Counted from the first letter of the stretch, positions 1-64,000 are shown. The stretch is DNA of 64,000 nucleotides from Anaeromyxobacter dehalogenans 2CP-C (GCF_000013385.1 NC_007760.1:4252001-4316000); one strand, 5' to 3'. Notes: generated from the sequence alone by a model not told the origin. Program-made: numbers and translations.

Positions 1-76
1 ACGTGTCTCCTTCGGGGGCGTGCGGCGCCCCTCATTGCAGGCGTGAGAGGCCGGGAACGCCGGGAAGGGTTCGCGG

Positions 77-82
77 TAGAGT
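77..82 (+). promoter_or_regulatory. -10-like box TAGAGT, 8 nt before the metalloprotease start
   Basis: TAGAGT fits the TANNNT -10 pattern. It ends 8 bases before the ATG, so transcription would begin at or next to the start codon. No Shine-Dalgarno sequence or clear -35 box is visible. Confidence 0.3.
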
Positions 83-90
83 GCGCGCCC

Positions 91-2175
91 ATGTCCCTCG
101 CCGCCGCGACCCTGGTCGCCCTCGCCATGACCGCCGCCCCGAAGCCCCCGCCCGCCCTCGCCCGCGCCGTCGAGCGCTGCACCGCCGCCCTGGTCGCGAA
201 GCACGGCGAGCCCGAGCGGGATCGCGCCGCCCGCGGCGCCGCCCAGGCCGCCGCCTTCTGGCGTCCCGCCGACGGCGACGCGAAGGCCTTCGAGGCGCTG
301 TGCGTGGAGCAGTTCCGCCCGCGCGGGAGCGATCTCGACCAGACGTTCAAGCGCTTCGAGGCGAGCTTCGAGGCGCTCGACGGGAACGGCCTGGAGATCG
401 CCCGGACGCTCTCCTCGTTCGCGCAGCTCGACGTCGGGCCCATGCAGCCGGTGGACGGGCTGCTGGCCGCGTACGACCCCTCGGCGCACGTGGTGGACGA
501 CCTGTTCGACGGGAAGATCGCGTTCGCGGCGCTGCTCAACTTCCCGCTCACCACGCTCGACGAGCGGCTCCGCCAGGGCGAGGGCTGGTCGCGGCGCCAG
601 TGGGCCGAGGCGCGGCTCGCGAACCGCTTCGCGCGCCGCGTGCCCGCCGCGGTGAACCGCGAGATCGCGAAGGCCGGCGCGGACGCCGACCTCTACATCG
701 CCGACTACAACGTCTACGTGCACCACCTGGTGGACGACCAGGGGGCGCGCCTCTTCCCGAAGGGCAAGCGGCTGCTCTCGCACTGGAACCTGCGCGACGA
801 GCTGAAGGCGCAGTACGCCGACCCGCAGGGCCTCGCGCGGCAGCGCGCCATCGCCAAGGTGATGGAGCGGATCGTGACGCAGACCATCCCGGCCGCGGTG
901 GTGAACGACCCGACCGCCGACTGGAACCCGTGGACCAACGCGGTGCGCCCGGCGCCGGCCGACGAGATCGAGGGCGGGGCGAAGCCGCGCGCGAAGGTGG
1001 ACGGCGCGCGCGAGGCCGACCAGCGCTACGCGCGCATCCTCGCGAACTTCCGGGCGCAGCGCGCCGCGGACCCGTACTCGCCCTCGGCGCCCACGCTCAT
1101 CGCCCGCAAGTTCGAGCTGGAGCGCGAGCTGCCCGAGGCGCGGGTGGTCGCGATGCTGGAGGAGGTGCTGGGCGCGCCGGAGATCAAGCGCATCGCGGCG
1201 CTCATCGAGGCGCGCCTCGGGCGCAAGCTGGAGCCGTTCGACATCTGGTACCCGGGCTTCAAGCCGCGCGCGCGCCAGTCGGAGGCGGAGCTGGACACGA
1301 TGACGCGCAAGCGCTACCCGACGCCGGCCGCGTTCGCGAAGGACCTCCCGAACGTGCTCCAGCGGCTCGGGTTCGCGCCGGAGAAGGCCGCCTGGCTGGC
1401 GGAGCGGATCGCGGTGGACCCGGCCCGCGGCTCGGGCCACGCCATGGGCGCGGCGCGCCGCGGCGACCAGGCCCACCTGCGCACCCGCGTCGGCCCGGAC
1501 GGCATGGACTACAAGGGCTTCAACATCGCGGTCCACGAGCTGGGCCACAACGTGGAGCAGACGTTCTCGCTCTACGGCGTGGACTCGACGCTGCTGCAGG
1601 GCGTGCCGAACACCGCCTTCACCGAGGCCATCGCGTTCGTGTTCCAGGCGCGCGACCTCGAGGTGCTGGGGCTGCCGGGGCCGGGCGCGGAGGAGCAGCG
1701 GCTGCGCGCGGTGAGCGACCTGTGGGACGCCTACGAGATCTCCGGCGTGGCGCTGGTGGACCTCGGGATCTGGAAGTGGATGTACGCGCACCCGCAGGCC
1801 ACCCCGGCGCAGCTCCGCGAGGCGACGCTCGGGATCGCGCGCGACGTGTGGAACCGCTGGTACGCGCCGGTGCTCGGCGCCCGCGACGTCCCGCTGCTCG
1901 CCATCTACTCGCACATCGTCTCGAACGTCCTCTACGTCCCCGACTACCCGGTGGGCCGCCTCATCTCCGCGCAGATCGAGGACCACCTCGCCGCGCTGCC
2001 GAAGGGCGCGACGCTGGGCTCGGAGGTCGAGCGGATGACCACGGTGGGCGCGGTCTCGCCCGACCTGTGGATGAAGAAGGCCACCGGCTCGCCCGTCTCC
2101 GCCACCCCGCTCGTCCGCGCCGCGGCCCGCGCGCTCGACGCGATGCCGGCGCAGGGCGCGACCGGGAGCCGCTGA
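91..2175 (+). CDS. Exported HExxH zinc metallopeptidase (M3-like)
   Basis: The product is a 694-residue protein with a short hydrophobic N-terminus, so it is probably exported. Residues 482-486 read HELGH (two zinc-ligand histidines and the catalytic Glu), and Glu512 sits in a TAFTEA motif about 25 residues on. This spacing is that of M3 oligopeptidases such as thimet oligopeptidase. The rest is mostly helical and not closely recognisable, so substrate and exact family are uncertain. The ATG at 91 was chosen over an upstream in-frame start at 43 because it opens the hydrophobic segment and a -10-like TAGAGT lies at 77-82. Confidence 0.7.
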   Translation: MSLAAATLVALAMTAAPKPPPALARAVERCTAALVAKHGEPERDRAARGAAQAAAFWRPADGDAKAFEALCVEQFRPRGSDLDQTFKRFEASFEALDGNGLEIARTLSSFAQLDVGPMQPVDGLLAAYDPSAHVVDDLFDGKIAFAALLNFPLTTLDERLRQGEGWSRRQWAEARLANRFARRVPAAVNREIAKAGADADLYIADYNVYVHHLVDDQGARLFPKGKRLLSHWNLRDELKAQYADPQGLARQRAIAKVMERIVTQTIPAAVVNDPTADWNPWTNAVRPAPADEIEGGAKPRAKVDGAREADQRYARILANFRAQRAADPYSPSAPTLIARKFELERELPEARVVAMLEEVLGAPEIKRIAALIEARLGRKLEPFDIWYPGFKPRARQSEAELDTMTRKRYPTPAAFAKDLPNVLQRLGFAPEKAAWLAERIAVDPARGSGHAMGAARRGDQAHLRTRVGPDGMDYKGFNIAVHELGHNVEQTFSLYGVDSTLLQGVPNTAFTEAIAFVFQARDLEVLGLPGPGAEEQRLRAVSDLWDAYEISGVALVDLGIWKWMYAHPQATPAQLREATLGIARDVWNRWYAPVLGARDVPLLAIYSHIVSNVLYVPDYPVGRLISAQIEDHLAALPKGATLGSEVERMTTVGAVSPDLWMKKATGSPVSATPLVRAAARALDAMPAQGATGSR

Positions 2176-2194
2176 GCCGGGGTCGGCCGGTCGG

Positions 2195-2509
2195 TCAGCG
2201 CGCGGCGCCGGCGCCCTCCCCGCGCCCGAGGCCGCGGGTCCGGCACGACGCGACGAACGCGTGCGCCTCGTCGTAGGCGCCCACGAACCAGCGGCGGCCG
2301 CCGGGCGCGTCGTCGTAGACGGCCACCGCGCGGATCCAGGCGAAGGCCGGCTCGAACTCGTCCCAGCCGACCTCGCGCATCGCCGCGGGGCAGGACTCGC
2401 CCGGCATGGCCAGCGCGAGCCGCCCGCTCGCCTCCTCGCGGCACGGGCGTGCCTCGCGGGCCTCGGCCCAGCGGCGCAGCTCGACGACGTCCTGCGTGGT
2501 GCGAAGCAT
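2195..2509 (-). CDS. Hypothetical protein, 104 aa
   Basis: This is a small soluble protein of unknown function. It begins MLRTTQDVVELRRWAE, has two central cysteines (PCREE and ESCP), an aromatic-rich middle (WDEFEPAFAWIRAVAVYDD) and the segment RRWFVGAYDEAHAFV. No known domain was recognised. The start at 2509 is supported by a good GGAGGAG Shine-Dalgarno sequence. It is divergent from the small gene at 2627, with a 117-base gap between them. Confidence 0.6.
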   Translation of the reverse strand: MLRTTQDVVELRRWAEAREARPCREEASGRLALAMPGESCPAAMREVGWDEFEPAFAWIRAVAVYDDAPGGRRWFVGAYDEAHAFVASCRTRGLGRGEGAGAAR

Positions 2510-2626
2510 GGCCTCTCCTCCGTCGCGGGGTGCCGGCCGGACATGGCGGCCGGGGCGGCCGCGCGCACGAGAAGATGCAGGGGCGCCCCGCGCGGCGCGA
2601 GCGCGGCCGGATGCGCAGCGTGGGGC

Positions 2627-2899
2627 ATGGCCGAGAACGAGTGGACGGACGAGGCGGCCGACCGGGCGCGCGAGGCGGCCGAGCGGCGCGAGACGGGCGG
2701 GGCGAGCGTGCCCGCCGGCGGGGCGAAGGGGCCGGGAGACCTGCGGGTGCCGGGCGAGCGGCGCGAGCCGGACGACGTGCCGCCGCGGCGCGCGGGCGTG
2801 GTCCCGGCGCCCGAGCGCGAGGAGGCGCCGGAGCTGCTCGGCGAGCAGAGCGACTACCCGAGCTCGCGGCCGGATCCCGACCGCGACCCCGGCTCCTGA
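2627..2899 (+). CDS. Small hydrophilic protein, probably disordered
   Basis: The product has 90 residues, is very rich in Glu, Arg, Pro, Gly and Asp, and has no hydrophobic core, so it is probably intrinsically disordered. It begins MAENEWTDEAADRAREAAER and ends in SSRPDPDRDPGS. Its last 46 bases overlap the 3' end of the convergent debranching-enzyme gene. No family was recognised; a stress-related or nucleic-acid-associated role is possible but unsupported. Reality as a gene rests on the start position and composition only. Confidence 0.45.
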   Translation: MAENEWTDEAADRAREAAERRETGGASVPAGGAKGPGDLRVPGERREPDDVPPRRAGVVPAPEREEAPELLGEQSDYPSSRPDPDRDPGS

Positions 2900-4932
2900 G
2901 CCGCGGCGGCCCCGGAGACGCGCAGCAGCGACCGCAGCAGCTCCGCGACGCCCCACGCCTGCGCCACGCAGCCGCGCGGCGTGAACGGCGGCTCGGCGTC
3001 GAACACCTCCGAGATCTGCCCGAGGCAGGCGTGGCCGAGCTCGCCGACGAGCCCGTCGAGCGCCCGCCGCGCGCCGTCGAGGTCGCCCGGGTGCACGCGC
3101 AGCCACGCGTCCACCCACGGGCCCACGAGCCAGCTCCACACCGTGCCCTGGTGGTAGGCGGCGTCGCGGGTCCGCAGGTCCCCGTGGTACGTCGCCTTGT
3201 ACTCGGGGTGATCGCGGGAGAGCGAGCGCAGGCCCACCGGGGTGAGCAGCCGCTCGCGGACCGTCTCGAGCACCGGCGCCCAGCGGTCGCGCTCGAGCAC
3301 CGGGCTGGGCAGCGAGATGGCGAGGAGCTGGTTGGGCCGGCAGGCGGGATCGTCCCGGCCGTCCTCGCCGTCCACCACGTCGAAGAGCTGCCGCCCCGGC
3401 GCGTTCCAGAAGCGCCGGTTGAAGGACGCGCGGGCGCGCGCGGCCGCCTCCGCCGCCGCGCGGGCGGCCTCGCCCTCCCCCTCCTCCTCGAGCCAGCGCG
3501 CCAGGTTCGCGAGCGCGTTGAACCACAGCGCGTTGATCTCGACCGCCTTGCCGCGGCGCGGGGTCACCACCCAGCCCTCCACCTTCGCGTCCATCCAGGT
3601 GAGCTGGTAGCCCTGCTCGCCCTGGCGGAGCAGCCCGTCCTGCGGGTCCACCCCGATGCCGAACCGCGTGCCGCGCTGGTGGTGCGCGACCACGTCCCGG
3701 AGCGCCGGCAGCAGCCGGCGCAGGAGCTGCCGGTCGCCGGTGGCCCGCACGTACCGGTCCACCGCGTGGAACATCCAGAGCGTGGCGTCGGCGGTGTGGT
3801 ACAGCCCCTCCGCGTCGCCCTCCGGGAACAGGTTGGGGATGAGCCCGTCGCGCACGTGGCGGGCGAACGCGCGGAGGATCGCGGCGGCGTCGCGCGCGCG
3901 GCCGGTGCAGAGCGCCAGCCCCTCCAGCGAGATCATCGTGTCGCGGCCCCAGTCGGTGAACCAGTGGTAGCCGGCGATCACGGTGCGCGGCGCGTCGCCC
4001 TCCGCCCGCGCCTCCTCCTGCACCCGGCCCGCCGGCGCCACCACGAACGCGTCGGCGGCGAGCACCAGCTCGGCCGCGGGGCCCTGCCGCGCCGCCTCCG
4101 GCGCGCGCGCCAGCAGCGCCTCCCGCCGCGCGCGCTCGGCCCGGAGCGCCTCGTCGGGCGCGAGCGCGGTCACCTGGTCCCACGGCTCGGTGGACGCGAC
4201 CAGCGTCACCGGCGCCTCGCGCCCGAGGTCCACGCGGAAGAAGCCGGGGCTGAACAGGTCGCCCTGCGTGTCGTAGCCGCGGCTCGCCTCCACGCGGTAG
4301 ACCACCTCGGCGAGCCGCTCCTCCTCGACCGTGAACGCGGCGCGCGCGCCGTGCAGCAGCAGGCGCAGCGGCGGGAAGCGCGGGTCGTCGCCGGCGACCT
4401 CGAACCGGCCCCGCGCCGCCACCAGGCGGTAGGCCGGCACCGGCCCGGACACGGGCGCGTCGTGCGGGCGGAAGTGAACGCCGGGCCGCAGCGTGAGCCG
4501 CACCGGGCCGTCGCCGTCGAGGAGCCGGTAGGAGACGTGGACCGTGTTCTGGCCGTGCACGAGCGCCACGCGCCGCTCCAGCACCGCCCCGTCGAGCCGG
4601 TAGGTCCACACCGGCAGCCCGCCCTCGAGCCGGAAGCCGCGGAGGTGCTCGGCGCCGTGCAGCGCGAGCCCCACCGACCGCTCGTCCCCGGCCAGCCGGA
4701 TGCTCCGGCCATCCGCGAGCCGGACCCGGTCGGACAGGTGCGAGAGCATCACCGCGCGCCCGACGCCCGGCAGCGCGGCCACGAGCAGCCCGTGGTACCG
4801 GCGCGTGCAGGCGCCCGCGAGCGTGCCGCTGGCGTACCCGCCCAGCCCGTTCGCGACCAGCCACTCGCGCTCCAGCAGCGCCTCGGCGCCGTCGCCCGGC
4901 GCCCAGCCCTGCCGCACCGGCAGCTCGATCAT
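2854..4932 (-). CDS. Glycogen debranching enzyme (amylo-alpha-1,6-glucosidase type)
   Basis: The 692-residue protein has the two-part layout of bacterial/archaeal debranching enzymes. The N-terminal domain carries NGLGGYASGTLAG and RRYHGLLVA. A C-terminal (alpha/alpha)6 catalytic barrel begins near residue 320 with YHWFTDWGRDTMIS and includes WMDAK and the terminal HQGTVWSW region. It would hydrolyse alpha-1,6 branch points in glycogen or maltodextrin in the cytoplasm. Its ATG overlaps the treZ stop codon as ATGA, so the two genes are translationally coupled. The pairing suggests that glycogen-derived oligosaccharides feed trehalose synthesis. Confidence 0.9.
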   Translation of the reverse strand: MIELPVRQGWAPGDGAEALLEREWLVANGLGGYASGTLAGACTRRYHGLLVAALPGVGRAVMLSHLSDRVRLADGRSIRLAGDERSVGLALHGAEHLRGFRLEGGLPVWTYRLDGAVLERRVALVHGQNTVHVSYRLLDGDGPVRLTLRPGVHFRPHDAPVSGPVPAYRLVAARGRFEVAGDDPRFPPLRLLLHGARAAFTVEEERLAEVVYRVEASRGYDTQGDLFSPGFFRVDLGREAPVTLVASTEPWDQVTALAPDEALRAERARREALLARAPEAARQGPAAELVLAADAFVVAPAGRVQEEARAEGDAPRTVIAGYHWFTDWGRDTMISLEGLALCTGRARDAAAILRAFARHVRDGLIPNLFPEGDAEGLYHTADATLWMFHAVDRYVRATGDRQLLRRLLPALRDVVAHHQRGTRFGIGVDPQDGLLRQGEQGYQLTWMDAKVEGWVVTPRRGKAVEINALWFNALANLARWLEEEGEGEAARAAAEAAARARASFNRRFWNAPGRQLFDVVDGEDGRDDPACRPNQLLAISLPSPVLERDRWAPVLETVRERLLTPVGLRSLSRDHPEYKATYHGDLRTRDAAYHQGTVWSWLVGPWVDAWLRVHPGDLDGARRALDGLVGELGHACLGQISEVFDAEPPFTPRGCVAQAWGVAELLRSLLRVSGAAAAQEPGSRSGSGRELG

Positions 4933-6848
4933 GCCGCGCCCTCCGGCGCCGGCTCGAGCAGGAGCGCGGCGTGCGCCGGCACCGTCCACCCGGCCGCGTC
5001 GTCCAGCGCCGGCGTCCCGGCGCCGCCGTAGCGCGGGTCCTCGGTCGAGAGCGCGACGCGCCAGGCGCGCCCGTCGGGCGGCGCGACGAGCGGCTCGGGC
5101 AGGCTGTCGGCCTCGAGGTCCGGACCCAGGTTCACGAGGAGCAGCCGGTCGCCCGCGCCGTCCGCGAGCCAGCGCAGGCAGAGCGCCTCCGGGGCGAGCA
5201 CCGCGCCGTCCAGCTCCGCCTCGCCGTCGCCGGGCGCCGGCGTGCGGCGGCGCAGCTCCAGCAGGTCCCGGTGCAGCGCGCGGAGCTCGCGCCCGGCGGC
5301 GCGCTCGCCGGGATCGAGGCGGCAGCGGGCGAACGTCTCCGGGTCGGCCGGATCCGGGAGCGCGTCGCGCATGTCCGGCCCGGCGACGGCCGGGAACTGG
5401 CGCAGGAACGCGCCGCGCCCCTCGCGCACGCGGTGCCCGAGCTCGCCCCCGTGGTCGGCGAAGTAGAGGAACGGCCGCGTCGAGCCGAACTCGGCGCCCT
5501 GGAACAGGAGCGGCGTCCACGGCCCGAGCAGCAGCAGCGCGGTGAGGGCGCGGTGGCGCCCGGGGCTGGTGAGCGCGCGCAGCCGCTCGCCGCGCGGGTG
5601 GTTCGCCACCTGATCGTGGTTCTCCAGGTAGGCGACGAAGGCGCGCGGGGGCAGGCCGCGGGTGGTGCGGCCGCGGCGCTTGCCCTGCCAGGCGTAGCGC
5701 TGCCCCTGGAACAGGTAGCCGCGCTTCGCCGCCGAGACGAGCTCCTGCGGCGCGCCGCGGTGGTCGTGGTAGTACGCGCCGCGCCGGCCGGTGGCCGCGA
5801 CCACCGCCGAGTGGTGCAGGTCGTCGTTCCAGGCGAGGTCGAGCCCCATGCCGCCCTCGGCCCGCGGGCGGAGCAGCGCGGCGTCCTGCGGCTCGCTCTC
5901 CGCGACCACCAGGATGGTCCGGCCCGCGGCGGCCGCCGCCGCCCGCGCGCGCCGCGCGACCAGCGCGACCACGTGCTCCTCCGACGCGTCGAACATCCCC
6001 TGCGTCGCGTCGAGGCGAAGGCCGTCGAGGTGGTACTCGGAGATCCAGGCCGCGGCGCTGTCGCCGACCAGCTCGCGCACCGGCCCGACGTCCTCGCCGT
6101 CGAAGTTCAGCGGGTCGCCCCACTCGCCGTGGTAGCGCGTGGAGAACCAGCCCGGCGCGAACTCCCGCAGGTAGCAGCCGTCCGGCCCGAGGTGGTTGTA
6201 GACCACGTCGAGCAGCACCCCGAGCCCGAGCGCGTGCGCGCGGTCCACGAAGCGCCGGAGGTCGTCGGGCGGGCCGTAGAGCCGCGTGGGCGCGAACAGG
6301 TCCACGCCGTCGTAGCCCCAGCCGAACCGGCCCGGGAACTCCGCGACCGGCAGGACCTCCACGGCGGTGACGCCCAGCTCGGCGAGCGCCAGCAGCTCGC
6401 GCTCCGCCGCGGCCCAGGTCCCCTCCGGCGTGAACGTCCCGACGTGCAGCTCGTAGAGCACCTGCCCGCGCGGCCGGAGCCCGCGCCAGCCCGCGTCCGT
6501 CCAGCGGAAGCGCGAGGGATCCACCACCTGGGAGGGCCCGTGCGGCCCCTCCGGCTGGAAGCGCGAGGCGGGGTCCGGGTAGGCGCCCCCGCCGTCGAGC
6601 CGGTAGCGGTAGCGCGCCCCGTCGCGCAGGCCCGGCACCAGCCCCGCGTGCCACCCGCCGGGCTCCGGCGCTAGCGGGTGGCCGGCCTCGCGCGCGCCCT
6701 CGATCCGCACCTCCACGCGCGAACGGGCCGGCGCCCAGACGCGGAAGTGCACCCCCTCGTCCACCACCTCGGCCCCGGCGGCGAGCCGGCGCCGCGCGAC
6801 GGTCGGTGCCGGCTGCCCCGGCGGCGCGTCGATCCTCACCACCGTCAC
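4929..6848 (-). CDS. treZ: Malto-oligosyltrehalose trehalohydrolase
   Basis: This 639-residue GH13 enzyme cleaves trehalose from malto-oligosyltrehalose, the last step of the TreY/TreZ route. An N-terminal CBM48-type beta domain (VHFRVWAPARSRVEV, about residues 30-110) precedes the TIM barrel. Visible barrel motifs are GLRLDATQGM (nucleophile Asp near 280), AESEPQD (acid Glu near 316) and LENHDQVANH (near 412). LLLGPWTPLLFQGAEFGS is typical of TreZ. The start is a GTG. It is the first gene of an operon with the debranching enzyme; treY is not in the window. Confidence 0.92.
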   Translation of the reverse strand: MTVVRIDAPPGQPAPTVARRRLAAGAEVVDEGVHFRVWAPARSRVEVRIEGAREAGHPLAPEPGGWHAGLVPGLRDGARYRYRLDGGGAYPDPASRFQPEGPHGPSQVVDPSRFRWTDAGWRGLRPRGQVLYELHVGTFTPEGTWAAAERELLALAELGVTAVEVLPVAEFPGRFGWGYDGVDLFAPTRLYGPPDDLRRFVDRAHALGLGVLLDVVYNHLGPDGCYLREFAPGWFSTRYHGEWGDPLNFDGEDVGPVRELVGDSAAAWISEYHLDGLRLDATQGMFDASEEHVVALVARRARAAAAAAGRTILVVAESEPQDAALLRPRAEGGMGLDLAWNDDLHHSAVVAATGRRGAYYHDHRGAPQELVSAAKRGYLFQGQRYAWQGKRRGRTTRGLPPRAFVAYLENHDQVANHPRGERLRALTSPGRHRALTALLLLGPWTPLLFQGAEFGSTRPFLYFADHGGELGHRVREGRGAFLRQFPAVAGPDMRDALPDPADPETFARCRLDPGERAAGRELRALHRDLLELRRRTPAPGDGEAELDGAVLAPEALCLRWLADGAGDRLLLVNLGPDLEADSLPEPLVAPPDGRAWRVALSTEDPRYGGAGTPALDDAAGWTVPAHAALLLEPAPEGAA

Positions 6849-6926
6849 CGTAAGGCGTTCGCCGGCGGGCGGCGCCCCCGGCCACGCGCGCCGTGGTTAG
6901 CGTGACGGGCGGACGGGGGGCGGCGC

Positions 6927-7808
6927 ATGGCACTCGGGATTCGGCGCGGGCGGACGGGCCGGGCGGCGGCGCTCGGGGCGGGCGGGCTGGCGGCGGCCTC
7001 GGCGGTCGCGTCGCTGGCGTGGTTCCTGTCGCCGGGGCGCGGGGCGGAGCGGCGGGCGCGCGCCGCGAGGGCGCTGCGCGAGGCGCCGGGGAAGGCGCGC
7101 GCGCAGCTCGAGCGCCTGGAGGTGCGCGCGTCGATGGGCGCCGAGCGCGCGGCCCGCGCGGTGCAGCAGGTCCGGGCCGCCGCGGCGCGCCGCCCCGAGC
7201 GCCCGGCCGGCGCCGCGGCCGGCTTCCTGCTCGCGCGCGCGCTCTTCGGTCGCGGGCTCCTCCGGCTCCCGGGCGGCTTCCTGGGCGCCTGGCTCCTGGC
7301 GCGGACGGCGCCGGCGCGGCGCGGCCTCGGCGCGGCCTCCGCGGCGCTCCGGGAGGCGGCGGCGCGGCTGCGCGGCCTGCGGGGCGGCGGCCTGCGGGGC
7401 GGCGGCGAGCGCGGCGACGGCGAGCGCGGCGACGGCGAGCGCGGCGACGGCGAGCGCGGCGCGGCGCCGCGGCGGCGCGGGCCGGAGGTGGTGGAGGTGA
7501 AGAGCCCCGCCGAGCTGGAGGCGGGGGTGGCGCGCGGGCGGCCGGAGCCGACCTACCGCGATCGCGCCGACCGGAGCGGGCCCCACATGCGCGGAGGCGG
7601 CGTCCGCCGCGCGCCGGGAGCGGCTGGCCCGGCGCTGCGGTCGCCCCGGAGCGACGACGTCGTGCCCCGCGCCGGCTTCGACGCCCCGGACCCCGGCGCC
7701 TCCGTCCGGACCTCGGAGCTGGGGGCGGTCGATCCGCGGGAGGGCGAGCCCGCCGCGGACGACGAGGTGGAGCCGGGTGCGCGCGAGCCCACCGGCGACG
7801 GCGGGTAA
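6927..7808 (+). CDS. Membrane-associated hypothetical protein with GERGD repeats
   Basis: The 293-residue protein is basic, Ala/Arg-rich and unrecognised. There is one hydrophobic helix near residues 18-34 ([15 protein letters not shown]) and a second, Gly/Leu-rich one around 95-120. A run of pentapeptide GERGD repeats lies near residues 160-179, followed by a hydrophilic, probably disordered tail. The organisation recalls small envelope-associated YtxH/DUF-type proteins, but no homology is claimed. The ATG follows a GGGGGG Shine-Dalgarno-like run. It is divergent from treZ. Confidence 0.55.
7404..7463 (+). repeat. 15-bp tandem repeat encoding GERGD
   Basis: Three exact copies of GGCGAGCGCGGCGAC (7404-7418, 7419-7433, 7434-7448) are followed by a fourth copy that diverges in its last codon. 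The unit is a multiple of three, so copy-number change keeps the reading frame. It is a possible slippage site. Confidence 0.9.
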
Positions 7809-8011
7809 CCTGCCGCGCCGCCGCCTCGACCCGGAGGCTCGCCCCACCCGCCCCGAGGCGAACCCTACGTATGGGTCAGCGCGCCCTTCACGCGCGGCAA
7901 GCCATTGAAAACATGTATTTACGCTCCGGGCGGATCCGACCCGTGCGAGATCGCGCACCCGTCGGCATGAACCTTCCATTGGGCTCGGGCGGGGAGCCCC
8001 CTGGAGGACGG

Positions 8012-9592
8012 ATGCTGCACGCACTCGCCAACCTGTCGATCTCCACCCGCCTTCGCCTGGTGCTGTTCGCCGGCGCCGCCGGCCTGTTCCTGCTCTCGTG
8101 GCAGTCGGTCCGCGTGCTGGAGGCGCGCATGCTCGCCGAGCGCCAGGCCAAGGTCCGGGCGCTGGTGGAGGCGGCGCACGGGCTCGTCGAGCACCAGGGC
8201 GCCCGCGCCGCCCGCGGGGAGATCTCCGCCGACGAGGCGCGGCGCGCGGCGCTCGAGGCGCTCCGCGCGCTCCGCTACGACGGCTCCGAGTACTTCTGGG
8301 TGAACGACCTCGAGCCGCGGATGGTCATGCACCCGACCAACCCGCAGCTCGACGGGCAGGACCTGTCCGGCTACCGCGACCCGAACGGCAAGCTGCTTTT
8401 CCAGGAGTTCGTCCGCACGGTGCGCGCGCGCGGCAGCGGCTTCGTGGACTACCTGTGGCCGAAGCCGGGCAGCACCGTGCCGGTGCCGAAGATCTCCTTC
8501 GTGACGCAGTACCAGCCGTGGGGCTGGGTGGTCGGCTCCGGGCTGTACGTGGACGACCTCGACGCGGCGGTCCGCCAGGAGGCGCTCCGCGTCCTCGGCA
8601 CCGGCGCGCTCATCGTCGCGGTGATCCTGGGCGGCGCGGCGCTGGTGGCGCGCGGCGTCCGGCGCTCGCTGGCGCGCGCGGTGCGCGCCGCCGGCGCGGT
8701 GGCGTCCGGCGACCTCACCGTCCGCATCCCGGACGCCGCCCGCGACGAGCCGGGCCGCGTGCTGGACGCGCTCTCCGGGATGGCCGACCGGCTCTCCGCG
8801 GTGGTGGGCGAGGTCCGCGGGGCCTCGGAGGCGATCGCCTCGGCGGCCGAGGAGACGCGCACGGTGGCGGGCGCGCTGGCGGAGGCGTCGAGCGGGCAGG
8901 CCTCCGACGTGGCCCGGTCCAGCGAGGCGGTGCGCGAGCTCGTCACCGAGATCGACGGCGCCGCCGCGGAGGCGCGCGCCACCGACCAGCTGGCGCGGCG
9001 CGCCGCGGGCGACGCCGGCGAGGGCGCCCAGGCGGTGCGGGAGACGGCGCTCGCGATGCGGGCCATCGCCGAGAAGATCGGCGTGGTGGGCGAGATCGCG
9101 TACCAGACCAACCTGCTCGCGCTCAACTCGGCCATCGAGGCGGCCCGCGCCGGCGTGCACGGCCGCGGCTTCGCGGTGGTCGCGACCGAGGTGCGGCGCC
9201 TGGCCGAGCGGAGCCGCGTCGCCGCGCAGGAGATCGGGGAGCTGGCCGGCGGCAGCGTGGCCGCGGCGGATCGCGCGGCCGAGCTGATCGCGCGCGCCCT
9301 GCCCTCCATCGGCGCCACCAGCGAGCGCGTGCAGCGCATCACCGAGGCCGCCGGCCGGCAGCACCAGGCGGCGCGCGCCATCGGCGAGGTGCTCCACGGG
9401 CTCGCCGGCGCGTCGGAGCGCCAGGCGGCCGCCTCGGAGGAGCTGGCCGGCTCGGCCGCCGCGCTCTCCGACAACGCCGAGGAGCTGGCGCGGACGGTGG
9501 GCTGGTTCCGGGTGCCCGGGGGGAGCGGCGAGATCGCGCCCGCGCCGGCCTGCGTCGAGCCGCCGCGGCCCGCCGGCCGCCAGGCCGCGTGA
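8012..9592 (+). CDS. Methyl-accepting chemotaxis protein with periplasmic Cache domain
   Basis: The 526-residue receptor has TM1 at about 14-33, a periplasmic single-Cache-type domain ([26 protein letters not shown], and [14 protein letters not shown] near its end), TM2 at about 196-216, HAMP, and an MCP signalling coiled coil. The hairpin tip ([18 protein letters not shown] through GRGFAVVA) lies near residues 355-390. It would sense a small periplasmic ligand and control CheA. There are no che genes beside it. The ATG at 8012 follows a GGAGG sequence and is preferred to an in-frame ATG 45 bases upstream. Confidence 0.9.
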
Positions 9593-9629
9593 ACGTTTGG
9601 CTTGCGGAGCGCGCGGGGCGGCGTTCCAT

Positions 9630-10694
9630 ATGCGCATGCACCTCTTCAGCCCGCTCGCGCTCCGCTCCGTCACCCTCCGCAACCGCATCGCCGCCTCGCC
9701 CATGTGCCAGTACTCGGCCACCGAGGGCCGGGCGAACGACTGGCACTTCGTCCACCTCGGCGCGTTCGCCACCGGCGGCGCCGGGCTGGTGCTGGTCGAG
9801 GCCACCGGCGTGGAGGCGCGCGGCCGCATCTCGCCGCTCGACGTCGGCCTGTGGGAGGACGGCCAGATCGAGCCGCTCGCTCGGATCGTGCGCTTCGCGG
9901 AGGGGCAGGGCGCGGCCATGGGGATCCAGCTCGCCCACGCCGGCCGCAAGGCCTCCACCGCCGCCCCGTGGGACGGCGGCGGGCCGGTGGCGGCGGCCGA
10001 CGGCGGCTGGCAGGCGGTGGCGCCGAGCGCGCTGCCCTTCACCGACGGTCATCCCGCGCCCCGGGCGCTCGACCTCGCCGGCGTCCGCGGCGTGGTGGAC
10101 GCGTTCGCCGCCGCCGCGCGCCGCGCCCTCGCCGCCGGCTTCCGGGTGGTGGAGGTGCACGCCGCGCACGGCTACCTGCTGCACCAGTTCCTCTCGCCGC
10201 TCACCAACCACCGCGCCGACGCGTACGGCGGCAGCTTCGAGAACCGGACGCGGCTGGTGCGCGAGGTCACCGCGGCCGTGCGCGCCGCCTGGCCGGAGGA
10301 GCTCCCGGTGCTGGTCCGCATCTCCGCGACGGACTGGGCGGAGGGCGGCTGGGACGCCGACCAGTCGGTGGAGCTGTGCCGCGCGCTGAAGGGGCTCGGG
10401 GTGGACCTGGTGGACGTCTCCACCGGCGGCCTGGTCCCGGGCGTGAAGATCCCGGCCGGCCCCGGCTACCAGACCGGCTTCGCCGAGCGGATCCGTCGCG
10501 AGGCCGGCATCGCCACCGGGTCGGTCGGCATGATCACCTCGCCCGAGCAGGCGGACCACGTGATCCGCTCCGGCCAGGCCGACCTCGTGCTGCTCGCCCG
10601 CGAGCTGCTCCGCGACCCGCGGTTCCCGCTCCGCGCCTCGAAGGCGCTGGGCCACGAGGGGCCGTGGCCGAAGCAGTACCTGCGCGCGAGGTAG
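9630..10694 (+). CDS. NADH:flavin oxidoreductase, old yellow enzyme (YqjM/NamA type)
   Basis: The 354-residue FMN-dependent TIM-barrel protein carries SPMCQYS with Cys26 and Tyr28. These positions are diagnostic for the thermophilic-like YqjM class of ene-reductases. HAAHGYLLHQFLSP (about 176-190) supplies substrate-binding histidines, and NHRADAYGGSFENRTRL is the family signature. It probably reduces activated C=C bonds of enones or quinones using NAD(P)H. A second in-frame ATG follows two codons later. It converges on the NO reductase gene with 15 bases between stop codons. Confidence 0.9.
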   Translation: MRMHLFSPLALRSVTLRNRIAASPMCQYSATEGRANDWHFVHLGAFATGGAGLVLVEATGVEARGRISPLDVGLWEDGQIEPLARIVRFAEGQGAAMGIQLAHAGRKASTAAPWDGGGPVAAADGGWQAVAPSALPFTDGHPAPRALDLAGVRGVVDAFAAAARRALAAGFRVVEVHAAHGYLLHQFLSPLTNHRADAYGGSFENRTRLVREVTAAVRAAWPEELPVLVRISATDWAEGGWDADQSVELCRALKGLGVDLVDVSTGGLVPGVKIPAGPGYQTGFAERIRREAGIATGSVGMITSPEQADHVIRSGQADLVLLARELLRDPRFPLRASKALGHEGPWPKQYLRAR

Positions 10695-10709
10695 CGCCGC
10701 GGCGGCCGC

Positions 10710-13001
10710 TCAGGCGCCGGCGTCGGCCGGCGCCTCCTCCTCGGTGACGTCGGTGGCGCCCTCGTCCACGCGGCCGGTGCGGCGCAGCGACCAGCCGGTG
10801 GCGAGCCCCAGCACGAACCAGCCCAGCACCAGCGCGCCCGCCGCGAACACCGTGTCGCCGGGCACGCGCAGCCAGCGCAGCGTGTTCATGAGCGGCGTCT
10901 GCATGAACTCGGCGCTGCGCGCCCACCACGTGCCGGTCTCGACCGCGGCCCAGGTCTGCAGGATGCCGACCGGCAGCACCGAGATCATCACCATCATCGC
11001 GAGGCCGGCGTTGATGAGCCAGAACGACCAGGCCATGGGGCGCTCCTTCCACGCCGCCCCGGGGCGCAGCGCGCGCAGGCAGAACAGCATCAGCCCGATG
11101 CCCAGCATCCCGTAGACGCCGAACAGCGCGGCGTGGCCGTGCACCGGGGTCGTGTTGAGCCCCTGCATGTAGTACAGCGCGATGGGCGGGTTGATGAAGA
11201 AGCCGAACAGCCCCGCGCCCACCAGGTTCCAGAACGCCACCGAGACGAAGAAGTAGATGGGCCAGCGGTAGGCGCTCACCCAGGTCCGCGCCCGGGTGAG
11301 CCGGATGTTCTGCCAGACCTCCAGCCCGACCAGCGTGAGCGGGACCACCTCGAGCGCGCTGAACGTCGCGCCGAGCGCCATCACCGACGACGGCGTGCCG
11401 GCGAAGTAGTTGTGGTGGAACGTGCCCACGATGCCGCCCGCCAGGAACACGGTGGTGGAGAAGAACGTCGCGCGCGTCGCCTTGTCCGGGTGGAGCAGCC
11501 CGAGCCGCACGAACAGGAACGCGATCACCACCGTGGCGAACACCTCGAAGAAGCCCTCGACCCACAGGTGCACCACCCACCAGCGCCAGTACTCGACCAC
11601 CGCCAGGTTGGTGGTGCGGCCGTACATGAGCCCGGCGCCGTAGAACAGCGCGATGGCGAGGCTGGAGAGGACGAACAGGAGCAGCAGCGGCCGGGTGGCG
11701 CTGGGGCGCCGCAGCGCCGGCCAGAGCGCGCGCAGCATGAGGCCCAGCCACAGGAACAGGCCCACGAACAGGAAGATCTGCCAGAAGCGCCCCAGGTCCA
11801 CGTACTCGTAGCCCTGGTGGCCGAACCAGTACCAGCTCTCGCCGCCGAGCCGCTGCATCACCGAGAGCCACTGCCCCGCCAGCGAGCCGACCACGATGAC
11901 CACGAGGGACACGAACAGCAGGTTCACGCCGAGGCGCTGCCCGCGCGGCTCGAAGCCGGACACCGCGGGTCCGACGTACAGGCCGGTGGCGAGCCAGGCG
12001 GTGGCGATCCAGAAGATGCCGAGCTGGGTGTGCCAGGTGCGCGTCACCGAGTACGGCAGGATCTCGGCGAGCGGGAAGCCGTACAGCTTCGAGCCCTCCA
12101 CGCCGTAGTGCGCGGTGAGCGCGCCGAGCGCGATCTGCACCACCAGCAGCGCGGCGGCCACCCAGAAGTACTTCACGGTGGCGCGCTGGCTCGGCGTCGG
12201 GCGCAGGCCGAACAGCGGGTCGCGCATGGGCAGCTCCTCCGCGACGGTCTCCGGCTCCTTGCGGCCGCCGTGGTACCAGGCCAGCGCGCCGATGCCGGCG
12301 AGCAGCAGCACGAAGGAGATGACGCTCCAGACCACCGCCTGGCCGGTGGGGCGGTTCCCGACGAGCGGATCGTGCGGCCAGTTCTGCGTGTACGTGACCT
12401 GCTGGCCGGGCCGGTCGGTGACCGCGGCCCAGGCCGTCCACCAGAAGAACGCGGCCATGTCGCGCGCCCGCGCCGGGTCGGAGAGCGCGCCGGCCGGGAT
12501 CGCGTACGCGTCCACGCCGTCGCGGAACACCGCGGCGTAGTGGCGCGCCAGCTCCTCGAACGCGGCGGCGCGCTCCGGGCCGACGCGGATGGTGCGGGCG
12601 TCCTCGCTGTACGTGTTCTCGTGCAGCATGGTGCGCAGCCGCTCGCGCAGCGCGGCCTGGCGCTCCGGCGACAGCGTCGCGTACCGGCCCCCGCCCTCCG
12701 CCCGCGCCCACCGGTCGAGGATCGCGTTCGCCTCGCGGTGGAGCCAGTCGGCGGTCCAGTCCGGCGCGACGTACGCGCCGTGCCCCCACACCGAGCCGAC
12801 CTCCTGGCCGCCGATCGACTGCCACACGTTCTGCCCGCGCAGGATGGCGCCGCCGTCGATCACCGTCGTGCCGCCCGGGCCGATCACGCGGTCCGGCAGC
12901 GGCGGCGCGGACGAGTAGATGCTCGGCGCGTAGCCGCCCAGGATGGCGAACGAGCCGGCGAGCACGACGAACAGCGCGATCCAGTGGGCACGATAGGGCA
13001 C
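10710..13001 (-). CDS. norZ: Quinol-dependent nitric oxide reductase (qNOR)
   Basis: The 763-residue fused NorC-NorB-type protein reduces two NO to N2O using quinol. After the first TM helix a periplasmic cytochrome c-like region (RGQNVWQSIGGQEVGSVWGHG) lacks a CxxCH haem motif, as expected for qNOR. The multi-TM core follows. Conserved haem and FeB ligand regions are visible: TWHTQLGIFW, VHLWVEGFFEVF, GTFHHNYFAG and PVHGHAALFG. The GTG at 13001 is chosen because a GGAGG precedes it by seven bases; an upstream TTG at 13022 is less likely. It serves NO detoxification or denitrification. Confidence 0.92.
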   Translation of the reverse strand: MPYRAHWIALFVVLAGSFAILGGYAPSIYSSAPPLPDRVIGPGGTTVIDGGAILRGQNVWQSIGGQEVGSVWGHGAYVAPDWTADWLHREANAILDRWARAEGGGRYATLSPERQAALRERLRTMLHENTYSEDARTIRVGPERAAAFEELARHYAAVFRDGVDAYAIPAGALSDPARARDMAAFFWWTAWAAVTDRPGQQVTYTQNWPHDPLVGNRPTGQAVVWSVISFVLLLAGIGALAWYHGGRKEPETVAEELPMRDPLFGLRPTPSQRATVKYFWVAAALLVVQIALGALTAHYGVEGSKLYGFPLAEILPYSVTRTWHTQLGIFWIATAWLATGLYVGPAVSGFEPRGQRLGVNLLFVSLVVIVVGSLAGQWLSVMQRLGGESWYWFGHQGYEYVDLGRFWQIFLFVGLFLWLGLMLRALWPALRRPSATRPLLLLFVLSSLAIALFYGAGLMYGRTTNLAVVEYWRWWVVHLWVEGFFEVFATVVIAFLFVRLGLLHPDKATRATFFSTTVFLAGGIVGTFHHNYFAGTPSSVMALGATFSALEVVPLTLVGLEVWQNIRLTRARTWVSAYRWPIYFFVSVAFWNLVGAGLFGFFINPPIALYYMQGLNTTPVHGHAALFGVYGMLGIGLMLFCLRALRPGAAWKERPMAWSFWLINAGLAMMVMISVLPVGILQTWAAVETGTWWARSAEFMQTPLMNTLRWLRVPGDTVFAAGALVLGWFVLGLATGWSLRRTGRVDEGATDVTEEEAPADAGA

Positions 13002-13056
13002 GCGGACACCTCCGGCCTGCAAGGTGGGCCCCGCACTCGGGGTGGGCAGCGGGGGG

Positions 13057-13073
13057 CCGCACGTAGGGTGCGG
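13057..13073. promoter_or_regulatory. Inverted repeat in the norZ/lactonase intergenic region
   Basis: CCGCAC-GTAGG-GTGCGG is a perfect 6-bp inverted repeat 55 bases upstream of the norZ start. A second one, CCCCG-CACT-CGGGG, lies at 13030-13043. They could be operator or hairpin sites. They do not match FNR/NNR or NsrR consensus sequences. Confidence 0.25.
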
Positions 13074-13191
13074 GCTATGTGGCGCCGGTCCTCACGCGAT
13101 GCCCGCCCCTTGCGGGCCTGCACGGCCCGCCGGCTCGCGCGGCGCGTCGCGGGGTGATCCGGCCGGCGCGCGCGTGGTGTAGCGTCGAGGC

Positions 13192-14043
13192 ATGCGCGTC
13201 GGCAGGTACGAGGTCGCGAGCCTGGTGGACGCCCGCTACGCGGTGGACGGCGGGGCGCTGTTCGGGGTGGTGCCCCGGCCGCTGTGGGAGCGGCAGCTCC
13301 CGGCCGACGCGCTGCACCGCGTGCCGCTCGTGTCCCGGTGCCTGGTGGCGGTGGACCGCGACGCGGGGCGGGTGGTGCTCGTGGACGTCGGCGTCGGCGA
13401 TCGCTGGGACGCGCGGCGGCTCGAGCGCCACGCCGTGGACCGCGCCGGCGTGGGCCTGGACGCCGGCCTCGCGCGCCTGGGCCTCGCCCGCGACGACGTG
13501 ACCGACGTGCTCCTCACCCACCTCCACCTCGACCACGCCGGCGGCCTGGTGCGCCTCGAGGCGGGCGGCGCGCCGCGCCTGGCGTTCCCCCGCGCGGTGC
13601 ACCACCTGCAGCGCCGCGCCTGGCACTGGGCCCACTCGCCGAGCGAGAAGGACGCGCACGGCTTCCTGCCCGAGGACTTCGAGCCGCTGGAGCGGTCGGA
13701 GCAGCTGCACCTCGTCGAGGGCGAGGTGCAGCTCTTCCCCGGCCTGGACCTGGTGGTCTCGGAGGGCCACACCGCCGGCCTGCAGCTGCCGCGCTTCGAG
13801 GGCGACGGCTCGCACCTCGTGTTCGCGGGCGACCTCATCCCCACCCACCTGCACCTGCGCCCGGCCTGGATCTCGGCCTGGGACGTGCAGCCGCTCCTCA
13901 CGCTCGAGGAGAAGCGGGTGCTGATGGCCGAGGCGCTCGAGGACGACGGCGTGGTGGTGTTCGGCCACGACGCGCGGATGGCCGCCTGCCGCCTCCAGGA
14001 GGCGGAGGGACAGCCCGCGTTCCGGGAGGCGGTGGACGTGTAG
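13192..14043 (+). CDS. Metallo-beta-lactamase-fold hydrolase (lactonase-like)
   Basis: The 283-residue protein has the MBL zinc motif THLHLDHAGGL, giving His110, His112, Asp114 and His115. Further candidate ligands are in SEGHTAGLQ, FAGDLIPTH and FGHDARM. The layout resembles AHL-lactonase/AiiA-like and other quorum-quenching or detoxifying hydrolases, but the substrate cannot be told from sequence. It is divergent from norZ. A -10-like TAGCGT at 13180-13185 lies six bases before the ATG, suggesting a leaderless transcript. Confidence 0.8.
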   Translation: MRVGRYEVASLVDARYAVDGGALFGVVPRPLWERQLPADALHRVPLVSRCLVAVDRDAGRVVLVDVGVGDRWDARRLERHAVDRAGVGLDAGLARLGLARDDVTDVLLTHLHLDHAGGLVRLEAGGAPRLAFPRAVHHLQRRAWHWAHSPSEKDAHGFLPEDFEPLERSEQLHLVEGEVQLFPGLDLVVSEGHTAGLQLPRFEGDGSHLVFAGDLIPTHLHLRPAWISAWDVQPLLTLEEKRVLMAEALEDDGVVVFGHDARMAACRLQEAEGQPAFREAVDV

Positions 14044-14101
14044 CCGCGCCCCGGCGGTCTCCCCTGGCGCCGGAGCGCATCCTCCTGTACGGAGTGCCGC
14101 C

Positions 14102-15271
14102 ATGGACGAGCGGAAGGTGACGATCACGCGCCGCGGCGCCGAGCGGATCGCCCGGGGCCACTTCTGGATCTACCGGACCGACGTGGAGAAGGCCCCGGCC
14201 GGCGCCGAGGCGGGCGACGTGGTGGCGCTGGTGGACGGGCGCGGGCGGTTCCTGGGCAAGGCGTTCTGGTCGGCGCGCTCCAAGATCGCGCTGCGGCTCG
14301 TCACCCGCGACGAGGTGCCGGTGGACGAGGCCTTCCTCGCCGCGCGCCTGGCGGACGCGATCGCGCTGCGCCGCCGCGTCTTCGCGGAGGACCGCTTCGT
14401 CCGGCTGGTGCACGGCGAGGCGGACCTGTTCCCCGGCCTGGTGGCGGATCGCTACGGCGACGTGGCGGTGGTGCAGACGCTCGTGCCCGCGACCGACCGG
14501 CGCAAGGGGCTCATCGCGGAGCTGCTCGCGGGCGCGCTCGACCTGCGCACCGTGGTGGAGCGCAACGACGTGCGCGTGCGCGAGCTGGAGGGGCTGGAGC
14601 AGGTGAAGGGCGTGCTGCGCGGCCCGGCGCCCGGGCCGCTCGAGTACCGCGAGGGCGAGGTCCGGATGAGGCTGGACGTGCTCGCCGGCCAGAAGACCGG
14701 CGCGTTCCTCGACCAGCGCGAGAACCACCTGCGCGCGGGCGAGTACGCCACCGGCCGCTGCCTGGACTGCTTCAGCTACGCGGGCGGCTTCGCGCTCCAG
14801 CTCGCGCGGCGGGCCGAGCGGGTCACGGCGGTCGAGATGCAGCCGGTGCCGGCGGGGCTCCTGCGCGAGAACGCGGCCCTCAACCGCGCCGAGAACCTGG
14901 AGGTCGTCGAGGAGAACGCCTTCGACTACCTGCGCGATCGCTCCGAGGAGGAGCCGGCCTTCGACCTCGTGGTGCTCGACCCGCCCGCGTTCGCGAAGAA
15001 CAAGGAGTCGCTGCCGGCGGCGCGGCGCGGGTACAAGGAGGTGAACCTCCGCGCGCTCCAGGTGCTGGTGCCCGGCGGCGTCCTCGTGACCGCCTCGTGC
15101 AGCTACCACCTCTCCCCGGAGATGCTGGAGGAGCTGGTGCTCGACGCCGCCAACGACGCCGGGCGCCGGGTGCAGGTGCTGGAGCGGCGCGGTGCCGGCC
15201 GCGACCACCCCGAGCTCGCGGGCGTGCCGGAGACCCGGTACCTGAAGTGCCTGTTCCTGCGGGTGCTCTGA
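14102..15271 (+). CDS. rlmI: 23S rRNA (cytosine-C5) methyltransferase, RlmI family
   Basis: The 389-residue protein has an N-terminal PUA-like RNA-binding domain (about 3-75, ending near GRFLGKAFW), a central EEHEE-like region, and a Rossmann SAM-dependent methyltransferase domain. Motifs include LDCFSYAGGFALQLA for SAM binding, DPPAFAKNK near 293 (motif IV) and TASCSYHLS near 331 with a conserved Cys. These are features of RlmI/YccW, which methylates C1962 of 23S rRNA. It follows the lactonase after 58 bases and may be co-transcribed with it. The family assignment is strong; the exact target base is inferred. Confidence 0.87.
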   Translation: MDERKVTITRRGAERIARGHFWIYRTDVEKAPAGAEAGDVVALVDGRGRFLGKAFWSARSKIALRLVTRDEVPVDEAFLAARLADAIALRRRVFAEDRFVRLVHGEADLFPGLVADRYGDVAVVQTLVPATDRRKGLIAELLAGALDLRTVVERNDVRVRELEGLEQVKGVLRGPAPGPLEYREGEVRMRLDVLAGQKTGAFLDQRENHLRAGEYATGRCLDCFSYAGGFALQLARRAERVTAVEMQPVPAGLLRENAALNRAENLEVVEENAFDYLRDRSEEEPAFDLVVLDPPAFAKNKESLPAARRGYKEVNLRALQVLVPGGVLVTASCSYHLSPEMLEELVLDAANDAGRRVQVLERRGAGRDHPELAGVPETRYLKCLFLRVL

Positions 15272-15370
15272 GCCGCGCCGGCGGCCTGCCGCACGCAGAG
15301 GCGGGGTGCGCTTTCGCGCGCACCCTGGACGCGCTAGCATCGTAGGCCCCGCCCAGGAGGCGCCCACCGG

Positions 15371-17515
15371 ATGGCCATCCGGCCACAGGACCTGTCCCGC
15401 CCGCCCGCCCCAGCCCTGGAGCGCAGCCCGCTGCTCGCCCGCCTGGACGCGGCCGGCCGCGAGCGGCTGCTGGCCGGGGCCGAGCGGCTGACCTTCGCGG
15501 CGCGCACCCGCGTGCACGGCGACGCCGACGCGGGCCGGCACCTGTACCTCGTCCTCGAGGGCACCGCGACGCTGCGGCGCGAGCAGCTCGCGCTCCGCCG
15601 GCTCGGGCCGGGCGACCACTTCGGCGAGCTGGCCGCGCTGGGCGGGCGGCACCGGGGGGAGACGGTGATCTCCGACGGCCCGCTCACCGTGGCGCGCCTG
15701 TCCCCGGCCGCGCTCGCCGAGCTGGAGCGCGACGCGCCGGCGGTCGCGACCCAGCTCGCCATCGGCATGGCGGCGGCGCTCGCCGAGGACCTCGAGCGCG
15801 TGAGCGGCGACATGGACCTGCTGCTGCGCGGCCGCTCGCTGCCGCGCGCCCAGGAGGTCACCGTCCAGGTGATGGGCGAGGCGCGGCGCATCCGCACCGG
15901 CACGCGCGTGCGCGACCTGCTGCCCGAGGCCCTGGACGGCGACCTGGTGGTGGCGGGGCTGCTCGGGCAGAAGCCGGTGTCGCTCGCGACGCCGGTGTTC
16001 ACCGACACGACCGTGGCGCCGCTCACCGTCTCGCACTGGGAGGGGCGGCAGGTCTACGCCCACTCGCTCGGGCTGGTGCTGCTGGAGGCCGCGCACCAGG
16101 TCGCGCCGGCGGCGCGGGTGCGCATGGGCCCGTCGCTCGGGACGCGGCAGCTCGTGGTGGTGGAGGGCGCGGACGAGGACCGCGCCGGGCTGGCGGCGCG
16201 CCTCGCCGCCGGGATGGAGCGGATCGTCGCCGCCGACGCGCCCTTCCGGAGCGAGTACTGGTCCACCGACGAGGCGCAGGGGTGGTTCCTGGAGCGCGGC
16301 TGGAGCGACGCCGCCCGGCTGCTGCGCGTCCGCCGGCAGGCCACGGTGCGCCTGGTGTCGTGCGGCGAGGTCTACGCGCTGTCGATGGGGCCGCTGCTGC
16401 CGTCCACCGGCGCGTTGCGCGGCTGGCGGCTCGAGCCCGCGGACGGGGACGACGGCCTGCTGCTCGACCTCGGCCGCCTCGACCCGCGCAACGGCCACGG
16501 CGCGACGCCGCGCCCGCGGCCGCGCCGGCCCGGCGACATGGTCCGCGACCACCGCGCCTGGCTCGACGCCATGGACGTGACCAGCGTGGGCGCGTTCAAC
16601 GACCTGTGCATCTCCGGCCAGGTGACCCAGCTCATCCGCGTGGCGGAGGGGTTCCACGAGAAGCGGATCGGCCAGATCGCCGACGCCATCGCGGCGGGGC
16701 GCGAGCGGATCCGGATCATCTCCATCGCCGGGCCCTCGTCGTCGGGCAAGACCACGTTCATCAAGCGGCTCACCGTCCAGCTCCAGATCGACGGCGTGAA
16801 CCCGGTGGGCATCTCGCTCGACGACTACTACGTGGACCGCGAGAAGACCCCGCGCGACGCCCGCGGCGAGTGGGACTTCGAGGCGCTGGAGGCGCTCGAC
16901 CTGCCGCTGCTCCAGGACCACGTCCGCCGGCTGCTCGCGGGCGAGGCGGTGCGCACGGCGCGCTACGAGTTCCTCACCGGCCGGAGCCGCCCGGAGGGCG
17001 GGCCGGTCATCCAGCTGCGCCGGGGCGACGTGCTCATGCTGGAGGGCATCCACGGCCTCAACCCGCGGCTGCTCGGCGCCATCCCGCGCGCCGGCGAGCT
17101 GTACCGGGCGTTCGTCCACCCCGCCACCACGCTCCCGTTCGACCGGCTCACGCGCGTGTCGGCCACCGACCTCCGCCTGCTGCGCCGGATCATCCGCGAC
17201 CGCCACCACCGCGGCTACTCCGCGGCGGAGAACATCATGCGCTGGCCCTCGGTGCAGGCCGGCGAGCGCGAGCACATCTTCCCGTACCAGGACGAGGCCG
17301 ACGCGGTGTTCGACACCTCGCTCATCTACGAGCCCGCCGTCCTGAAGGTCTACGCGGAGCGCTACCTGCTGGAGGTCCCGCCCGACCACCCGGCCTTCCC
17401 GACCGCGCACCGGCTCCGCTACCTGGTGGACCGCTTCGTCTCCATCTACCCGGACCACGTCCCGCCGACCTCGCTCATCCGCGAGTTCATCGGCGGGAGC
17501 GGGTTCGAGTACTGA
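15371..17515 (+). CDS. cNMP-binding/TGS/uridine-kinase-like fusion protein
   Basis: The 714-residue protein has four parts. A cyclic-nucleotide-binding domain is at about 25-130 (HLYLVLEGTATL, GPGDHFGELAAL). A TGS-like beta domain is at about 160-235. A region resembling the second additional domain of threonyl-tRNA synthetase is at about 235-370. A P-loop nucleoside kinase domain runs from about 420 to the end, with Walker A GPSSSGKTTF at 454-463 and SLDDYYVDREKTPRD. TGS-SAD-kinase proteins are known as uridine-kinase-related proteins; the added cNMP domain suggests ligand gating. It is followed 10 bases later by a histidine kinase. Confidence 0.85.
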   Translation: MAIRPQDLSRPPAPALERSPLLARLDAAGRERLLAGAERLTFAARTRVHGDADAGRHLYLVLEGTATLRREQLALRRLGPGDHFGELAALGGRHRGETVISDGPLTVARLSPAALAELERDAPAVATQLAIGMAAALAEDLERVSGDMDLLLRGRSLPRAQEVTVQVMGEARRIRTGTRVRDLLPEALDGDLVVAGLLGQKPVSLATPVFTDTTVAPLTVSHWEGRQVYAHSLGLVLLEAAHQVAPAARVRMGPSLGTRQLVVVEGADEDRAGLAARLAAGMERIVAADAPFRSEYWSTDEAQGWFLERGWSDAARLLRVRRQATVRLVSCGEVYALSMGPLLPSTGALRGWRLEPADGDDGLLLDLGRLDPRNGHGATPRPRPRRPGDMVRDHRAWLDAMDVTSVGAFNDLCISGQVTQLIRVAEGFHEKRIGQIADAIAAGRERIRIISIAGPSSSGKTTFIKRLTVQLQIDGVNPVGISLDDYYVDREKTPRDARGEWDFEALEALDLPLLQDHVRRLLAGEAVRTARYEFLTGRSRPEGGPVIQLRRGDVLMLEGIHGLNPRLLGAIPRAGELYRAFVHPATTLPFDRLTRVSATDLRLLRRIIRDRHHRGYSAAENIMRWPSVQAGEREHIFPYQDEADAVFDTSLIYEPAVLKVYAERYLLEVPPDHPAFPTAHRLRYLVDRFVSIYPDHVPPTSLIREFIGGSGFEY

Positions 17516-17525
17516 GAGGTTCCCC

Positions 17526-19304
17526 GTGCCGCCGACCCCCGATCGCCGACGGCTCCTCGAACGCCTGGGCGCGCTGCTGGACGACGCGGCGCGGAGGGGC
17601 CCGCTCCCCGACGCCGCCGCGCTGCGCGACGGGCTGCGCGCGCTCGCCGAGGACCAGGCGGTGGCCGAGGCGGTGGCGGACAGCGCCGGCGCGCTGGTGG
17701 TGGTGCTCGACCGCGAGGGGCGCGTCCTCCGCTGGAACCGCACCTGCACGCGGGTGACCGGCTGGCGCGCGGGCGAGATCCTGGGCCGGCCGTTCTGGGA
17801 CGTGCTGCTGCTGCCGGAGGAGCGCGACGGCATCCGCCGGGCGTTCACGCGGATGCTCGCGAAGGACTTCCCCAACCAGCAGGAGGTCCACTGGCGCACC
17901 CGCGACGGCGAGGCGCGCCTCATCGCGTGGTCCAACGCCGCGCTGTTCGACGCCGCCGGCGAGGTGGAGCGCATCGTCTCGACCGGCATCGACGTGACCG
18001 ACCGCACCCGGGCCGAGACCGCGCTGCGCCGGCAGGCGCGCCGGCTGGAGGCGCTGGCCGAGGCCTCGCGCGTGTTCGCGGCCGGGCTCGACTACAAGAC
18101 CACGCTCGACACGGTGGCGCGGCGGCTCTCCGAGCTCATCGGGGACGGCGCGCTCATCCGCGTGGTCTCCGAGGACGGCGCGTGGCTGGTGCCGGTGGCC
18201 GTGTACCACCCGTCGCCGGAGCGCGCCGCGCTGCGCCGCCGCGTGCTGCTCGCCTCGCCGCAGCGCACCGGCGAGGGCATCACCGCCGGCGTCCTCGCCT
18301 CCGGGAAGCCCCTGCGCATCCCGCACCTGACCCGCGAGATCATCCGCAACGAGATGAAGCCGGAGTACCTGCCCTACCTCGAGGGCGTCTCCAGCCTCCT
18401 CATCGCGCCGCTGGAGCAGCGCCGGACGGTGGTCGGGCACATCACGCTCATGCGCGACACGGGCGGCGCGCCCTACACCTCCGAGGACGAGGCGCTGCTC
18501 GAGGACCTCGCCCACCGCGCCGCGCAGGCGCTCGAGAACGCGCGGCTGTACGGCGAGGCGCAGGCGGCGGTGGCCGCGCGCGACGAGTTCCTCTCCATCG
18601 CGTCGCACGAGCTGCGCACCCCGCTCACCGCGCTGCGCCTGGCGCTCGAGAACATGCGGCGCGTGGCGAGCCGGGAGGCGCTCGAGTCGCTCCCGGCCGC
18701 GTACGTGGAGCGGGTGCTCGCCACCGCCGAGCGGCAGGGCCAGCGGCTGGAGAAGCTGGTGGCCGCGCTGCTCGACGTCTCGCGGATCCACATGGGCCGG
18801 CTGGAGCTCGACCTCGAGGAGGTGGACCTCGGCCACTCGGTGGGCGAGGCGGTCGCGCAGCTCGAGGACGAGGCGGCCCAGGCGGGCTCGCAGGTCACCG
18901 TGAGCGGCGCGCCGGTGCACGGGCGCTGGGACCGGCTGCGGATCTCGCAGGTGGCGACGAACCTGCTCTCGAACGCGGTGAAGTACGGCGCCGGCAAGCC
19001 GGTCGAGGTCTCCTACGGCGCGCGCGACGGGCGCGCGTTCCTGCGGGTGCGCGACCACGGCATCGGCATCGACGCGGCCGACCAGCGGCAGATCTTCGAG
19101 CGCTTCGAGCGGGCGGTGTCGTCGCGCAACTACGGCGGGCTCGGGCTGGGCCTGTACATCGTGAAGCGCATCGTGGAGGCGCACGGCGGCACCGTGCGGG
19201 TGGAGAGCGCGCCCGGCGAGGGCGCGGACTTCGAGGTGACGCTGCCGCTCCGGCCGGCCGTGCCGCTGCCGGGCGGCGAGGCCGAGCCGCCGGTCCAGCA
19301 CTGA
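17526..19304 (+). CDS. Sensor histidine kinase, PAS-GAF-HisKA-HATPase
   Basis: The 592-residue soluble kinase has no TM segment. A PAS domain is at about 45-165 (DREGRVLRWNRTCTRVTGW). A GAF domain follows at about 185-340, then HisKA with the phospho-acceptor His in SIASHELRTPLTALR near 360. The HATPase domain has N box TNLLSNAVKYG, G1 DHGIGI, F box FERFERA and G2 GGLGLGLYIVK. There is no response regulator beside it. The GTG start lies 10 bases after the kinase-fusion stop, with GAGAGG as ribosome-binding site, so the two genes form an operon. Confidence 0.9.
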   Translation: MPPTPDRRRLLERLGALLDDAARRGPLPDAAALRDGLRALAEDQAVAEAVADSAGALVVVLDREGRVLRWNRTCTRVTGWRAGEILGRPFWDVLLLPEERDGIRRAFTRMLAKDFPNQQEVHWRTRDGEARLIAWSNAALFDAAGEVERIVSTGIDVTDRTRAETALRRQARRLEALAEASRVFAAGLDYKTTLDTVARRLSELIGDGALIRVVSEDGAWLVPVAVYHPSPERAALRRRVLLASPQRTGEGITAGVLASGKPLRIPHLTREIIRNEMKPEYLPYLEGVSSLLIAPLEQRRTVVGHITLMRDTGGAPYTSEDEALLEDLAHRAAQALENARLYGEAQAAVAARDEFLSIASHELRTPLTALRLALENMRRVASREALESLPAAYVERVLATAERQGQRLEKLVAALLDVSRIHMGRLELDLEEVDLGHSVGEAVAQLEDEAAQAGSQVTVSGAPVHGRWDRLRISQVATNLLSNAVKYGAGKPVEVSYGARDGRAFLRVRDHGIGIDAADQRQIFERFERAVSSRNYGGLGLGLYIVKRIVEAHGGTVRVESAPGEGADFEVTLPLRPAVPLPGGEAEPPVQH

Positions 19305-19367
19305 CGGCCCCTCCCGGCGCTGGCGCCGCGGCGGCCACCGCGGCACATCCGCCCCCGGGAGGTGCGC

Positions 19368-20045
19368 ATGGGATCACCTGACGTGAAGGCGTTCGGGGCC
19401 GCGGACCCGGAGCTGGCGGCCTGGGCCGAGGCCACCTACCGGCCCGAGGACGAGCTGCTGCGCGGCATCCGCGAGCGCTCGGTCGCCGCGGGGCTGCCGG
19501 CCATCCAGGTCGGGGCCATGGACGGGCTCCACCTGGAGGTGCTGGCGCGCGCCTGCGGCTGGCGCAGCGCGGTCGAGATCGGCACGCTCGGCGGTTACAG
19601 CGGCGTGTGCCTGCTGCGCGGCATGGGCGAGCGCGGCCGCCTCCACACGTTCGAGCTGGATCCGGGCCGCGCGGCGCTGGCGCGCCGCCACTTCGAGGAG
19701 GCCGGCGTGGCCGCCCGGGTGCGGGTGCACGAGGGTCCGGCGCTGGAGCGGCTGGCGGAGGTCGAGGCCGAGGGGCCGTTCGACCTCGTGTTCATCGACG
19801 CCGACAAGAAGGGCTACCCGGCGTACCTGGACTGGGCCGGCGAGCACCTGCGGGTGGGCGGCGCGGTGCTTGCCGACAACACGTTCGGCTTCGGGCAGGT
19901 GCACCGGGCCCGGCCGCAGGGCGAGGACCCCGAGGCGATGGAGGCGCTGCGGACGTTCAGCGCGCGGCTCGCGCAGGGCGGGCGGTTCCGCGCCACCCTG
20001 CTGCCCACCGGCGAGGGGCTCTCGCTCGGGGTGAAGGTGCGGTGA
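19368..20045 (+). CDS. O-methyltransferase, caffeoyl-CoA type
   Basis: The 225-residue SAM-dependent methyltransferase of family 3 carries VEIGTLGGYSGVCLLRGM (motif I), LHTFELDPG, and FDLVFIDADKKGYPAYLDWA (metal and SAM contacts), then GGAVLADNTFGFG. Bacterial members methylate catechol-type hydroxyls of varied small molecules, so the substrate is unknown. The ATG at 19368 follows a GGGAGG sequence by six bases and is preferred to the GTG two codons upstream. Confidence 0.87.
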   Translation: MGSPDVKAFGAADPELAAWAEATYRPEDELLRGIRERSVAAGLPAIQVGAMDGLHLEVLARACGWRSAVEIGTLGGYSGVCLLRGMGERGRLHTFELDPGRAALARRHFEEAGVAARVRVHEGPALERLAEVEAEGPFDLVFIDADKKGYPAYLDWAGEHLRVGGAVLADNTFGFGQVHRARPQGEDPEAMEALRTFSARLAQGGRFRATLLPTGEGLSLGVKVR

Positions 20046-20063
20046 GCCCTGGCCCGTGCGGAG

Positions 20064-21086
20064 TCAGTCCCAGAAGCCGTGCGCGGGGAAGAGCAGCACC
20101 TCCTCGATGGACGCCGCGCCGGTGAGCAGCATCAGCAGCCGGTCGAACCCCACCGCCACCCCGCCCGCCTCCGGCATGCGGCCGACCGCCTCGAGGAACT
20201 TCTCGTCGAGCGGGTACCCCGGCCGGCCGAGCCGGCGCCGGAGCGCCTGCTCCTCGAGCAGCCGGGCGCGCTGCTCGCGCGCGTCGGTCAGCTCGGTGAA
20301 CCCGTTCGCGAGCTCGAGGCCGCCGGCGTACAGCTCGAACCGCTCCGCCCAGCGCGGGTCCGCGGCCTTCACCTTCGAGAGCGCCGCCATCGAGGCCGGC
20401 CAGTCCACCAGCCAGGTGGGCCGGTCCACCCCCAGGCGCGGCTCCACCGCGTCGAGCATCACCCGGAAGAAGACGTCGTCGAACGCCTCGCCGGGCGGGC
20501 CGGGATCGTGCCCGGCCGCGCGCGCCGCGCGGGCCAGCCGGTCCGCGTCGCCGGCGCACGCCTCCAGGTCCACGCGCGCGTGCCGGCGGAACGCCTCGGC
20601 CACGGTGAGCGTCTCGAACGGCGCCGCCAGCGACAGCGCGCGGCCGTCCCGCGTCACGCGCGGCTCGCCCCCGGGGAGGAGCGCGCGGGCGGCCCCGTCC
20701 ACCAGCGCCTCCAGGTCGGCCATGATCCCGCGGTAGTCCGTCCCGGCCCGGTAGAACTCGAGCATGGTGAACTCCGGGTTGTGGGTGCGCGAGACCTCCC
20801 CGTTGCGGAACACCCGGGCGAGCTGGAAGACCCGCTCGAAGCCCTCGGCGAGCAGCCGCTTCATCGCGTACTCGGGGCTGTTCTGGAGCCACAGCGGCCG
20901 CGACGTCCCGCCGCCCTCCGGCACGAAGGTGGCCTGGAACGCGTCGATGTGCGGCTCCATGCCCGGCGCGGGCACCAGGCACGGCGTCTCCACCTCCTCG
21001 TAGCCGAGGCCGCCCAGGATCCGGCGCACCTCGGCGGAGAGCCGCGCCCGCGCCCGGGCCCGCTCCCTGCGGCGTTCGCTCTGCAT
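20064..21086 (-). CDS. epmA: EF-P--(R)-beta-lysine ligase (PoxA/GenX)
   Basis: The 340-residue class II aminoacyl-tRNA-synthetase paralogue is related to LysRS but lacks the anticodon-binding domain. It contains PGMEPHIDAFQATFV, motif 2 FQLARVFRNGEVSRTHNPEFTMLEFYRA, GFTELTDAREQRAR, and motif 3 GGVAVGFDRLLMLLTG. The length matches E. coli EpmA (about 325). It would attach beta-lysine to elongation factor P to relieve polyproline stalling. The partners epmB and efp are not in the window. Confidence 0.9.
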   Translation of the reverse strand: MQSERRRERARARARLSAEVRRILGGLGYEEVETPCLVPAPGMEPHIDAFQATFVPEGGGTSRPLWLQNSPEYAMKRLLAEGFERVFQLARVFRNGEVSRTHNPEFTMLEFYRAGTDYRGIMADLEALVDGAARALLPGGEPRVTRDGRALSLAAPFETLTVAEAFRRHARVDLEACAGDADRLARAARAAGHDPGPPGEAFDDVFFRVMLDAVEPRLGVDRPTWLVDWPASMAALSKVKAADPRWAERFELYAGGLELANGFTELTDAREQRARLLEEQALRRRLGRPGYPLDEKFLEAVGRMPEAGGVAVGFDRLLMLLTGAASIEEVLLFPAHGFWD

Positions 21087-21156
21087 GCGGCGGACTCTAC
21101 CGCCGCGCCCTCCGGTCCGCGCGGGAACCCGCAGGCCGCGCTAAGATCCCCGCCTC

Positions 21157-22791
21157 GTGAAGCGTCCACGCCTCCTGCCCGCCCTGCTCGCCGTCCCCCC
21201 GTGCCTGCTCGCCGCCTGCGCGCACCGCGCGCCGGAGGGCCCGGCCTCCCCGCCGTCGCCGGCCGCCGCCGCGGCGCCCGGGCCGCACCGGGCGCCCGGC
21301 GCCGCCGACGCCGCGCTCGCGCCGCTGCGGGCCGGCGCCGACGCGGTGCTGCGCGCGCAGGCGGAGGCCTACTGGGACGTGTTCACGAAGGGTGACGACG
21401 CCGACCCGGCGGCCGCCTGGAAGGGCCACGAGGACCTGCTGGGTGACCCGGCGCTCGCGGCGGCCCGGGCCGCGGTGGAGGCCGAGCGCGGCGACGGGCA
21501 CCGCGCCGCGGCGTACCTGCGCGCCTGGCTCGTCGGCGAGCGGCTGGCGCGCGACCTGGCCGAGCCGGTGCGGCGGGTCGCCGAGGCGCGCACCGCCGCG
21601 CACTTCCGCTGGGCCGGGCACGAGGTGCCGGTGCGGGAGTCGGCCGCGCTGCTCGCGGCCGAGCCCGAGCCGGGCCGGCGCCGCGCGCTCGCCGAGGCCG
21701 CGGCCCAGGCGGCGCGCCCGGTGGCGCCGCTCCTCGAGGCGCGCGACGCCCAGCTCGCGGCCGCCGCCCGGACGCTGGGCTACGCCTCGGCGGAGGCGCT
21801 CGCGGCCGACCTGCGCGGCGAGGCCCCCGCGGTGCTGGGCGCGCTCGCCGACGCGGTGCTCGCCCGGACCGACGCGACCTGGCGCGCGCTCGTCGCCGAC
21901 CTGGCCCGGCGCGAGGGGATGGAGCCGGAGGCGGTCCGCGCCCGCGACCTGCCGCGGCTGGTGCGTCCTGCGGCGCCCGCGTCCGCGTTCCCGGCCGGCA
22001 AGGCGCTCGACGCCGGGGCCGCGATCCTGGCCGGCCTGGGCCTCGACCTCGCCGCCCAGCACAACCTGCGGCTCGACGCCGGGCCGCGGCCCGGCAAGCT
22101 GCCGCACGCCATCGCGCTGCCGGTGGATCCGCCGCGCGACGTGCGGCTGTCGGCCGCGCCGGTGTCCGGCATGGAGGCGCTCCGCGGCGTGCTGCACGAG
22201 CTGGGCGCCGCGCTCGCCTACGCGCACGTGGCGCCGCAGGCGCCGCTCGAGTTCCGGCGGCTCGGCCCGGGCGCGGTGAGCGGGACGTGGGCCATCCTGC
22301 TCGAGGAGGTGGCCGGCGCGCCGCAGTGGCTCGAGGCGCACGGCCTGGAGGCCGACCCGGCGCGCGCCGAGGCCCGGAGCGCGGCCGCGCGCCGGCTCAT
22401 GCGCACCCGCGAGGCCGCCGCCCGCGTGCTCGCCGCGCTCGCGCCGGCCGGCCCCGCCGGCGCGGAGGCCCGGGCCGCGCTCCCCGCGCGCGCGTACGGG
22501 TGCCCGGTGGAGGAGCCCGACCTCGTGGCCTGGCGGCTCGAGCCGGATCCGCTGCTGCGCTCGGGCGAGGCGCTCCGCGCCGAGCTGCTGGCCGCGCAGG
22601 CCGAGCTGTTCCTGGCCGGCCGCGCCGGGACGCCGGCCTGGTGGACCTCGCCGGCGGCCGGCGCGTGGCTGGTGCGCACCTGGGCGGACGGCACCCGCCG
22701 CACGCCGGAGGAGCTGTCGCTGGCCATGGGCCTCCCCGGCCTCGACGCCGCCGCGCTCGACCAGGTGGTGCGGGCGCGGACCGGGCTGTAG
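21157..22791 (+). CDS. Lipoprotein resembling an inactivated M3-type metallopeptidase
   Basis: The 544-residue protein has a lipoprotein signal (LPALLAVPPCLLAAC, lipobox Cys at about 20) and a long helical body. Near residue 347 the sequence is VLHELGAALAY, where a gluzincin would read HExxH. The second histidine is replaced by Ala, while a downstream LLEEVAGAPQWL still resembles the third-ligand helix. This suggests a peptidase fold that lost zinc binding, though the family link is tentative. The GTG start has no Shine-Dalgarno sequence; a -10-like TAAGAT at 21142-21147 lies nine bases upstream. Confidence 0.6.
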   Translation: MKRPRLLPALLAVPPCLLAACAHRAPEGPASPPSPAAAAAPGPHRAPGAADAALAPLRAGADAVLRAQAEAYWDVFTKGDDADPAAAWKGHEDLLGDPALAAARAAVEAERGDGHRAAAYLRAWLVGERLARDLAEPVRRVAEARTAAHFRWAGHEVPVRESAALLAAEPEPGRRRALAEAAAQAARPVAPLLEARDAQLAAAARTLGYASAEALAADLRGEAPAVLGALADAVLARTDATWRALVADLARREGMEPEAVRARDLPRLVRPAAPASAFPAGKALDAGAAILAGLGLDLAAQHNLRLDAGPRPGKLPHAIALPVDPPRDVRLSAAPVSGMEALRGVLHELGAALAYAHVAPQAPLEFRRLGPGAVSGTWAILLEEVAGAPQWLEAHGLEADPARAEARSAAARRLMRTREAAARVLAALAPAGPAGAEARAALPARAYGCPVEEPDLVAWRLEPDPLLRSGEALRAELLAAQAELFLAGRAGTPAWWTSPAAGAWLVRTWADGTRRTPEELSLAMGLPGLDAAALDQVVRARTGL

Positions 22792-22864
22792 GCGCGGCCG
22801 CCTGCCGCGCGCGGCGGCGGTTTGACCTGCTCCCGCGGCGCCTGCGGCGGTACCATCGCGCCGG

Positions 22865-24702
22865 ATGGCCGCCGCACCCGCCCCCGAAGCCGCGCCCGCG
22901 CCGGCGCGCGCCCCGCTCCGCGTCGCCGCGCCCGCCGACCTCGAGCCGATCGGCGAGGCGCTCGCGGCGCTCGGCATCGGCCTCACGCTGGTGGACCGCG
23001 AGATGCGGGTCCAGCTCGCGAACGCGCTCGTGCGCGAGCAGGCGTCCGAGCTGTCCTGCGGCGCGGACCACTGCTTCTCCGCGCTGTGGCGCAAGGCGCA
23101 GCGCTGCTCCGACTGCCTCCCGCTCCTCGTCTTCCGCACCGGCGAGCCGCAGGAGGGCCTGCGCGAGCGCGGCCGCCCGGGCGCGGCGCCGGAGGCGTGG
23201 CGGGTGCGCGCCGTGCCGGTGCTCGACGCCGAGGGGCGCCTGGCCTGGGTGGCGGAGTCCTTCATCCGGCTCGCCTCGCTCGCGCCCGACCTGGCCGGGC
23301 GCGCCCCCGCGGCCGAGGCGGGCGCCGCCGCGCTGGTGGTGATCGACCGCGAGGAGCGCATCGTGTCCTGGAGCCCGGCGGCGGCCGCGATGTTCGGGTT
23401 CCCGCTGGAGGAGGCGCTCGGGCGGCGGATCGACCTCATCGTCCCCGAGGACCGGGTGGACGAGGAGCGGGCGCGCGCGGCCCGGGTGGCCGCCGAGGGG
23501 CGCGCCCCGCGCACGGAGACGGTCCGGCGGGCCCGCGACGGGCGGCGCGTGCCGGTGGCGGTCTCGGCGGTCGCGCTGCGCGACGAGGCGGGCGCGCTGG
23601 TGGGCCGGACCTGCGTCATCGAGGACCTCTCCGCGCTGCACCAGCTCCGTGGCCAGGTGCGCGCGCAGGAGCAGCTGCTCGCCCACATCACCCGCGAGGC
23701 GGCGGACGCGATCGTGGCGGTCGATCTCACCGGGAACGTGACCAGCTGGAACCGCGGCGCGGAGCAGCTCCTGGGCTGGTCCGCGGCCGACGTCACCGGC
23801 CAGCCGCTCACCCGGGTCGCGCCCGCGGCGCCGGTGGCGCGGCTGCTGGAGCGGGCGGTACAGCGCGGGGCGCAGCGTGGGGTGCGGATGGAGTGGCGCG
23901 ACGCGACGGGCGCGCCGGTGCCGGTGGACGTCTCGGCGGCGGCGCTGGGCGGCGAGCGCGCGCCGAGCGGCGTGGCGCTGGTGGCGCGGGACCTCTCGGC
24001 GCAGGTCCGGCTCGACCGGCAGCTGGTGCGCTCGGAGAAGCTCGCCATGGTGGGCAGCCTGGCGGCCGGCCTGGCGCACGAGATCGGGACGCCGCTCAAC
24101 GTGATCAGCGCGACGGCCGAGTTCCTGCTGCCCGACGCCGGCGGGGAGGCGCGCGCCCAGCTCCGCGGCATCGTCGCCGAGACCGAGCGCATCAGCCGGC
24201 TGGTCCGCGACCTGCTCACGTTCGCGCGCGCCACCACTCCCGGCAAGACCGCCGTGGCGCTGCCCGGCGCCGTCGCGCGGGTGCTGTCGCTCCTGCGCAT
24301 CACGCTGGAGCGCCGGCGCGTGCGCGTCGAGACCCGGCTCCCGGACGACCTCCCCGAGCTGCACGCCGACCCGGACGGCCTGCACCAGATCCTCCTCAAC
24401 CTGGTGGTGAACGCCTCGCAGGCCGTGGCCGAGGGCGGGCGCGTGGTGGTGGCGGCGCGCGCGGTCGAGGAGGACGGAGAGCGCTCGGTGCAGCTCGAGG
24501 TGCACGACGACGGGCCGGGCGTGCCGCCCGCGCTGCGCGAGCGCGTCCTCGACCCGTTCTTCACCACCCGCGCCGAGGGCACCGGGCTCGGCCTGGCGGT
24601 GGTGGCGCGCATCGTCGCCGACCACGGCGGCGACCTCCGGGTCGGCACCGGGCCGCTCGGCGGCGCGTCGTTCACCGTGCAGCTCCCGGCCGAGGAGGCG
24701 CG

Positions 24703-24706
<4 letters not shown>
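22865..24706 (+). CDS. Sensor histidine kinase with Cys-rich N-terminal PAS and two further PAS domains
   Basis: The 613-residue soluble kinase begins with a PAS-like domain (about 25-150) holding a cysteine cluster: Cys65, His69, Cys70, Cys81, Cys84. This CxxxHC-x10-CxxC pattern could bind a metal, Fe-S cluster or haem. Two ordinary PAS domains follow (about 155-270 and 275-385). HisKA has GLAHEIGTPLNVIS, and the HATPase has NLVVNASQAVAEGG, DDGPGVP and GTGLGLAVV. The stop overlaps the next gene's ATG (ATGA). With the sigma54 regulator it forms an NtrB/NtrC-type pair, and cydAB lies next downstream. Confidence 0.92.
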
Positions 24707-26157
<1,451 letters not shown>

Positions 26158-26226
26158 CGCGCGCCAACGTACAAGTCGATCCCACCGCCCCCCGCGCAAG
26201 CCCGCCCCACCCCCCGGCCGCCGCCG

Positions 26227-26244
26227 CTGCGCGCCCGCGCGCAG
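26227..26244. promoter_or_regulatory. Palindrome upstream of cydAB, possible enhancer (UAS)
   Basis: CTGCGCGC-CC-GCGCGCAG is a perfect 8-bp inverted repeat. Its centre lies about 90 bases upstream of the expected sigma54 transcription start, where NtrC-family activators usually bind. It could instead be the upper part of a terminator for the regulator gene; a GGGGC-GCA-GCCCC hairpin follows directly at 26244-26256. Confidence 0.4.
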
Positions 26245-26301
26245 GGGCGCAGCCCCGCGGCGCGGCACGCGATTCCGGCGCGGCGCGCCCGGCGGCGCGG
26301 G

Positions 26302-26317
26302 TGGCACCCCGGTTGCT
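26302..26317 (+). promoter_or_regulatory. Sigma54 (-24/-12) promoter of cydAB
   Basis: TGGCAC-N5-TTGCT matches both consensus hexamer and pentamer of sigma54 promoters exactly, with correct GG-to-GC spacing. It lies 84 bases upstream of the cydA ATG and directly downstream of a sigma54-activator gene. Confidence 0.85.
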
Positions 26318-26400
26318 GAAGCCGCCCCCCGGCGCCCGCGCGGCGGGCCCCGGCCGTCCACGGTGGACGCCCCGGGCCGCGCGCCGGCGAAGGAGGCTCC

Positions 26401-27741
26401 ATGGACGCTCTCACCCTCGCGCGGCTCCAGTTCGCGGTGACCGCCGGGTTCCACTTCCTGTTCCCGCCCATCACCATCGGCCTGGGCTGGCTGCTGGTGC
26501 TGGCGGAGTGGTTCGGCTGGAGGAAGCAGGACGCGGTCTACGTCGAGGTGGCGAAGTTCTTCGGCAGGCTGTTCGCGATCACGTTCGCGGTCGGCGTCGC
26601 CACCGGCATCGTGATGGAGTTCCAGTTCGGCACGAACTGGTCGGCCTACTCGAAGTTCGTCGGCGACATCTTCGGCGCGCCGCTCGCCGCCGAGGGCGTG
26701 TTCGCGTTCTTCCTCGAGTCCACCTTCCTCGGCCTCTACCTGTGGGGCCGCGGGCGGGTGTCGAAGGGCCTGCACTGGTTCTCGGCGCTCATGGTCGCGG
26801 TCGGCGCCACGCTGTCCGCGTTCTGGATCATCGTGGCGAACTCCTGGCAGCAGACGCCCACCGGCTACGTGGTGCGGAACGGCCGCGCCGAGCTGGTGGA
26901 CTTCTGGGCGGCGGTCTGGAACCCGTCCACGCTCCCGCGCTACTTCCACACGGTGGTGGGCGCGCTGGTGGTGGGCGCGTTCGTGATGGCCGGGGTGGCC
27001 GCCTGGCACCTGCTCCGCGACCCCGGGTCGGCGTTCGCGCGCAAGGCGATGAAGCTGGCGGTGGCGTGGGGCCTGGTCGTCTCCTGCCTCGAGGTGATGC
27101 CGTTCGGCCACCTCCACGCGCAGCAGGTCGCGCGCACGCAGCCGGAGAAGTTCGCGGCCATCGAGGGGCTGTACGCCAGCCAGACCGGCGCGCCGCTGGT
27201 GCTGTTCGCGGTGCCGTTCTCCGAGCCGCCGCGGCTGAAGGGCACGCTCGAGATCCCGGGCCTGCTCTCGTGGATGGCGTTCGGCGACACCGGCGCCCAC
27301 GTGCAGGGCCTCGACCAGTTCCCGCCCGAGAACCGGCCGCCGCTCTGGCTCACCTTCGTGTCGTTCCACAACATGGTGGCCCTGGGCGTGTGGTTCATCG
27401 CCATCATGGCCTGGGCCGCGTGGCAGTGGTACCGTGGCCTGCTCTGGACCGACCGGCGCACGCTGCGCGCGCTGCTCTTCTCCCTGCCGCTGCCGGTGGT
27501 GGCCTGCCAGCTCGGGTGGGTCGCCGCCGAGGTCGGCCGCCAGCCCTGGATCGTGTACGGCCTGCTGCGCACCGGCCAGGCCCACTCGCCCACCGTGACC
27601 GCCGCGGAGATCGCGTTCTCGCTGGGCCTGTTCGGCCTGGTGTACCTGGCGCTCGGCGCGCTGTGGCTGACGCTGATGGTGAAGAAGGCGCGCGTCGCGC
27701 CTCGCCTCCCCGCCGCCGAGCGCGCGCGGGCCGCCGCCTGA
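26401..27741 (+). CDS. cydA: Cytochrome bd quinol oxidase subunit I
   Basis: The 446-residue subunit has nine predicted TM helices. Haem-ligand positions are recognisable: His18 in TAGFHFLFPP (haem b595), His183 in RYFHTVVG (b558) and a Met near 325 in SFHNMVALGVW (b558). The acidic helix FFLESTFLGLYLWG and the GRQPWIVYG motif are conserved. The quinol loop is short, as in CIO-type (cyanide-insensitive) oxidases, unlike long-loop E. coli CydA. It catalyses quinol oxidation coupled to O2 reduction in the inner membrane. Transcription is probably from the sigma54 promoter at 26302. Confidence 0.95.
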   Translation: MDALTLARLQFAVTAGFHFLFPPITIGLGWLLVLAEWFGWRKQDAVYVEVAKFFGRLFAITFAVGVATGIVMEFQFGTNWSAYSKFVGDIFGAPLAAEGVFAFFLESTFLGLYLWGRGRVSKGLHWFSALMVAVGATLSAFWIIVANSWQQTPTGYVVRNGRAELVDFWAAVWNPSTLPRYFHTVVGALVVGAFVMAGVAAWHLLRDPGSAFARKAMKLAVAWGLVVSCLEVMPFGHLHAQQVARTQPEKFAAIEGLYASQTGAPLVLFAVPFSEPPRLKGTLEIPGLLSWMAFGDTGAHVQGLDQFPPENRPPLWLTFVSFHNMVALGVWFIAIMAWAAWQWYRGLLWTDRRTLRALLFSLPLPVVACQLGWVAAEVGRQPWIVYGLLRTGQAHSPTVTAAEIAFSLGLFGLVYLALGALWLTLMVKKARVAPRLPAAERARAAA

Positions 27742-27754
27742 GAGGAGACCGACC

Positions 27755-28804
27755 ATGGATCTCAACGTCATCTGGTTCGTGCTGGTGGGCGTCCTCATCG
27801 CCGGGTACGCGGTGCTCGACGGGTTCGACCTCGGCGTGGGCGTGCTGTCGCTGTTCGCCCGGGACGAGGAGGAGCGGCAGGTTCACGTCAAGGCGATCGG
27901 CCCGGTGTGGGACGGCAACGAGGTGTGGCTGCTCACCGGCGGCGGCGCGCTGTTCGCCGCGTTCCCGGTGGTCTACGCCACGGTGTTCAGCGGCTTCTAC
28001 CTCGCGCTCATGCTGCTGCTGCTCGCGCTCATCGCCCGGGCGGTGGCGCTCGAGTTCCGCTCGCAGCTCGACGGGGCGGCCTGGCGGCGCGGCTTCGACC
28101 TCGCGTTCGGCGTCGGCAGCCTCCTGCCCGCGGTGCTGCTCGGGGTGGCGGTCGGCAACGTGCTGCGCGGCGTCCCGGTGACCGCCGCGCAGGAGTGGGC
28201 GGGCAGCTTCCTGGGCCTGCTCCACCCGTACCCGGTGCTGGTGGGCCTGGTGTCGCTCTCGATGTTCACGCTGCACGGCGCGCTCTGGCTGCGCCTCAAG
28301 GCCGAGGGCGCGCTCGAGGCCCGCATGGCCCGCTGGGTCCCGCGGCTCTGGGGCGCCTTCGCCGCCACCTACGCGATCGCCACCGCCGCCTCGCTGGTGG
28401 AGGCGCCGCACCTGTTCGCCGGCGCGCTCGCGAACCCGCTGTTCCTCGCGCTGACGCTGCTGGTGGTGGCGTCGATCGGCGCGATCCCGGTGCTGAGCCG
28501 CCGCGGCGCCGCCGGCAAGGCGTTCCTCGCCTCGTCGCTGGCCATCGTCTCGATGATCCTGGTGGCGGCGGTCTCGATGTTCCCGCGGCTCGTGCCCTCC
28601 TCCATCGACCCGGCGTACGACCTCACCGTCTACAACGCGTCCTCGTCGCCGCGGACGCTGGCGGTGATGCTGGTGATCGCGCTCGTCGGGATGCCGCTCG
28701 TGATCGCCTACACCGCGCTCGTCTACCGCGTGTTCCGCGGCAAGGTCCGCCCCGGCGCCGGCGGCCACTACGGCGACGCCGTGAGCGGCGTCGTCGCGCC
28801 CTAG
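27755..28804 (+). CDS. cydB: Cytochrome bd quinol oxidase subunit II
   Basis: The 349-residue integral membrane protein begins MDLNVIWFVLVGVLIAGYAVLDGFDLGVG, the hallmark of CydB, followed by PVWDGNEVWLLTGGGALFAAFP. It pairs with CydA to form the oxidase; the subunit carries no haem ligands itself but is required for assembly. It starts 13 bases after the cydA stop with AGAGGAG as ribosome-binding site. No cydX-like small ORF or cydCD genes were seen next to it. Confidence 0.95.
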   Translation: MDLNVIWFVLVGVLIAGYAVLDGFDLGVGVLSLFARDEEERQVHVKAIGPVWDGNEVWLLTGGGALFAAFPVVYATVFSGFYLALMLLLLALIARAVALEFRSQLDGAAWRRGFDLAFGVGSLLPAVLLGVAVGNVLRGVPVTAAQEWAGSFLGLLHPYPVLVGLVSLSMFTLHGALWLRLKAEGALEARMARWVPRLWGAFAATYAIATAASLVEAPHLFAGALANPLFLALTLLVVASIGAIPVLSRRGAAGKAFLASSLAIVSMILVAAVSMFPRLVPSSIDPAYDLTVYNASSSPRTLAVMLVIALVGMPLVIAYTALVYRVFRGKVRPGAGGHYGDAVSGVVAP

Positions 28805-28853
28805 GGGACGTCCCCGCCCCGAAGGCCCGGCGGCCCCCCTTCCGCCGGAACCG

Positions 28854-28896
28854 CCGCCTCGTCAACCGTGACCTCCGGGCACGGTTGACGAGGCGG
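28854..28896. promoter_or_regulatory. BirA-like operator (17-bp perfect inverted repeat)
   Basis: Arms at 28854-28870 and 28880-28896 are perfectly complementary. The core GTCAACC-N15-GGTTGAC matches the known bacterial BirA box architecture (TTGTAAACC-N14/15-GGTTTACAA) in spacing and in seven of nine positions per arm. The right arm overlaps the -35 box of the bioH promoter, which suits biotin-dependent repression. A terminator for cydB is an alternative, though no U-tract follows. Confidence 0.65.
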
Positions 28897-28912
28897 TCCT
28901 CGCTGCTATCCT
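28885..28912 (+). promoter_or_regulatory. Sigma70-type promoter of bioH-bioC
   Basis: TTGACG (28885-28890), a 16-bp spacer, then TATCCT (28907-28912). The expected start of transcription is near 28919, giving a leader of about 10 bases. Confidence 0.6.
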
Positions 28913-28929
28913 GCGCGTCCCGGCCAGCG

Positions 28930-29745
28930 ATGCCCCTCCTCCTCACCGACAGCGGCGTGCGCCTCGCGTACGCGGACCGCGGCGCCGGTGCGCCGCTCGT
29001 GCTGGTCCACGGCTGGTCGCTCTCCTCCGCCGCGTTCGACGGGCTCGCCGCGCGGCTCCCCGGGCGCCGGCTGATCATGCCCGACCTGCGCGGCCACGGC
29101 GGCTCCGACCCGGCCGCGTTCGCGCTGGAGGACCTGGGCCGCGACCTCGCGCTGCTGCTGGATCGCCTCGGCCTCGAGGGCGCGGTGCTGGCGGGCTGGT
29201 CGCTCGGCGCGCAGGCCGCGCTCGCCGCGCTCCCCGCGGTGCGCCGGCGGCTCGCCGGGCTGGTGCTGATCTCCGGGACGCCGCGCTTCACGATCGGTGA
29301 CGGCTGGCCGCACGGCCAGCCGGCCCAGGCGCTGGAGGTGCTCGCGCACCGGGTCCGCCGCGATCCGGCGCGCGCGGCGGCCCGCTTCTTCGACGGGATG
29401 TTCGCGCCCGGCGAGCTCGACGGGCCCGCCGCCCCGCGCGCGAGGGCGCTCCGCGCCGCGATCCCGGCGCCCTCCGCCGCCGCGGCGCTGGCCGGCCTCG
29501 CCGCGCTCGCCGCGGCCGACCTCCGGGCCGGCCTCGCCGCGATCGACCTGCCCGCGCTCGTGATCCACGGCACGGCCGACCCGATCTGCCCGCCGGGCGC
29601 GGGACGGGCGCTCGCGGCGGGCATCCCGGGCGCGCGCCTCGCGCTCCTCCCCGGCGCCGGCCACGCGCCGCACCTGACGCGCCCGGACGAGGTCGCCGCG
29701 CTGCTCCGGGCGTTCCCCGCGGCGGCCGGGGTGGTGGCCGCGTGA
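28930..29745 (+). CDS. bioH: Pimeloyl-ACP methyl ester carboxylesterase
   Basis: The 271-residue alpha/beta hydrolase has oxyanion motif VLVHGWSLSS, nucleophile elbow AGWSLGAQ (same GWSLG core as E. coli BioH), the family-typical SGTPRFTIGDGWPHG, acid HGTADPICPP and catalytic His in GAGHAPHL. It would hydrolyse the methyl ester of pimeloyl-ACP, ending the BioC-primed pimelate synthesis of biotin. The stop overlaps bioC as GTGA. The combination with bioC and a BirA-like operator makes the biotin role secure. Confidence 0.88.
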   Translation: MPLLLTDSGVRLAYADRGAGAPLVLVHGWSLSSAAFDGLAARLPGRRLIMPDLRGHGGSDPAAFALEDLGRDLALLLDRLGLEGAVLAGWSLGAQAALAALPAVRRRLAGLVLISGTPRFTIGDGWPHGQPAQALEVLAHRVRRDPARAAARFFDGMFAPGELDGPAAPRARALRAAIPAPSAAAALAGLAALAAADLRAGLAAIDLPALVIHGTADPICPPGAGRALAAGIPGARLALLPGAGHAPHLTRPDEVAALLRAFPAAAGVVAA

Positions 29746-30530
29746 ACCGCGTGGACAAGCGCCGGGTGGGCGCCGCGTTCTCCCGCTCCGCCGCGGCCTA
29801 CGACGCGCGCGCCGCGGTCCAGCGGGAGGTGCAGGATCGGGTCCTGGCGCTGGTCGCGGAGGCCGCCCCGGACGCGCGGCGCGTGCTCGACGTCGGCGCC
29901 GGCACCGGCGCGCTGCTGGCGCGGCTGGCCGCGGCGCGCCCCGGGCTGCGGCCCGCGGCGGTGGACCTCGCGCCGGGGATGGCGGCGGCGGCGCGCGCGC
30001 GCCTGCCCGGCGCCGCGGTGGCGGCCGGCGACGCGGAGGCGCTGCCGTTCGGCGACGCGCGGTTCGACCTGTTCCTCTCCACCTCGGCGTTCCAGTGGCT
30101 GCCGCGGCTCGAGCCGGCGTTCGCCGAGGCGCGCCGGGTGCTCGCGCCGGGCGGCCTGCTCGCGGTGGCGCTGTTCGGCGCCCGCACGCTGCACGAGCTG
30201 CGCGGCGCGTGGCGCGACGCGGCCGGCCCGGGCCCGGGCGAGCGGACCCACCGCTTCTTCGACCGCGGCGAGGTGGCCGCGGCGCTCGCCGCGACCGGGC
30301 TGCGGGTCCGCGCGGTGGTCGAGGAGGAGCGCCGCGAGCGCCACCCGGACGCGCGCGCGGTGCTGCGCGCGCTGAAGGAGATCGGCGCGGGCCCCGCGGT
30401 GCCCGGCGCGCGCGGGCTGGGTGGGCGAGGCGCGACGCTCGAGCTGCTCCGGCTCTACGAGGCCCGCCACGGCGGCCCCGCCGGCGTGCCCGCGACCTGG
30501 CACGTGGTGTACGCGCTCGCGCAGCGCTGA
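29742..30530 (+). CDS. bioC: Malonyl-ACP O-methyltransferase
   Basis: The 262-residue SAM-dependent methyltransferase starts with the BioC N-terminal signature DKRRVGAAFSRSAAAYDARAAVQ. VLDVGAGTGALLARLA (motif I), DAEALPFGDARFDLFLSTSAFQWL and the post-domain LHELRGAW follow. It methylates the free carboxyl of malonyl-ACP (or -CoA), priming fatty acid synthase for pimelate. Translation is coupled to bioH through a GTG overlapping its stop. Other bio genes are not in the window. Confidence 0.9.
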   Translation: MNRVDKRRVGAAFSRSAAAYDARAAVQREVQDRVLALVAEAAPDARRVLDVGAGTGALLARLAAARPGLRPAAVDLAPGMAAAARARLPGAAVAAGDAEALPFGDARFDLFLSTSAFQWLPRLEPAFAEARRVLAPGGLLAVALFGARTLHELRGAWRDAAGPGPGERTHRFFDRGEVAAALAATGLRVRAVVEEERRERHPDARAVLRALKEIGAGPAVPGARGLGGRGATLELLRLYEARHGGPAGVPATWHVVYALAQR

Positions 30531-30599
30531 GCGCACGTGTGGGCGCTACACCCAGCGCGGCACCCTGCCGGCCGGCGGCCGCCGCGCTACCCTCTCGCG

Positions 30600-31277
30600 A
30601 TGCCCCGCGCCCGCCGCTTCCCCGCCGCCGTGCTCGCCGCGCTCGGCGCCGCCGCGCTCGCCGCCGCGCCCGGGATCGCGAGCGCCGCCGAGGACGCGCC
30701 CGGCGAGGACGTCCCCGCGCCGGGGCGCGGCGCGGCCGGGCCCCTCCATCGCGCGCCCTGGTACGTGGGCTTCGGCCTGGGCTACGGGACGGGGACGGTC
30801 GGCGCGAGCGGCGATCGCCGCACGTTCCGCGACCTGGTCGGCGGCACCTCCACCTCGTTCGCGGCGCAGCTCGAGGCCGGCGCCACGGTAGGCGCCCGCA
30901 CCCTGCTCGGCGGCGAGCTGCTGGTCGCCGGCGCCGCCGCGCACCCGGACGATCCGCTGCTCGGCCGCACCACGCGCACGCTCCGCGTCGCGAACCTCGA
31001 CGCGGTGCTCACGTTCTTCCCGCTCGGCGACGGGCTCTTCTTCCGCGCCGGCGCCGGCGCGTCGCGGCTCTCGCTCTCGGTGCGGTCCGCCTCGGGCAGC
31101 GACGGCGAGGCCCACCTCGGGACGAACGTGCTCGGCGGGATCGGGTACGCGTTCCGGATCGGCCGCCGCTTCAGCCTGAGCATGAAGCTCGACGGCTCGC
31201 GGCAGTGGTACCGGGGCGCGGCCGGGCCCGGCACGTCGCGGTTCTGGGCCGCCTACGGCGGCTTCGCCTGGTACTGA
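30600..31277 (+). CDS. Outer-membrane beta-barrel protein, unknown
   Basis: The 225-residue protein has a Sec signal peptide (VLAALGAAALAAAPGIASA, cleavage near 27). The mature part alternates hydrophobic and polar residues in beta-strand fashion: WYVGFGLGYGTGTVG, LEAGATVGARTLLGGEL, LFFRAGAGASRLSLSV. It ends GGFAWY, an aromatic C-terminus typical of BAM substrates. It resembles small OmpW/OmpA-like barrels; function unknown. A -10-like TACCCT at 30588-30593 lies six bases before the ATG with no Shine-Dalgarno sequence, suggesting a leaderless mRNA. Confidence 0.65.
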   Translation: MPRARRFPAAVLAALGAAALAAAPGIASAAEDAPGEDVPAPGRGAAGPLHRAPWYVGFGLGYGTGTVGASGDRRTFRDLVGGTSTSFAAQLEAGATVGARTLLGGELLVAGAAAHPDDPLLGRTTRTLRVANLDAVLTFFPLGDGLFFRAGAGASRLSLSVRSASGSDGEAHLGTNVLGGIGYAFRIGRRFSLSMKLDGSRQWYRGAAGPGTSRFWAAYGGFAWY

Positions 31278-31442
31278 TCGTCCCGCCGGAGCCGGCCGGC
31301 CCGCCCCGTCTCCCGGCCGCGGGACAGCGGTCCCGCCCCGCCGCCCTCGACGTGGGGATGCGGCCAGGGCCGAGCACCTACCCGCCCTGACCGGCTCGCA
31401 CCCGATACCGTCGCGTCGCGCGTTCACGGCCCTTTCCGCCCC

Positions 31443-32141
31443 ATGTCTCCCGCGCTAGTGTTCGCTCGTTGCGCAGCCCGATGGTCGAAGGGGGATCCCA
31501 TCGCTCGCCTGGCAGAGAGACTCGCGCTCGCCGCTCCCGTGACGTCGCAGGCCGAGATCGAGGCCGACGTCCTCGACCTCGCCGACGCCGCGGACCACGA
31601 CGCGGTCGAGCGCACGCTCGCCGGCGACACCGACGCGTTCGCCAGCGTCGTCCGCCGGTACGCCGGCGGCCTGGTCGGGACCTGCAGCCGCATGGTGGGC
31701 GACGCCCGCCTGGGCGAGGAGCTCGCGCAGGAGGCGCTCGCGCGCGCCTACACGCGCCTCGCCTCGTTCCGCGGCGACTGCCGCTTCCGCCACTGGCTCT
31801 ACCGCATCGCCGTGAACGGCTGCCGGGACTGGCTGAAGGCCGGCGCGCGCGCGGAGCGCGCCAGCGATCTCTCCGGCGACGAGCTGGTGAGCGCGGTGGA
31901 CCCGGAGCGCGACGCCGCCGCCCGGCAGGCGGTGCTCGCGCTGCAGAGCGCGCTCGCCGCGCTCCCGGCCAAGTACCGCGAGGCCTTCACGCTGTTCCAC
32001 GTCGAGAACCTTCCCTACGAGGAGATCGAGGCGGCCACCGGCGTCCGCGTGAACGCGCTGAAGGTGCGGGTGCACCGCGCCCGCATCATGCTGCGCGAGC
32101 GCCTCGGCGACCTGCTCGATCCGGACGAGGTGCTGCCGTGA
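31443..32141 (+). CDS. ECF-type RNA polymerase sigma factor
   Basis: The protein has up to 232 residues. The sigma2 region spans roughly 70-140 (RYAGGLVGTCSRMVGDARLGEELAQEAL, SFRGDCRFRHWLYRIAVNGCRDWLK). Sigma4 carries LPAKYREAFTLFHVENLPYEEIEAATGVRVNALKVRVHRAR. It is preceded by a charged N-terminal extension. The start is doubtful: the ATG at 31443 has no ribosome-binding site, a -10-like TAGTGT lies just inside, and an AAGGGGG sequence sits correctly before an ATC codon at 31500. It is coupled by GTGA to the putative anti-sigma gene and likely transcribes the cluster to 34958. Confidence 0.85.
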   Translation: MSPALVFARCAARWSKGDPIARLAERLALAAPVTSQAEIEADVLDLADAADHDAVERTLAGDTDAFASVVRRYAGGLVGTCSRMVGDARLGEELAQEALARAYTRLASFRGDCRFRHWLYRIAVNGCRDWLKAGARAERASDLSGDELVSAVDPERDAAARQAVLALQSALAALPAKYREAFTLFHVENLPYEEIEAATGVRVNALKVRVHRARIMLRERLGDLLDPDEVLP

Positions 32142-32758
32142 CGGAGCGCGAGCTCCAGGACCTGCTGGACGGCCGCCCCGGTCCGCTCGCGGCGGAGCGG
32201 CTGCTGTCGTCCCTGCCGCCGGAGGAGCGCCAGGCCGCGCTCCGCCTGGTGGCGCTCTCGCGGCTGGCCGGCGCCGGCGCGCGCCCCGCGCCGTCCGACG
32301 ACTTCGTCCAGCGCACCATGGCGCGCGTGCGCGCCAGCCGCCCGCCGCGGCGGCGGCCGCTCCTCGCCTGGCTGACCGGCCCCCGCCTCTCGCCGCTCGG
32401 CGCGCTGGGCGGCGCGGCGGCCGCGGCGTTCCTGGCGGTGGCGGTGGCCCGCTTCCCGGCGCCGCCCGGCCCGGAGGCCGCGCGCGCGCCCGAGGCGCCG
32501 GTGGTGCTGGCGCGGCTCGCGCTGGCGGCGCCCGGCGCGCGGGTGGTGCGCGTCGCGGGCGACTTCAACGGCTGGAAGCCCGAGGTGACGCCGCTCCGGC
32601 GCGGCCCCGACGGCGTGTGGACGGTGGAGGTCCCGCTCCGGCCCGGGCGCCGCTACGAGTACATGTTCGTGGTGGACGGCTCGTGGACCACCGACCCGGG
32701 CGCGCGCGCCCTCGCCGACGACGGCTTCGGCGGAAAGAACGCCATCCTGGACCTGTAG
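32138..32758 (+). CDS. Putative anti-sigma factor with periplasmic CBM48 domain
   Basis: The 206-residue protein has a cytoplasmic N-terminal part (about 1-85, ELQDLLDGRPGPLAAERLL), one TM helix near 88-108 and a C-terminal CBM48/AMPK-type glycan-binding domain (about 125-205). The domain contains VAGDFNGWKPEV, GRRYEYMFVVDGSW and DDGFGGKNAILDL. Its position next to an ECF sigma factor and its single-TM topology suggest a membrane anti-sigma factor, although no HxxxCxxC zinc motif is present. CBM48 normally binds alpha-glucans such as glycogen, so a periplasmic glycan signal is possible but unproven. Confidence 0.75.
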   Translation: MTERELQDLLDGRPGPLAAERLLSSLPPEERQAALRLVALSRLAGAGARPAPSDDFVQRTMARVRASRPPRRRPLLAWLTGPRLSPLGALGGAAAAAFLAVAVARFPAPPGPEAARAPEAPVVLARLALAAPGARVVRVAGDFNGWKPEVTPLRRGPDGVWTVEVPLRPGRRYEYMFVVDGSWTTDPGARALADDGFGGKNAILDL

Positions 32759-32760
32759 GC

Positions 32761-33654
32761 GTGCTCGCGCCGAGCCTCGTCGCCCTCGCGCTGTGCTCGG
32801 CCGCGCACGGCGCCAACGGCCGCCTGGTGCTCTCCGCGCGCGCCGGCGCCGGCTGGGCGAGCGACACGTACCTGGGCGCGGAGATGGGCGGCGGGGCCTT
32901 CGCCGAGGTGGCGCCGGCCGCGCGGCTGGACCTCTCGCTGGTGCCGCGGCTGAAGCTGGACGCCACCGGCGAGGTCTCGCTCGCGCGCTACCAGGCGGGC
33001 GGCTTCGGCGCCGTCTCGGAGGCCGCCGGGGTCCGCACCCGCTGGCTCGGCGAGGGATGGGAGGCGTCGCTCGCGGCGGCCGCCGAGCACGCCTCGTTCT
33101 CCTCCGGCGTCCCGCTCGGCGACCTCGCCGCCGGGCCGCAGGTGGACGCCACCACGGCGGCGCTCCTCACGCCGCAGCTGCGGGTGCGGACCGGGCCGGT
33201 CGCGCTGCGCGCCGCCGCCACCGGCACGCTGCGCGCGTCGCGCGCCTCCGGGGACCGGGTGGGCGAGCGCGGGATCGCGGCGCTCGCCGCGGTGGAGTGG
33301 GCGCCGTCGCGGCGCGCGGCGGTGGAGCTGTCGCTCCGGCACGAGCGCGTGGCGAGCGAGGTCCCCGAGTTCGAGCTGCGCGCCTGGGGCGGCGCGGCGA
33401 GCGCGCTGATCCGCCCCGCCGGCGCGCTCGAGGCGTCGGCGGTGGCGCAGGCGCACCGCGCCGCGCTGCACGGCGGCGTGGACGAGACGGTCTGGCGCGC
33501 CACGCTGGACCTGGCGCACCCGGCCGGCCCGGTGTGGCTGGTCGTGTCCGGCGGCTGGGCGCGGAGCGCGACCGGCGGCGCCGAGCGCGCCGTGGCCGAC
33601 CGCGCGGCGGTGTTCGCGGGCGTGCGCGGCAGCGCGAGGGTGCTCTCGTGGTGA
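32761..33654 (+). CDS. Exported beta-rich envelope protein in the sigma/CBM48 cluster
   Basis: The 297-residue protein starts with a GTG two bases after the upstream stop and a short signal peptide (VLAPSLVALALCSAAHG, cleavage near 17). The mature part is a repetitive pattern of amphipathic beta strands (RLVLSARAGAGWAS, AARLDLSLVPRLKLDATGEVSLA, RAAVELSLRHERV), consistent with an outer-membrane barrel. It ends in SARVLSW, an aromatic C-terminus. No family was recognised. Its stop overlaps the CBM48 lipoprotein start. Confidence 0.6.
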   Translation: MLAPSLVALALCSAAHGANGRLVLSARAGAGWASDTYLGAEMGGGAFAEVAPAARLDLSLVPRLKLDATGEVSLARYQAGGFGAVSEAAGVRTRWLGEGWEASLAAAAEHASFSSGVPLGDLAAGPQVDATTAALLTPQLRVRTGPVALRAAATGTLRASRASGDRVGERGIAALAAVEWAPSRRAAVELSLRHERVASEVPEFELRAWGGAASALIRPAGALEASAVAQAHRAALHGGVDETVWRATLDLAHPAGPVWLVVSGGWARSATGGAERAVADRAAVFAGVRGSARVLSW

Positions 33655-34013
33655 GCGGGCGCCGCCGGCTCGCGGCGCTCGCCCTCGCGGCCTTCGCCGG
33701 CGCCTGCGCGCCGCGTGCGACCGTCCGCGCGCCGGGGCAGGCGTCCACGCAGGGTGCTCCCGCGCCCACCGTGTTCGCCTTCCGGGGACCCGCCGACGCG
33801 GTCGCGCTGCGCGGCACCATGACCGGGTGGGACGCGGTCCCGCTGGAGCGCGAGGGCGATCGGTTCGTGCTCGCGATATCGCTCGCGAGCGGTCGATACG
33901 AGTACCGCTTCGAGGTGCGCCGCGGCGCCGAACTGCGTATCGTCCTCCCGGAGGACGCCGAGCGGGTGGACGACGGCTTCGGCGGCGAGAACGCGGTCCT
34001 CCGCGTCCCGTAA
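33651..34013 (+). CDS. CBM48-domain lipoprotein
   Basis: The 120-residue protein has a lipoprotein signal (LAALALAAFAGAC, lipobox Cys near 20) and a single CBM48-like domain (about 45-120): ALRGTMTGWDAVPLEREG, SGRYEYRFEV and DDGFGGENAVLRVP. The last motif is almost identical to the end of the CBM48 domain in the putative anti-sigma factor (32138-32758), so the two domains are duplicates. The GDFNGW signature is degraded to GTMTGW. It is probably anchored in the envelope and co-transcribed with the sigma factor. Confidence 0.75.
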   Translation: MSGRRRLAALALAAFAGACAPRATVRAPGQASTQGAPAPTVFAFRGPADAVALRGTMTGWDAVPLEREGDRFVLAISLASGRYEYRFEVRRGAELRIVLPEDAERVDDGFGGENAVLRVP

Positions 34014-34061
34014 CCGCGTGCTCCGACGCTCGTCGAATCGGGTGGTGCGGACGTCGGCAGA

Positions 34062-34958
34062 ATGGAGACACCGTCGGTGATCGTCGCGCTCTTCCTCACC
34101 TCCCTGCTCGGCGTCCCGGCGCCGTCCGCGCCCTCCACGCCGGACCCGGTCCAGTCGGCCGCCGCGGCGGGCGTCCCCGCCGCGCTGGCCCGCGACGTGG
34201 CGAGCCGGGCCGCCGCGCGCGGCCTCGAGCCGGAGCGGGCGCTCGCGCCGGTGGTCGAGGCGGCCCGCGCCGGCCTGCCCGGCGAGGTGGTCGCGGCGAA
34301 GATCCTCGAGGGCCTGGCGAAGGGCGCGCCGCCGGCGCGCGTGCTCGAGGTCGCCGCCGAGCTGGGCGGCCGCCTCTCGCGCGCGGCGGCGCTGGTGGCG
34401 CAGGCGCGGGCCTCGGGGCTGCCGCTCCGCGGCGACCGGGCCGCGGCGCTCGCCGACCTGGCCGGCGCGCTCGGCGCGGGCGTGCCGCCGGACGCGGTGC
34501 TGCAGCTCGTGGACGCGGCCCGCGGCGCGGCCGGCGGGAGCTGCGAGGCGGTGGTGGCGGCGGCGCGCACGCTGGGTGAGCTGGCCCGGCGCGGCGTGCC
34601 CGTGCGCGACGCGCTCCCGCTCGGCGCGGCGCTGGCGCAGCGCGCGCCCGCGTCCGCCGGCGAGGTGGCCGCGCTGTACGAGGCGTACCGCGCCGAGGGC
34701 GGCCGGGACGCCGCGGCGTTCCTGGCCGAGGCGGAGCGCCGCGTCGAGGCCGGCGCCGCGCTGCAGGGCATGGTGGACACCTTCGGCGACTCGCCCGACC
34801 ACCTGGTGCGCGCGCGCAGCCGGGCCGACGAGGCCGCCGCCGGCGGGCTCGACAAGGCCGCCGAGCACGTCCGCAGCGCGCGCGAGGGCGTGGGCCCCGG
34901 GTCGCCGCCCGGCCTGGAGCGCCTGCCGCCCGGCCGTGGGCCGAAGAAGCCCAAGTAG
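34062..34958 (+). CDS. Exported helical-repeat protein, unknown
   Basis: The 298-residue protein has an N-terminal hydrophobic signal (VIVALFLTSLLGVPAPSAP) followed by repeated Ala/Leu/Arg-rich amphipathic helices of about 35-40 residues (VPAALARDVASRAAARGLEPERAL, LPGEVVAAKILEGLAKGAPPARVLEVAAE). The recurring AxxGVP/xxGLP-type turns suggest an alpha-solenoid. A hydrophilic Pro/Lys tail (GRGPKKPK) closes it. It lies 48 bases after the CBM48 lipoprotein and may be the last gene of the sigma cluster. No known family. Confidence 0.6.
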   Translation: METPSVIVALFLTSLLGVPAPSAPSTPDPVQSAAAAGVPAALARDVASRAAARGLEPERALAPVVEAARAGLPGEVVAAKILEGLAKGAPPARVLEVAAELGGRLSRAAALVAQARASGLPLRGDRAAALADLAGALGAGVPPDAVLQLVDAARGAAGGSCEAVVAAARTLGELARRGVPVRDALPLGAALAQRAPASAGEVAALYEAYRAEGGRDAAAFLAEAERRVEAGAALQGMVDTFGDSPDHLVRARSRADEAAAGGLDKAAEHVRSAREGVGPGSPPGLERLPPGRGPKKPK

Positions 34959-35019
34959 GACTGCCGCGCACCGGTCGGTCGCCTTGTGGTCCCCCGAGGG
35001 GGCGGGCTAACATCCCGCC

Positions 35020-36795
35020 GTGGTCGAGGCCGCCCCTTCCATCCCGACGGACTTCAAGCCGCACCTGTTCGGCAAGTTCTTCCTGCTCCAGCGTCTCGCC
35101 ATCGGCGGGATGGCCGAGATCTATCGCGCCCGCGTCCCGGGCGCGGGCGGGTTCGAGAAGGAGCTGGTGGTGAAGCGCATCCTGCCCGCGCGCGCGCAGG
35201 ATCACGGCTTCATCAAGATGCTGGTGAACGAGGCGAAGCTCACCGTCCAGCTCACCCACTCGAACATCGCCCAGGTCTACGAGTGCGGGAAGATCGACGG
35301 GAACTACTTCATCTCGATGGAGCTGGTGAACGGCGTCTCCCTCAAGGAGATGATGCAGGCGTTCGCCCGCGCCGGCGCGCAGATCTCGCCCGAGCAGGCC
35401 ATCTACATGGTGCTGCAGCTGCTCACCGGCCTCGACTACGCGCACAAGAAGACCGACGCGCAGGGCCAGCCGCTGCAGATCGTCCACTGCGACGTCTCGC
35501 CGGACAACGCGCTCGTCTCCTGGGAAGGCGAGATCAAGCTGCTCGACTTCGGCATCGCGCGCGCCGCCACCGGGCTGTCGAACTACAAGGAAGGCATGCT
35601 GATGGGGAAGCTCGGGTACGTCGCGCCCGAGCAGGCCTCGCTGGAGCGGCGCTGGGACCACCGGGTGGACCTGTTCGCCGCGGGGATCCTGCTGTACGAG
35701 CTGCTCACCAAGCAGAAGCCGTTCCCCAAGGCCACCGACGTCGAGTCGCTCGTCGCCGCGCGCAAGGCGCGGGTGGTGCCGCCCACCTCCATCGACCCGC
35801 GCCTGCCCAGGGAGATCGACGCCATCGTGGCGCGGGCGCTCGCCTACGATCCCGACGAGCGCTTCACCGACGCGCGCGCGTTCGCGGGCGCGCTCGTGGA
35901 CGTGCTCTTCCCCACCCCGCAGTCGTCCATCCAGGACCTGCTGGGCAAGCAGATGCAGCAGGTGTTCGCCGAGAAGATCGCGCGGCAGCGTAGCGCGCGC
36001 GCCCACGACCCGCTCATCATGAAGGTGCTCTCCAACCTCGCCGAGAAGCAGCAGGCGCAGGCGGAGTACGAGCGGCTCTCGGCCACCACCCCGGCGGCGG
36101 GCCTGCCCGCCGCGGCGGGCTCCGGCGCGTCGCCCTTCGACCCCATCGCGCCGCTCCCCGCGGACGTGCTCCCCGCCGCCGAGCCGGCCCGGCCCGCGCC
36201 GCGCAAGGCGCGCAGCCACCGCCCGCCGCCGCGCGAGGGCATCCGGCTGCGCACGGCCGTGCTGATCGGCCTGGTGCTCGCGGTCGGCGGCGCCGCCGGG
36301 CTGCACTACGCCGAGACCTGGCTGCGCACCGGCGTCCTGGTGGTCACCTCCGAGCCCCCCGGCGCCGAGGTCACGCTGGACGGCGTCCGCTCCGGCGCGA
36401 CCACGCCGGCGGTGCTGGAGGGGCTGGTCCTGTCGAGGCCGCACCAGGTCGCGCTGGATGGGCCGGGCGTGCGCGCGGTCACGATGGACCTGGCGCCGGT
36501 GCCGGGCACGCTGGTGCGCCGCGTCCACGCCCGGCTCGAGACCGCGCTCGGCGCGGTCACCATCGAGAGCGAGCCGGCCGGGGCCGAGGTGCGCCTGGAC
36601 GGGCGCGTGGTGGGCCGCGCCCCGGTGACGGTGCTGGGCGTGCGCCTCGACGAGCGGCACCGCGTGGACCTCACCCTGCCCGGCCACGAGATCGACCAGT
36701 TCGTGGTGCTGCCGGAGAAGGACGGCACGCGCTTCACCCGCAAGCTGGGCCGCAGCGATCAGCCCGAGCCGCGCGGGAAGGCGATCGGGCCGTAG
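35020..36795 (+). CDS. Ser/Thr protein kinase with TM helix and two PEGA domains
   Basis: The 591-residue kinase has its catalytic domain at about 20-290: glycine loop IGGMAEIYRA, catalytic Lys in ELVVKRI, and a catalytic loop reading HCDVSPDN in place of HRDxKxxN. DFGIAR and GYVAPEQ follow. A TM helix lies near 410-428 (TAVLIGLVLAVGGAAGL). Two extracytoplasmic PEGA repeats follow (VVTSEPPGAEVTLDG; IESEPAGAEVRLDG). HCD and the Lys-to-Ser change occur in myxobacterial-type kinases. TAACAT at 35008-35013 sits six bases before the GTG start. The FHA gene directly downstream is a likely partner. Confidence 0.92.
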   Translation: MVEAAPSIPTDFKPHLFGKFFLLQRLAIGGMAEIYRARVPGAGGFEKELVVKRILPARAQDHGFIKMLVNEAKLTVQLTHSNIAQVYECGKIDGNYFISMELVNGVSLKEMMQAFARAGAQISPEQAIYMVLQLLTGLDYAHKKTDAQGQPLQIVHCDVSPDNALVSWEGEIKLLDFGIARAATGLSNYKEGMLMGKLGYVAPEQASLERRWDHRVDLFAAGILLYELLTKQKPFPKATDVESLVAARKARVVPPTSIDPRLPREIDAIVARALAYDPDERFTDARAFAGALVDVLFPTPQSSIQDLLGKQMQQVFAEKIARQRSARAHDPLIMKVLSNLAEKQQAQAEYERLSATTPAAGLPAAAGSGASPFDPIAPLPADVLPAAEPARPAPRKARSHRPPPREGIRLRTAVLIGLVLAVGGAAGLHYAETWLRTGVLVVTSEPPGAEVTLDGVRSGATTPAVLEGLVLSRPHQVALDGPGVRAVTMDLAPVPGTLVRRVHARLETALGAVTIESEPAGAEVRLDGRVVGRAPVTVLGVRLDERHRVDLTLPGHEIDQFVVLPEKDGTRFTRKLGRSDQPEPRGKAIGP

Positions 36796-36815
36796 GCCCG
36801 GGGGATCGGCGCGCG

Positions 36816-37553
36816 ATGAAGCTCGTCATCGAGGACGCCGAGGGGACGCGTTCGGTGGTGCCGTTCGAGGGCGACGAGGTCACCGTCGGCCGGGCCGCGG
36901 AGGGCAACACCTTCCACATGGCCGACCGCGACGTGTCGCGCCGCCACGCGCGCTTCGTCCGCGCCGGCGGCGGGGTCTTCGTCGAGGACCTGGGCAGCCT
37001 GACCGGCACGCGCGTGAACGGCGAGCGGATCTCCGCGCGGAGGCGGCTGCGCGAGGGCGACCTGGTCGAGATCGGCGCCTACGACCTCGCGCTGCTGCCC
37101 GACGTGGACGCGGCCGGGGCCGGCGCCCCGCCGCCCATCCCGCACGGCGCGCGCACGCCCGACCCGTCCGCGGGCCGCCGCACGCCGGACCCGCGGGCGA
37201 CCCCGCCGTCCGGCCGCCCCACGCCGCAGGGCCTGAGCGCGCCGATCTTCGCGACGCCGGCGGCGCCCGCGCCCGCCCCGGCCGCCGACGCGCCGCCGGC
37301 CCCGGCCGCCCGCGCGCCGGCCCCTGCCCCTGCCCTTGCCTCCGCGGCCGCGGCACCTGCCGCCGCGGCGCCCGCGCCCGCCGTCCCGGCCGCGCCGCCG
37401 GCCGCGCGCCCGGCCCCCGGCGCCGGGCGGACGGTCGCGCTGGCGGTGATCGCGGGCGCGGTCGCGCTCGCGCTGGGGCTCGCCGCCGGCTGGATGGTGG
37501 GCCGGCTCGGCGCCGCGCCCGTCGAGCCTCCCGGCGCGCCCGCCGCGCGCTAG
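36816..37553 (+). CDS. FHA-domain membrane protein
   Basis: The 245-residue protein has an N-terminal FHA domain (about 1-95) with the phosphothreonine-binding residues in VTVGRAAEG, DVSRRHARF and GTRVNGERI. A long Pro/Ala-rich linker (about 105-205) follows, with one TM helix near 208-228 (TVALAVIAGAVALALGLAAGWMVG) and a short tail. It lies 20 bases after the Ser/Thr kinase stop, so it probably docks phosphorylated sites on that kinase or its substrates at the membrane. Confidence 0.88.
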   Translation: MKLVIEDAEGTRSVVPFEGDEVTVGRAAEGNTFHMADRDVSRRHARFVRAGGGVFVEDLGSLTGTRVNGERISARRRLREGDLVEIGAYDLALLPDVDAAGAGAPPPIPHGARTPDPSAGRRTPDPRATPPSGRPTPQGLSAPIFATPAAPAPAPAADAPPAPAARAPAPAPALASAAAAPAAAAPAPAVPAAPPAARPAPGAGRTVALAVIAGAVALALGLAAGWMVGRLGAAPVEPPGAPAAR

Positions 37554-37560
37554 GGTCCCT

Positions 37561-38349
37561 TCACTCGCCGCGGAAGCGCGGCGGCCGCCGCTCGGCGCGC
37601 GCCTGCCGCGCCTCGCGCATGTCGGCGCTCTCGAACGCGCGGCGCCGCAGCCCGGCGATCTCCTCGCGCTCCCGCTCCGAGAGGCCGCGCTCGTGCGTGC
37701 CCTCCAGCAGCTGCAGGATCCGCTTCATCCCCTGCACCGCCAGCGGCGCGTTGCCGGCGATCTCGTCGGCGAGCGCGAGCGCCACCGCCTCGGCCCCGGC
37801 GGCGGGCGCCAGCCGGTTCACCAGGCCCCAGGCCAGCGCGGTGGCGGCGTCCACCGGCCGGCCGACCAGGAACAGCTCGCGCGTGCGCGCCGCGCCCACC
37901 AGGCCGAGGAAGCGCCCGATCCCGCCCTCCGGGTAGACCACCCCGAGCTTCGCCGGGGGCAACCCGAGCAGCGCCCCCTCGCGCGCGACGCGCAGGTCGC
38001 AGGTGGCCGCGAGCTCCAGCCCGCCGCCGAACGCGCTGCCGTTCAGGAACGCCACCGTCGGGCAGGGCACCGCCGACAGCGCGTCCGCGGCGCGCTCCAC
38101 CGCCTCGTCCGGGCGCAGCCCGGCGCGCGAGGTGCGGCCCATCTCGGCGAGGTCGAACCCGGACGAGAACGCGTCCTCGCCCGCGCCGCGGAGCAGCAGG
38201 CAGCGCACCCGGTCGCGGGCGGCGGCGCCGCAGGCCTCCTCCAGCTCGTCCAGCGCGCGGAAGTCGAGCGCGTTCCGCTTGGCGACGTTGTCTACGACGA
38301 GGACCCGGACCAGGCCGCGGTCCTCGGTGCGGACGCGCCGGCCGGTCAT
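37561..38349 (-). CDS. Enoyl-CoA hydratase/isomerase family protein
   Basis: The 262-residue crotonase-fold protein has an oxyanion-hole region GAGEDAFSSGFDLAEM, the second loop NGSAFGGGLELAATCDLRVAREG and the glutamate-bearing stretch LPPAKLGVVYPEGGIGRFLGLVG. The Glu and Gly residues expected for hydratase activity appear to be kept, but the substrate is not evident. Its ATG overlaps the stop of the biotinyl carrier gene (ATGA). The pairing hints at acyl-CoA carboxylation or branched-chain acid breakdown. Confidence 0.85.
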   Translation of the reverse strand: MTGRRVRTEDRGLVRVLVVDNVAKRNALDFRALDELEEACGAAARDRVRCLLLRGAGEDAFSSGFDLAEMGRTSRAGLRPDEAVERAADALSAVPCPTVAFLNGSAFGGGLELAATCDLRVAREGALLGLPPAKLGVVYPEGGIGRFLGLVGAARTRELFLVGRPVDAATALAWGLVNRLAPAAGAEAVALALADEIAGNAPLAVQGMKRILQLLEGTHERGLSEREREEIAGLRRRAFESADMREARQARAERRPPRFRGE

Positions 38350-38558
38350 CCGACGACCAGCAGCACGTCACCCTCGGTGACCGACTGGCCCTCGCGGCAG
38401 CGCACCTCCTGCACCGTGCCGCCGTCCTCGGCCTCGAGCGGCATCTCCATCTTCATCGACTCGAGGACCACCAGCACGTCGCCGGGGCTGACCGGGTCCC
38501 CGGGCTTCTTCTCGATCCTCACCACGGTGCCGGTGATGTGCGCGGCGACGTTCGCCAT
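38346..38558 (-). CDS. Stand-alone biotin/lipoyl carrier domain protein
   Basis: The 70-residue protein is only a biotinyl domain: beta strands around the ESMKMEM motif, with Lys36 as the expected biotinylation site. It resembles the BCCP domain of propionyl/methylcrotonyl-CoA carboxylase or the small subunit of decarboxylases. No carboxylase or carboxyltransferase subunit lies in the window. The start is supported by a GGAGA ribosome-binding sequence. It would be modified by the BirA ligase implied elsewhere in the window. Confidence 0.88.
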   Translation of the reverse strand: MANVAAHITGTVVRIEKKPGDPVSPGDVLVVLESMKMEMPLEAEDGGTVQEVRCREGQSVTEGDVLLVVG

Positions 38559-38700
38559 CGGTGTCTCCGTCTCGGGCGCCGGACGTGGGCGCGTGCGGGC
38601 CGAAGGTAGCTTGCCCGCCCGGACCCGGCAACGGGCACGGTGGGCGGCTATCCTCGGGAGCCTGGGCCGCGCCAGGCCCGCCACCACCCCGGGAGCCGCC

Positions 38701-39174
38701 ATGTCCGACGCCGCCGAGCCCAGCCTGCAGGAGCGCTACGCCCCCCGGAACGCCTGCTTCGGCTGCGGCCCGGCCAACGCGAAGGGGCTGCGCGTGCGGA
38801 GCTTCGAGCGCGGGGACGAGGTCGTGGCCGAGTGGCAGGCCGAGAAGCACCACGAGGCGTTCGAGGGCATGCTCTCCGGCGGCATCACCGGCACGCTGCT
38901 CGACTGCCACTCCAACTGGACGGCGGCGGTGCACCTGATGCGCAAGGCCGGCCTGGACGCGCCGCCCTGCACCGTGACCGCGGACTTCCACGTGACCCTG
39001 CTCCGGCCGACGCCCACCGGCGGCCCGGTGAGGCTGGCGGCGCGGGTGGTGGAGTCCGGCGCGGACCGCGCGGTGGTGGAGGCGACGCTGACCGCGGAGG
39101 GGAAGGTGCGGGCCACCTGCCGCGGCACGTTCGTCGCGGTGAGGGAGGGCCACCCGGCCTATCACCGCTGGTGA
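38701..39174 (+). CDS. PaaI-type hotdog thioesterase
   Basis: The 157-residue single-hotdog protein has the N-terminal CFGCGPANAKGLRV motif of one thioesterase subgroup, the core EGMLSGGITGTLLDCHSNWTAAVHL carrying the active-site Asp region, and TVTADFHVTLLRPTPTGG. It would hydrolyse an acyl-CoA. It is divergent from the biotinyl carrier/hydratase pair, fitting a shared acyl-CoA function. A -10-like TATCCT precedes it about 45 bases upstream, with GGGAG before the start. Confidence 0.85.
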   Translation: MSDAAEPSLQERYAPRNACFGCGPANAKGLRVRSFERGDEVVAEWQAEKHHEAFEGMLSGGITGTLLDCHSNWTAAVHLMRKAGLDAPPCTVTADFHVTLLRPTPTGGPVRLAARVVESGADRAVVEATLTAEGKVRATCRGTFVAVREGHPAYHRW

Positions 39175-39220
39175 GCGCCCGCCGCCCCGGCGCGCCGGCG
39201 GCTCCGCGGCCGGAAAGCGA

Positions 39221-39244
39221 GAGGGCCCGCCGTGGCGGGCCCTC
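39221..39244. terminator. Bidirectional hairpin terminator
   Basis: GAGGGCCCGCC and GGCGGGCCCTC form an 11-bp inverted repeat with a very short loop, in the 102-base gap between two convergent genes. There is no T-tract. Confidence 0.6.
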
Positions 39245-39276
39245 GAGCGCTGGAGGCGTCGTCCTGCTGCCCCCGT

Positions 39277-40119
39277 TCACCGGCGGGAGGCCGGTTTCGC
39301 GTCTGGCCGATCAGTGCCCACCTCGGCGCCGGCCGTCAACGCCTCCCGGCGGGCCTCCTCGCGCGGGGGAGCCGCCTGCGGGCGGGCCGTCCGGCCTTCC
39401 AGCAGGGAGCGGACCGCGCCGGAGAGATCCTGGTAGCTCACCGGCTTTCGCAGGAACAGCGAGACGCCGAGGCCCGAGAGCCGCTCGCGCTCCTGCTCGC
39501 CGCCCGCGGTGATCACCACCACCGGCAGGTGCGCCAGCGTCGGCTCGGCCCGGATCCGCTCGACCAGCGTGATGCCGGACACGATCGGCATGAAGACGTC
39601 CGTCACCACCACGTCCACCGCGGGCGCGCGGAGCAGCCGGTCGAACGCCGCGGCGCCGTCGCTCGCCACCTCGATGCCCAGGCCCGGGACGTGCTCGGTC
39701 TCGGACAGCCGGCGCAGCGCCGCCGCGTACATGGTGGCGACGAGCGCGTTGTCCTCCACCAGCAGGATCCGGAACGAGGGGTCCGGGTGCCGCGCCCCGG
39801 CGACCCGCCGCGCGACGTCGGCGAGCCGCGCGCGGTCCTCGGGGCGATCGTCGGGGACGCGCACCGCCACGCCCGCCGGCGAGCCGTCGGAGCCGTCGCG
39901 CCGGCGCACCACCTCGATCTGGAGCTCGACCGGCTCGAGGAGCTGCGGGAACGAGAGCACCAGCGTGACGCGCTCTCCCGCCTCGAACGAGCGCTCGGTC
40001 CGGATGAACAGGCCGCCCGCCGAGAGGTTCTCGGTGTAGTCGAGCACGTTCTCGGCGCCCAGGTACTGGACCGCCAGGATCAGCGGGAACCTGGGGTGCG
40101 CGCGCCGCTCGCCGTCCAT
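39277..40119 (-). CDS. PilZ-receiver fusion protein
   Basis: The 280-residue protein has an N-terminal PilZ domain (about 1-100) with RRAHPR and NLSAGGLFI, the two c-di-GMP-contacting motifs. A CheY-like receiver domain follows (about 118-245) with phospho-Asp in VVVTDVFMPI and conserved Lys in LFLRKP. A Pro/Glu/Arg-rich tail ends it. It probably joins c-di-GMP binding to phosphorelay input and has no output domain. The start at 40119 is fixed by a GGAGGAGG sequence. No kinase is adjacent. Confidence 0.88.
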   Translation of the reverse strand: MDGERRAHPRFPLILAVQYLGAENVLDYTENLSAGGLFIRTERSFEAGERVTLVLSFPQLLEPVELQIEVVRRRDGSDGSPAGVAVRVPDDRPEDRARLADVARRVAGARHPDPSFRILLVEDNALVATMYAAALRRLSETEHVPGLGIEVASDGAAAFDRLLRAPAVDVVVTDVFMPIVSGITLVERIRAEPTLAHLPVVVITAGGEQERERLSGLGVSLFLRKPVSYQDLSGAVRSLLEGRTARPQAAPPREEARREALTAGAEVGTDRPDAKPASRR

Positions 40120-40387
40120 CGCCGCTCCTCCTCCGCGCCGCACGCCGGCGGGACCTCCGTGACGCTCGCCTACTGTAGCGCTTCGCCCGCGGCTCCGCGC
40201 CTTCCCGGCCGCGCACCGCCGTGCACCATGAGGGCGCGACGCGCAGAGGTGTGACGTCGTCGGTGCGCCGCGGCGCCGGGATCGTGCGGGCGGGTGTGCG
40301 GCCGTGCGGCGCGCACGCCGGAGGTTGCACCTGCCCTCGCGCCGCCGCTATCGTCGGAGGGCTCGCGCGGGCGAGCGGGAGGCGGTC

Positions 40388-41161
40388 ATGGCCGGCATCG
40401 AGGGGCGCGTGGCGCTGGTCACCGGCGGCGGTCGCGGCATCGGGCGCGCCATCGCGCTGGCGCTGGCGCGCGCGGGGGCGGACGTGGCGGTGGCGGCCCG
40501 CAGCGTGCCCGAGCTCGAGGCGGTGTCGGCGGAGGTGGCGGCGCTCGGACGCCGCACCCTGTTCCTGCCGCTCGACGTCTCGGATCGCGCGCAGCTCGCC
40601 GCCGCGCCGGCGGCGGTGGCCGCGGGGCTCGGCCCGGTGGACGTGCTCGTCAACAACGCCGGCATCCACGCGAGCGCGCCGCTGCAGCGCATGGACGACG
40701 AGACCTGGGACGCGCTCCTCGCGGTGGACCTCACCGCGCCGGTGCTGCTCACCCGCGCGTTCCTCCCGTCGATGTACGACCGGGGGTACGGCCGCGTGAT
40801 CAACGTCTCGTCGGTGGCGGGCCGGATCGGCCTGAAGTACGGCTGCGCCTACTCCTCGGCCAAGCACGGGCTCATCGGCTTCACCCGGAGCCTGGCGCTC
40901 GAGGCGGCGCGCAAGGGCGTGACGGTGAACGCGATCTGCCCGAGCTGGACGGAGACGCGGATGCTCGACGAGGCGGTCGAGGACATCGCCCGCGCCACCG
41001 GCCGCACCGAGGCGGAGGCGCGCGCGGCCATCCTGAGGGCGAACCCGCTGGGCCGCGCGGCGCTGCCGGAGGAGGTCGCGGAGGCGGCGGTGTTCCTCGC
41101 GCTGAACGGCGCGGTCACCGGCCAGGCCATCCACGTGGACGGCGGCGAGGTGATGGCCTGA
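40388..41161 (+). CDS. Short-chain dehydrogenase/reductase (FabG-like)
   Basis: The 257-residue classical SDR has [10 protein letters not shown] for cofactor binding, NNAG, the catalytic NVSSVAG and YSSAK (Tyr and Lys), and a closing [13 protein letters not shown]. It resembles 3-oxoacyl-ACP reductases and 3-hydroxybutyrate-type dehydrogenases; the substrate is unknown. The ATG follows GGGAGG. TATCGT about 40 bases upstream may be the -10 box. It is divergent from the PilZ-receiver gene across a 268-base gap in which no other gene is seen. Confidence 0.87.
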
Positions 41162-41170
41162 AGACGGCGA

Positions 41171-41233
41171 GGCCGGGCGCGCCAGCGGCGCGTCCGGCCC
41201 CGGTGGGACGCCGCCGCCCGTGCGGGCGGCGGC
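41171..41233. terminator. Two hairpins between convergent genes
   Basis: A 13-bp stem (41171-41183 with 41187-41199, one G-T pair) is followed by an 11-bp perfect stem (41210-41220 with 41223-41233). They fill the gap between the SDR and OmpA genes and probably end transcription from both sides. Confidence 0.6.
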
Positions 41234-41246
41234 CCCGGTCGATTCG

Positions 41247-42875
41247 CTACGGGTTCGCGTTCTGGATGGTGAACTCGACCCGGCGGTTGGCCTCGCGGCC
41301 CTTGGCGGTCTTGTTGGACTCGACCGGGCGATCCGGGCCGAAGCCCTTCGCCTCGAGGCGCGACGCGTCCACGCCCTTCGAGACCAGGTAGTCCTTCACC
41401 GACTCGGCGCGCTTCTGCGAGAGCGCCCGGTTCGTCGCGGCGGAGCCGGTGCTGTCGGTGTGGCCCTCGATCGTCACCACGCCCACCTGCGGGTTGGCGG
41501 CGACGAGCTTCGCCACGTCGTCGAGCAGCGCGTTGGACTGCGCCTTGATGGTGGCCTTGCCGGTGTCGAAGTAGACCTTCTCCTTGATGTCGATCTTGCC
41601 GGCCTTGATCTCGGCGCGCTCCGGCGGGCAGCCCTGGTTCTCGGGGATGCCGGGCTTGTCGGGGCAGCGGTCCTTGTCGTCCGGCACGCCGTCCTTGTCG
41701 GAGTCCTTCGGGCAGCCCTGGTTGTCGGTGGCGCCGGGCACGCTCGGGCAGCGGTCCAGACGATCCGGCACGCCGTCACGGTCGGTGTCCTTGTCCGGGC
41801 AGCCCTGGTTCTCGGCGACGCCCTTCTCGAGCGGGCAGCGGTCCTGGCCGTTCGGGACGCCGTCGCCGTCGTCGTCCAGCGCCGGGCACTGCTCCGGGGT
41901 GTGCGCCTGGCCGGCCGCGCAGGGATCCGGCGGCGGCGGGGGCGGCGGCGGGGCGGCCTTCTTGCCGCCGATGAACGCGAAGCCGAGCAGGCCGCGGTAG
42001 GTGGGCGTGCCGGGGGACTCCATGAAGCCGGGGCCGCCGAGCGCGTAGATCTCGCCCTCGCCGAACGTGTAGCGGACGCCGGCGAGCAGCTCGGCGCTCT
42101 GCGACAGGCCGTCGAAGTTGAACGCGCCGCGCGCGGTGAGCTCGGCGCGCAGCTTGCCGGTGGTGGCGACGCCGAGGCCGCCGAGGACCTCGTGCGAGAG
42201 CTTCTCGCCGTTCGTCAGCTCCACGTCCTTCGTGCGGAGCTGGCCGCCCGCGTCCGCCATCAGGCGGAGGCCGCCGAACGTCTTCCCGACCTCGAGGCGC
42301 GGCGCGATGATGAAGCCCTTCTCGCCGCCGTAGTCCACCTTGTCGGTCCAGGGGAACACGACCTCGACGGCGATCGCGCTCGCGAGCGGCGCGCCGGTCC
42401 GCTCGCTGCTCATGCCGTAGCGGAGCATGGCGGACGGGGCGGCGATGCCGCCCTGCGTCGGGTGGTTGATGCTGGTCTCGCCGCGGACGTGGTTCTCGGC
42501 GTACTGGTAGGCGACGGCCGGCACGTGGAGGCCGAGCTCGAGGCGCTTCCAGAGGTTCATCGCCAGGTTGAGGTGGATGGTGGCGCGCTCGCGGAGGAGC
42601 TGCGTCTCCTTGGTGCCGTCCGCGAACAGGCCGCGCCCGCGGAGGTCGCCGTTCGTCAGGAGCACCATCGGCGACCGCTCGTAGTGGCCGGTGAGCGCCG
42701 CGCGGAACTGGCCTTCCTCGAGCACCTCGCCGTCACCGAGGACGAGCGAGCCGTGCGCCGTCGGATCGAGGCGCAGGCGCTGGCTGTCGATCGCCGGCCT
42801 GAAGTTCTGGGCGCTGGCCGGGCCGGCGAGCGCCAGCACGGCTGCCACCGCCATGAAGCGGATACAGCGTGTCAT
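41247..42875 (-). CDS. OmpA-family outer-membrane protein with TSP3 calcium repeats
   Basis: The 542-residue protein has a signal peptide ([15 protein letters not shown]), a beta-barrel-like N-terminal part (about 25-300), a run of eight prolines, and three thrombospondin type-3 repeats (DxDxDGVPxxxDxCP pattern, about 330-415). A C-terminal OmpA domain follows, with [23 protein letters not shown] and [10 protein letters not shown] for peptidoglycan binding. It probably ties the outer membrane to the wall, with the TSP3 stalk binding calcium. The ATG at 42875 follows AGGGGG. It is divergent from trpB2. Confidence 0.9.
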
Positions 42876-43020
42876 GTGATACCCCCTGAATGGGCGGAGA
42901 AGAGTCCCCCCGGGACCTCGAATGGACGACATTGTGCCACCTCCGGAGGACACGGCGCTGCCAATCGCGCTACGCACCTGAGGGGGGCGACCCTTTCGCG
43001 CCGCGAGGCATCGCGCCGCC

Positions 43021-43051
43021 TTGACGCCCCTATCGGGCTCTGGGCTAATGA
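43021..43051 (+). promoter_or_regulatory. Putative sigma70 promoter of trpB2
   Basis: TTGACG (43021-43026) and TAATGA (43046-43051) are separated by 19 bp. The leader would be about 55 bases. No riboswitch or attenuator-like tryptophan-rich leader peptide was seen. Confidence 0.5.
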
Positions 43052-43112
43052 TCGGTTTCTCGCGCCGCGCCCCCGGGCCTGCGGCGCCGGCCATCCCTCC
43101 TGCGAGGCGCGA

Positions 43113-44468
43113 ATGCAGACGAAGTTCCTGCTCGGCGAGAACCAGATCCCCACCCACTGGTACAACGTCATCCCGGACCTGCCGGAGCCGCTGTCCCCGG
43201 TGATCCACCCCGCCACCGGCAAGCCGGCCAGCCCGGACGACCTGGTCCGGATCTTCCCGCCGCAGCTCATCGAGCAGGAGGTCTCGACCCAGCGCTGGAT
43301 CCAGATCCCCGAGCCGGTCCGCGAGATCTACCGGCTGTGGCGGCCGGCCCCGCTGTTCCGCGCGCACCGCCTGGAGAAGGTGCTCGGGACGCCGGCGCAC
43401 ATCTACTACAAGTACGAGGGCGTCTCGCCGGCCGGCTCGCACAAGCCGAACACGGCGGTGCCGCAGGCCTACTACAACAAGCTCGCCGGCACGAAGCGCC
43501 TCGCCACCGAGACCGGCGCCGGGCAGTGGGGCTCGTCCATCGCCCTCGCCGCGCAGATGTTCGGGCTCGCCTGCACCGTCTACATGGTGAAGGTGTCGTA
43601 CGGCCAGAAGCCGTACCGCCGCAGCATGATGCAGCTGTGGGGCGCGGAGGTGATCCCGTCGCCGTCCGACCGCACCGCCGCCGGCCGGGGGATCCTGGCC
43701 GAGGATCCGCAGAGCCCCGGCTCGCTCGGCGTGGCGATCTCCGAGGCCGTCGAGGACGCGGTCACCCACGAAGACACGCGCTACGCGCTGGGCAGCGTGC
43801 TCAACCACGTCTGCCTGCACCAGACGGTGATCGGGCTGGAGGCGAAGGAGCAGCTGAAGCTCGCGGGCGAGTACCCCGACGTCGTCATCGGGTGCCACGG
43901 CGGCGGCTCCAACTTCGCCGGCATCGGCTTCCCGTTCCTCGCCGACAAGGCCGCCGGCAAGGACGTGCGCATCCTCGCCATCGAGCCGTCGTCCTGCCCC
44001 ACGCTCACGAAGGGCGCCTACACCTTCGACTACGGCGACACCGCGAAGATGGCGCCCATCATGCGGATGTACACGCTGGGTCACGACTTCATGCCGCCCG
44101 GCATCCACGCCGGCGGCCTGCGCTACCACGGCGCCTCGCCGCTCGTGTCGCAGCTCGTGCACGCGGGCCTGGTGGAGGCGCGCGCGGTCGGGCAGCTCGC
44201 CTGCTTCGAGGCGGCGGTGCAGTTCGCCCGCGCCGAGGGGATCATCCCCGCGCCGGAGTCCTCGCACGCGATCCGCGGCGCGGTCGAGGAGGCGCTGCGC
44301 GCGAAGGAGGAGGGGAAGGAGCGGGTCATCCTCTTCAACCTCTCCGGCCACGGCCACGTGGACATGACGTCGTACGACCAGTACCTCTCCGGGAAGCTCG
44401 AGGACTTCGAGTACCCGGAGGAGAAGGTGCGCGCGTCGCTCGCGCACCTGCCGAAGGTCGAGCTGTAG
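43113..44468 (+). CDS. trpB2: Tryptophan synthase beta-like protein (TrpB2)
   Basis: The 451-residue PLP enzyme is of the TrpB2 class, which is longer than ordinary TrpB and often not paired with TrpA. PLP lysine Lys111 lies in [18 protein letters not shown] and the phosphate-binding [11 protein letters not shown] are present, as is [10 protein letters not shown]. It would condense indole with serine to make tryptophan, possibly scavenging free indole. No trpA or other trp gene is nearby. It is flanked by a divergent OmpA gene and an ABC transporter. Confidence 0.92.
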
Positions 44469-44693
44469 CCAGGACCGCCGGGCCGCGCGGCCGCCGCCGC
44501 GCGCGCCCGGTGAGGCGGCGCGCGAGCGCGAGCGCCGGGGGAGCACCCTCCGTGCGACGACCCAACCGAGATCGAGCGCCCCGGTGACACCCCCGCAGGC
44601 GCCCGGTTAGGTTCATGCGTCCGTCGTTCGACAACTGTCCGTGAACATCACCGCGGCGCGCCCCCCCAGCCCGCCACGACGTCCGGAGGTCCC

Positions 44694-45659
44694 ATGGTCC
44701 GCATCGCCGCCCTCGCGGCGCTGCTCGCGCTCGCGAGCGGCCCCGCCCGTGCCCAGGAGACGGTCCGCCTCGGCAACCTCAAGTTCGCCCACTACGGCGC
44801 GGTCTCCTACATGAAGGAGCACTGCAAGAAGTTCGGGCTGAACGTGGAGGAGATCGTCTTCCCGAAGGGGATCGACATCTTCCCCGCCATCGTGAAGGGC
44901 GAGGTGGATCTCGCCGCCAGCGCCGCCGACGCCGCCATCGCGAACCGCTCCGGCGGCGGCCAGGTCTACGTGGTCGCCGGCTTCGCCAAGGGCGGCGCCC
45001 GCCTGGTGGCCGCGGTGGACCAGGACATCACCAAGGTCGCCGACCTGAAGGGCAAGAAGGTGGGCGTGGCCCGCGGCGGCGCGCAGGAGCTGCTGCTCCT
45101 CGCCGAGCTGTCCAAGGCCGGCCTCACCTGGTCGGACCGGCCGGGCAAGGACGTGCAGATCGTCTACATGGCGTTCGCCGACCTCAACCAGGCGCTCATG
45201 CAGAAGCAGATCGACGCCATGTGCCAGTCCGAGCCGCAGTCGTCGCAGGCCATCAACAAGGGCTTCGGCAAGGAGGTGCTGAAGCCGTACGACACGCCGC
45301 TCGGCGAGCCGGTCCGCGTGATGGTGATGACCGAGAAGCTCTACAAGGAGCGGCCGCAGGTCGCGCAGAAGGTGCTCGACTGCTTCGTGGACGCGACCAA
45401 GTACTTCATCGACAACCCGAAGGCGGCCGAGAAGTACGTGGTCGAGCAGATGTTCAAGGGCCAGATCACGCCCGCGGACTACCGGGACGCGATCTCCAAC
45501 TCGCCCTTCTCCTACGACGTCACCGCCGAGCACATCCAGATCACCACCGACCTGATGGCGAAGTACGGCGTCGGGAAGATGCAGAAGCCCCCGAAGGCCA
45601 CCGACTGGGTGAAGACCGACCTGCTGCAGCACGCGAAGCAGAAGGCGGGCGTGAAGTAG
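44694..45659 (+). CDS. ABC transporter substrate-binding protein (NMT1/SsuA type)
   Basis: The 321-residue periplasmic binding protein has a signal peptide (ALAALLALASGPARAQ). The mature part starts TVRLGNLKFAHYGAV and contains FPKGIDIFPAIVKGEVDLAASAADAAI and KGKKVGVARGGAQELL, typical of the nitrate/sulfonate/taurine/thiamine-precursor family. The ligand is not determinable. It is the first gene of an SBP-permease-ATPase operon; a GGAGG precedes the ATG. The 225-base leader showed no recognisable riboswitch. Confidence 0.88.
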   Translation: MVRIAALAALLALASGPARAQETVRLGNLKFAHYGAVSYMKEHCKKFGLNVEEIVFPKGIDIFPAIVKGEVDLAASAADAAIANRSGGGQVYVVAGFAKGGARLVAAVDQDITKVADLKGKKVGVARGGAQELLLLAELSKAGLTWSDRPGKDVQIVYMAFADLNQALMQKQIDAMCQSEPQSSQAINKGFGKEVLKPYDTPLGEPVRVMVMTEKLYKERPQVAQKVLDCFVDATKYFIDNPKAAEKYVVEQMFKGQITPADYRDAISNSPFSYDVTAEHIQITTDLMAKYGVGKMQKPPKATDWVKTDLLQHAKQKAGVK

Positions 45660-45661
45660 CG

Positions 45662-46471
45662 ATGAAGGGCGCGCTCCGACTCGCACGGTCGCTGGCCGTC
45701 CCGGTGATCTTCCTGGCCGCCTGGGAGGGCGTCTCCCGGGCCGGCTGGGTGTCCCCCATCGTCCTCCCCGCGCCGTCCCAGGTGCTGCTGCGCTGGATCG
45801 CCTACGCGCGGCCGTTCGAGCCGTACGCGGGGGGCAACTGGCTGGCCTGGGCCTTCTCGGGCGAGCTCCCGCACGACGCGCTCACCAGCCTGTACCGGGT
45901 GGTGGGCGGGTTCGCGGTGGGCGCCGGGCTGGCGCTGCCGCTCGGCCTGCTCATGGGCTCGCGGCCGGTGGTGTACGAGCTGATGAACCCGCTCGTGCAG
46001 ATCCTCCGGCCCATCCCGCCCATCGCCTACATCCCGCTCGCCATCCTCTGGTTCGGCCTGGGCGACCCGCCGGCGTTCTTCCTCATCTCGCTCGGCGCGT
46101 TCTTCCCGGTGCTCATGAACACCATCGCCGGCGTGCGGAACGTGGACGCCATCTACGTCCGCGCCGCGCGCAACCTGGGCGCGTCGGAGTGGACGCTGTT
46201 CTGGCGCATCATGGTGCCCGCCGCCATGCCGTACATCCTGGCCGGCGTGCGCATCGGCATCGGCGTCGCGTTCATCGTGGTGATCGTGGCGGAGATGATC
46301 GCGGTGAACGCCGGCCTCGGCTACCGCATCCTCGAGGCGCGCGAGTACTTCTGGTCCGACAAGGTGATCGCGGGGATGATCTCGATCGGCATCGCCGGCC
46401 TGGGCATCGACCTGGGCATGAGCCGGCTCAACGGGTGGCTCCTGCGGTGGCACCGGGGGATGGAGGGATGA
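45662..46471 (+). CDS. ABC transporter permease (SsuC/TauC/NrtB type)
   Basis: The 269-residue permease has about six TM helices and the BPD-transporter EAA loop region (RAARNLGASEWTLFWRIMVPAAMPYILAGVRIGIG). PIPPIAYIPLAILWFGLG and AEMIAVNAGLGYRI are characteristic of the sulfonate/nitrate group. It starts two bases after the binding-protein stop and overlaps the ATPase gene (ATGA). It forms the membrane channel of the importer. Confidence 0.92.
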   Translation: MKGALRLARSLAVPVIFLAAWEGVSRAGWVSPIVLPAPSQVLLRWIAYARPFEPYAGGNWLAWAFSGELPHDALTSLYRVVGGFAVGAGLALPLGLLMGSRPVVYELMNPLVQILRPIPPIAYIPLAILWFGLGDPPAFFLISLGAFFPVLMNTIAGVRNVDAIYVRAARNLGASEWTLFWRIMVPAAMPYILAGVRIGIGVAFIVVIVAEMIAVNAGLGYRILEAREYFWSDKVIAGMISIGIAGLGIDLGMSRLNGWLLRWHRGMEG

Positions 46472-47289
46472 GGATGCCCGCAGATCTCCCCGCCGCCCAG
46501 GCCCCGGCCATCCGGATCCGCGACGTCCGGAAGGTGTTCACCACCGGTGGACGCGAGGTGAAGGCGCTCGACGGCATCGACCTCGACATCGCCGAGGGCG
46601 AGTTCGTGTGCCTGCTCGGCCCCTCCGGCTGCGGCAAGTCCACGCTGCTCAACGCCATCGCCGGCTTCTCCCCGCCCACCGCCGGGAGCATCGTGGCGGG
46701 CGGGCGGCCGGTGACGGCGCCCGGGCCCGACCGCGCCATGGTCTTCCAGGAGTACGCGCTGTTCCCCTGGATGACCGTGGAGAAGAACGTCGCGTTCGGC
46801 CTCGAGATGCAGGGCGCGCCGCGCGCCCGGATCCGCGAGCGGGTGGACGCGCTGCTCGCGAAGCTGAACCTGCGCGACTTCCGCGACCGGTTCCCGAAGG
46901 ACCTGTCCGGCGGCATGCGCCAGCGCGTGGCCATCGCCCGCGTCCTCGCCATCGACTCGCCCATGCTGCTCATGGACGAGCCGTTCGGCGCGCTCGACGC
47001 GCTCACCCGGCGCAACCTGCAGGACGAGCTGCTCCGGATCTGGGCCGAGCTGCGGAAGACCATCGTCTTCGTGACGCACGGGATCGAGGAGTCCATCTAC
47101 CTCGCCGACCGCGTGGTGGTGATGACCTACCGCCCCGGGACGGTGAAGCGCGACCTGCGCATCACCCTCCCCCGCCCGCGCGACCCCGCCTCGCCCGAGT
47201 TCAACGACGTGAAGCGCGAGATCTCGCGGCTGGTGATGGAGGAGCAGCTCCGCCACGAGCAGGCCGAGGCGTCGGCCACCGCCGACTGA
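46468..47289 (+). CDS. ABC transporter ATP-binding protein (SsuB/TauB type)
   Basis: The 273-residue ATPase has Walker A LLGPSGCGKSTLL, Q loop VFQEYALFPW, signature LSGGMRQRVAIARVLA, Walker B MLLMDEPFGALD and H loop VFVTHGIEES. It energises the importer encoded by the two preceding genes. A second ATG two codons in, after GGAGGG, is a possible alternative start. The C-terminal tail carries no regulatory domain. Confidence 0.93.
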   Translation: MRMPADLPAAQAPAIRIRDVRKVFTTGGREVKALDGIDLDIAEGEFVCLLGPSGCGKSTLLNAIAGFSPPTAGSIVAGGRPVTAPGPDRAMVFQEYALFPWMTVEKNVAFGLEMQGAPRARIRERVDALLAKLNLRDFRDRFPKDLSGGMRQRVAIARVLAIDSPMLLMDEPFGALDALTRRNLQDELLRIWAELRKTIVFVTHGIEESIYLADRVVVMTYRPGTVKRDLRITLPRPRDPASPEFNDVKREISRLVMEEQLRHEQAEASATAD

Positions 47290-47410
47290 CCGCGCCTCAC
47301 CCGCCGCCGCGGGGGCGCCCGGCGTGGGCGCTTCCCTGCGGCGCGGGCGGTTCGCATGCATCTCCGGTCGCCGCGCGCGGGACGTTCGCGCGCGCGGCCG
47401 GAGGTGCCCC

Positions 47411-48373
47411 GTGACGCTCCCTCGCCTCGCCGCCGCCGCGCTCGCGGCCGCGCTCCTTCCCTGTCCGGCGCACGCCGAGGCCCCCGCGGCGCCCCCGGCG
47501 CCGCGCCTCGACGAGGCCGCGCTCGTGGCCCTCGCGGTGGCGCTCGCGGTCTCCCCCGCGCCCGCGCTCGACCCGGCCGCCGGCGCCGCCGACCCGGCCG
47601 CGGTCGAGCTCGGCGCCACCGTGCGCCTCCGCCAGGTCACGTTCGAGGAACGGCCCCGGATCCGCGTCACGCTCGCCGGCAGCGCGCCGGCGCGTGCGTG
47701 GTGGAAGGTCGAGCGGACGAACCTCCCCGCCCAGGTCGAGCCCGGGGTCGTCTACCGGGACGTGGTGCTGAAGCTGACGCTCGGGGGGCCCGCCGACGCC
47801 GTCCAGGCGCTCCTCGACGACGCCGCGCGGCTCGCGCCCGGGGTGCGGATCGAGCGGGCCTCGCCGGAGCCGGCGCGCGCCGCCGCCGAGCCGGCCGCGC
47901 TGGCGAGCGCTGCGCCGCCCGCCGTGCCCGCGCCGCCGCCGGCGCCGGCCGTCGCGAAGGACCCGCCCGCGCCCCCGCTGCCGGCCGCCGCGCCGCCCGC
48001 GTCGGCCCCGTCGCCGGCTGCCGAGCTCCCGGTCGCGGCGCTCCCCGCGCCGGCGCTCACGCTGCTCGCCGAGGCGCGGACCTCCGCGGGTGAGCGCGTC
48101 CAGCGCCTGCTCACGCCGGACGGCCGCGTGCTCGAGCGCGCGCTCGACGCGCACGGGACCCTGGTCGCCGAGCGCGACGTGGGCGACCTCGCGGCGCTCC
48201 CGATCCGGACGCAGCGGCGCGACGAGCGCGGCCAGGTGGTGCAGGTGGTGGACGCCGGCGGCGGCCGCGCGCTGGAGGTGCTGCGCGATCCGATGGGCCG
48301 CTTCCTCTCGGTGCGCGTGCTGTCCGACGGCGCGGGCGCGGAGCCCGGACGGGCGGTGCCGCCGCGCGGATGA
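47411..48373 (+). CDS. Exported protein of unknown function, Ala/Pro-rich
   Basis: The 320-residue protein has a signal peptide (RLAAAALAAALLPCPAHA). The mature part has an N-terminal segment with beta-rich character (RIRVTLAGSAPARAWWKVER, VVYRDVVLKLTLGGPADAVQALL), a long Pro/Ala linker (about 165-225) and a C-terminal region with repeated beta-hairpin-like units (TPDGRVLERALDAHGTLVAERDVG; QRRDERGQVVQVVDAGG) reminiscent of YD-type repeats. No family is assigned. GTG start after a GGAGG-like sequence. Confidence 0.6.
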   Translation: MTLPRLAAAALAAALLPCPAHAEAPAAPPAPRLDEAALVALAVALAVSPAPALDPAAGAADPAAVELGATVRLRQVTFEERPRIRVTLAGSAPARAWWKVERTNLPAQVEPGVVYRDVVLKLTLGGPADAVQALLDDAARLAPGVRIERASPEPARAAAEPAALASAAPPAVPAPPPAPAVAKDPPAPPLPAAAPPASAPSPAAELPVAALPAPALTLLAEARTSAGERVQRLLTPDGRVLERALDAHGTLVAERDVGDLAALPIRTQRRDERGQVVQVVDAGGGRALEVLRDPMGRFLSVRVLSDGAGAEPGRAVPPRG

Positions 48374-48465
48374 GACGCGGCACATCATCGACCGAACCGC
48401 TCCACATTCGACGGCGCGCCCGGCGCCCGACCGACGGACGGTCCATGGCGCCGCGCGTCACGGCG

Positions 48466-48486
48466 TCATTCACGAAGCGTAAATGA
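48466..48486. promoter_or_regulatory. Inverted repeat upstream of fdnG
   Basis: TCATT-N11-AATGA lies 88 bases before the fdnG ATG, in the most AT-rich stretch of its 201-base upstream region. It is a possible operator or promoter element; it does not match FNR or NarL consensus sequences. Confidence 0.25.
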
Positions 48487-48574
48487 TGCTGGGTGCCCCA
48501 ACTGGCCGCGCCGGGCCTCTGCCATCCGCGAAGGGACGGGGCTATGGAGATCGGACCTCCTGGAGGTTCGAGCC

Positions 48575-51500
48575 ATGTCCGTCACCCGACGCCAGTTCCT
48601 TCAGCTCACCGCCGCCGGCGTGGGCAGCACCGGCCTGGTCGCGCTGGGCTTCTCGCCGGATCGCGTCCTCGCCGACGTCCGCAACTTCAAGCTGTCGCGC
48701 ACCGCCGAGACGCGGAACACCTGCCCGTACTGCTCGGTGGGCTGCGGCGTCATCCTCTACACGCTGGGCGATCGCTCCAAGAACGCGCACAGCGCGGTGA
48801 TGCACGTCGAGGGCGACCCCGACCACCCGGTGAACCGCGGCACGCTCTGCCCGAAGGGCGCGTCGCTGCTCGACTTCGTCCAGAGCCCGAACCGCCTGCG
48901 CTACCCCGAGTACCGCGCGCCCGGCTCCGACAAGTGGGAGCGCGTCACCTGGGACTGGGCGCTCGACCGGATCGCGCGCCTGATGAAGGACGACCGCGAC
49001 AAGAACTTCGTCGCGAAGAACGCCGCCGGCGTCACGGTGAACCGCTGGCCCACCGTGGGCCTGCTGGCCGCGAGCGCCTCGTCGAACGAGACCGGCTACA
49101 TCACCCACAAGGTCTGGCGCGCGCTGGGCGGGGTCGCGATCGACAACCAAGCACGTGTTTGACACGGTCCCACGGTGGCCGGTCTGGCCCCCACGTTCGG
49201 CCGTGGCGCGATGACGAACAGCTGGGTCGACATCAAGAACGCCAACCTCGTCCTCGTCATGGGCGGCAACCCCGCCGAGGCCCACCCCTGCGGCTTCAAG
49301 TGGGTGGTCGAGGCGAAGGCCCACAACAAGGCGCAGCTCATCGTGGTGGACCCGCGCTTCACGCGCACCGCCGCGGTGGCCGACGTCTTCGCGCAGATCC
49401 GCCCGGGCACCGACATCGCGTTCCTGGGCGGCGTCATCCGCCACCTGCTGGAGAAGGAGGCGATCCAGAAGCAGTACGTGGCCGCGTACACGAACGCCTC
49501 GCTGATCGTGAAGGAGGGCTACGGCTTCCAGGACGGCCTGTTCTCCGGGTACGACGAGGCGAAGCACACGTACGACAAGTCCACCTGGTCGTACGAGACC
49601 GGCCCGGACGGCTTCGCGAAGAGCGACCCGACGCTGCAGGACCCGCGCTGCGTGTTCCAGCTCATGAAGAAGCACTACGCGCGCTACACGCCGAAGATGG
49701 TGGCGGACATCACCGGCGTGCCCGAGGCGACGTTCACGCGCATCTGCGACGCGATCGCCACCACCTCGGCGCCGGACCGCACCATGACGGCGCTGTACGC
49801 GCTCGGCTGGACGCAGCACTCGGTCGGCTCGCAGAACATCCGCTCGATCGCGATGATCCAGCTGCTGCTCGGCAACGTGGGCATGGCCGGCGGCGGCGTG
49901 AACGCGCTGCGCGGCCACTCCAACATCCAGGGGCTCACCGACCTCGGCCTGCTCTCCGACCTGCTGCCCGGCTACCTGACCGTGCCGCGGGACGCGGACC
50001 CCGACGTCGAGACGTACCTGGCGAAGCGGACGCCGAAGCCGCTCCGGCCCGGCCAGATGAACTACTGGCAGAACTACCCGAAGTTCTACGTGTCGCTGAT
50101 GAAGGCCTGGTACGGGAAGGCCGCGACGAAGGAGAACGGCTGGGCGTACGACTACCTGCCCAAGCTCGACAAGGTCTACGACATCCTCGCGGTCTTCGAC
50201 CTGATGCACCAGGGCAAGGTCAACGGGTACCTCTGCCAGGGCTTCAACCCGCTCGCGTCGATCCCGAACAAGCCCAAGCTGCTCGAGTCGCTCTCGAAGC
50301 TGAAGTACCTCGTCACCATCGACCCGCTCGTCACCGAGACCTCGAACTTCTGGCAGAACCACGGCGACCTCAACCCGGTCGAGCCCGCGAAGATCCAGAC
50401 CGAGGTGTTCCGGCTGCCCTCGAGCTGCTTCGCCGAGGAGGACGGCTCGCTCGTCAACTCCGGGCGCACGCTGCAGTGGCACTGGAAGGCGGCCGAGCCG
50501 CCGGGCGAGGCGAAGGGGGACGCCGAGATCGTCGCGGCGCTCTTCATGCGGCTCCGGGCGCTCTACGAGAAGGAGGGCGGCGCCTTCCCGGATCCGATCC
50601 GCGACCTGACCTGGGAGTACAAGATCCCGCGCTCGCCGTCGGCCGAGGAGCTCGCCCGCGAGTTCAACGGCAAGGCGCTCGCGGACGTGAAGGATCCCAA
50701 GGCGGACCCGAAGGATCCGAAGGCCCCGCTGCTGGCGAAGGAGGGCGAGCAGCTCGCCACGTTCGCGCACCTGCAGGACGACGGCACCACCGCGTCCGGG
50801 AACTGGCTGTACTGCGGCTCGTTCACGCAGGCCGGCAACCAGATGGCGCGCCGCGACGTCTCCGACCCGAGCGGCCTCGGCGTCACGCCGACGTGGGGCT
50901 GGTCGTGGCCGGCCAACCGCCGCGTGCTCTACAACCGCGCCTCCTGCGATCCGTCCGGGAAGCCCTGGGACAAGAACCGCAAGCTGGTCTGGTGGAACGG
51001 CGCGAAGTGGGTCGGGCACGACGTGCCGGACTTCAAGGTGGACTCGAAGCCCGAGGAGGGCATGTCGCCCTTCATCATGAACCCGGAGGGCATGGGCCGG
51101 CTGTTCGCGCTCGACAAGATGGCCGAGGGGCCGTTCCCCGAGCACTACGAGCCGTTCGAGTCGCCGGCGGCGTCGAACGCGATGCACCCGAAGGTCGGGC
51201 CGAACCCCGCCGCGCGGATCTTCCCCGGCGACAAGGCGCAGCTCGGGCTCCCGGGCGAGTTCCCGTACGCCGCGACCACCTACCGCGTGGTGGAGCACTT
51301 CCACTTCTGGACCAAGCACGCGCGCATCCCGTCGGTGCTCCAGCCCGAGCTGTTCATCGAGCTGGACGAGGTGCTCGCCGGCAAGAAGGGCATCCGCAGC
51401 GGCGACGCCGTCGCGGTCCGGTCGAAGCGCGGCCGCATCGTGGGCAAGGCGGTGGTCACGAAGCGCATCAAGCCCCTGAAGATCGCGGGCCAGGAGGTCC

Positions 51501-51661
51501 ACACCGTCGGCATCCCCATCCACTGGGGCTTCGACGGGCTCACCAAGCCCGGCTACATCTCGAACACCCTCACCCCCTTCGTCGGCGACGCGAACACCCA
51601 GACGCCCGAGTTCAAGGCGTTCCTGGTGGACGTGGAGAAGGCCGCCGCGGGGCAGGTCTAG
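48575..51661 (+). CDS. fdnG: Formate dehydrogenase-N alpha subunit, selenocysteine-containing
   Basis: The 1028-residue molybdopterin enzyme oxidises formate in the periplasm. A Tat signal (RRQFL) opens the protein. The [4Fe-4S] cysteines are Cys50, Cys53, Cys57 and Cys92. The in-frame TGA at 49160-49162 is codon 196, the same position as selenocysteine in E. coli FdnG, and is followed by HGPTVAGLAPTFGRGAMTN as in that enzyme. Reading continues in the same frame to 51661 through the MGD-binding domains. A SECIS hairpin follows the TGA. Automatic tools would split this gene at the TGA. Operon with fdnH, fdnI and fdhE. Confidence 0.96.
49160..49198 (+). promoter_or_regulatory. SECIS element for UGA-selenocysteine recoding
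   Basis: After the UGA, an 18-base stretch leads to the apical loop GGUCU closed by a GGCC/GGCC stem (49177-49180 with 49186-49189). Loop sequence and spacing equal those of the E. coli fdhF SECIS, so SelB should recognise it. Confidence 0.85.
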
Positions 51662-51670
51662 GAGGCGGCC

Positions 51671-52546
51671 ATGGCGTTCCAGTCTCTCGACGTCATCAAC
51701 CGGTCCGCCTCCACCAGCACGCCGCCGCAGGCGCGCGGCGCGCTGGAGGTCGCGAAGCTCATCGACATCTCCAAGTGCATCGGCTGCAAGGCGTGCCAGT
51801 CGGCGTGCATGGAGTGGAACGACCTGCGCGACGAGGTGGGGATCAACCCGGGCCACTACGACAACCCGGCCGACCTCACCGCGCAGTCGTGGACGGTGAT
51901 GCGCTTCTACGAGGAGGAGCTCCCCGCGGACAAGGGGCTCGCCTGGCTCATCGTGAAGGACGGCTGCCTGCACTGCGCCGAGCCCGGGTGCCTGAAGGCC
52001 TGCCCGGCCCCCGGCGCGATCGTGCAGTACGCGAACGGGATCGTGGACTTCCAGCAGGACCAGTGCATCGGCTGCGGGTACTGCCAGACCGGCTGTCCGT
52101 TCAACATCCCGCGCTACTCGATGAAGGACCAGAAGGCGTACAAGTGCACGCTCTGCTCCGACCGCGTCTCGGTCGGGCTCGAGCCGGCGTGCGTGAAGAC
52201 CTGCCCCACCGGCGCGCTCGCCTTCGGCACCAAGACGGACATGAAGGACCTCGCCGGCGAGCGGCTGGTCGAGCTGAAGTCGCGCGGCTTCGAGAAGGCG
52301 GCGCTCTACGATCCGTCCGGCGTGGGCGGCACGCACGTGCTGTTCGTGCTGCCGCACGGCGATCCGGAGCTGTACCGGCTGCCGAAGGATCCGCGCGTGT
52401 CGCCGCTGGTGGCGCTGTGGCGCAGCGGCGTCGCCAAGACGCTGGGCGTCCTCACCATGGTCTCGGTCGTGGTGGCCGGGATCTTCCACTACATGAAGGT
52501 CGGGCCGATCGAGGTCGACGAGGACCACAAGGAGAACCCGTCATGA
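51671..52546 (+). CDS. fdnH: Formate dehydrogenase-N beta subunit, iron-sulfur
   Basis: The 291-residue subunit carries four [4Fe-4S] cluster motifs: [41 protein letters not shown] and CTLCSDR...[12 protein letters not shown]-terminal TM anchor lies near 258-280 ([20 protein letters not shown]). It passes electrons from FdnG to the cytochrome b subunit. It starts nine bases after fdnG with a GGAGG, and its stop overlaps fdnI (ATGA). Confidence 0.95.
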
Positions 52547-53193
52547 TGCCTGCGATGCGGATGCCGCCGGGGCGAGAGGTCGTCCCGCGCTACTCGACCG
52601 GCGAGCGCCTCACGCACTGGGCCGTGGCGGTCGCCTACGTGGCGCTGTTCCTCTCCGGCCTCGCCATGTTCCACCCGTTCTTCTACTGGACCAGCGCGTT
52701 CTTCGGCGGCGCGGCGTTCATGCGGGTGCTCCACCCGTTCCTGGGGGTGGCGCTGTTCGTGCTGTTCTACGCGTACGCGCTGCGGCTGTGGCGCGACAAC
52801 ATCATGACGGACAGCGACAAGAAGTGGATGAGCAACATGGTCGCCTACATGAACAAGGCGGCCGAGCCCTACGTGGACGGGAAGTACAACGCCGGCCAGA
52901 AGCTCATGTACTGGTCGATGGTGGTGGTGATCGCCGGCCTGTTCCTCACCGGCATCGTGCTGTGGCGTCCCTACTTCGCGCCGTCGTTCGCGCTCGTCAC
53001 CCGCCGCGTGGCGGCCGTCCTCCACGCCGGGCTCGCGTTCGTGATGTTCGTGGGCATCGGCATCCACGTCTACGCCGCCTACTGGACCAAGGGCTCGATG
53101 CGCGCCATGACCCGGGGCACCGTCTCCGGCGCGTGGGCGCGCTTCCACCACCCGGGCTGGTACGCCCGGATGACGGGCAAGGAGCGGCCGTGA
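52543..53193 (+). CDS. fdnI: Formate dehydrogenase-N gamma subunit, cytochrome b556
   Basis: The 216-residue membrane subunit has four TM helices and histidines that fit haem b ligation ([63 protein letters not shown]). It takes electrons from FdnH and reduces menaquinone or ubiquinone, closing the formate arm of the respiratory chain. Translationally coupled to fdnH. Confidence 0.93.
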
Positions 53194-53230
53194 CCGGGCC
53201 GCGCGGGGCGGCGATCGCGGGGGAGGCGGC

Positions 53231-54085
53231 GTGAACACGCTCGTGCAGCTCCCCGGGGTCGAGATCCCGTACCTGCGCCTGCCGGAGCCGGGCCTGCTGT
53301 TCGCCGGCCGGGCCGGGCGGTTCCAGGCCGTCGCCGCGGAGCGCGGCGGCGATCCGTTCCTCGCGTTCCTGGGGCGGCTCGCCACCGCGCAGCGCGCTGC
53401 GATCGCGGCCGTCCCGGGGTTCGTGCCGCCGCGCGCGCCGGGCCGGCCCCTGGACCGCGACGCGCTCGCCGCGGATCCGGCGCTCGGCGCGGTGCTCCGG
53501 GCGCTGCTCGCGGCCCTCCCCGCCGACGGCCTGCCGGACGCCGCGGCGGAGGCCGTGCGCGGGCTCCGCGACGCCGCGCCGGACGCGCTCCGGCGCATCG
53601 CGGCCGGCGTGCTCGCCGGGACCTCCCGCCGCGAGGACCTGGCCGCGGCGACGTTCGCCGGGGCCGCGCTGCAGGTGCTCGCCACGGCGCGGGCCGCGCG
53701 GCTCGACCCATCCGCGGTGGCGCGGGCGGAGGGCGGCTGCCCGGTGTGCGGCTCGCCGCCGGTGGCCGGCGTGGTGCAGGGCGACGATCGCCTCCGCTAC
53801 CTCACGTGCTCGCTCTGCGCGGCCGAGTGGCACCTCCCGCGGATCCGCTGCGCCGGGTGCCAGGCCACCGCCGGCCTCGCCTACCACCACCTCGAGAACG
53901 ATCCCGGCGCGCGCGCCGAGACCTGCGCCGCCTGCCAGGGCTACCTGAAGCTGTTCGACCTCGAGGAGCGCCCCGGCTCGGAGCCGTTCGCCGACGACGC
54001 GGCCACGCTCGCGCTCGACCTGCTCCTCGGCGAGGCCGGGCACGGGCGCATCGGCGCGAACCTGTTCCTGCCCGTCGGCGCCTGA
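53231..54085 (+). CDS. fdhE: Formate dehydrogenase accessory protein
   Basis: The 284-residue rubredoxin-like protein needed for activity of Tat-exported formate dehydrogenases has paired Cys motifs for metal binding in the C-terminal half: CPVCGSPPVAGV, CSLCAAEWHLPRIRCAGC and ETCAACQGYLK. The GTG start follows a strong GGGGGAGG. It lies 37 bases after fdnI and completes the operon. FdhD and the selenocysteine genes are not in the window. Confidence 0.9.
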   Translation: MNTLVQLPGVEIPYLRLPEPGLLFAGRAGRFQAVAAERGGDPFLAFLGRLATAQRAAIAAVPGFVPPRAPGRPLDRDALAADPALGAVLRALLAALPADGLPDAAAEAVRGLRDAAPDALRRIAAGVLAGTSRREDLAAATFAGAALQVLATARAARLDPSAVARAEGGCPVCGSPPVAGVVQGDDRLRYLTCSLCAAEWHLPRIRCAGCQATAGLAYHHLENDPGARAETCAACQGYLKLFDLEERPGSEPFADDAATLALDLLLGEAGHGRIGANLFLPVGA

Positions 54086-54100
54086 GCCCGGGCGCGGGCG

Positions 54101-55141
54101 CTACCGTCCCGACCCGACCCAGGCGCGGAGGTGCAGCCGCGCCAGCTCGGCGTGCGCGGCGTGGCCGGCCGCCTCCGCCGCGTCGAGCATCCGCCCCAGC
54201 ACGTCGTCCATGTCCACCGCGACGTGACGCTGCCAGCCCGCCCGCAGCGCCAGGTCCCACGCGGCGGCGTGGCGCCCCTCGGCCCGCGCGCGGTCGCTCT
54301 CGGCGAGGAGGTGCGCGCGCAGCGGCCCGGGCCCGGCCAGCGCGGCGCGCAGCGCGGGATCCGGCGCCGCGCGGCCGCCGGTCGCTCGCTGCCACGCCGC
54401 CGAGATGACGCGGGCCGCGCTCTCGCCCGGGCGCGCCAGGCGACCCGCGAACGCGAGCGTGCCCCCGAACGCGCCCAGCGCGCCGGCGTACGCGCGGGCC
54501 GCGTCCGCGGCGCGACCCCGCCCCTCCTCGTGCCAGCCCAGCACCGCGCCCGGCCACGCGAGATCCGGCCGGGCCGCGAGCGCGGCGCGCGCGGCCGACG
54601 CCGCCGCGCTCCAGTCCTGCGCGAACAGCGCCACGTCGCCCGCCCCGGTGAGCCGGCGCAGCGCGGCGCGCGCGGCCGCGGGCACGAGCCGCGCGTCGAG
54701 CAGCCAGTCGGAGAACGTCTCGCGCGCGACGCCGAGGTCCTGCGCCAGCGACGCCGCGCCGCTCTCGCCCGCCAGCACCGCGAGGCCGCTCTCCAGCGCC
54801 GCCTCGCACGCCCGGCGCAGGCGCGCCGGCTCGGACGCGAGCCCGGGGGCGAGGTCGGTCGGGTGCCAGGCGCCGCCGGGGTGCCAGGCGATCGCCTCGC
54901 GGGGGCGTCCGCCCGGCCCGAAGCGGAGCGCCAGCACCGCGCCGTCCGCGCCGCGCGCGAACGGCAGCGCGTCCGGGAGCAGCTCGCCCCCGCGCACCGC
55001 GCCGGCCGCCGGCTCGAGCAGCGCCTCCGGGTCTACCGTCTCGTCGAACGGGCCGAGCCCGCCCGGGAGGAACAGCCCGCGAGGGAGCTGCAGGTGCAGC
55101 GCGCGCTCGACGGCGGCCAGCGCCCGGTCCGCGGAGTGCAT
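54101..55141 (-). CDS. Hypothetical protein, 346 aa
   Basis: The product is an Ala/Arg-rich cytoplasmic protein with no signal or TM segment. The first 100 residues (LPGGLGPFDETVDPE, LLPDALPFARGADGAVLALRFGPGG, EAIAWHPGGAWHPTDLAPG) loosely recall a SUKH/SMI1-type fold. The rest is helical (WLLDARLVPAAARAALRRLTG, AARAYAGALGAF), possibly TPR-like. The function is unknown and the SUKH likeness is weak. It converges on fdhE with 15 bases between stops. Confidence 0.6.
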   Translation of the reverse strand: MHSADRALAAVERALHLQLPRGLFLPGGLGPFDETVDPEALLEPAAGAVRGGELLPDALPFARGADGAVLALRFGPGGRPREAIAWHPGGAWHPTDLAPGLASEPARLRRACEAALESGLAVLAGESGAASLAQDLGVARETFSDWLLDARLVPAAARAALRRLTGAGDVALFAQDWSAAASAARAALAARPDLAWPGAVLGWHEEGRGRAADAARAYAGALGAFGGTLAFAGRLARPGESAARVISAAWQRATGGRAAPDPALRAALAGPGPLRAHLLAESDRARAEGRHAAAWDLALRAGWQRHVAVDMDDVLGRMLDAAEAAGHAAHAELARLHLRAWVGSGR

Positions 55142-55226
55142 GCCCGGATCGTAGCCATCCCCGCGACGCGCGGCCCCGCTACCCGGCGAGCAGGGTGGGG
55201 CCCCGACGAGCTCCGATCGGCGGGGC

Positions 55227-55263
55227 GGGGCGCAGCCCCGTCAGAAGGCGGGGGGCAGCCCCC
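55227..55263. terminator. Tandem GC hairpins after the lipoprotein gene
   Basis: GGGGC-GCA-GCCCC (55227-55239) and GGGGG-GCAG-CCCCC (55250-55263) lie immediately after the minus-strand stop at 55265. The first 13-mer also occurs at 26244-26256. Confidence 0.45.
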
Positions 55264-55264
55264 T

Positions 55265-56101
55265 CTAGATCGCCCTGGACACCAGCACCACGCCGCAGCC
55301 CTGCCAGGTGAACAGCAGCCCCGCGTCCGCGTACGGGCCGTCGCTGGGCATGCCCGGGACGCGGTCGGTCCAGACGCGGCGCAGCTCGAGCGTGCCGCCG
55401 GTGATGCAGCCGTTGCCGTCGTGCTCGAGATCCAGGTCGGCGAGGGTGGTGTACGCCAGGTGCATGCTGGTCAGGCCGGAGCGCACGGTGGCGGAGGTGT
55501 CCGAGCGCGCGCGGCCGGCGACGGTGCCGGCGCCGAACGTGAGGCTGCCCGTCGGGTGCACCACCACCGTCATCGAGTAGCCGTCGCCGGCGCTCGTCAG
55601 CGTGGACGTCAGGCTCCAGGTGACGGTGCTCCCGGCGCGCGTCACGGTGCCGTCCACGGTGATGGCGTCGGTGCCCATGGTGATGGTGCAGCCGTCGTAC
55701 GCGATGCTGCCCACGCTCACGCTCACGCAGGCCGGGTCGTCGAACCCGGTCAGCGCCGCGGCGCTCGGGCCGCCCAGGATGGACAGCGTGCGCTCGAGGC
55801 CGGCGCCGGGCAGGCCCGTCGCGGCCGCGACGGAGGCCGAGCCCCAGGCGCTCGCCGCCATGGTGTCGGGCAGGCCCGCGACGGACGAGGCGCGCGCGTC
55901 GGCGGTGGCGCTCGTGTCCGTCCGGAGCGCGATCGCGTCGGCGGTCGTGCCCTCGGCGGTGGCCGCGGCCGCCTGCTCCTCCGCGGTCGGCGACGAGGCA
56001 GCGCCATAGGTGAACTTGCGCGAGGCGGGATCCGCTGCCTCGTCACCGCCACCGCAGGCCATCGCCGCGGCACAGAGCGCGGCGAGCGTGAGCTTTCGCA
56101 T
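55265..56101 (-). CDS. Secreted lipoprotein of unknown function, Ser/Thr/Gly-rich
   Basis: The 278-residue protein has a lipoprotein signal (RKLTLAALCAAAMAC; Cys near 15). The mature protein is rich in Thr, Ser, Ala and Gly and looks all-beta (SVSVGSIAYDGCTITMGTDAITVDGTVTRAG, STVTWSLTSTLTSAGDGYSMTVVV). Cysteine pairs in DPACVSV, YDGCTITM, GNGCITGG and WQGCGVV may form disulfides. No family was recognised. The start at 56101 has GGGG upstream and is preferred to the ATG four codons earlier. Confidence 0.7.
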   Translation of the reverse strand: MRKLTLAALCAAAMACGGGDEAADPASRKFTYGAASSPTAEEQAAAATAEGTTADAIALRTDTSATADARASSVAGLPDTMAASAWGSASVAAATGLPGAGLERTLSILGGPSAAALTGFDDPACVSVSVGSIAYDGCTITMGTDAITVDGTVTRAGSTVTWSLTSTLTSAGDGYSMTVVVHPTGSLTFGAGTVAGRARSDTSATVRSGLTSMHLAYTTLADLDLEHDGNGCITGGTLELRRVWTDRVPGMPSDGPYADAGLLFTWQGCGVVLVSRAI

Positions 56102-56196
56102 GTGAGTCCCCATCGGCGTTCGCCGGTTGGTGAAGCCCCTGGCCTAGCACGCGTCACGGCCGGGAGGGCAGCCCCCGAACCGTGCGGAGACGAACG

Positions 56197-56223
56197 CCCG
56201 ACCTCCGCCCACAGGCGGTCGGG
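56197..56223 (-). terminator. Hairpin after the SDR gene
   Basis: CCCGA/TCGGG outer and CCGCC/GGCGG inner stems around a CACA loop lie 60 bases past the minus-strand stop at 56283. Confidence 0.35.
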
Positions 56224-56282
56224 TACGACACGCTGGGTGAATCCGCCCCGGTCCGCGGCGCGGGCGGTGGCGGCGCGCCGCG

Positions 56283-57104
56283 TCAGCCGAGGAACAGGTC
56301 CGGCATCAGCTCGGCGCCGGGCTCGACCGCGTAGCGCGACAGGTCGGTGATCCCGGCCTCGCGCAGCACCTCGTCGTCGATGAAGAAGTTGCCGGTGCAG
56401 GCCCGGGCCGGGCGGCGGAGGATCTCCATGGCCGCGTCGGCGACGATCTCGGGCGTGCGCCCGTGCCGGGCGGTCTCGTCGCCGCCGAGCAGGTTCAGCG
56501 CGGCGGTGGCGATCACGGTGCGCGGCCAGAGCGCGTTCACCGCGATGCCCTGGTCGCGCAGCTCCTCGGCCATGCCCAGCACGCACATGCTCATGCCGTA
56601 CTTCGCCATGGTGTAGGCGAGGTGGTTCGCGAACCAGCGCGGCTCCATCGACAGCGGCGGCGACAGGTTGAGCACGTGCGGGTTCGCGGCGCGGGCCAGG
56701 TGCGGGATGCAGGCCTGCGAGACGGCGAACGTGCCGCGCGCGTTCACGCCGTGCATCAGGTCCCAGCGCTTCATGGGCGTGTCCACGGTGCCCGCCAGGA
56801 AGATCGCGCTGGCGTTGTTGACGAGCACGTCGATCCCGCCGAACCGCTCGACGGCGCGCGCCACCGCCGCCGCGATCTGCGCCTCGTCGCGGATGTCGCA
56901 CTCCACCGCGAGCGCGCGCCCGCCGGCGCGCTCCATCTCCTCGGCCGCGTCGTGGATGGTGCCGGGGAGCCGCGGGTGCGGGGCCGAGGTCTTCGCGGCC
57001 ACCACCACGTTCGCGCCCTGGCGGGCGGCGGCCACGCCGATGGCGCGCCCGATCCCCCGGCTCGCGCCGGTGATGAAGACGGTCTTGTCCTTCAGTGAAG
57101 TCAT
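56283..57104 (-). CDS. Short-chain dehydrogenase/reductase (HSDL2-like)
   Basis: The 273-residue SDR has TGASRGIGRA, then NNASAIFLAGTVDTPMKRWDLMHGVNARGTF, LNLSPPLSMEPRWFANHLAYTMAKYGMSM (catalytic Tyr and Lys as YTMAK) and a C-terminal GNFFIDDEVLREAGITDLSRY. The latter features match the hydroxysteroid-dehydrogenase-like-2 group found in lipid metabolism. Substrate unknown. It is divergent from the dcw cluster. Confidence 0.87.
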   Translation of the reverse strand: MTSLKDKTVFITGASRGIGRAIGVAAARQGANVVVAAKTSAPHPRLPGTIHDAAEEMERAGGRALAVECDIRDEAQIAAAVARAVERFGGIDVLVNNASAIFLAGTVDTPMKRWDLMHGVNARGTFAVSQACIPHLARAANPHVLNLSPPLSMEPRWFANHLAYTMAKYGMSMCVLGMAEELRDQGIAVNALWPRTVIATAALNLLGGDETARHGRTPEIVADAAMEILRRPARACTGNFFIDDEVLREAGITDLSRYAVEPGAELMPDLFLG

Positions 57105-57336
57105 GGCGGCCTCGGGCTGGGGGTCGAACCCTTATTCAGGGTCCTGCCACGGCGCGTCAACGGGTCGCTCGGGGCGGCGGGGCGGCCGCGGTCCCACCTC
57201 GATATCGCTGCGGCGGAAGCGCGCGCCGTCCCTCGCCCCCTCCCACCGGTCGCGTGTGGGACAACGCCCACCCCCACGGCTCCAGATCCGATCCTGAACG
57301 CCGGCCCAGGCCCGTCCCGGCGCGCCGGGGCGACCG

Positions 57337-57365
57337 TTGACTTCTCCGGCCGATGTCCGTAGATC
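57337..57365 (+). promoter_or_regulatory. Sigma70 promoter of the dcw cluster
   Basis: TTGACT (57337-57342), 17-bp spacer, TAGATC (57360-57365). Transcription should begin near 57372, just before the MraZ boxes. The rest of the 322-base gap (57105-57426) shows no gene. Confidence 0.7.
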
Positions 57366-57377
57366 CGAACCAGCCGG

Positions 57378-57402
57378 TGGGAGAAAGTGGCAAAAAGCGG
57401 AT
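57378..57402 (+). promoter_or_regulatory. MraZ-binding repeats
   Basis: TGGGA-N5-TGGCA-N5-CGGAT is a 10-bp-periodic array matching the TGGGN repeats bound by MraZ. It lies between the promoter and mraZ, as in other bacteria, and implies autorepression. Confidence 0.7.
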
Positions 57403-57426
57403 CCCGGCGGGAAGATCGGCCAGCCC

Positions 57427-57861
57427 GTGTTCTTCGGAACCTTCAACCACGCGATCGACGCGAAGGGGCGCACCAGCCTCCCCGCGAAGTTTCGCGAGGC
57501 GCTGGCCGCGGCCGGGGAGCCGCGCATCGTGCTCATGCAGTACCCGCACTGGCGGGCGGTGCAGGCGCTCCCGCAGTCGGTCTGGAACGAGCTGGTGAAG
57601 AAGGTGATGGAGGCCTCGCCGCTCGACGCGCGGTGGCAGCGCAACGTGCTCAAGTTCGTCTCGAGCGCGCACGAGGTGGACCTCGACGTCCACGGCCGCG
57701 TGCTGGTCCCGCCGCCGCTCCGCGAGTGGGCGGGCCTGCAGAAGGACGTCGTCTGGGTGGGGATGGGGCGGACCATCCACCTGTACGACCGGGCGGCCTA
57801 CGACGAGCAGATGTCCGCGGAGATCCCGGCGGACCAGGTGGTGGACTTCTTCAGGACGTAG
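57427..57861 (+). CDS. mraZ: Transcriptional regulator MraZ
   Basis: The 144-residue protein has two AbrB-like MraZ repeats: [25 protein letters not shown] and [25 protein letters not shown], with the DxKGRxxxP and DxxGRxxxP cores. The GTG at 57427 gives the canonical N-terminus; longer in-frame starts upstream would translate through the MraZ boxes and are rejected. MraZ represses the dcw operon and is countered by RsmH in E. coli. Confidence 0.95.
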
Positions 57862-57881
57862 CGGGCGAAGGGGAACGGGCA

Positions 57882-58184
57882 ATGTACGAGGCGCGCAACC
57901 AGGACGAGGTCACGGTGATCCGCTGCGTGGGCGAGCTCACGCGCGACGAGCTGTCCGCCATCGCGGGGCTGGCGCAGCGCGCCCGCCACGAGGGCCGGAT
58001 GGTGGTGGTGGACCTGAAGCGCGTCACGCACCTGCACTACGCGGGCGCGGCGCTGCTGAAGGCCATCCCCGGCCTGCGCGCCGCGGGCGCGAGCCGCTAC
58101 GTGCGCGACCTGGTGCACGCCGGCGGCGCGGGCGGCTACGTGGAGCTGTATGGCGACGTGGAGGAGGCCGTCCGGGCGGCGTGA
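57882..58184 (+). CDS. STAS-like protein within the dcw cluster
   Basis: The 100-residue protein folds like a STAS/anti-anti-sigma domain: [44 protein letters not shown]. The serine or threonine that is phosphorylated in SpoIIAA-type proteins (DxSG) is replaced (HYAG), so classic phospho-switching is unlikely. It lies between mraZ and rsmH, where most bacteria have no gene, and overlaps rsmH by GTGA. Function unknown; a link to division or wall control is inferred from position. Confidence 0.7.
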
Positions 58185-59113
58185 GCGCGGACTTTCGCCA
58201 TGAGCCGGTACTCGCGAACGAGGTCCTGGAGCTCCTGCGCCCCCGGCCGGGCGAGCTGTTCCTCGACGGCACGCTCGGCGGCGGCGGGCACTCCGGCCTG
58301 CTGCTCGAGGCGGGGGCGCGCGTGATCGCCCTCGACAAGGATCCCCGCGCGCTCGCCGCGGCCACCGCCCGGCTCGCCCGCTTCGGCGAGGCGTTCCGCG
58401 CCGTGCGCTCCGACTTCCGCGACGCGAAGAACGTGCTCGAGGCGCTCGGCATCGGCGCGGTGGACGGCGCCCTGGTGGACCTGGGCGTCTCCTCGCCCCA
58501 GCTCGACGAGGCGGAGCGCGGCTTCTCCTTCTCGCGGCCCGGACCGCTCGACATGCGCATGGGCGACACCGGCGAGACGCTGGAGGACCTGCTGCGCCGG
58601 ATCGACGAGCGCGAGCTGGCCCGCATCCTGCGCGAGTACGGCGAGGAGCCGTTCGCGCGGCCGGTGGCGCGCGCCATCAAGGCGGCGCTGGAGGCCGAGG
58701 CGCCGCTCGACACCGCGCGGCTCGCCGAGGTGGTGGCCGGCGCCATCCCGCGCAAGGCCTGGCCGCACCGGATCCACCCGGCCACCCGCACGTTCCAGGC
58801 GCTGCGCATCGCGGTGAACGACGAGCTGGGCGCGCTGGCGGCGTGGCTGGACGGCCTGCCCGGCGTCCTCGCGCCGGGCGGGCGCGCCGCGGCCATCTCC
58901 TTCCACTCGCTCGAGGACCGGATGGTGAAGGAGAAGTTCCGGGCGCTGACGCAGGCCTGCACCTGCCCGCCCGACCTGCCGGTGTGCGCCTGCGGGGCGA
59001 AGGCCTCCTTCGCGGCCATCACCCGCAAGGCGGTCAAGGCGTCCGACGACGAGATCGCGCGCAACCCGCGCGCCCGGAGCGCGCGCCTGCGCGCGGTGGA
59101 GAAGCTGCGATGA
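58181..59113 (+). CDS. rsmH: 16S rRNA (cytosine-1402-N4)-methyltransferase
   Basis: The 310-residue RsmH (MraW) has [29 protein letters not shown] for SAM binding, [40 protein letters not shown] and [14 protein letters not shown]. It methylates C1402 of 16S rRNA with RsmI. Its GTG start is coupled to the STAS-like gene and its stop to ftsL (ATGA). Confidence 0.96.
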
Positions 59114-59613
59114 GCGCCCGCGCCTCCGCGCGCCGCGCCGCGCCGGGCCTCCCCGGCGCGCGCCTGGCCGGCGAGATCGCGCTCGCCGCCGCGCTGCTCG
59201 CGGCGCTGGGCGTGTTCCACATCTGGTCGCGCACGCGCGTGGTGGCCGCGGGCTACGCGCTCGGCGAGCTGCAGAAGCAGCACGCCGAGCTGGTGGCCGC
59301 GCAGGACCAGCTGCGCATCGAGCTGGAGATGCTGCGGTCGCCCGGGCAGCTGGAGCGGGCGGTGCACACGAGGCTTTCTGGGCTGGGCATGGCTCCGCCG
59401 GACCGCGGTGCGGTGTTGGCGGCAGGCCCGGAGCGTCCGCTGGACGCGCCGGGTAGGGCGGGCGTGGATGGGGTTGGTCACCCTCCTCGGCCGGCGGAGC
59501 CATCCCCTTCTGCTGGGCGGGCGGCGGCGGCGGGGCCTGCGGCGGCTCCCGGGGCGGCGTACGCGCTCCGGGGTCCGCTGCGGGCGGGCCGCGCGCCGCC
59601 GGGGGAGCCGTAG
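59110..59613 (+). CDS. ftsL: FtsL-like cell-division protein
   Basis: The 167-residue bitopic protein has a TM helix at about 23-42 ([19 protein letters not shown]), then a coiled coil ([29 protein letters not shown]). It also has an unusual Pro/Ala/Gly-rich tail of about 70 residues with third-position use unlike the neighbours. Position between rsmH and ftsI identifies it as FtsL, which links FtsB and FtsQ to FtsI in the divisome. The tail could be a real extension or the result of an old frame disturbance. Confidence 0.8.
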
Positions 59614-59616
59614 GCC

Positions 59617-61644
59617 GTGCGCGCCGGGCCGGACCCCCGCGCCGCGCGCTGGATCGCCTTCCGCATCACCGTGTTCTCCGCCCTGCTCGCCGCCGGCCTG
59701 GCCGCGGTGGCGGGGCGGGTGTTCTGGCTGCAGGTGCTGCAGCGCGACGCGCTCGCCGGCGAGGCGGTGGACCAGTACCTGCGCGAGCTGGTGCTCCGGC
59801 CGCGGCGCGGCGTCATCACCGATCGCAGCGGCGTGCTGCTCGCCGGCAGCGCCGACGCGCAGTCCGCCTACGCCGACCCGAAGCTGCTCGCCGAGCACGA
59901 CCGCTCCGGCGCCGCGGTCCGGCGCATCGCCCGCATCCTGAAGCAGGACCCGCGCGCGCTGCAGCGGAAGCTCGCCAAGGGCGGGCGCTTCGTGTGGCTG
60001 GAGCGGCGCATCCCGCCCGCCGAGGCGGCCGCGCTGCGCAGGTGGATCGACGAGGAGCGGGTGCGCGCGGTGCGGCTCGTCCCCGAGACGCGGCGCTACT
60101 ACCCGAAGCTCGAGCTGGCGGCGCAGGTGCTGGGCGTGGTGGACGACGACGGCGCGGGGCGGGAGGGCGTGGAGCTCGCCGAGGACGAGCTGCTCCGGGG
60201 CGAGCCGGCGCGCGTGCCGTCGCTGCGCGACGGGCGCGGGCGGGTGGTGCTCGCCGACGCGCCCTCGCCCGGCCGCGAGCGCGAGGGCGCGCGGGTGGAG
60301 CTGACGCTCGACCAGGGCCTGCAGGTGGTGACGGAGCGGGCGCTGGCGCGGGCGGTGACCGGCTCGCGCGCGCTGTCCGGCACCGCCGTGGCGATGGACC
60401 CGCGCACCGGCGAGGTGCTGGCGCTCGCCAGCTACCCGGTCGCGAACGCGAACGCGCCGCGCACCGCGGACGCCATCCGCAACCGCCCGGTGACCGACGC
60501 GTTCGAGCCCGGCTCCACCATCAAGACGTTCGTGATCGCGGCGGCGCTCGACCGCGGCGCCGTCGGCCCGAAGGACCCGTTCGACTGCGGCGCGGGCCGC
60601 TGGCCGGTGGGCAGCCACGTGATCCACGACACCCACCCGGTGGGCTGGGCGGGGCCGTCGCGCATCCTGGTGGAGAGCTCCAACATCGGCGCGGCGCAGA
60701 TCGGCGCGCGGCTCGGGCGGGAGGGCGTGCGCGACGCGCTGCTCGCGTTCGGCTTCGGCGAGCGCCCCGGCATCGGGCTGCCCGGCGAGATCCGCGGGCA
60801 GGTGCAGCTGGCCCGCTCCGACATCGGCCTCGCCACCCAGAGCTTCGGCCAGGGTCCCATCACCGCCAGCCCGCTCCAGGTCACGACGGCGATGGCCGCG
60901 ATCGCGAACGGCGGCGCGCTGGTGCGCCCGCGCCTGGTGAAGCGCGTGCTCGACCCCGCCACCGGGCAGGTGCTGGAGGCGCCCGCCGCCGAGGTGGTCC
61001 GGCAGGCGGTGCGCCCGGAGGTCGCCGCGATGGTGGCGCGGTGGCTGGTGGGCGTGGTGGAGGAGCCGAAGGGAACGGGGAAGCGCGCGCGGCTCGACGG
61101 CTGGCGCGCCGCCGGGAAGACCGGCACCGCCCAGAAGCCGGACCGGATCTCCGGCGGCTACTCCGCCGACCGGCACTACAGCTCGTTCGTGGGCTTCGCG
61201 CCGGGGGAGCAGGCGCGCATCGCCATCGGCGTGTTCATCGACGAGCCGCGCGGCGAGATCTACGGCGGCGAGGTGGCGGCGCCGGCGTTCCGCGAGATCG
61301 CCGAGTACGCGCTGCGGATGATGGGCGTGCCGCCGGATCCGTCGGCGGTGCGCACCCCGCCCCCCGCCGCGATCGAGGTGGCGCAGGCGCCGGCCGCCGA
61401 CGAGCCGCCGGAGCCGCCCGCGGTGGAGTGGGCCGACCGGCGCCAGGCGGCGATGCCCGCCGGCAGCGTGGCGGTCCCGGCGCTGGCCGGCCTCCCCATG
61501 CGCGCCGCCATCCGCCGCCTGGAGGAGCTCGACCTCGCCCCCGACCCGAGCGGCTCGGGCCGGGTGATCGGCCAGACGCCCGCCGCCGGCAAGGTGGTCG
61601 CGCGCGGCTCGCGCGTCCGGGTGACGCTCGCTCCGGCGGGATGA
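59617..61644 (+). CDS. ftsI: Peptidoglycan D,D-transpeptidase FtsI (PBP3) with PASTA domain
   Basis: The 675-residue class B PBP has an N-terminal TM helix (AFRITVFSALLAAGLAAVAG), a dimerisation region (RRGVITDRSGVLLA), and a transpeptidase domain with SxxK at Ser300-Lys303, SxN at Ser354-Asn356 and KTG at 501-503. A C-terminal PASTA domain lies at about 615-675 (VAVPALAGLPMRAAIRRLEELDL, IGQTPAAGKVVARGSRV). It makes septal peptidoglycan crosslinks. The PASTA module is rare in E. coli-type FtsI but known in SpoVD-like enzymes. Confidence 0.95.
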   Translation: MRAGPDPRAARWIAFRITVFSALLAAGLAAVAGRVFWLQVLQRDALAGEAVDQYLRELVLRPRRGVITDRSGVLLAGSADAQSAYADPKLLAEHDRSGAAVRRIARILKQDPRALQRKLAKGGRFVWLERRIPPAEAAALRRWIDEERVRAVRLVPETRRYYPKLELAAQVLGVVDDDGAGREGVELAEDELLRGEPARVPSLRDGRGRVVLADAPSPGREREGARVELTLDQGLQVVTERALARAVTGSRALSGTAVAMDPRTGEVLALASYPVANANAPRTADAIRNRPVTDAFEPGSTIKTFVIAAALDRGAVGPKDPFDCGAGRWPVGSHVIHDTHPVGWAGPSRILVESSNIGAAQIGARLGREGVRDALLAFGFGERPGIGLPGEIRGQVQLARSDIGLATQSFGQGPITASPLQVTTAMAAIANGGALVRPRLVKRVLDPATGQVLEAPAAEVVRQAVRPEVAAMVARWLVGVVEEPKGTGKRARLDGWRAAGKTGTAQKPDRISGGYSADRHYSSFVGFAPGEQARIAIGVFIDEPRGEIYGGEVAAPAFREIAEYALRMMGVPPDPSAVRTPPPAAIEVAQAPAADEPPEPPAVEWADRRQAAMPAGSVAVPALAGLPMRAAIRRLEELDLAPDPSGSGRVIGQTPAAGKVVARGSRVRVTLAPAG

Positions 61645-61664
61645 TAGAAGGGGGCGCGCCGCCC

Positions 61665-61684
61665 GCGTGTCCCGGCGGACACGC
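61665..61684 (+). terminator. Hairpin between ftsI and murE
   Basis: GCGTGTCC-CGGC-GGACACGC is a perfect 8-bp stem with a 4-base loop. No T-tract follows, so it may pause or process the dcw transcript rather than end it. Confidence 0.35.
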
Positions 61685-61760
61685 CCGCGCGCAACCGGCC
61701 GCGCTTCGGAGGAAAACGAGGCGGACGGCCGTTTGCATGGTATCTCCCGCGGTAAGCGAC

Positions 61761-63247
<1,487 letters not shown>

Positions 63248-63251
<4 letters not shown>

Positions 63252-64000
63252 CCACTCCCCGCTCCACGCCGCACTTCACCTCCGACGAGCTCGCGGCCGC
63301 GACCGGCGGCCGCTGGCTCGGCGCCCCGCCGGCCGCGGTGGACGGCGTCTCCACCGACACCCGCACGCTCGCCGCGGGGCAGCTCTTCGTGGCGCTGAAG
63401 GGCGAGCGCTTCGACGCGCACGACCACCTGGAGGCCGCCGCCGCGGCCGGCGCCGCCGCGCTGGTGGTGTCCGGGGCGTGGGCCGCCGCGCACCCCGCCC
63501 CCCCGCGCCCCGCGCTCGCGGTGGCCGACACGCTCGCGGCGCTCGGCGCGATCGCGCGCTTCCACCGCTGCCGGTTCGGCATCCCGGTGATCGGGGTCAC
63601 CGGCTCGAACGGCAAGACCACCACGCGCGAGATGATCGCCGCCATCCTGGCCACCCGCGGCCCGGTGCTGAAGACCGAGGGCAACCTGAACAACGAGGTG
63701 GGCGTCCCGCTCACGCTGTTCGGCCTGGACGACGCGCACGCGACCGCGGTCATCGAGATGGGGATGAACCACCCCGGCGAGATCGCGCGGCTCGCCGCGA
63801 TCGCCCAGCCGCAGGTCGGGGTGGTGACGCTGGCCGCGCCCGCCCACCTGGAGGGGCTCGGCACGGTGGAGGCGGTGGCGGACGCGAAGGCCGAGCTGTA
63901 CGAGGGGTTGCCGGCCGGCGGGATCGCGGTGGTGAACGCGGACGACGCGCGCATGCTGAAGCGCGGCGTCGCCTCCGGCCGCCGCATGCTCACGTTCGCC
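63248..64000 (+). CDS. murF: UDP-N-acetylmuramoyl-tripeptide--D-alanyl-D-alanine ligase (partial)
   Basis: The first 251 residues of MurF are visible before the window ends. The N-terminal substrate domain contains GVSTDTRTLAAGQLFVALKG. The ATP loop GVTGSNGKTTTREM lies near 115, followed by EGNLNNEVGVPLTL and AHLEGLGTVEAVADAKAEL, the family signature. It joins D-Ala-D-Ala to the Park tripeptide. Translationally coupled to murE. The 3' end is missing because the sequence stops. Confidence 0.95.

Follow-up and report, generated by a model that had tools for sequence, protein, structure and literature searches.

A putative autoregulated ECF sigma/anti-sigma module with CBM48 domains, predicted to sense the cell envelope, in Anaeromyxobacter and distant phyla

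In Clostridium thermocellum, carbohydrate-binding modules (CBMs) on the anti-sigma factor of the SigI/RsgI system sense polysaccharide, and release of the sigma factor proceeds by stepwise proteolysis that includes RseP (PMC12203970). Within the CBM48 family, AMPK beta contacts beta-cyclodextrin via W100, W133, K126 and N150 (PMC9788615), and plant PTST needs a Trp pair (PMC4339375). The open-access papers searched here contained no description of anti-sigma factors with a CBM48 domain, as a preliminary description of the present locus had suspected, and nothing that linked an AMPK1_CBM or glycogen-binding domain to sigma factors. No CBM, AMPK or glycogen domain appears in the main text of PMC7406223, and the Anaeromyxobacter ECF papers found concern, by title and abstract, other systems. 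The module reported here is apparently an undescribed variant of ECF signalling.

The DNA analysed was a window of 64 kb, corresponding to positions 4252001-4316000 of the host genome, a single contig of 5,013,479 bases. An open reading frame check at 31443-34958 of this window identified five genes, all on the (+) strand, which encode a sigma factor (31443..32141; ATG at 31443, or GTG at 31539), a putative anti-sigma factor with a GTG start (32138..32758), a predicted outer-membrane beta-barrel (32761..33654), a CBM48 lipoprotein with a lipobox-like AGAC (33651..34013) and an exported alpha-solenoid, or helical protein, with an EGLAKG motif and a flexible C-terminus (34062..34958); the cluster is flanked by bioC and a kinase gene. 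Reading frames, Pfam, hydropathy and structure models agreed with the gene types and order that the preliminary description had given, including its single-transmembrane anti-sigma with a periplasmic C-terminal CBM48, its beta-rich envelope protein and its helical-repeat exported protein, the latter two being borne out as a predicted 14-stranded outer-membrane barrel and a predicted solenoid. The tight spacing was likewise confirmed: the sigma and anti-sigma genes overlap by 4 nt (GTGA), 2 nt separate the anti-sigma from the barrel gene, the lipoprotein gene begins within the last codons of the barrel gene with a 4-nt overlap, and the 48 nt between the lipoprotein and helical genes hold a predicted promoter.

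The sigma factor matched Sigma70_r2 (2e-12) and Sigma70_r4_2 (9e-15) above the Pfam cut-off, as well as TIGR02937 (84.3 bits against a cut-off of 42.9), and it carries only regions 2 and 4 of Sigma70, the combination that defines an ECF sigma factor. A tree split placed all of the module sigmas (60/60) on one side, together with only a single one of the host genome's 21 further sigma factors. The predicted anti-sigma factor has a cytoplasmic N-terminal domain of the "LDGEL" type with no Pfam match, a single hydropathy transmembrane window at about residues 86-104, and a C-terminal periplasmic CBM48 at residues 131-202, which matched CBM_48 and AMPK1_CBM with 38.4 and 37.9 bits (2e-9), above the curated Pfam cut-off. 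Its assignment is supported by homologs, since zf-HC2 was detected in 6 of 44 and the HxxxCxxC anti-sigma motif in several; non-zinc ASDIs are common (PMC7406223). Knowledge of these families makes it very likely that the putative anti-sigma sequesters the sigma factor, and the six M50 (RseP-like) matches in the genome are compatible with regulated proteolysis.

The remaining proteins are predicted to form the outer-envelope part of the module, and the barrel, lipoprotein and helical protein all showed signal-type N-termini by hydropathy. Neither the barrel nor the helical protein matched a Pfam family above cut-off, and both were modelled with AlphaFold2 on alignments of 30 and 52 sequences. 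The barrel model has 14 strands (pLDDT 90.5, pTM 0.85), and its nearest solved folds are the cyclodextrin channel CymA and OmpG, both 14-stranded (TM about 0.6, 10-12% identity), a likeness of models that may reflect just the common strand number. The helical protein was modelled as a solenoid of 13 helices (pLDDT 86), for which structure comparison returned no trusted solved relative. The best VIA match was to designed repeats (Z 6.4), and these, together with mTERF/TAL-like entries, were rejected as relatives with Z under 7.

The lipoprotein CBM48 matched AMPK1_CBM with 38.1 bits (1.9e-9), again above the curated cut-off, and the two domains of the module are the only AMPK1_CBM matches in the 5.0 Mb genome. 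The preliminary description had taken their nearly identical endings (DDGFGGKNA and DDGFGGENA) as a sign that one was duplicated from the other, which proved wrong: DDGFGGxNA is a general motif of the CBM48 family, present also in a solved pullulanase. A recent duplication was rejected, since their sequences share only 30% identity and each clusters with domains of its own positional class across phyla, the lipoprotein CBM48 being the positional counterpart of a C-terminal CBM48 on barrel proteins elsewhere. Nor was there support for the statement that CBM48 is normally intracellular, the domain being frequent on exported amylase lipoproteins of the phylum. Other CBM48 proteins were also noted. 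In the window, 4929-6848 (-) encodes a 639-aa GH13-like protein, probably a trehalohydrolase, with its own CBM_48 (28.4 bits), which adjoins an apparent glycogen-debranching enzyme, and a further CBM_48 protein, GlgB-like, lies at 1217900 of the genome. Elsewhere, sigma-less loci of Krumholzibacteria, Zixibacteria, Eisenbacteria, Cloacimonadota and unclassified bacteria (L122, L126, L133, L143, L144, L149, L150, L153, L154 and L155) hold one to five copies of CBM48, borne by large exported proteins of which some have GH13 or GH57 domains as well, and possibly represent a separate, CBM48-rich surface glucan system.

With respect to ligand contacts, the equivalents of AMPK W100, W133 and N150 are kept in 65/65, 60/65 and 63/65 anti-sigma CBM48s, respectively, while the position of the contact Lys (AMPK K126) is Met in 54 and Lys in none of the 65, suggesting that the ligand pocket is retained but altered. 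Of 94 CBM48s whose loci do not belong to the sigma-linked set, many being parts of exported amylases, 82 keep this Lys. The second CBM48s of the modules keep the first Trp in 48/48, the second in 38/48 and the Asn in 39/48; the lipoprotein of the window has lost its second Trp. As far as residue conservation goes, the retained Trp pair and Asn point towards a sugar ligand; the absence of the Lys from all 65 anti-sigmas suggests that the ligand is perhaps no alpha-glucan, or no sugar. The latter would suit an assembly or envelope-stress sensor resembling RseA/RseB, whose CBM48 domains, as E-set folds, would be protein-protein modules that bind no sugar: the second CBM48 or the solenoid would sit on the anti-sigma CBM48 and keep the sigma factor off, and a barrel complex that is lost or wrongly assembled would leave the anti-sigma free to be cleaved. 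Loss of the contact Lys and of the second Trp in the window lipoprotein agrees with such a sensor, in which the solenoid would be a plausible scaffold. A pure protein interface, however, needs neither the Trp pair nor the Asn, which are kept in nearly all anti-sigmas and also in most second CBM48s (38-48 of 48); we consider this alternative the less likely one. Reading of a glycan is put ahead of reading of protein assembly, without certainty.

The gene order, for which a genome search had been proposed, was found to recur in dozens of distant genomes. Loci were collected by a CBM48-profile search of Myxococcota, by homology, and by an anti-sigma-alignment scan of 85,000 species genomes (393 relatives, 80 retained); genes in the fetched loci were called in this analysis, phyla were taken from record titles, and most of the remote loci are contigs of metagenome-assembled genomes (MAGs). 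Profile searches placed a sigma gene directly before a CBM48 anti-sigma gene in 69 fetched loci (64 after removal of duplicate genomes), and a second CBM48 and a helical protein lay within a few kb in 49 of the 69 (45 of the 64). These loci belong to Myxococcota, Gemmatimonadota, Nitrospirota (Nitrospira and Thermodesulfovibrio), Acidobacteriota (Vicinamibacterales and another Acidobacteria MAG), Eisenbacteria, Rokubacteria, Elusimicrobia and Spirochaetota. Four Anaeromyxobacter genomes carry this set (cut short in one where the contig ends), as does G017, which represents a second genus of their family, and the full order of sigma, anti-sigma-CBM48, barrel, CBM48 lipoprotein and helical protein also occurs in another family (G155, locus L050). 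A small lipoprotein, with a barrel gene (BBP2_2 match) nearby, provides the second CBM48 in Nitrospira and related bacteria; Gemmatimonadota, Eisenbacteria and several Myxococcota have it fused to the barrel protein as a C-terminal domain. This fusion shows directly that the window's barrel gene and the lipoprotein gene overlapping it belong together. Within Myxococcota, 11 of 193 genomes, including one cut off at a contig end, encode the full anti-sigma-CBM48; the helical family occurs in nine of these 11, and elsewhere among the 193 gave a single weak match (4e-9, G028). In three congeners without the module, bioC and the kinase gene are still neighbours, about 0.9 kb apart.

An ECF pair beside unrelated envelope genes might be expected from the dense gene packing of GC-rich genomes, but a chance or loose neighbourhood is contradicted by the recurrence across phyla, the fusions, the presence or absence of the module as a unit, the co-occurrences and the common promoter described below, and is hardly credible. 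On the genome comparison, the set is an ancient unit and its arrangement, given the recurrence in dozens of distant genomes and the co-occurrence of helical protein and anti-sigma, is not due to chance. Two variants were also observed. The G155 genome has two modules (L045 and L050), one with a barrel-CBM48 fusion and a helical gene divergent from the sigma operon, and in G163 (L041:7284-8330) one reading frame joins sigma region 2 to the anti-sigma-CBM48 and lacks sigma region 4, which represents either a real fusion or an assembly deletion.

A search upstream of the sigma genes for the canonical GGAAC -35 element gave nothing consistent, and an unbiased word-pair search recovered TGAC-N17-CGTC above background upstream of the modules. 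Refinement gave TGTAAC or TGTGAC, a spacer of N16/17 and TCGTCT, found in Gemmatimonadota, Nitrospirota, Eisenbacteria, Rokubacteria, Elusimicrobia and G017, where TGTAAC-N16/17-TCGTCT, a conserved predicted promoter of ECF type, precedes the sigma gene or the helical gene in many loci, and the motif also lies before a Gemmatimonadota lipoprotein gene and DUF4382 lipoprotein genes; except for tests in the host's family, the motif matrix was made from the loci that it describes. In the window, a matrix trained without sites from the host's family gave its best match of the whole 64 kb at 34008..34036 (+), with 0.2 expected per shuffled window. This predicted promoter of the cognate sigma, CCGTAACC-N13-CTCGTCGA (TAAC-N16-CGTC), overlaps the lipoprotein stop codon and lies 25 bp before the helical gene. 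Its -35 sequence GTAACC does not vary among five genomes, and a CGTC follows at a compatible distance, part of this conservation overlapping the TAA stop of the lipoprotein gene. Upstream of the window's sigma gene no significant promoter site was detected, the candidate at 31384..31414 (+; TGAC-N17-CGTC) being weak and not significant (p 0.46) and present otherwise in the closest relative alone.

Regulon searches, performed by pattern matching only, found that exact motif matches lie inside the locus in G017 (3/3 in a 5.3 Mb genome, with zero control matches) and in the module in Gemmatimonadota (5/5, with one control match), and Nitrospirota gave 7 matches versus 2 control matches. Since the matches are nearly confined to the module, the regulon looks local and self-amplifying; that the sigma factor would transcribe mainly its own locus is the conclusion best supported by the data, and its output would then be more of the same envelope complex. 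A regulon of this kind, resembling the module's own structural proteins and free of sugar enzymes, also suits the RseA/RseB-like sensor. In the neighbourhoods, no gene for a glycosidase, sugar uptake, a transporter or TonB recurred conspicuously, and the families beyond the module were mostly alternate-frame artefacts of GC-rich DNA, the real extra neighbours being the Gemmatimonadota lipoprotein, Nitrospirota barrels (BBP2_2 and Phenol_MetA_deg) and DUF4382 lipoproteins. Both observations bear on a nutrient-glucan scavenging switch similar to a polysaccharide-utilization locus, in which starch fragments arriving through the barrel would induce uptake and degradation genes. The CBM48 domains, the cyclodextrin porin CymA as nearest barrel fold and the common CBM48 amylase lipoproteins of the phylum are in line with such a switch, but the missing recurrent glycosidase, transporter or TonB gene and the confinement of exact promoter matches to the module speak against it and leave it quite improbable; together they tip the balance from foraging to sensing of the cell's own envelope. 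Among the neighbours, DUF4382 lipoproteins are encoded in or beside the module at L039:8688-9362, L058:9262-9834 and, in L099 and L110, near 4.1 kb; three of them sit behind the module promoter motif and are a candidate further component. Small exported Gly/Met/His-rich repeat proteins (GTGMGSGSGTGHMGP type) in Nitrospirota (L112:4449, L119:4103 and L083:8525) also follow the module promoter.

We propose, as on balance the probable reading, a self-contained and autoregulated ECF sigma/anti-sigma module for envelope sensing whose CBM48 domains bind a ligand. The cytoplasmic N-terminal domain of the anti-sigma would keep the ECF sigma at the inner membrane, and its one transmembrane helix would place the CBM48 in the periplasm; the outer-envelope half would be made of the 14-stranded barrel and the second CBM48, with the solenoid as partner or scaffold. 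The CBM48s would bind a ligand that belongs to the envelope or passes through the barrel and that is most probably an oligo- or polysaccharide resembling an alpha-glucan, and binding would change the state of the anti-sigma and lead to its cleavage, at site 2 by an RseP-type M50 protease; inhibition of the sigma factor, the nature of the ligand and the proteolysis are drawn in this proposal from family knowledge. The freed sigma factor would then transcribe the sigma operon, the helical gene and neighbouring exported lipoproteins from TGTAAC-N16/17-TCGTCT. Counting against the proposal are the altered CBM48 contacts (the Lys in the anti-sigmas and the second Trp in the window lipoprotein), the window anti-sigma's N-terminus with no Pfam match, the region before the window's sigma gene with no significant promoter, and the possibly superficial likeness to CymA and OmpG. 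A more specific version, in which the barrel-joined CBM48 and the Met-variant CBM48 of the anti-sigma report the same envelope glycan, via a new periplasmic solenoid family, to a locus-bound sigma factor, as a widespread and undescribed system, is held tentatively, at a little short of an even chance.

If the proposal is true, it would add to diderm bacteria an anti-sigma system with a sugar-binding domain, parallel to the clostridial RsgI, in carriers (Nitrospirota, Gemmatimonadota and Myxococcota) from ecologically important and little-studied phyla. CBM48, best known as a domain of glycogen enzymes, would become a testable envelope sensor, the EGLAKG solenoid would be a newly named family of exported proteins, and the promoter motif would make the regulon directly readable in many genomes.

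Compared with known systems, the module resembles class I anti-sigmas of the RseA, RsiW and ChrR type (PMC7406223) in that an ECF sigma is followed by a membrane anti-sigma, some module homologs carrying the Hx3Cx2C zinc motif, and differs from them by the added CBM48 sensor domain, the coupled barrel-CBM48 and the solenoid. With AMPK beta and PTST it shares the CBM48 family and the conserved stacking Trp and Asn, although those proteins are cytosolic or plastid and the anti-sigmas have another residue, mostly Met, in place of the contact Lys126. CymA and OmpG have 14 strands like the predicted barrel, which in the module is instead linked to a CBM48 and a sigma system. The FecI/FecR- and Sus-type systems of Bacteroidota share the idea of signalling from the cell surface to an ECF sigma; no FecR domain was matched in the window anti-sigma or its 44 homologs, and no TonB-dependent receptor was found at the module, whose barrel has 14 strands and not 22. 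Like SigI/RsgI, the module encodes, together with its sigma factor, a single-transmembrane anti-sigma with an extracytoplasmic carbohydrate-binding module (PMC12203970). SigI, however, is not a classical ECF sigma, whereas that of the module is, and RsgI has its own N-terminal domain, a self-cleaving periplasmic domain and sensors such as CBM3, CBM42 and PA14, in a system without outer membrane, barrel, second CBM48 or solenoid. The RsgI N-terminal domain gave no Pfam match in the 44 anti-sigma homologs at E 0.01, and since the transmembrane segment ends at about residue 104 and the CBM48 starts at about 120-131, there is no room for a self-cleaving domain. The module thus works most like RsgI/SigI but falls outside that family.
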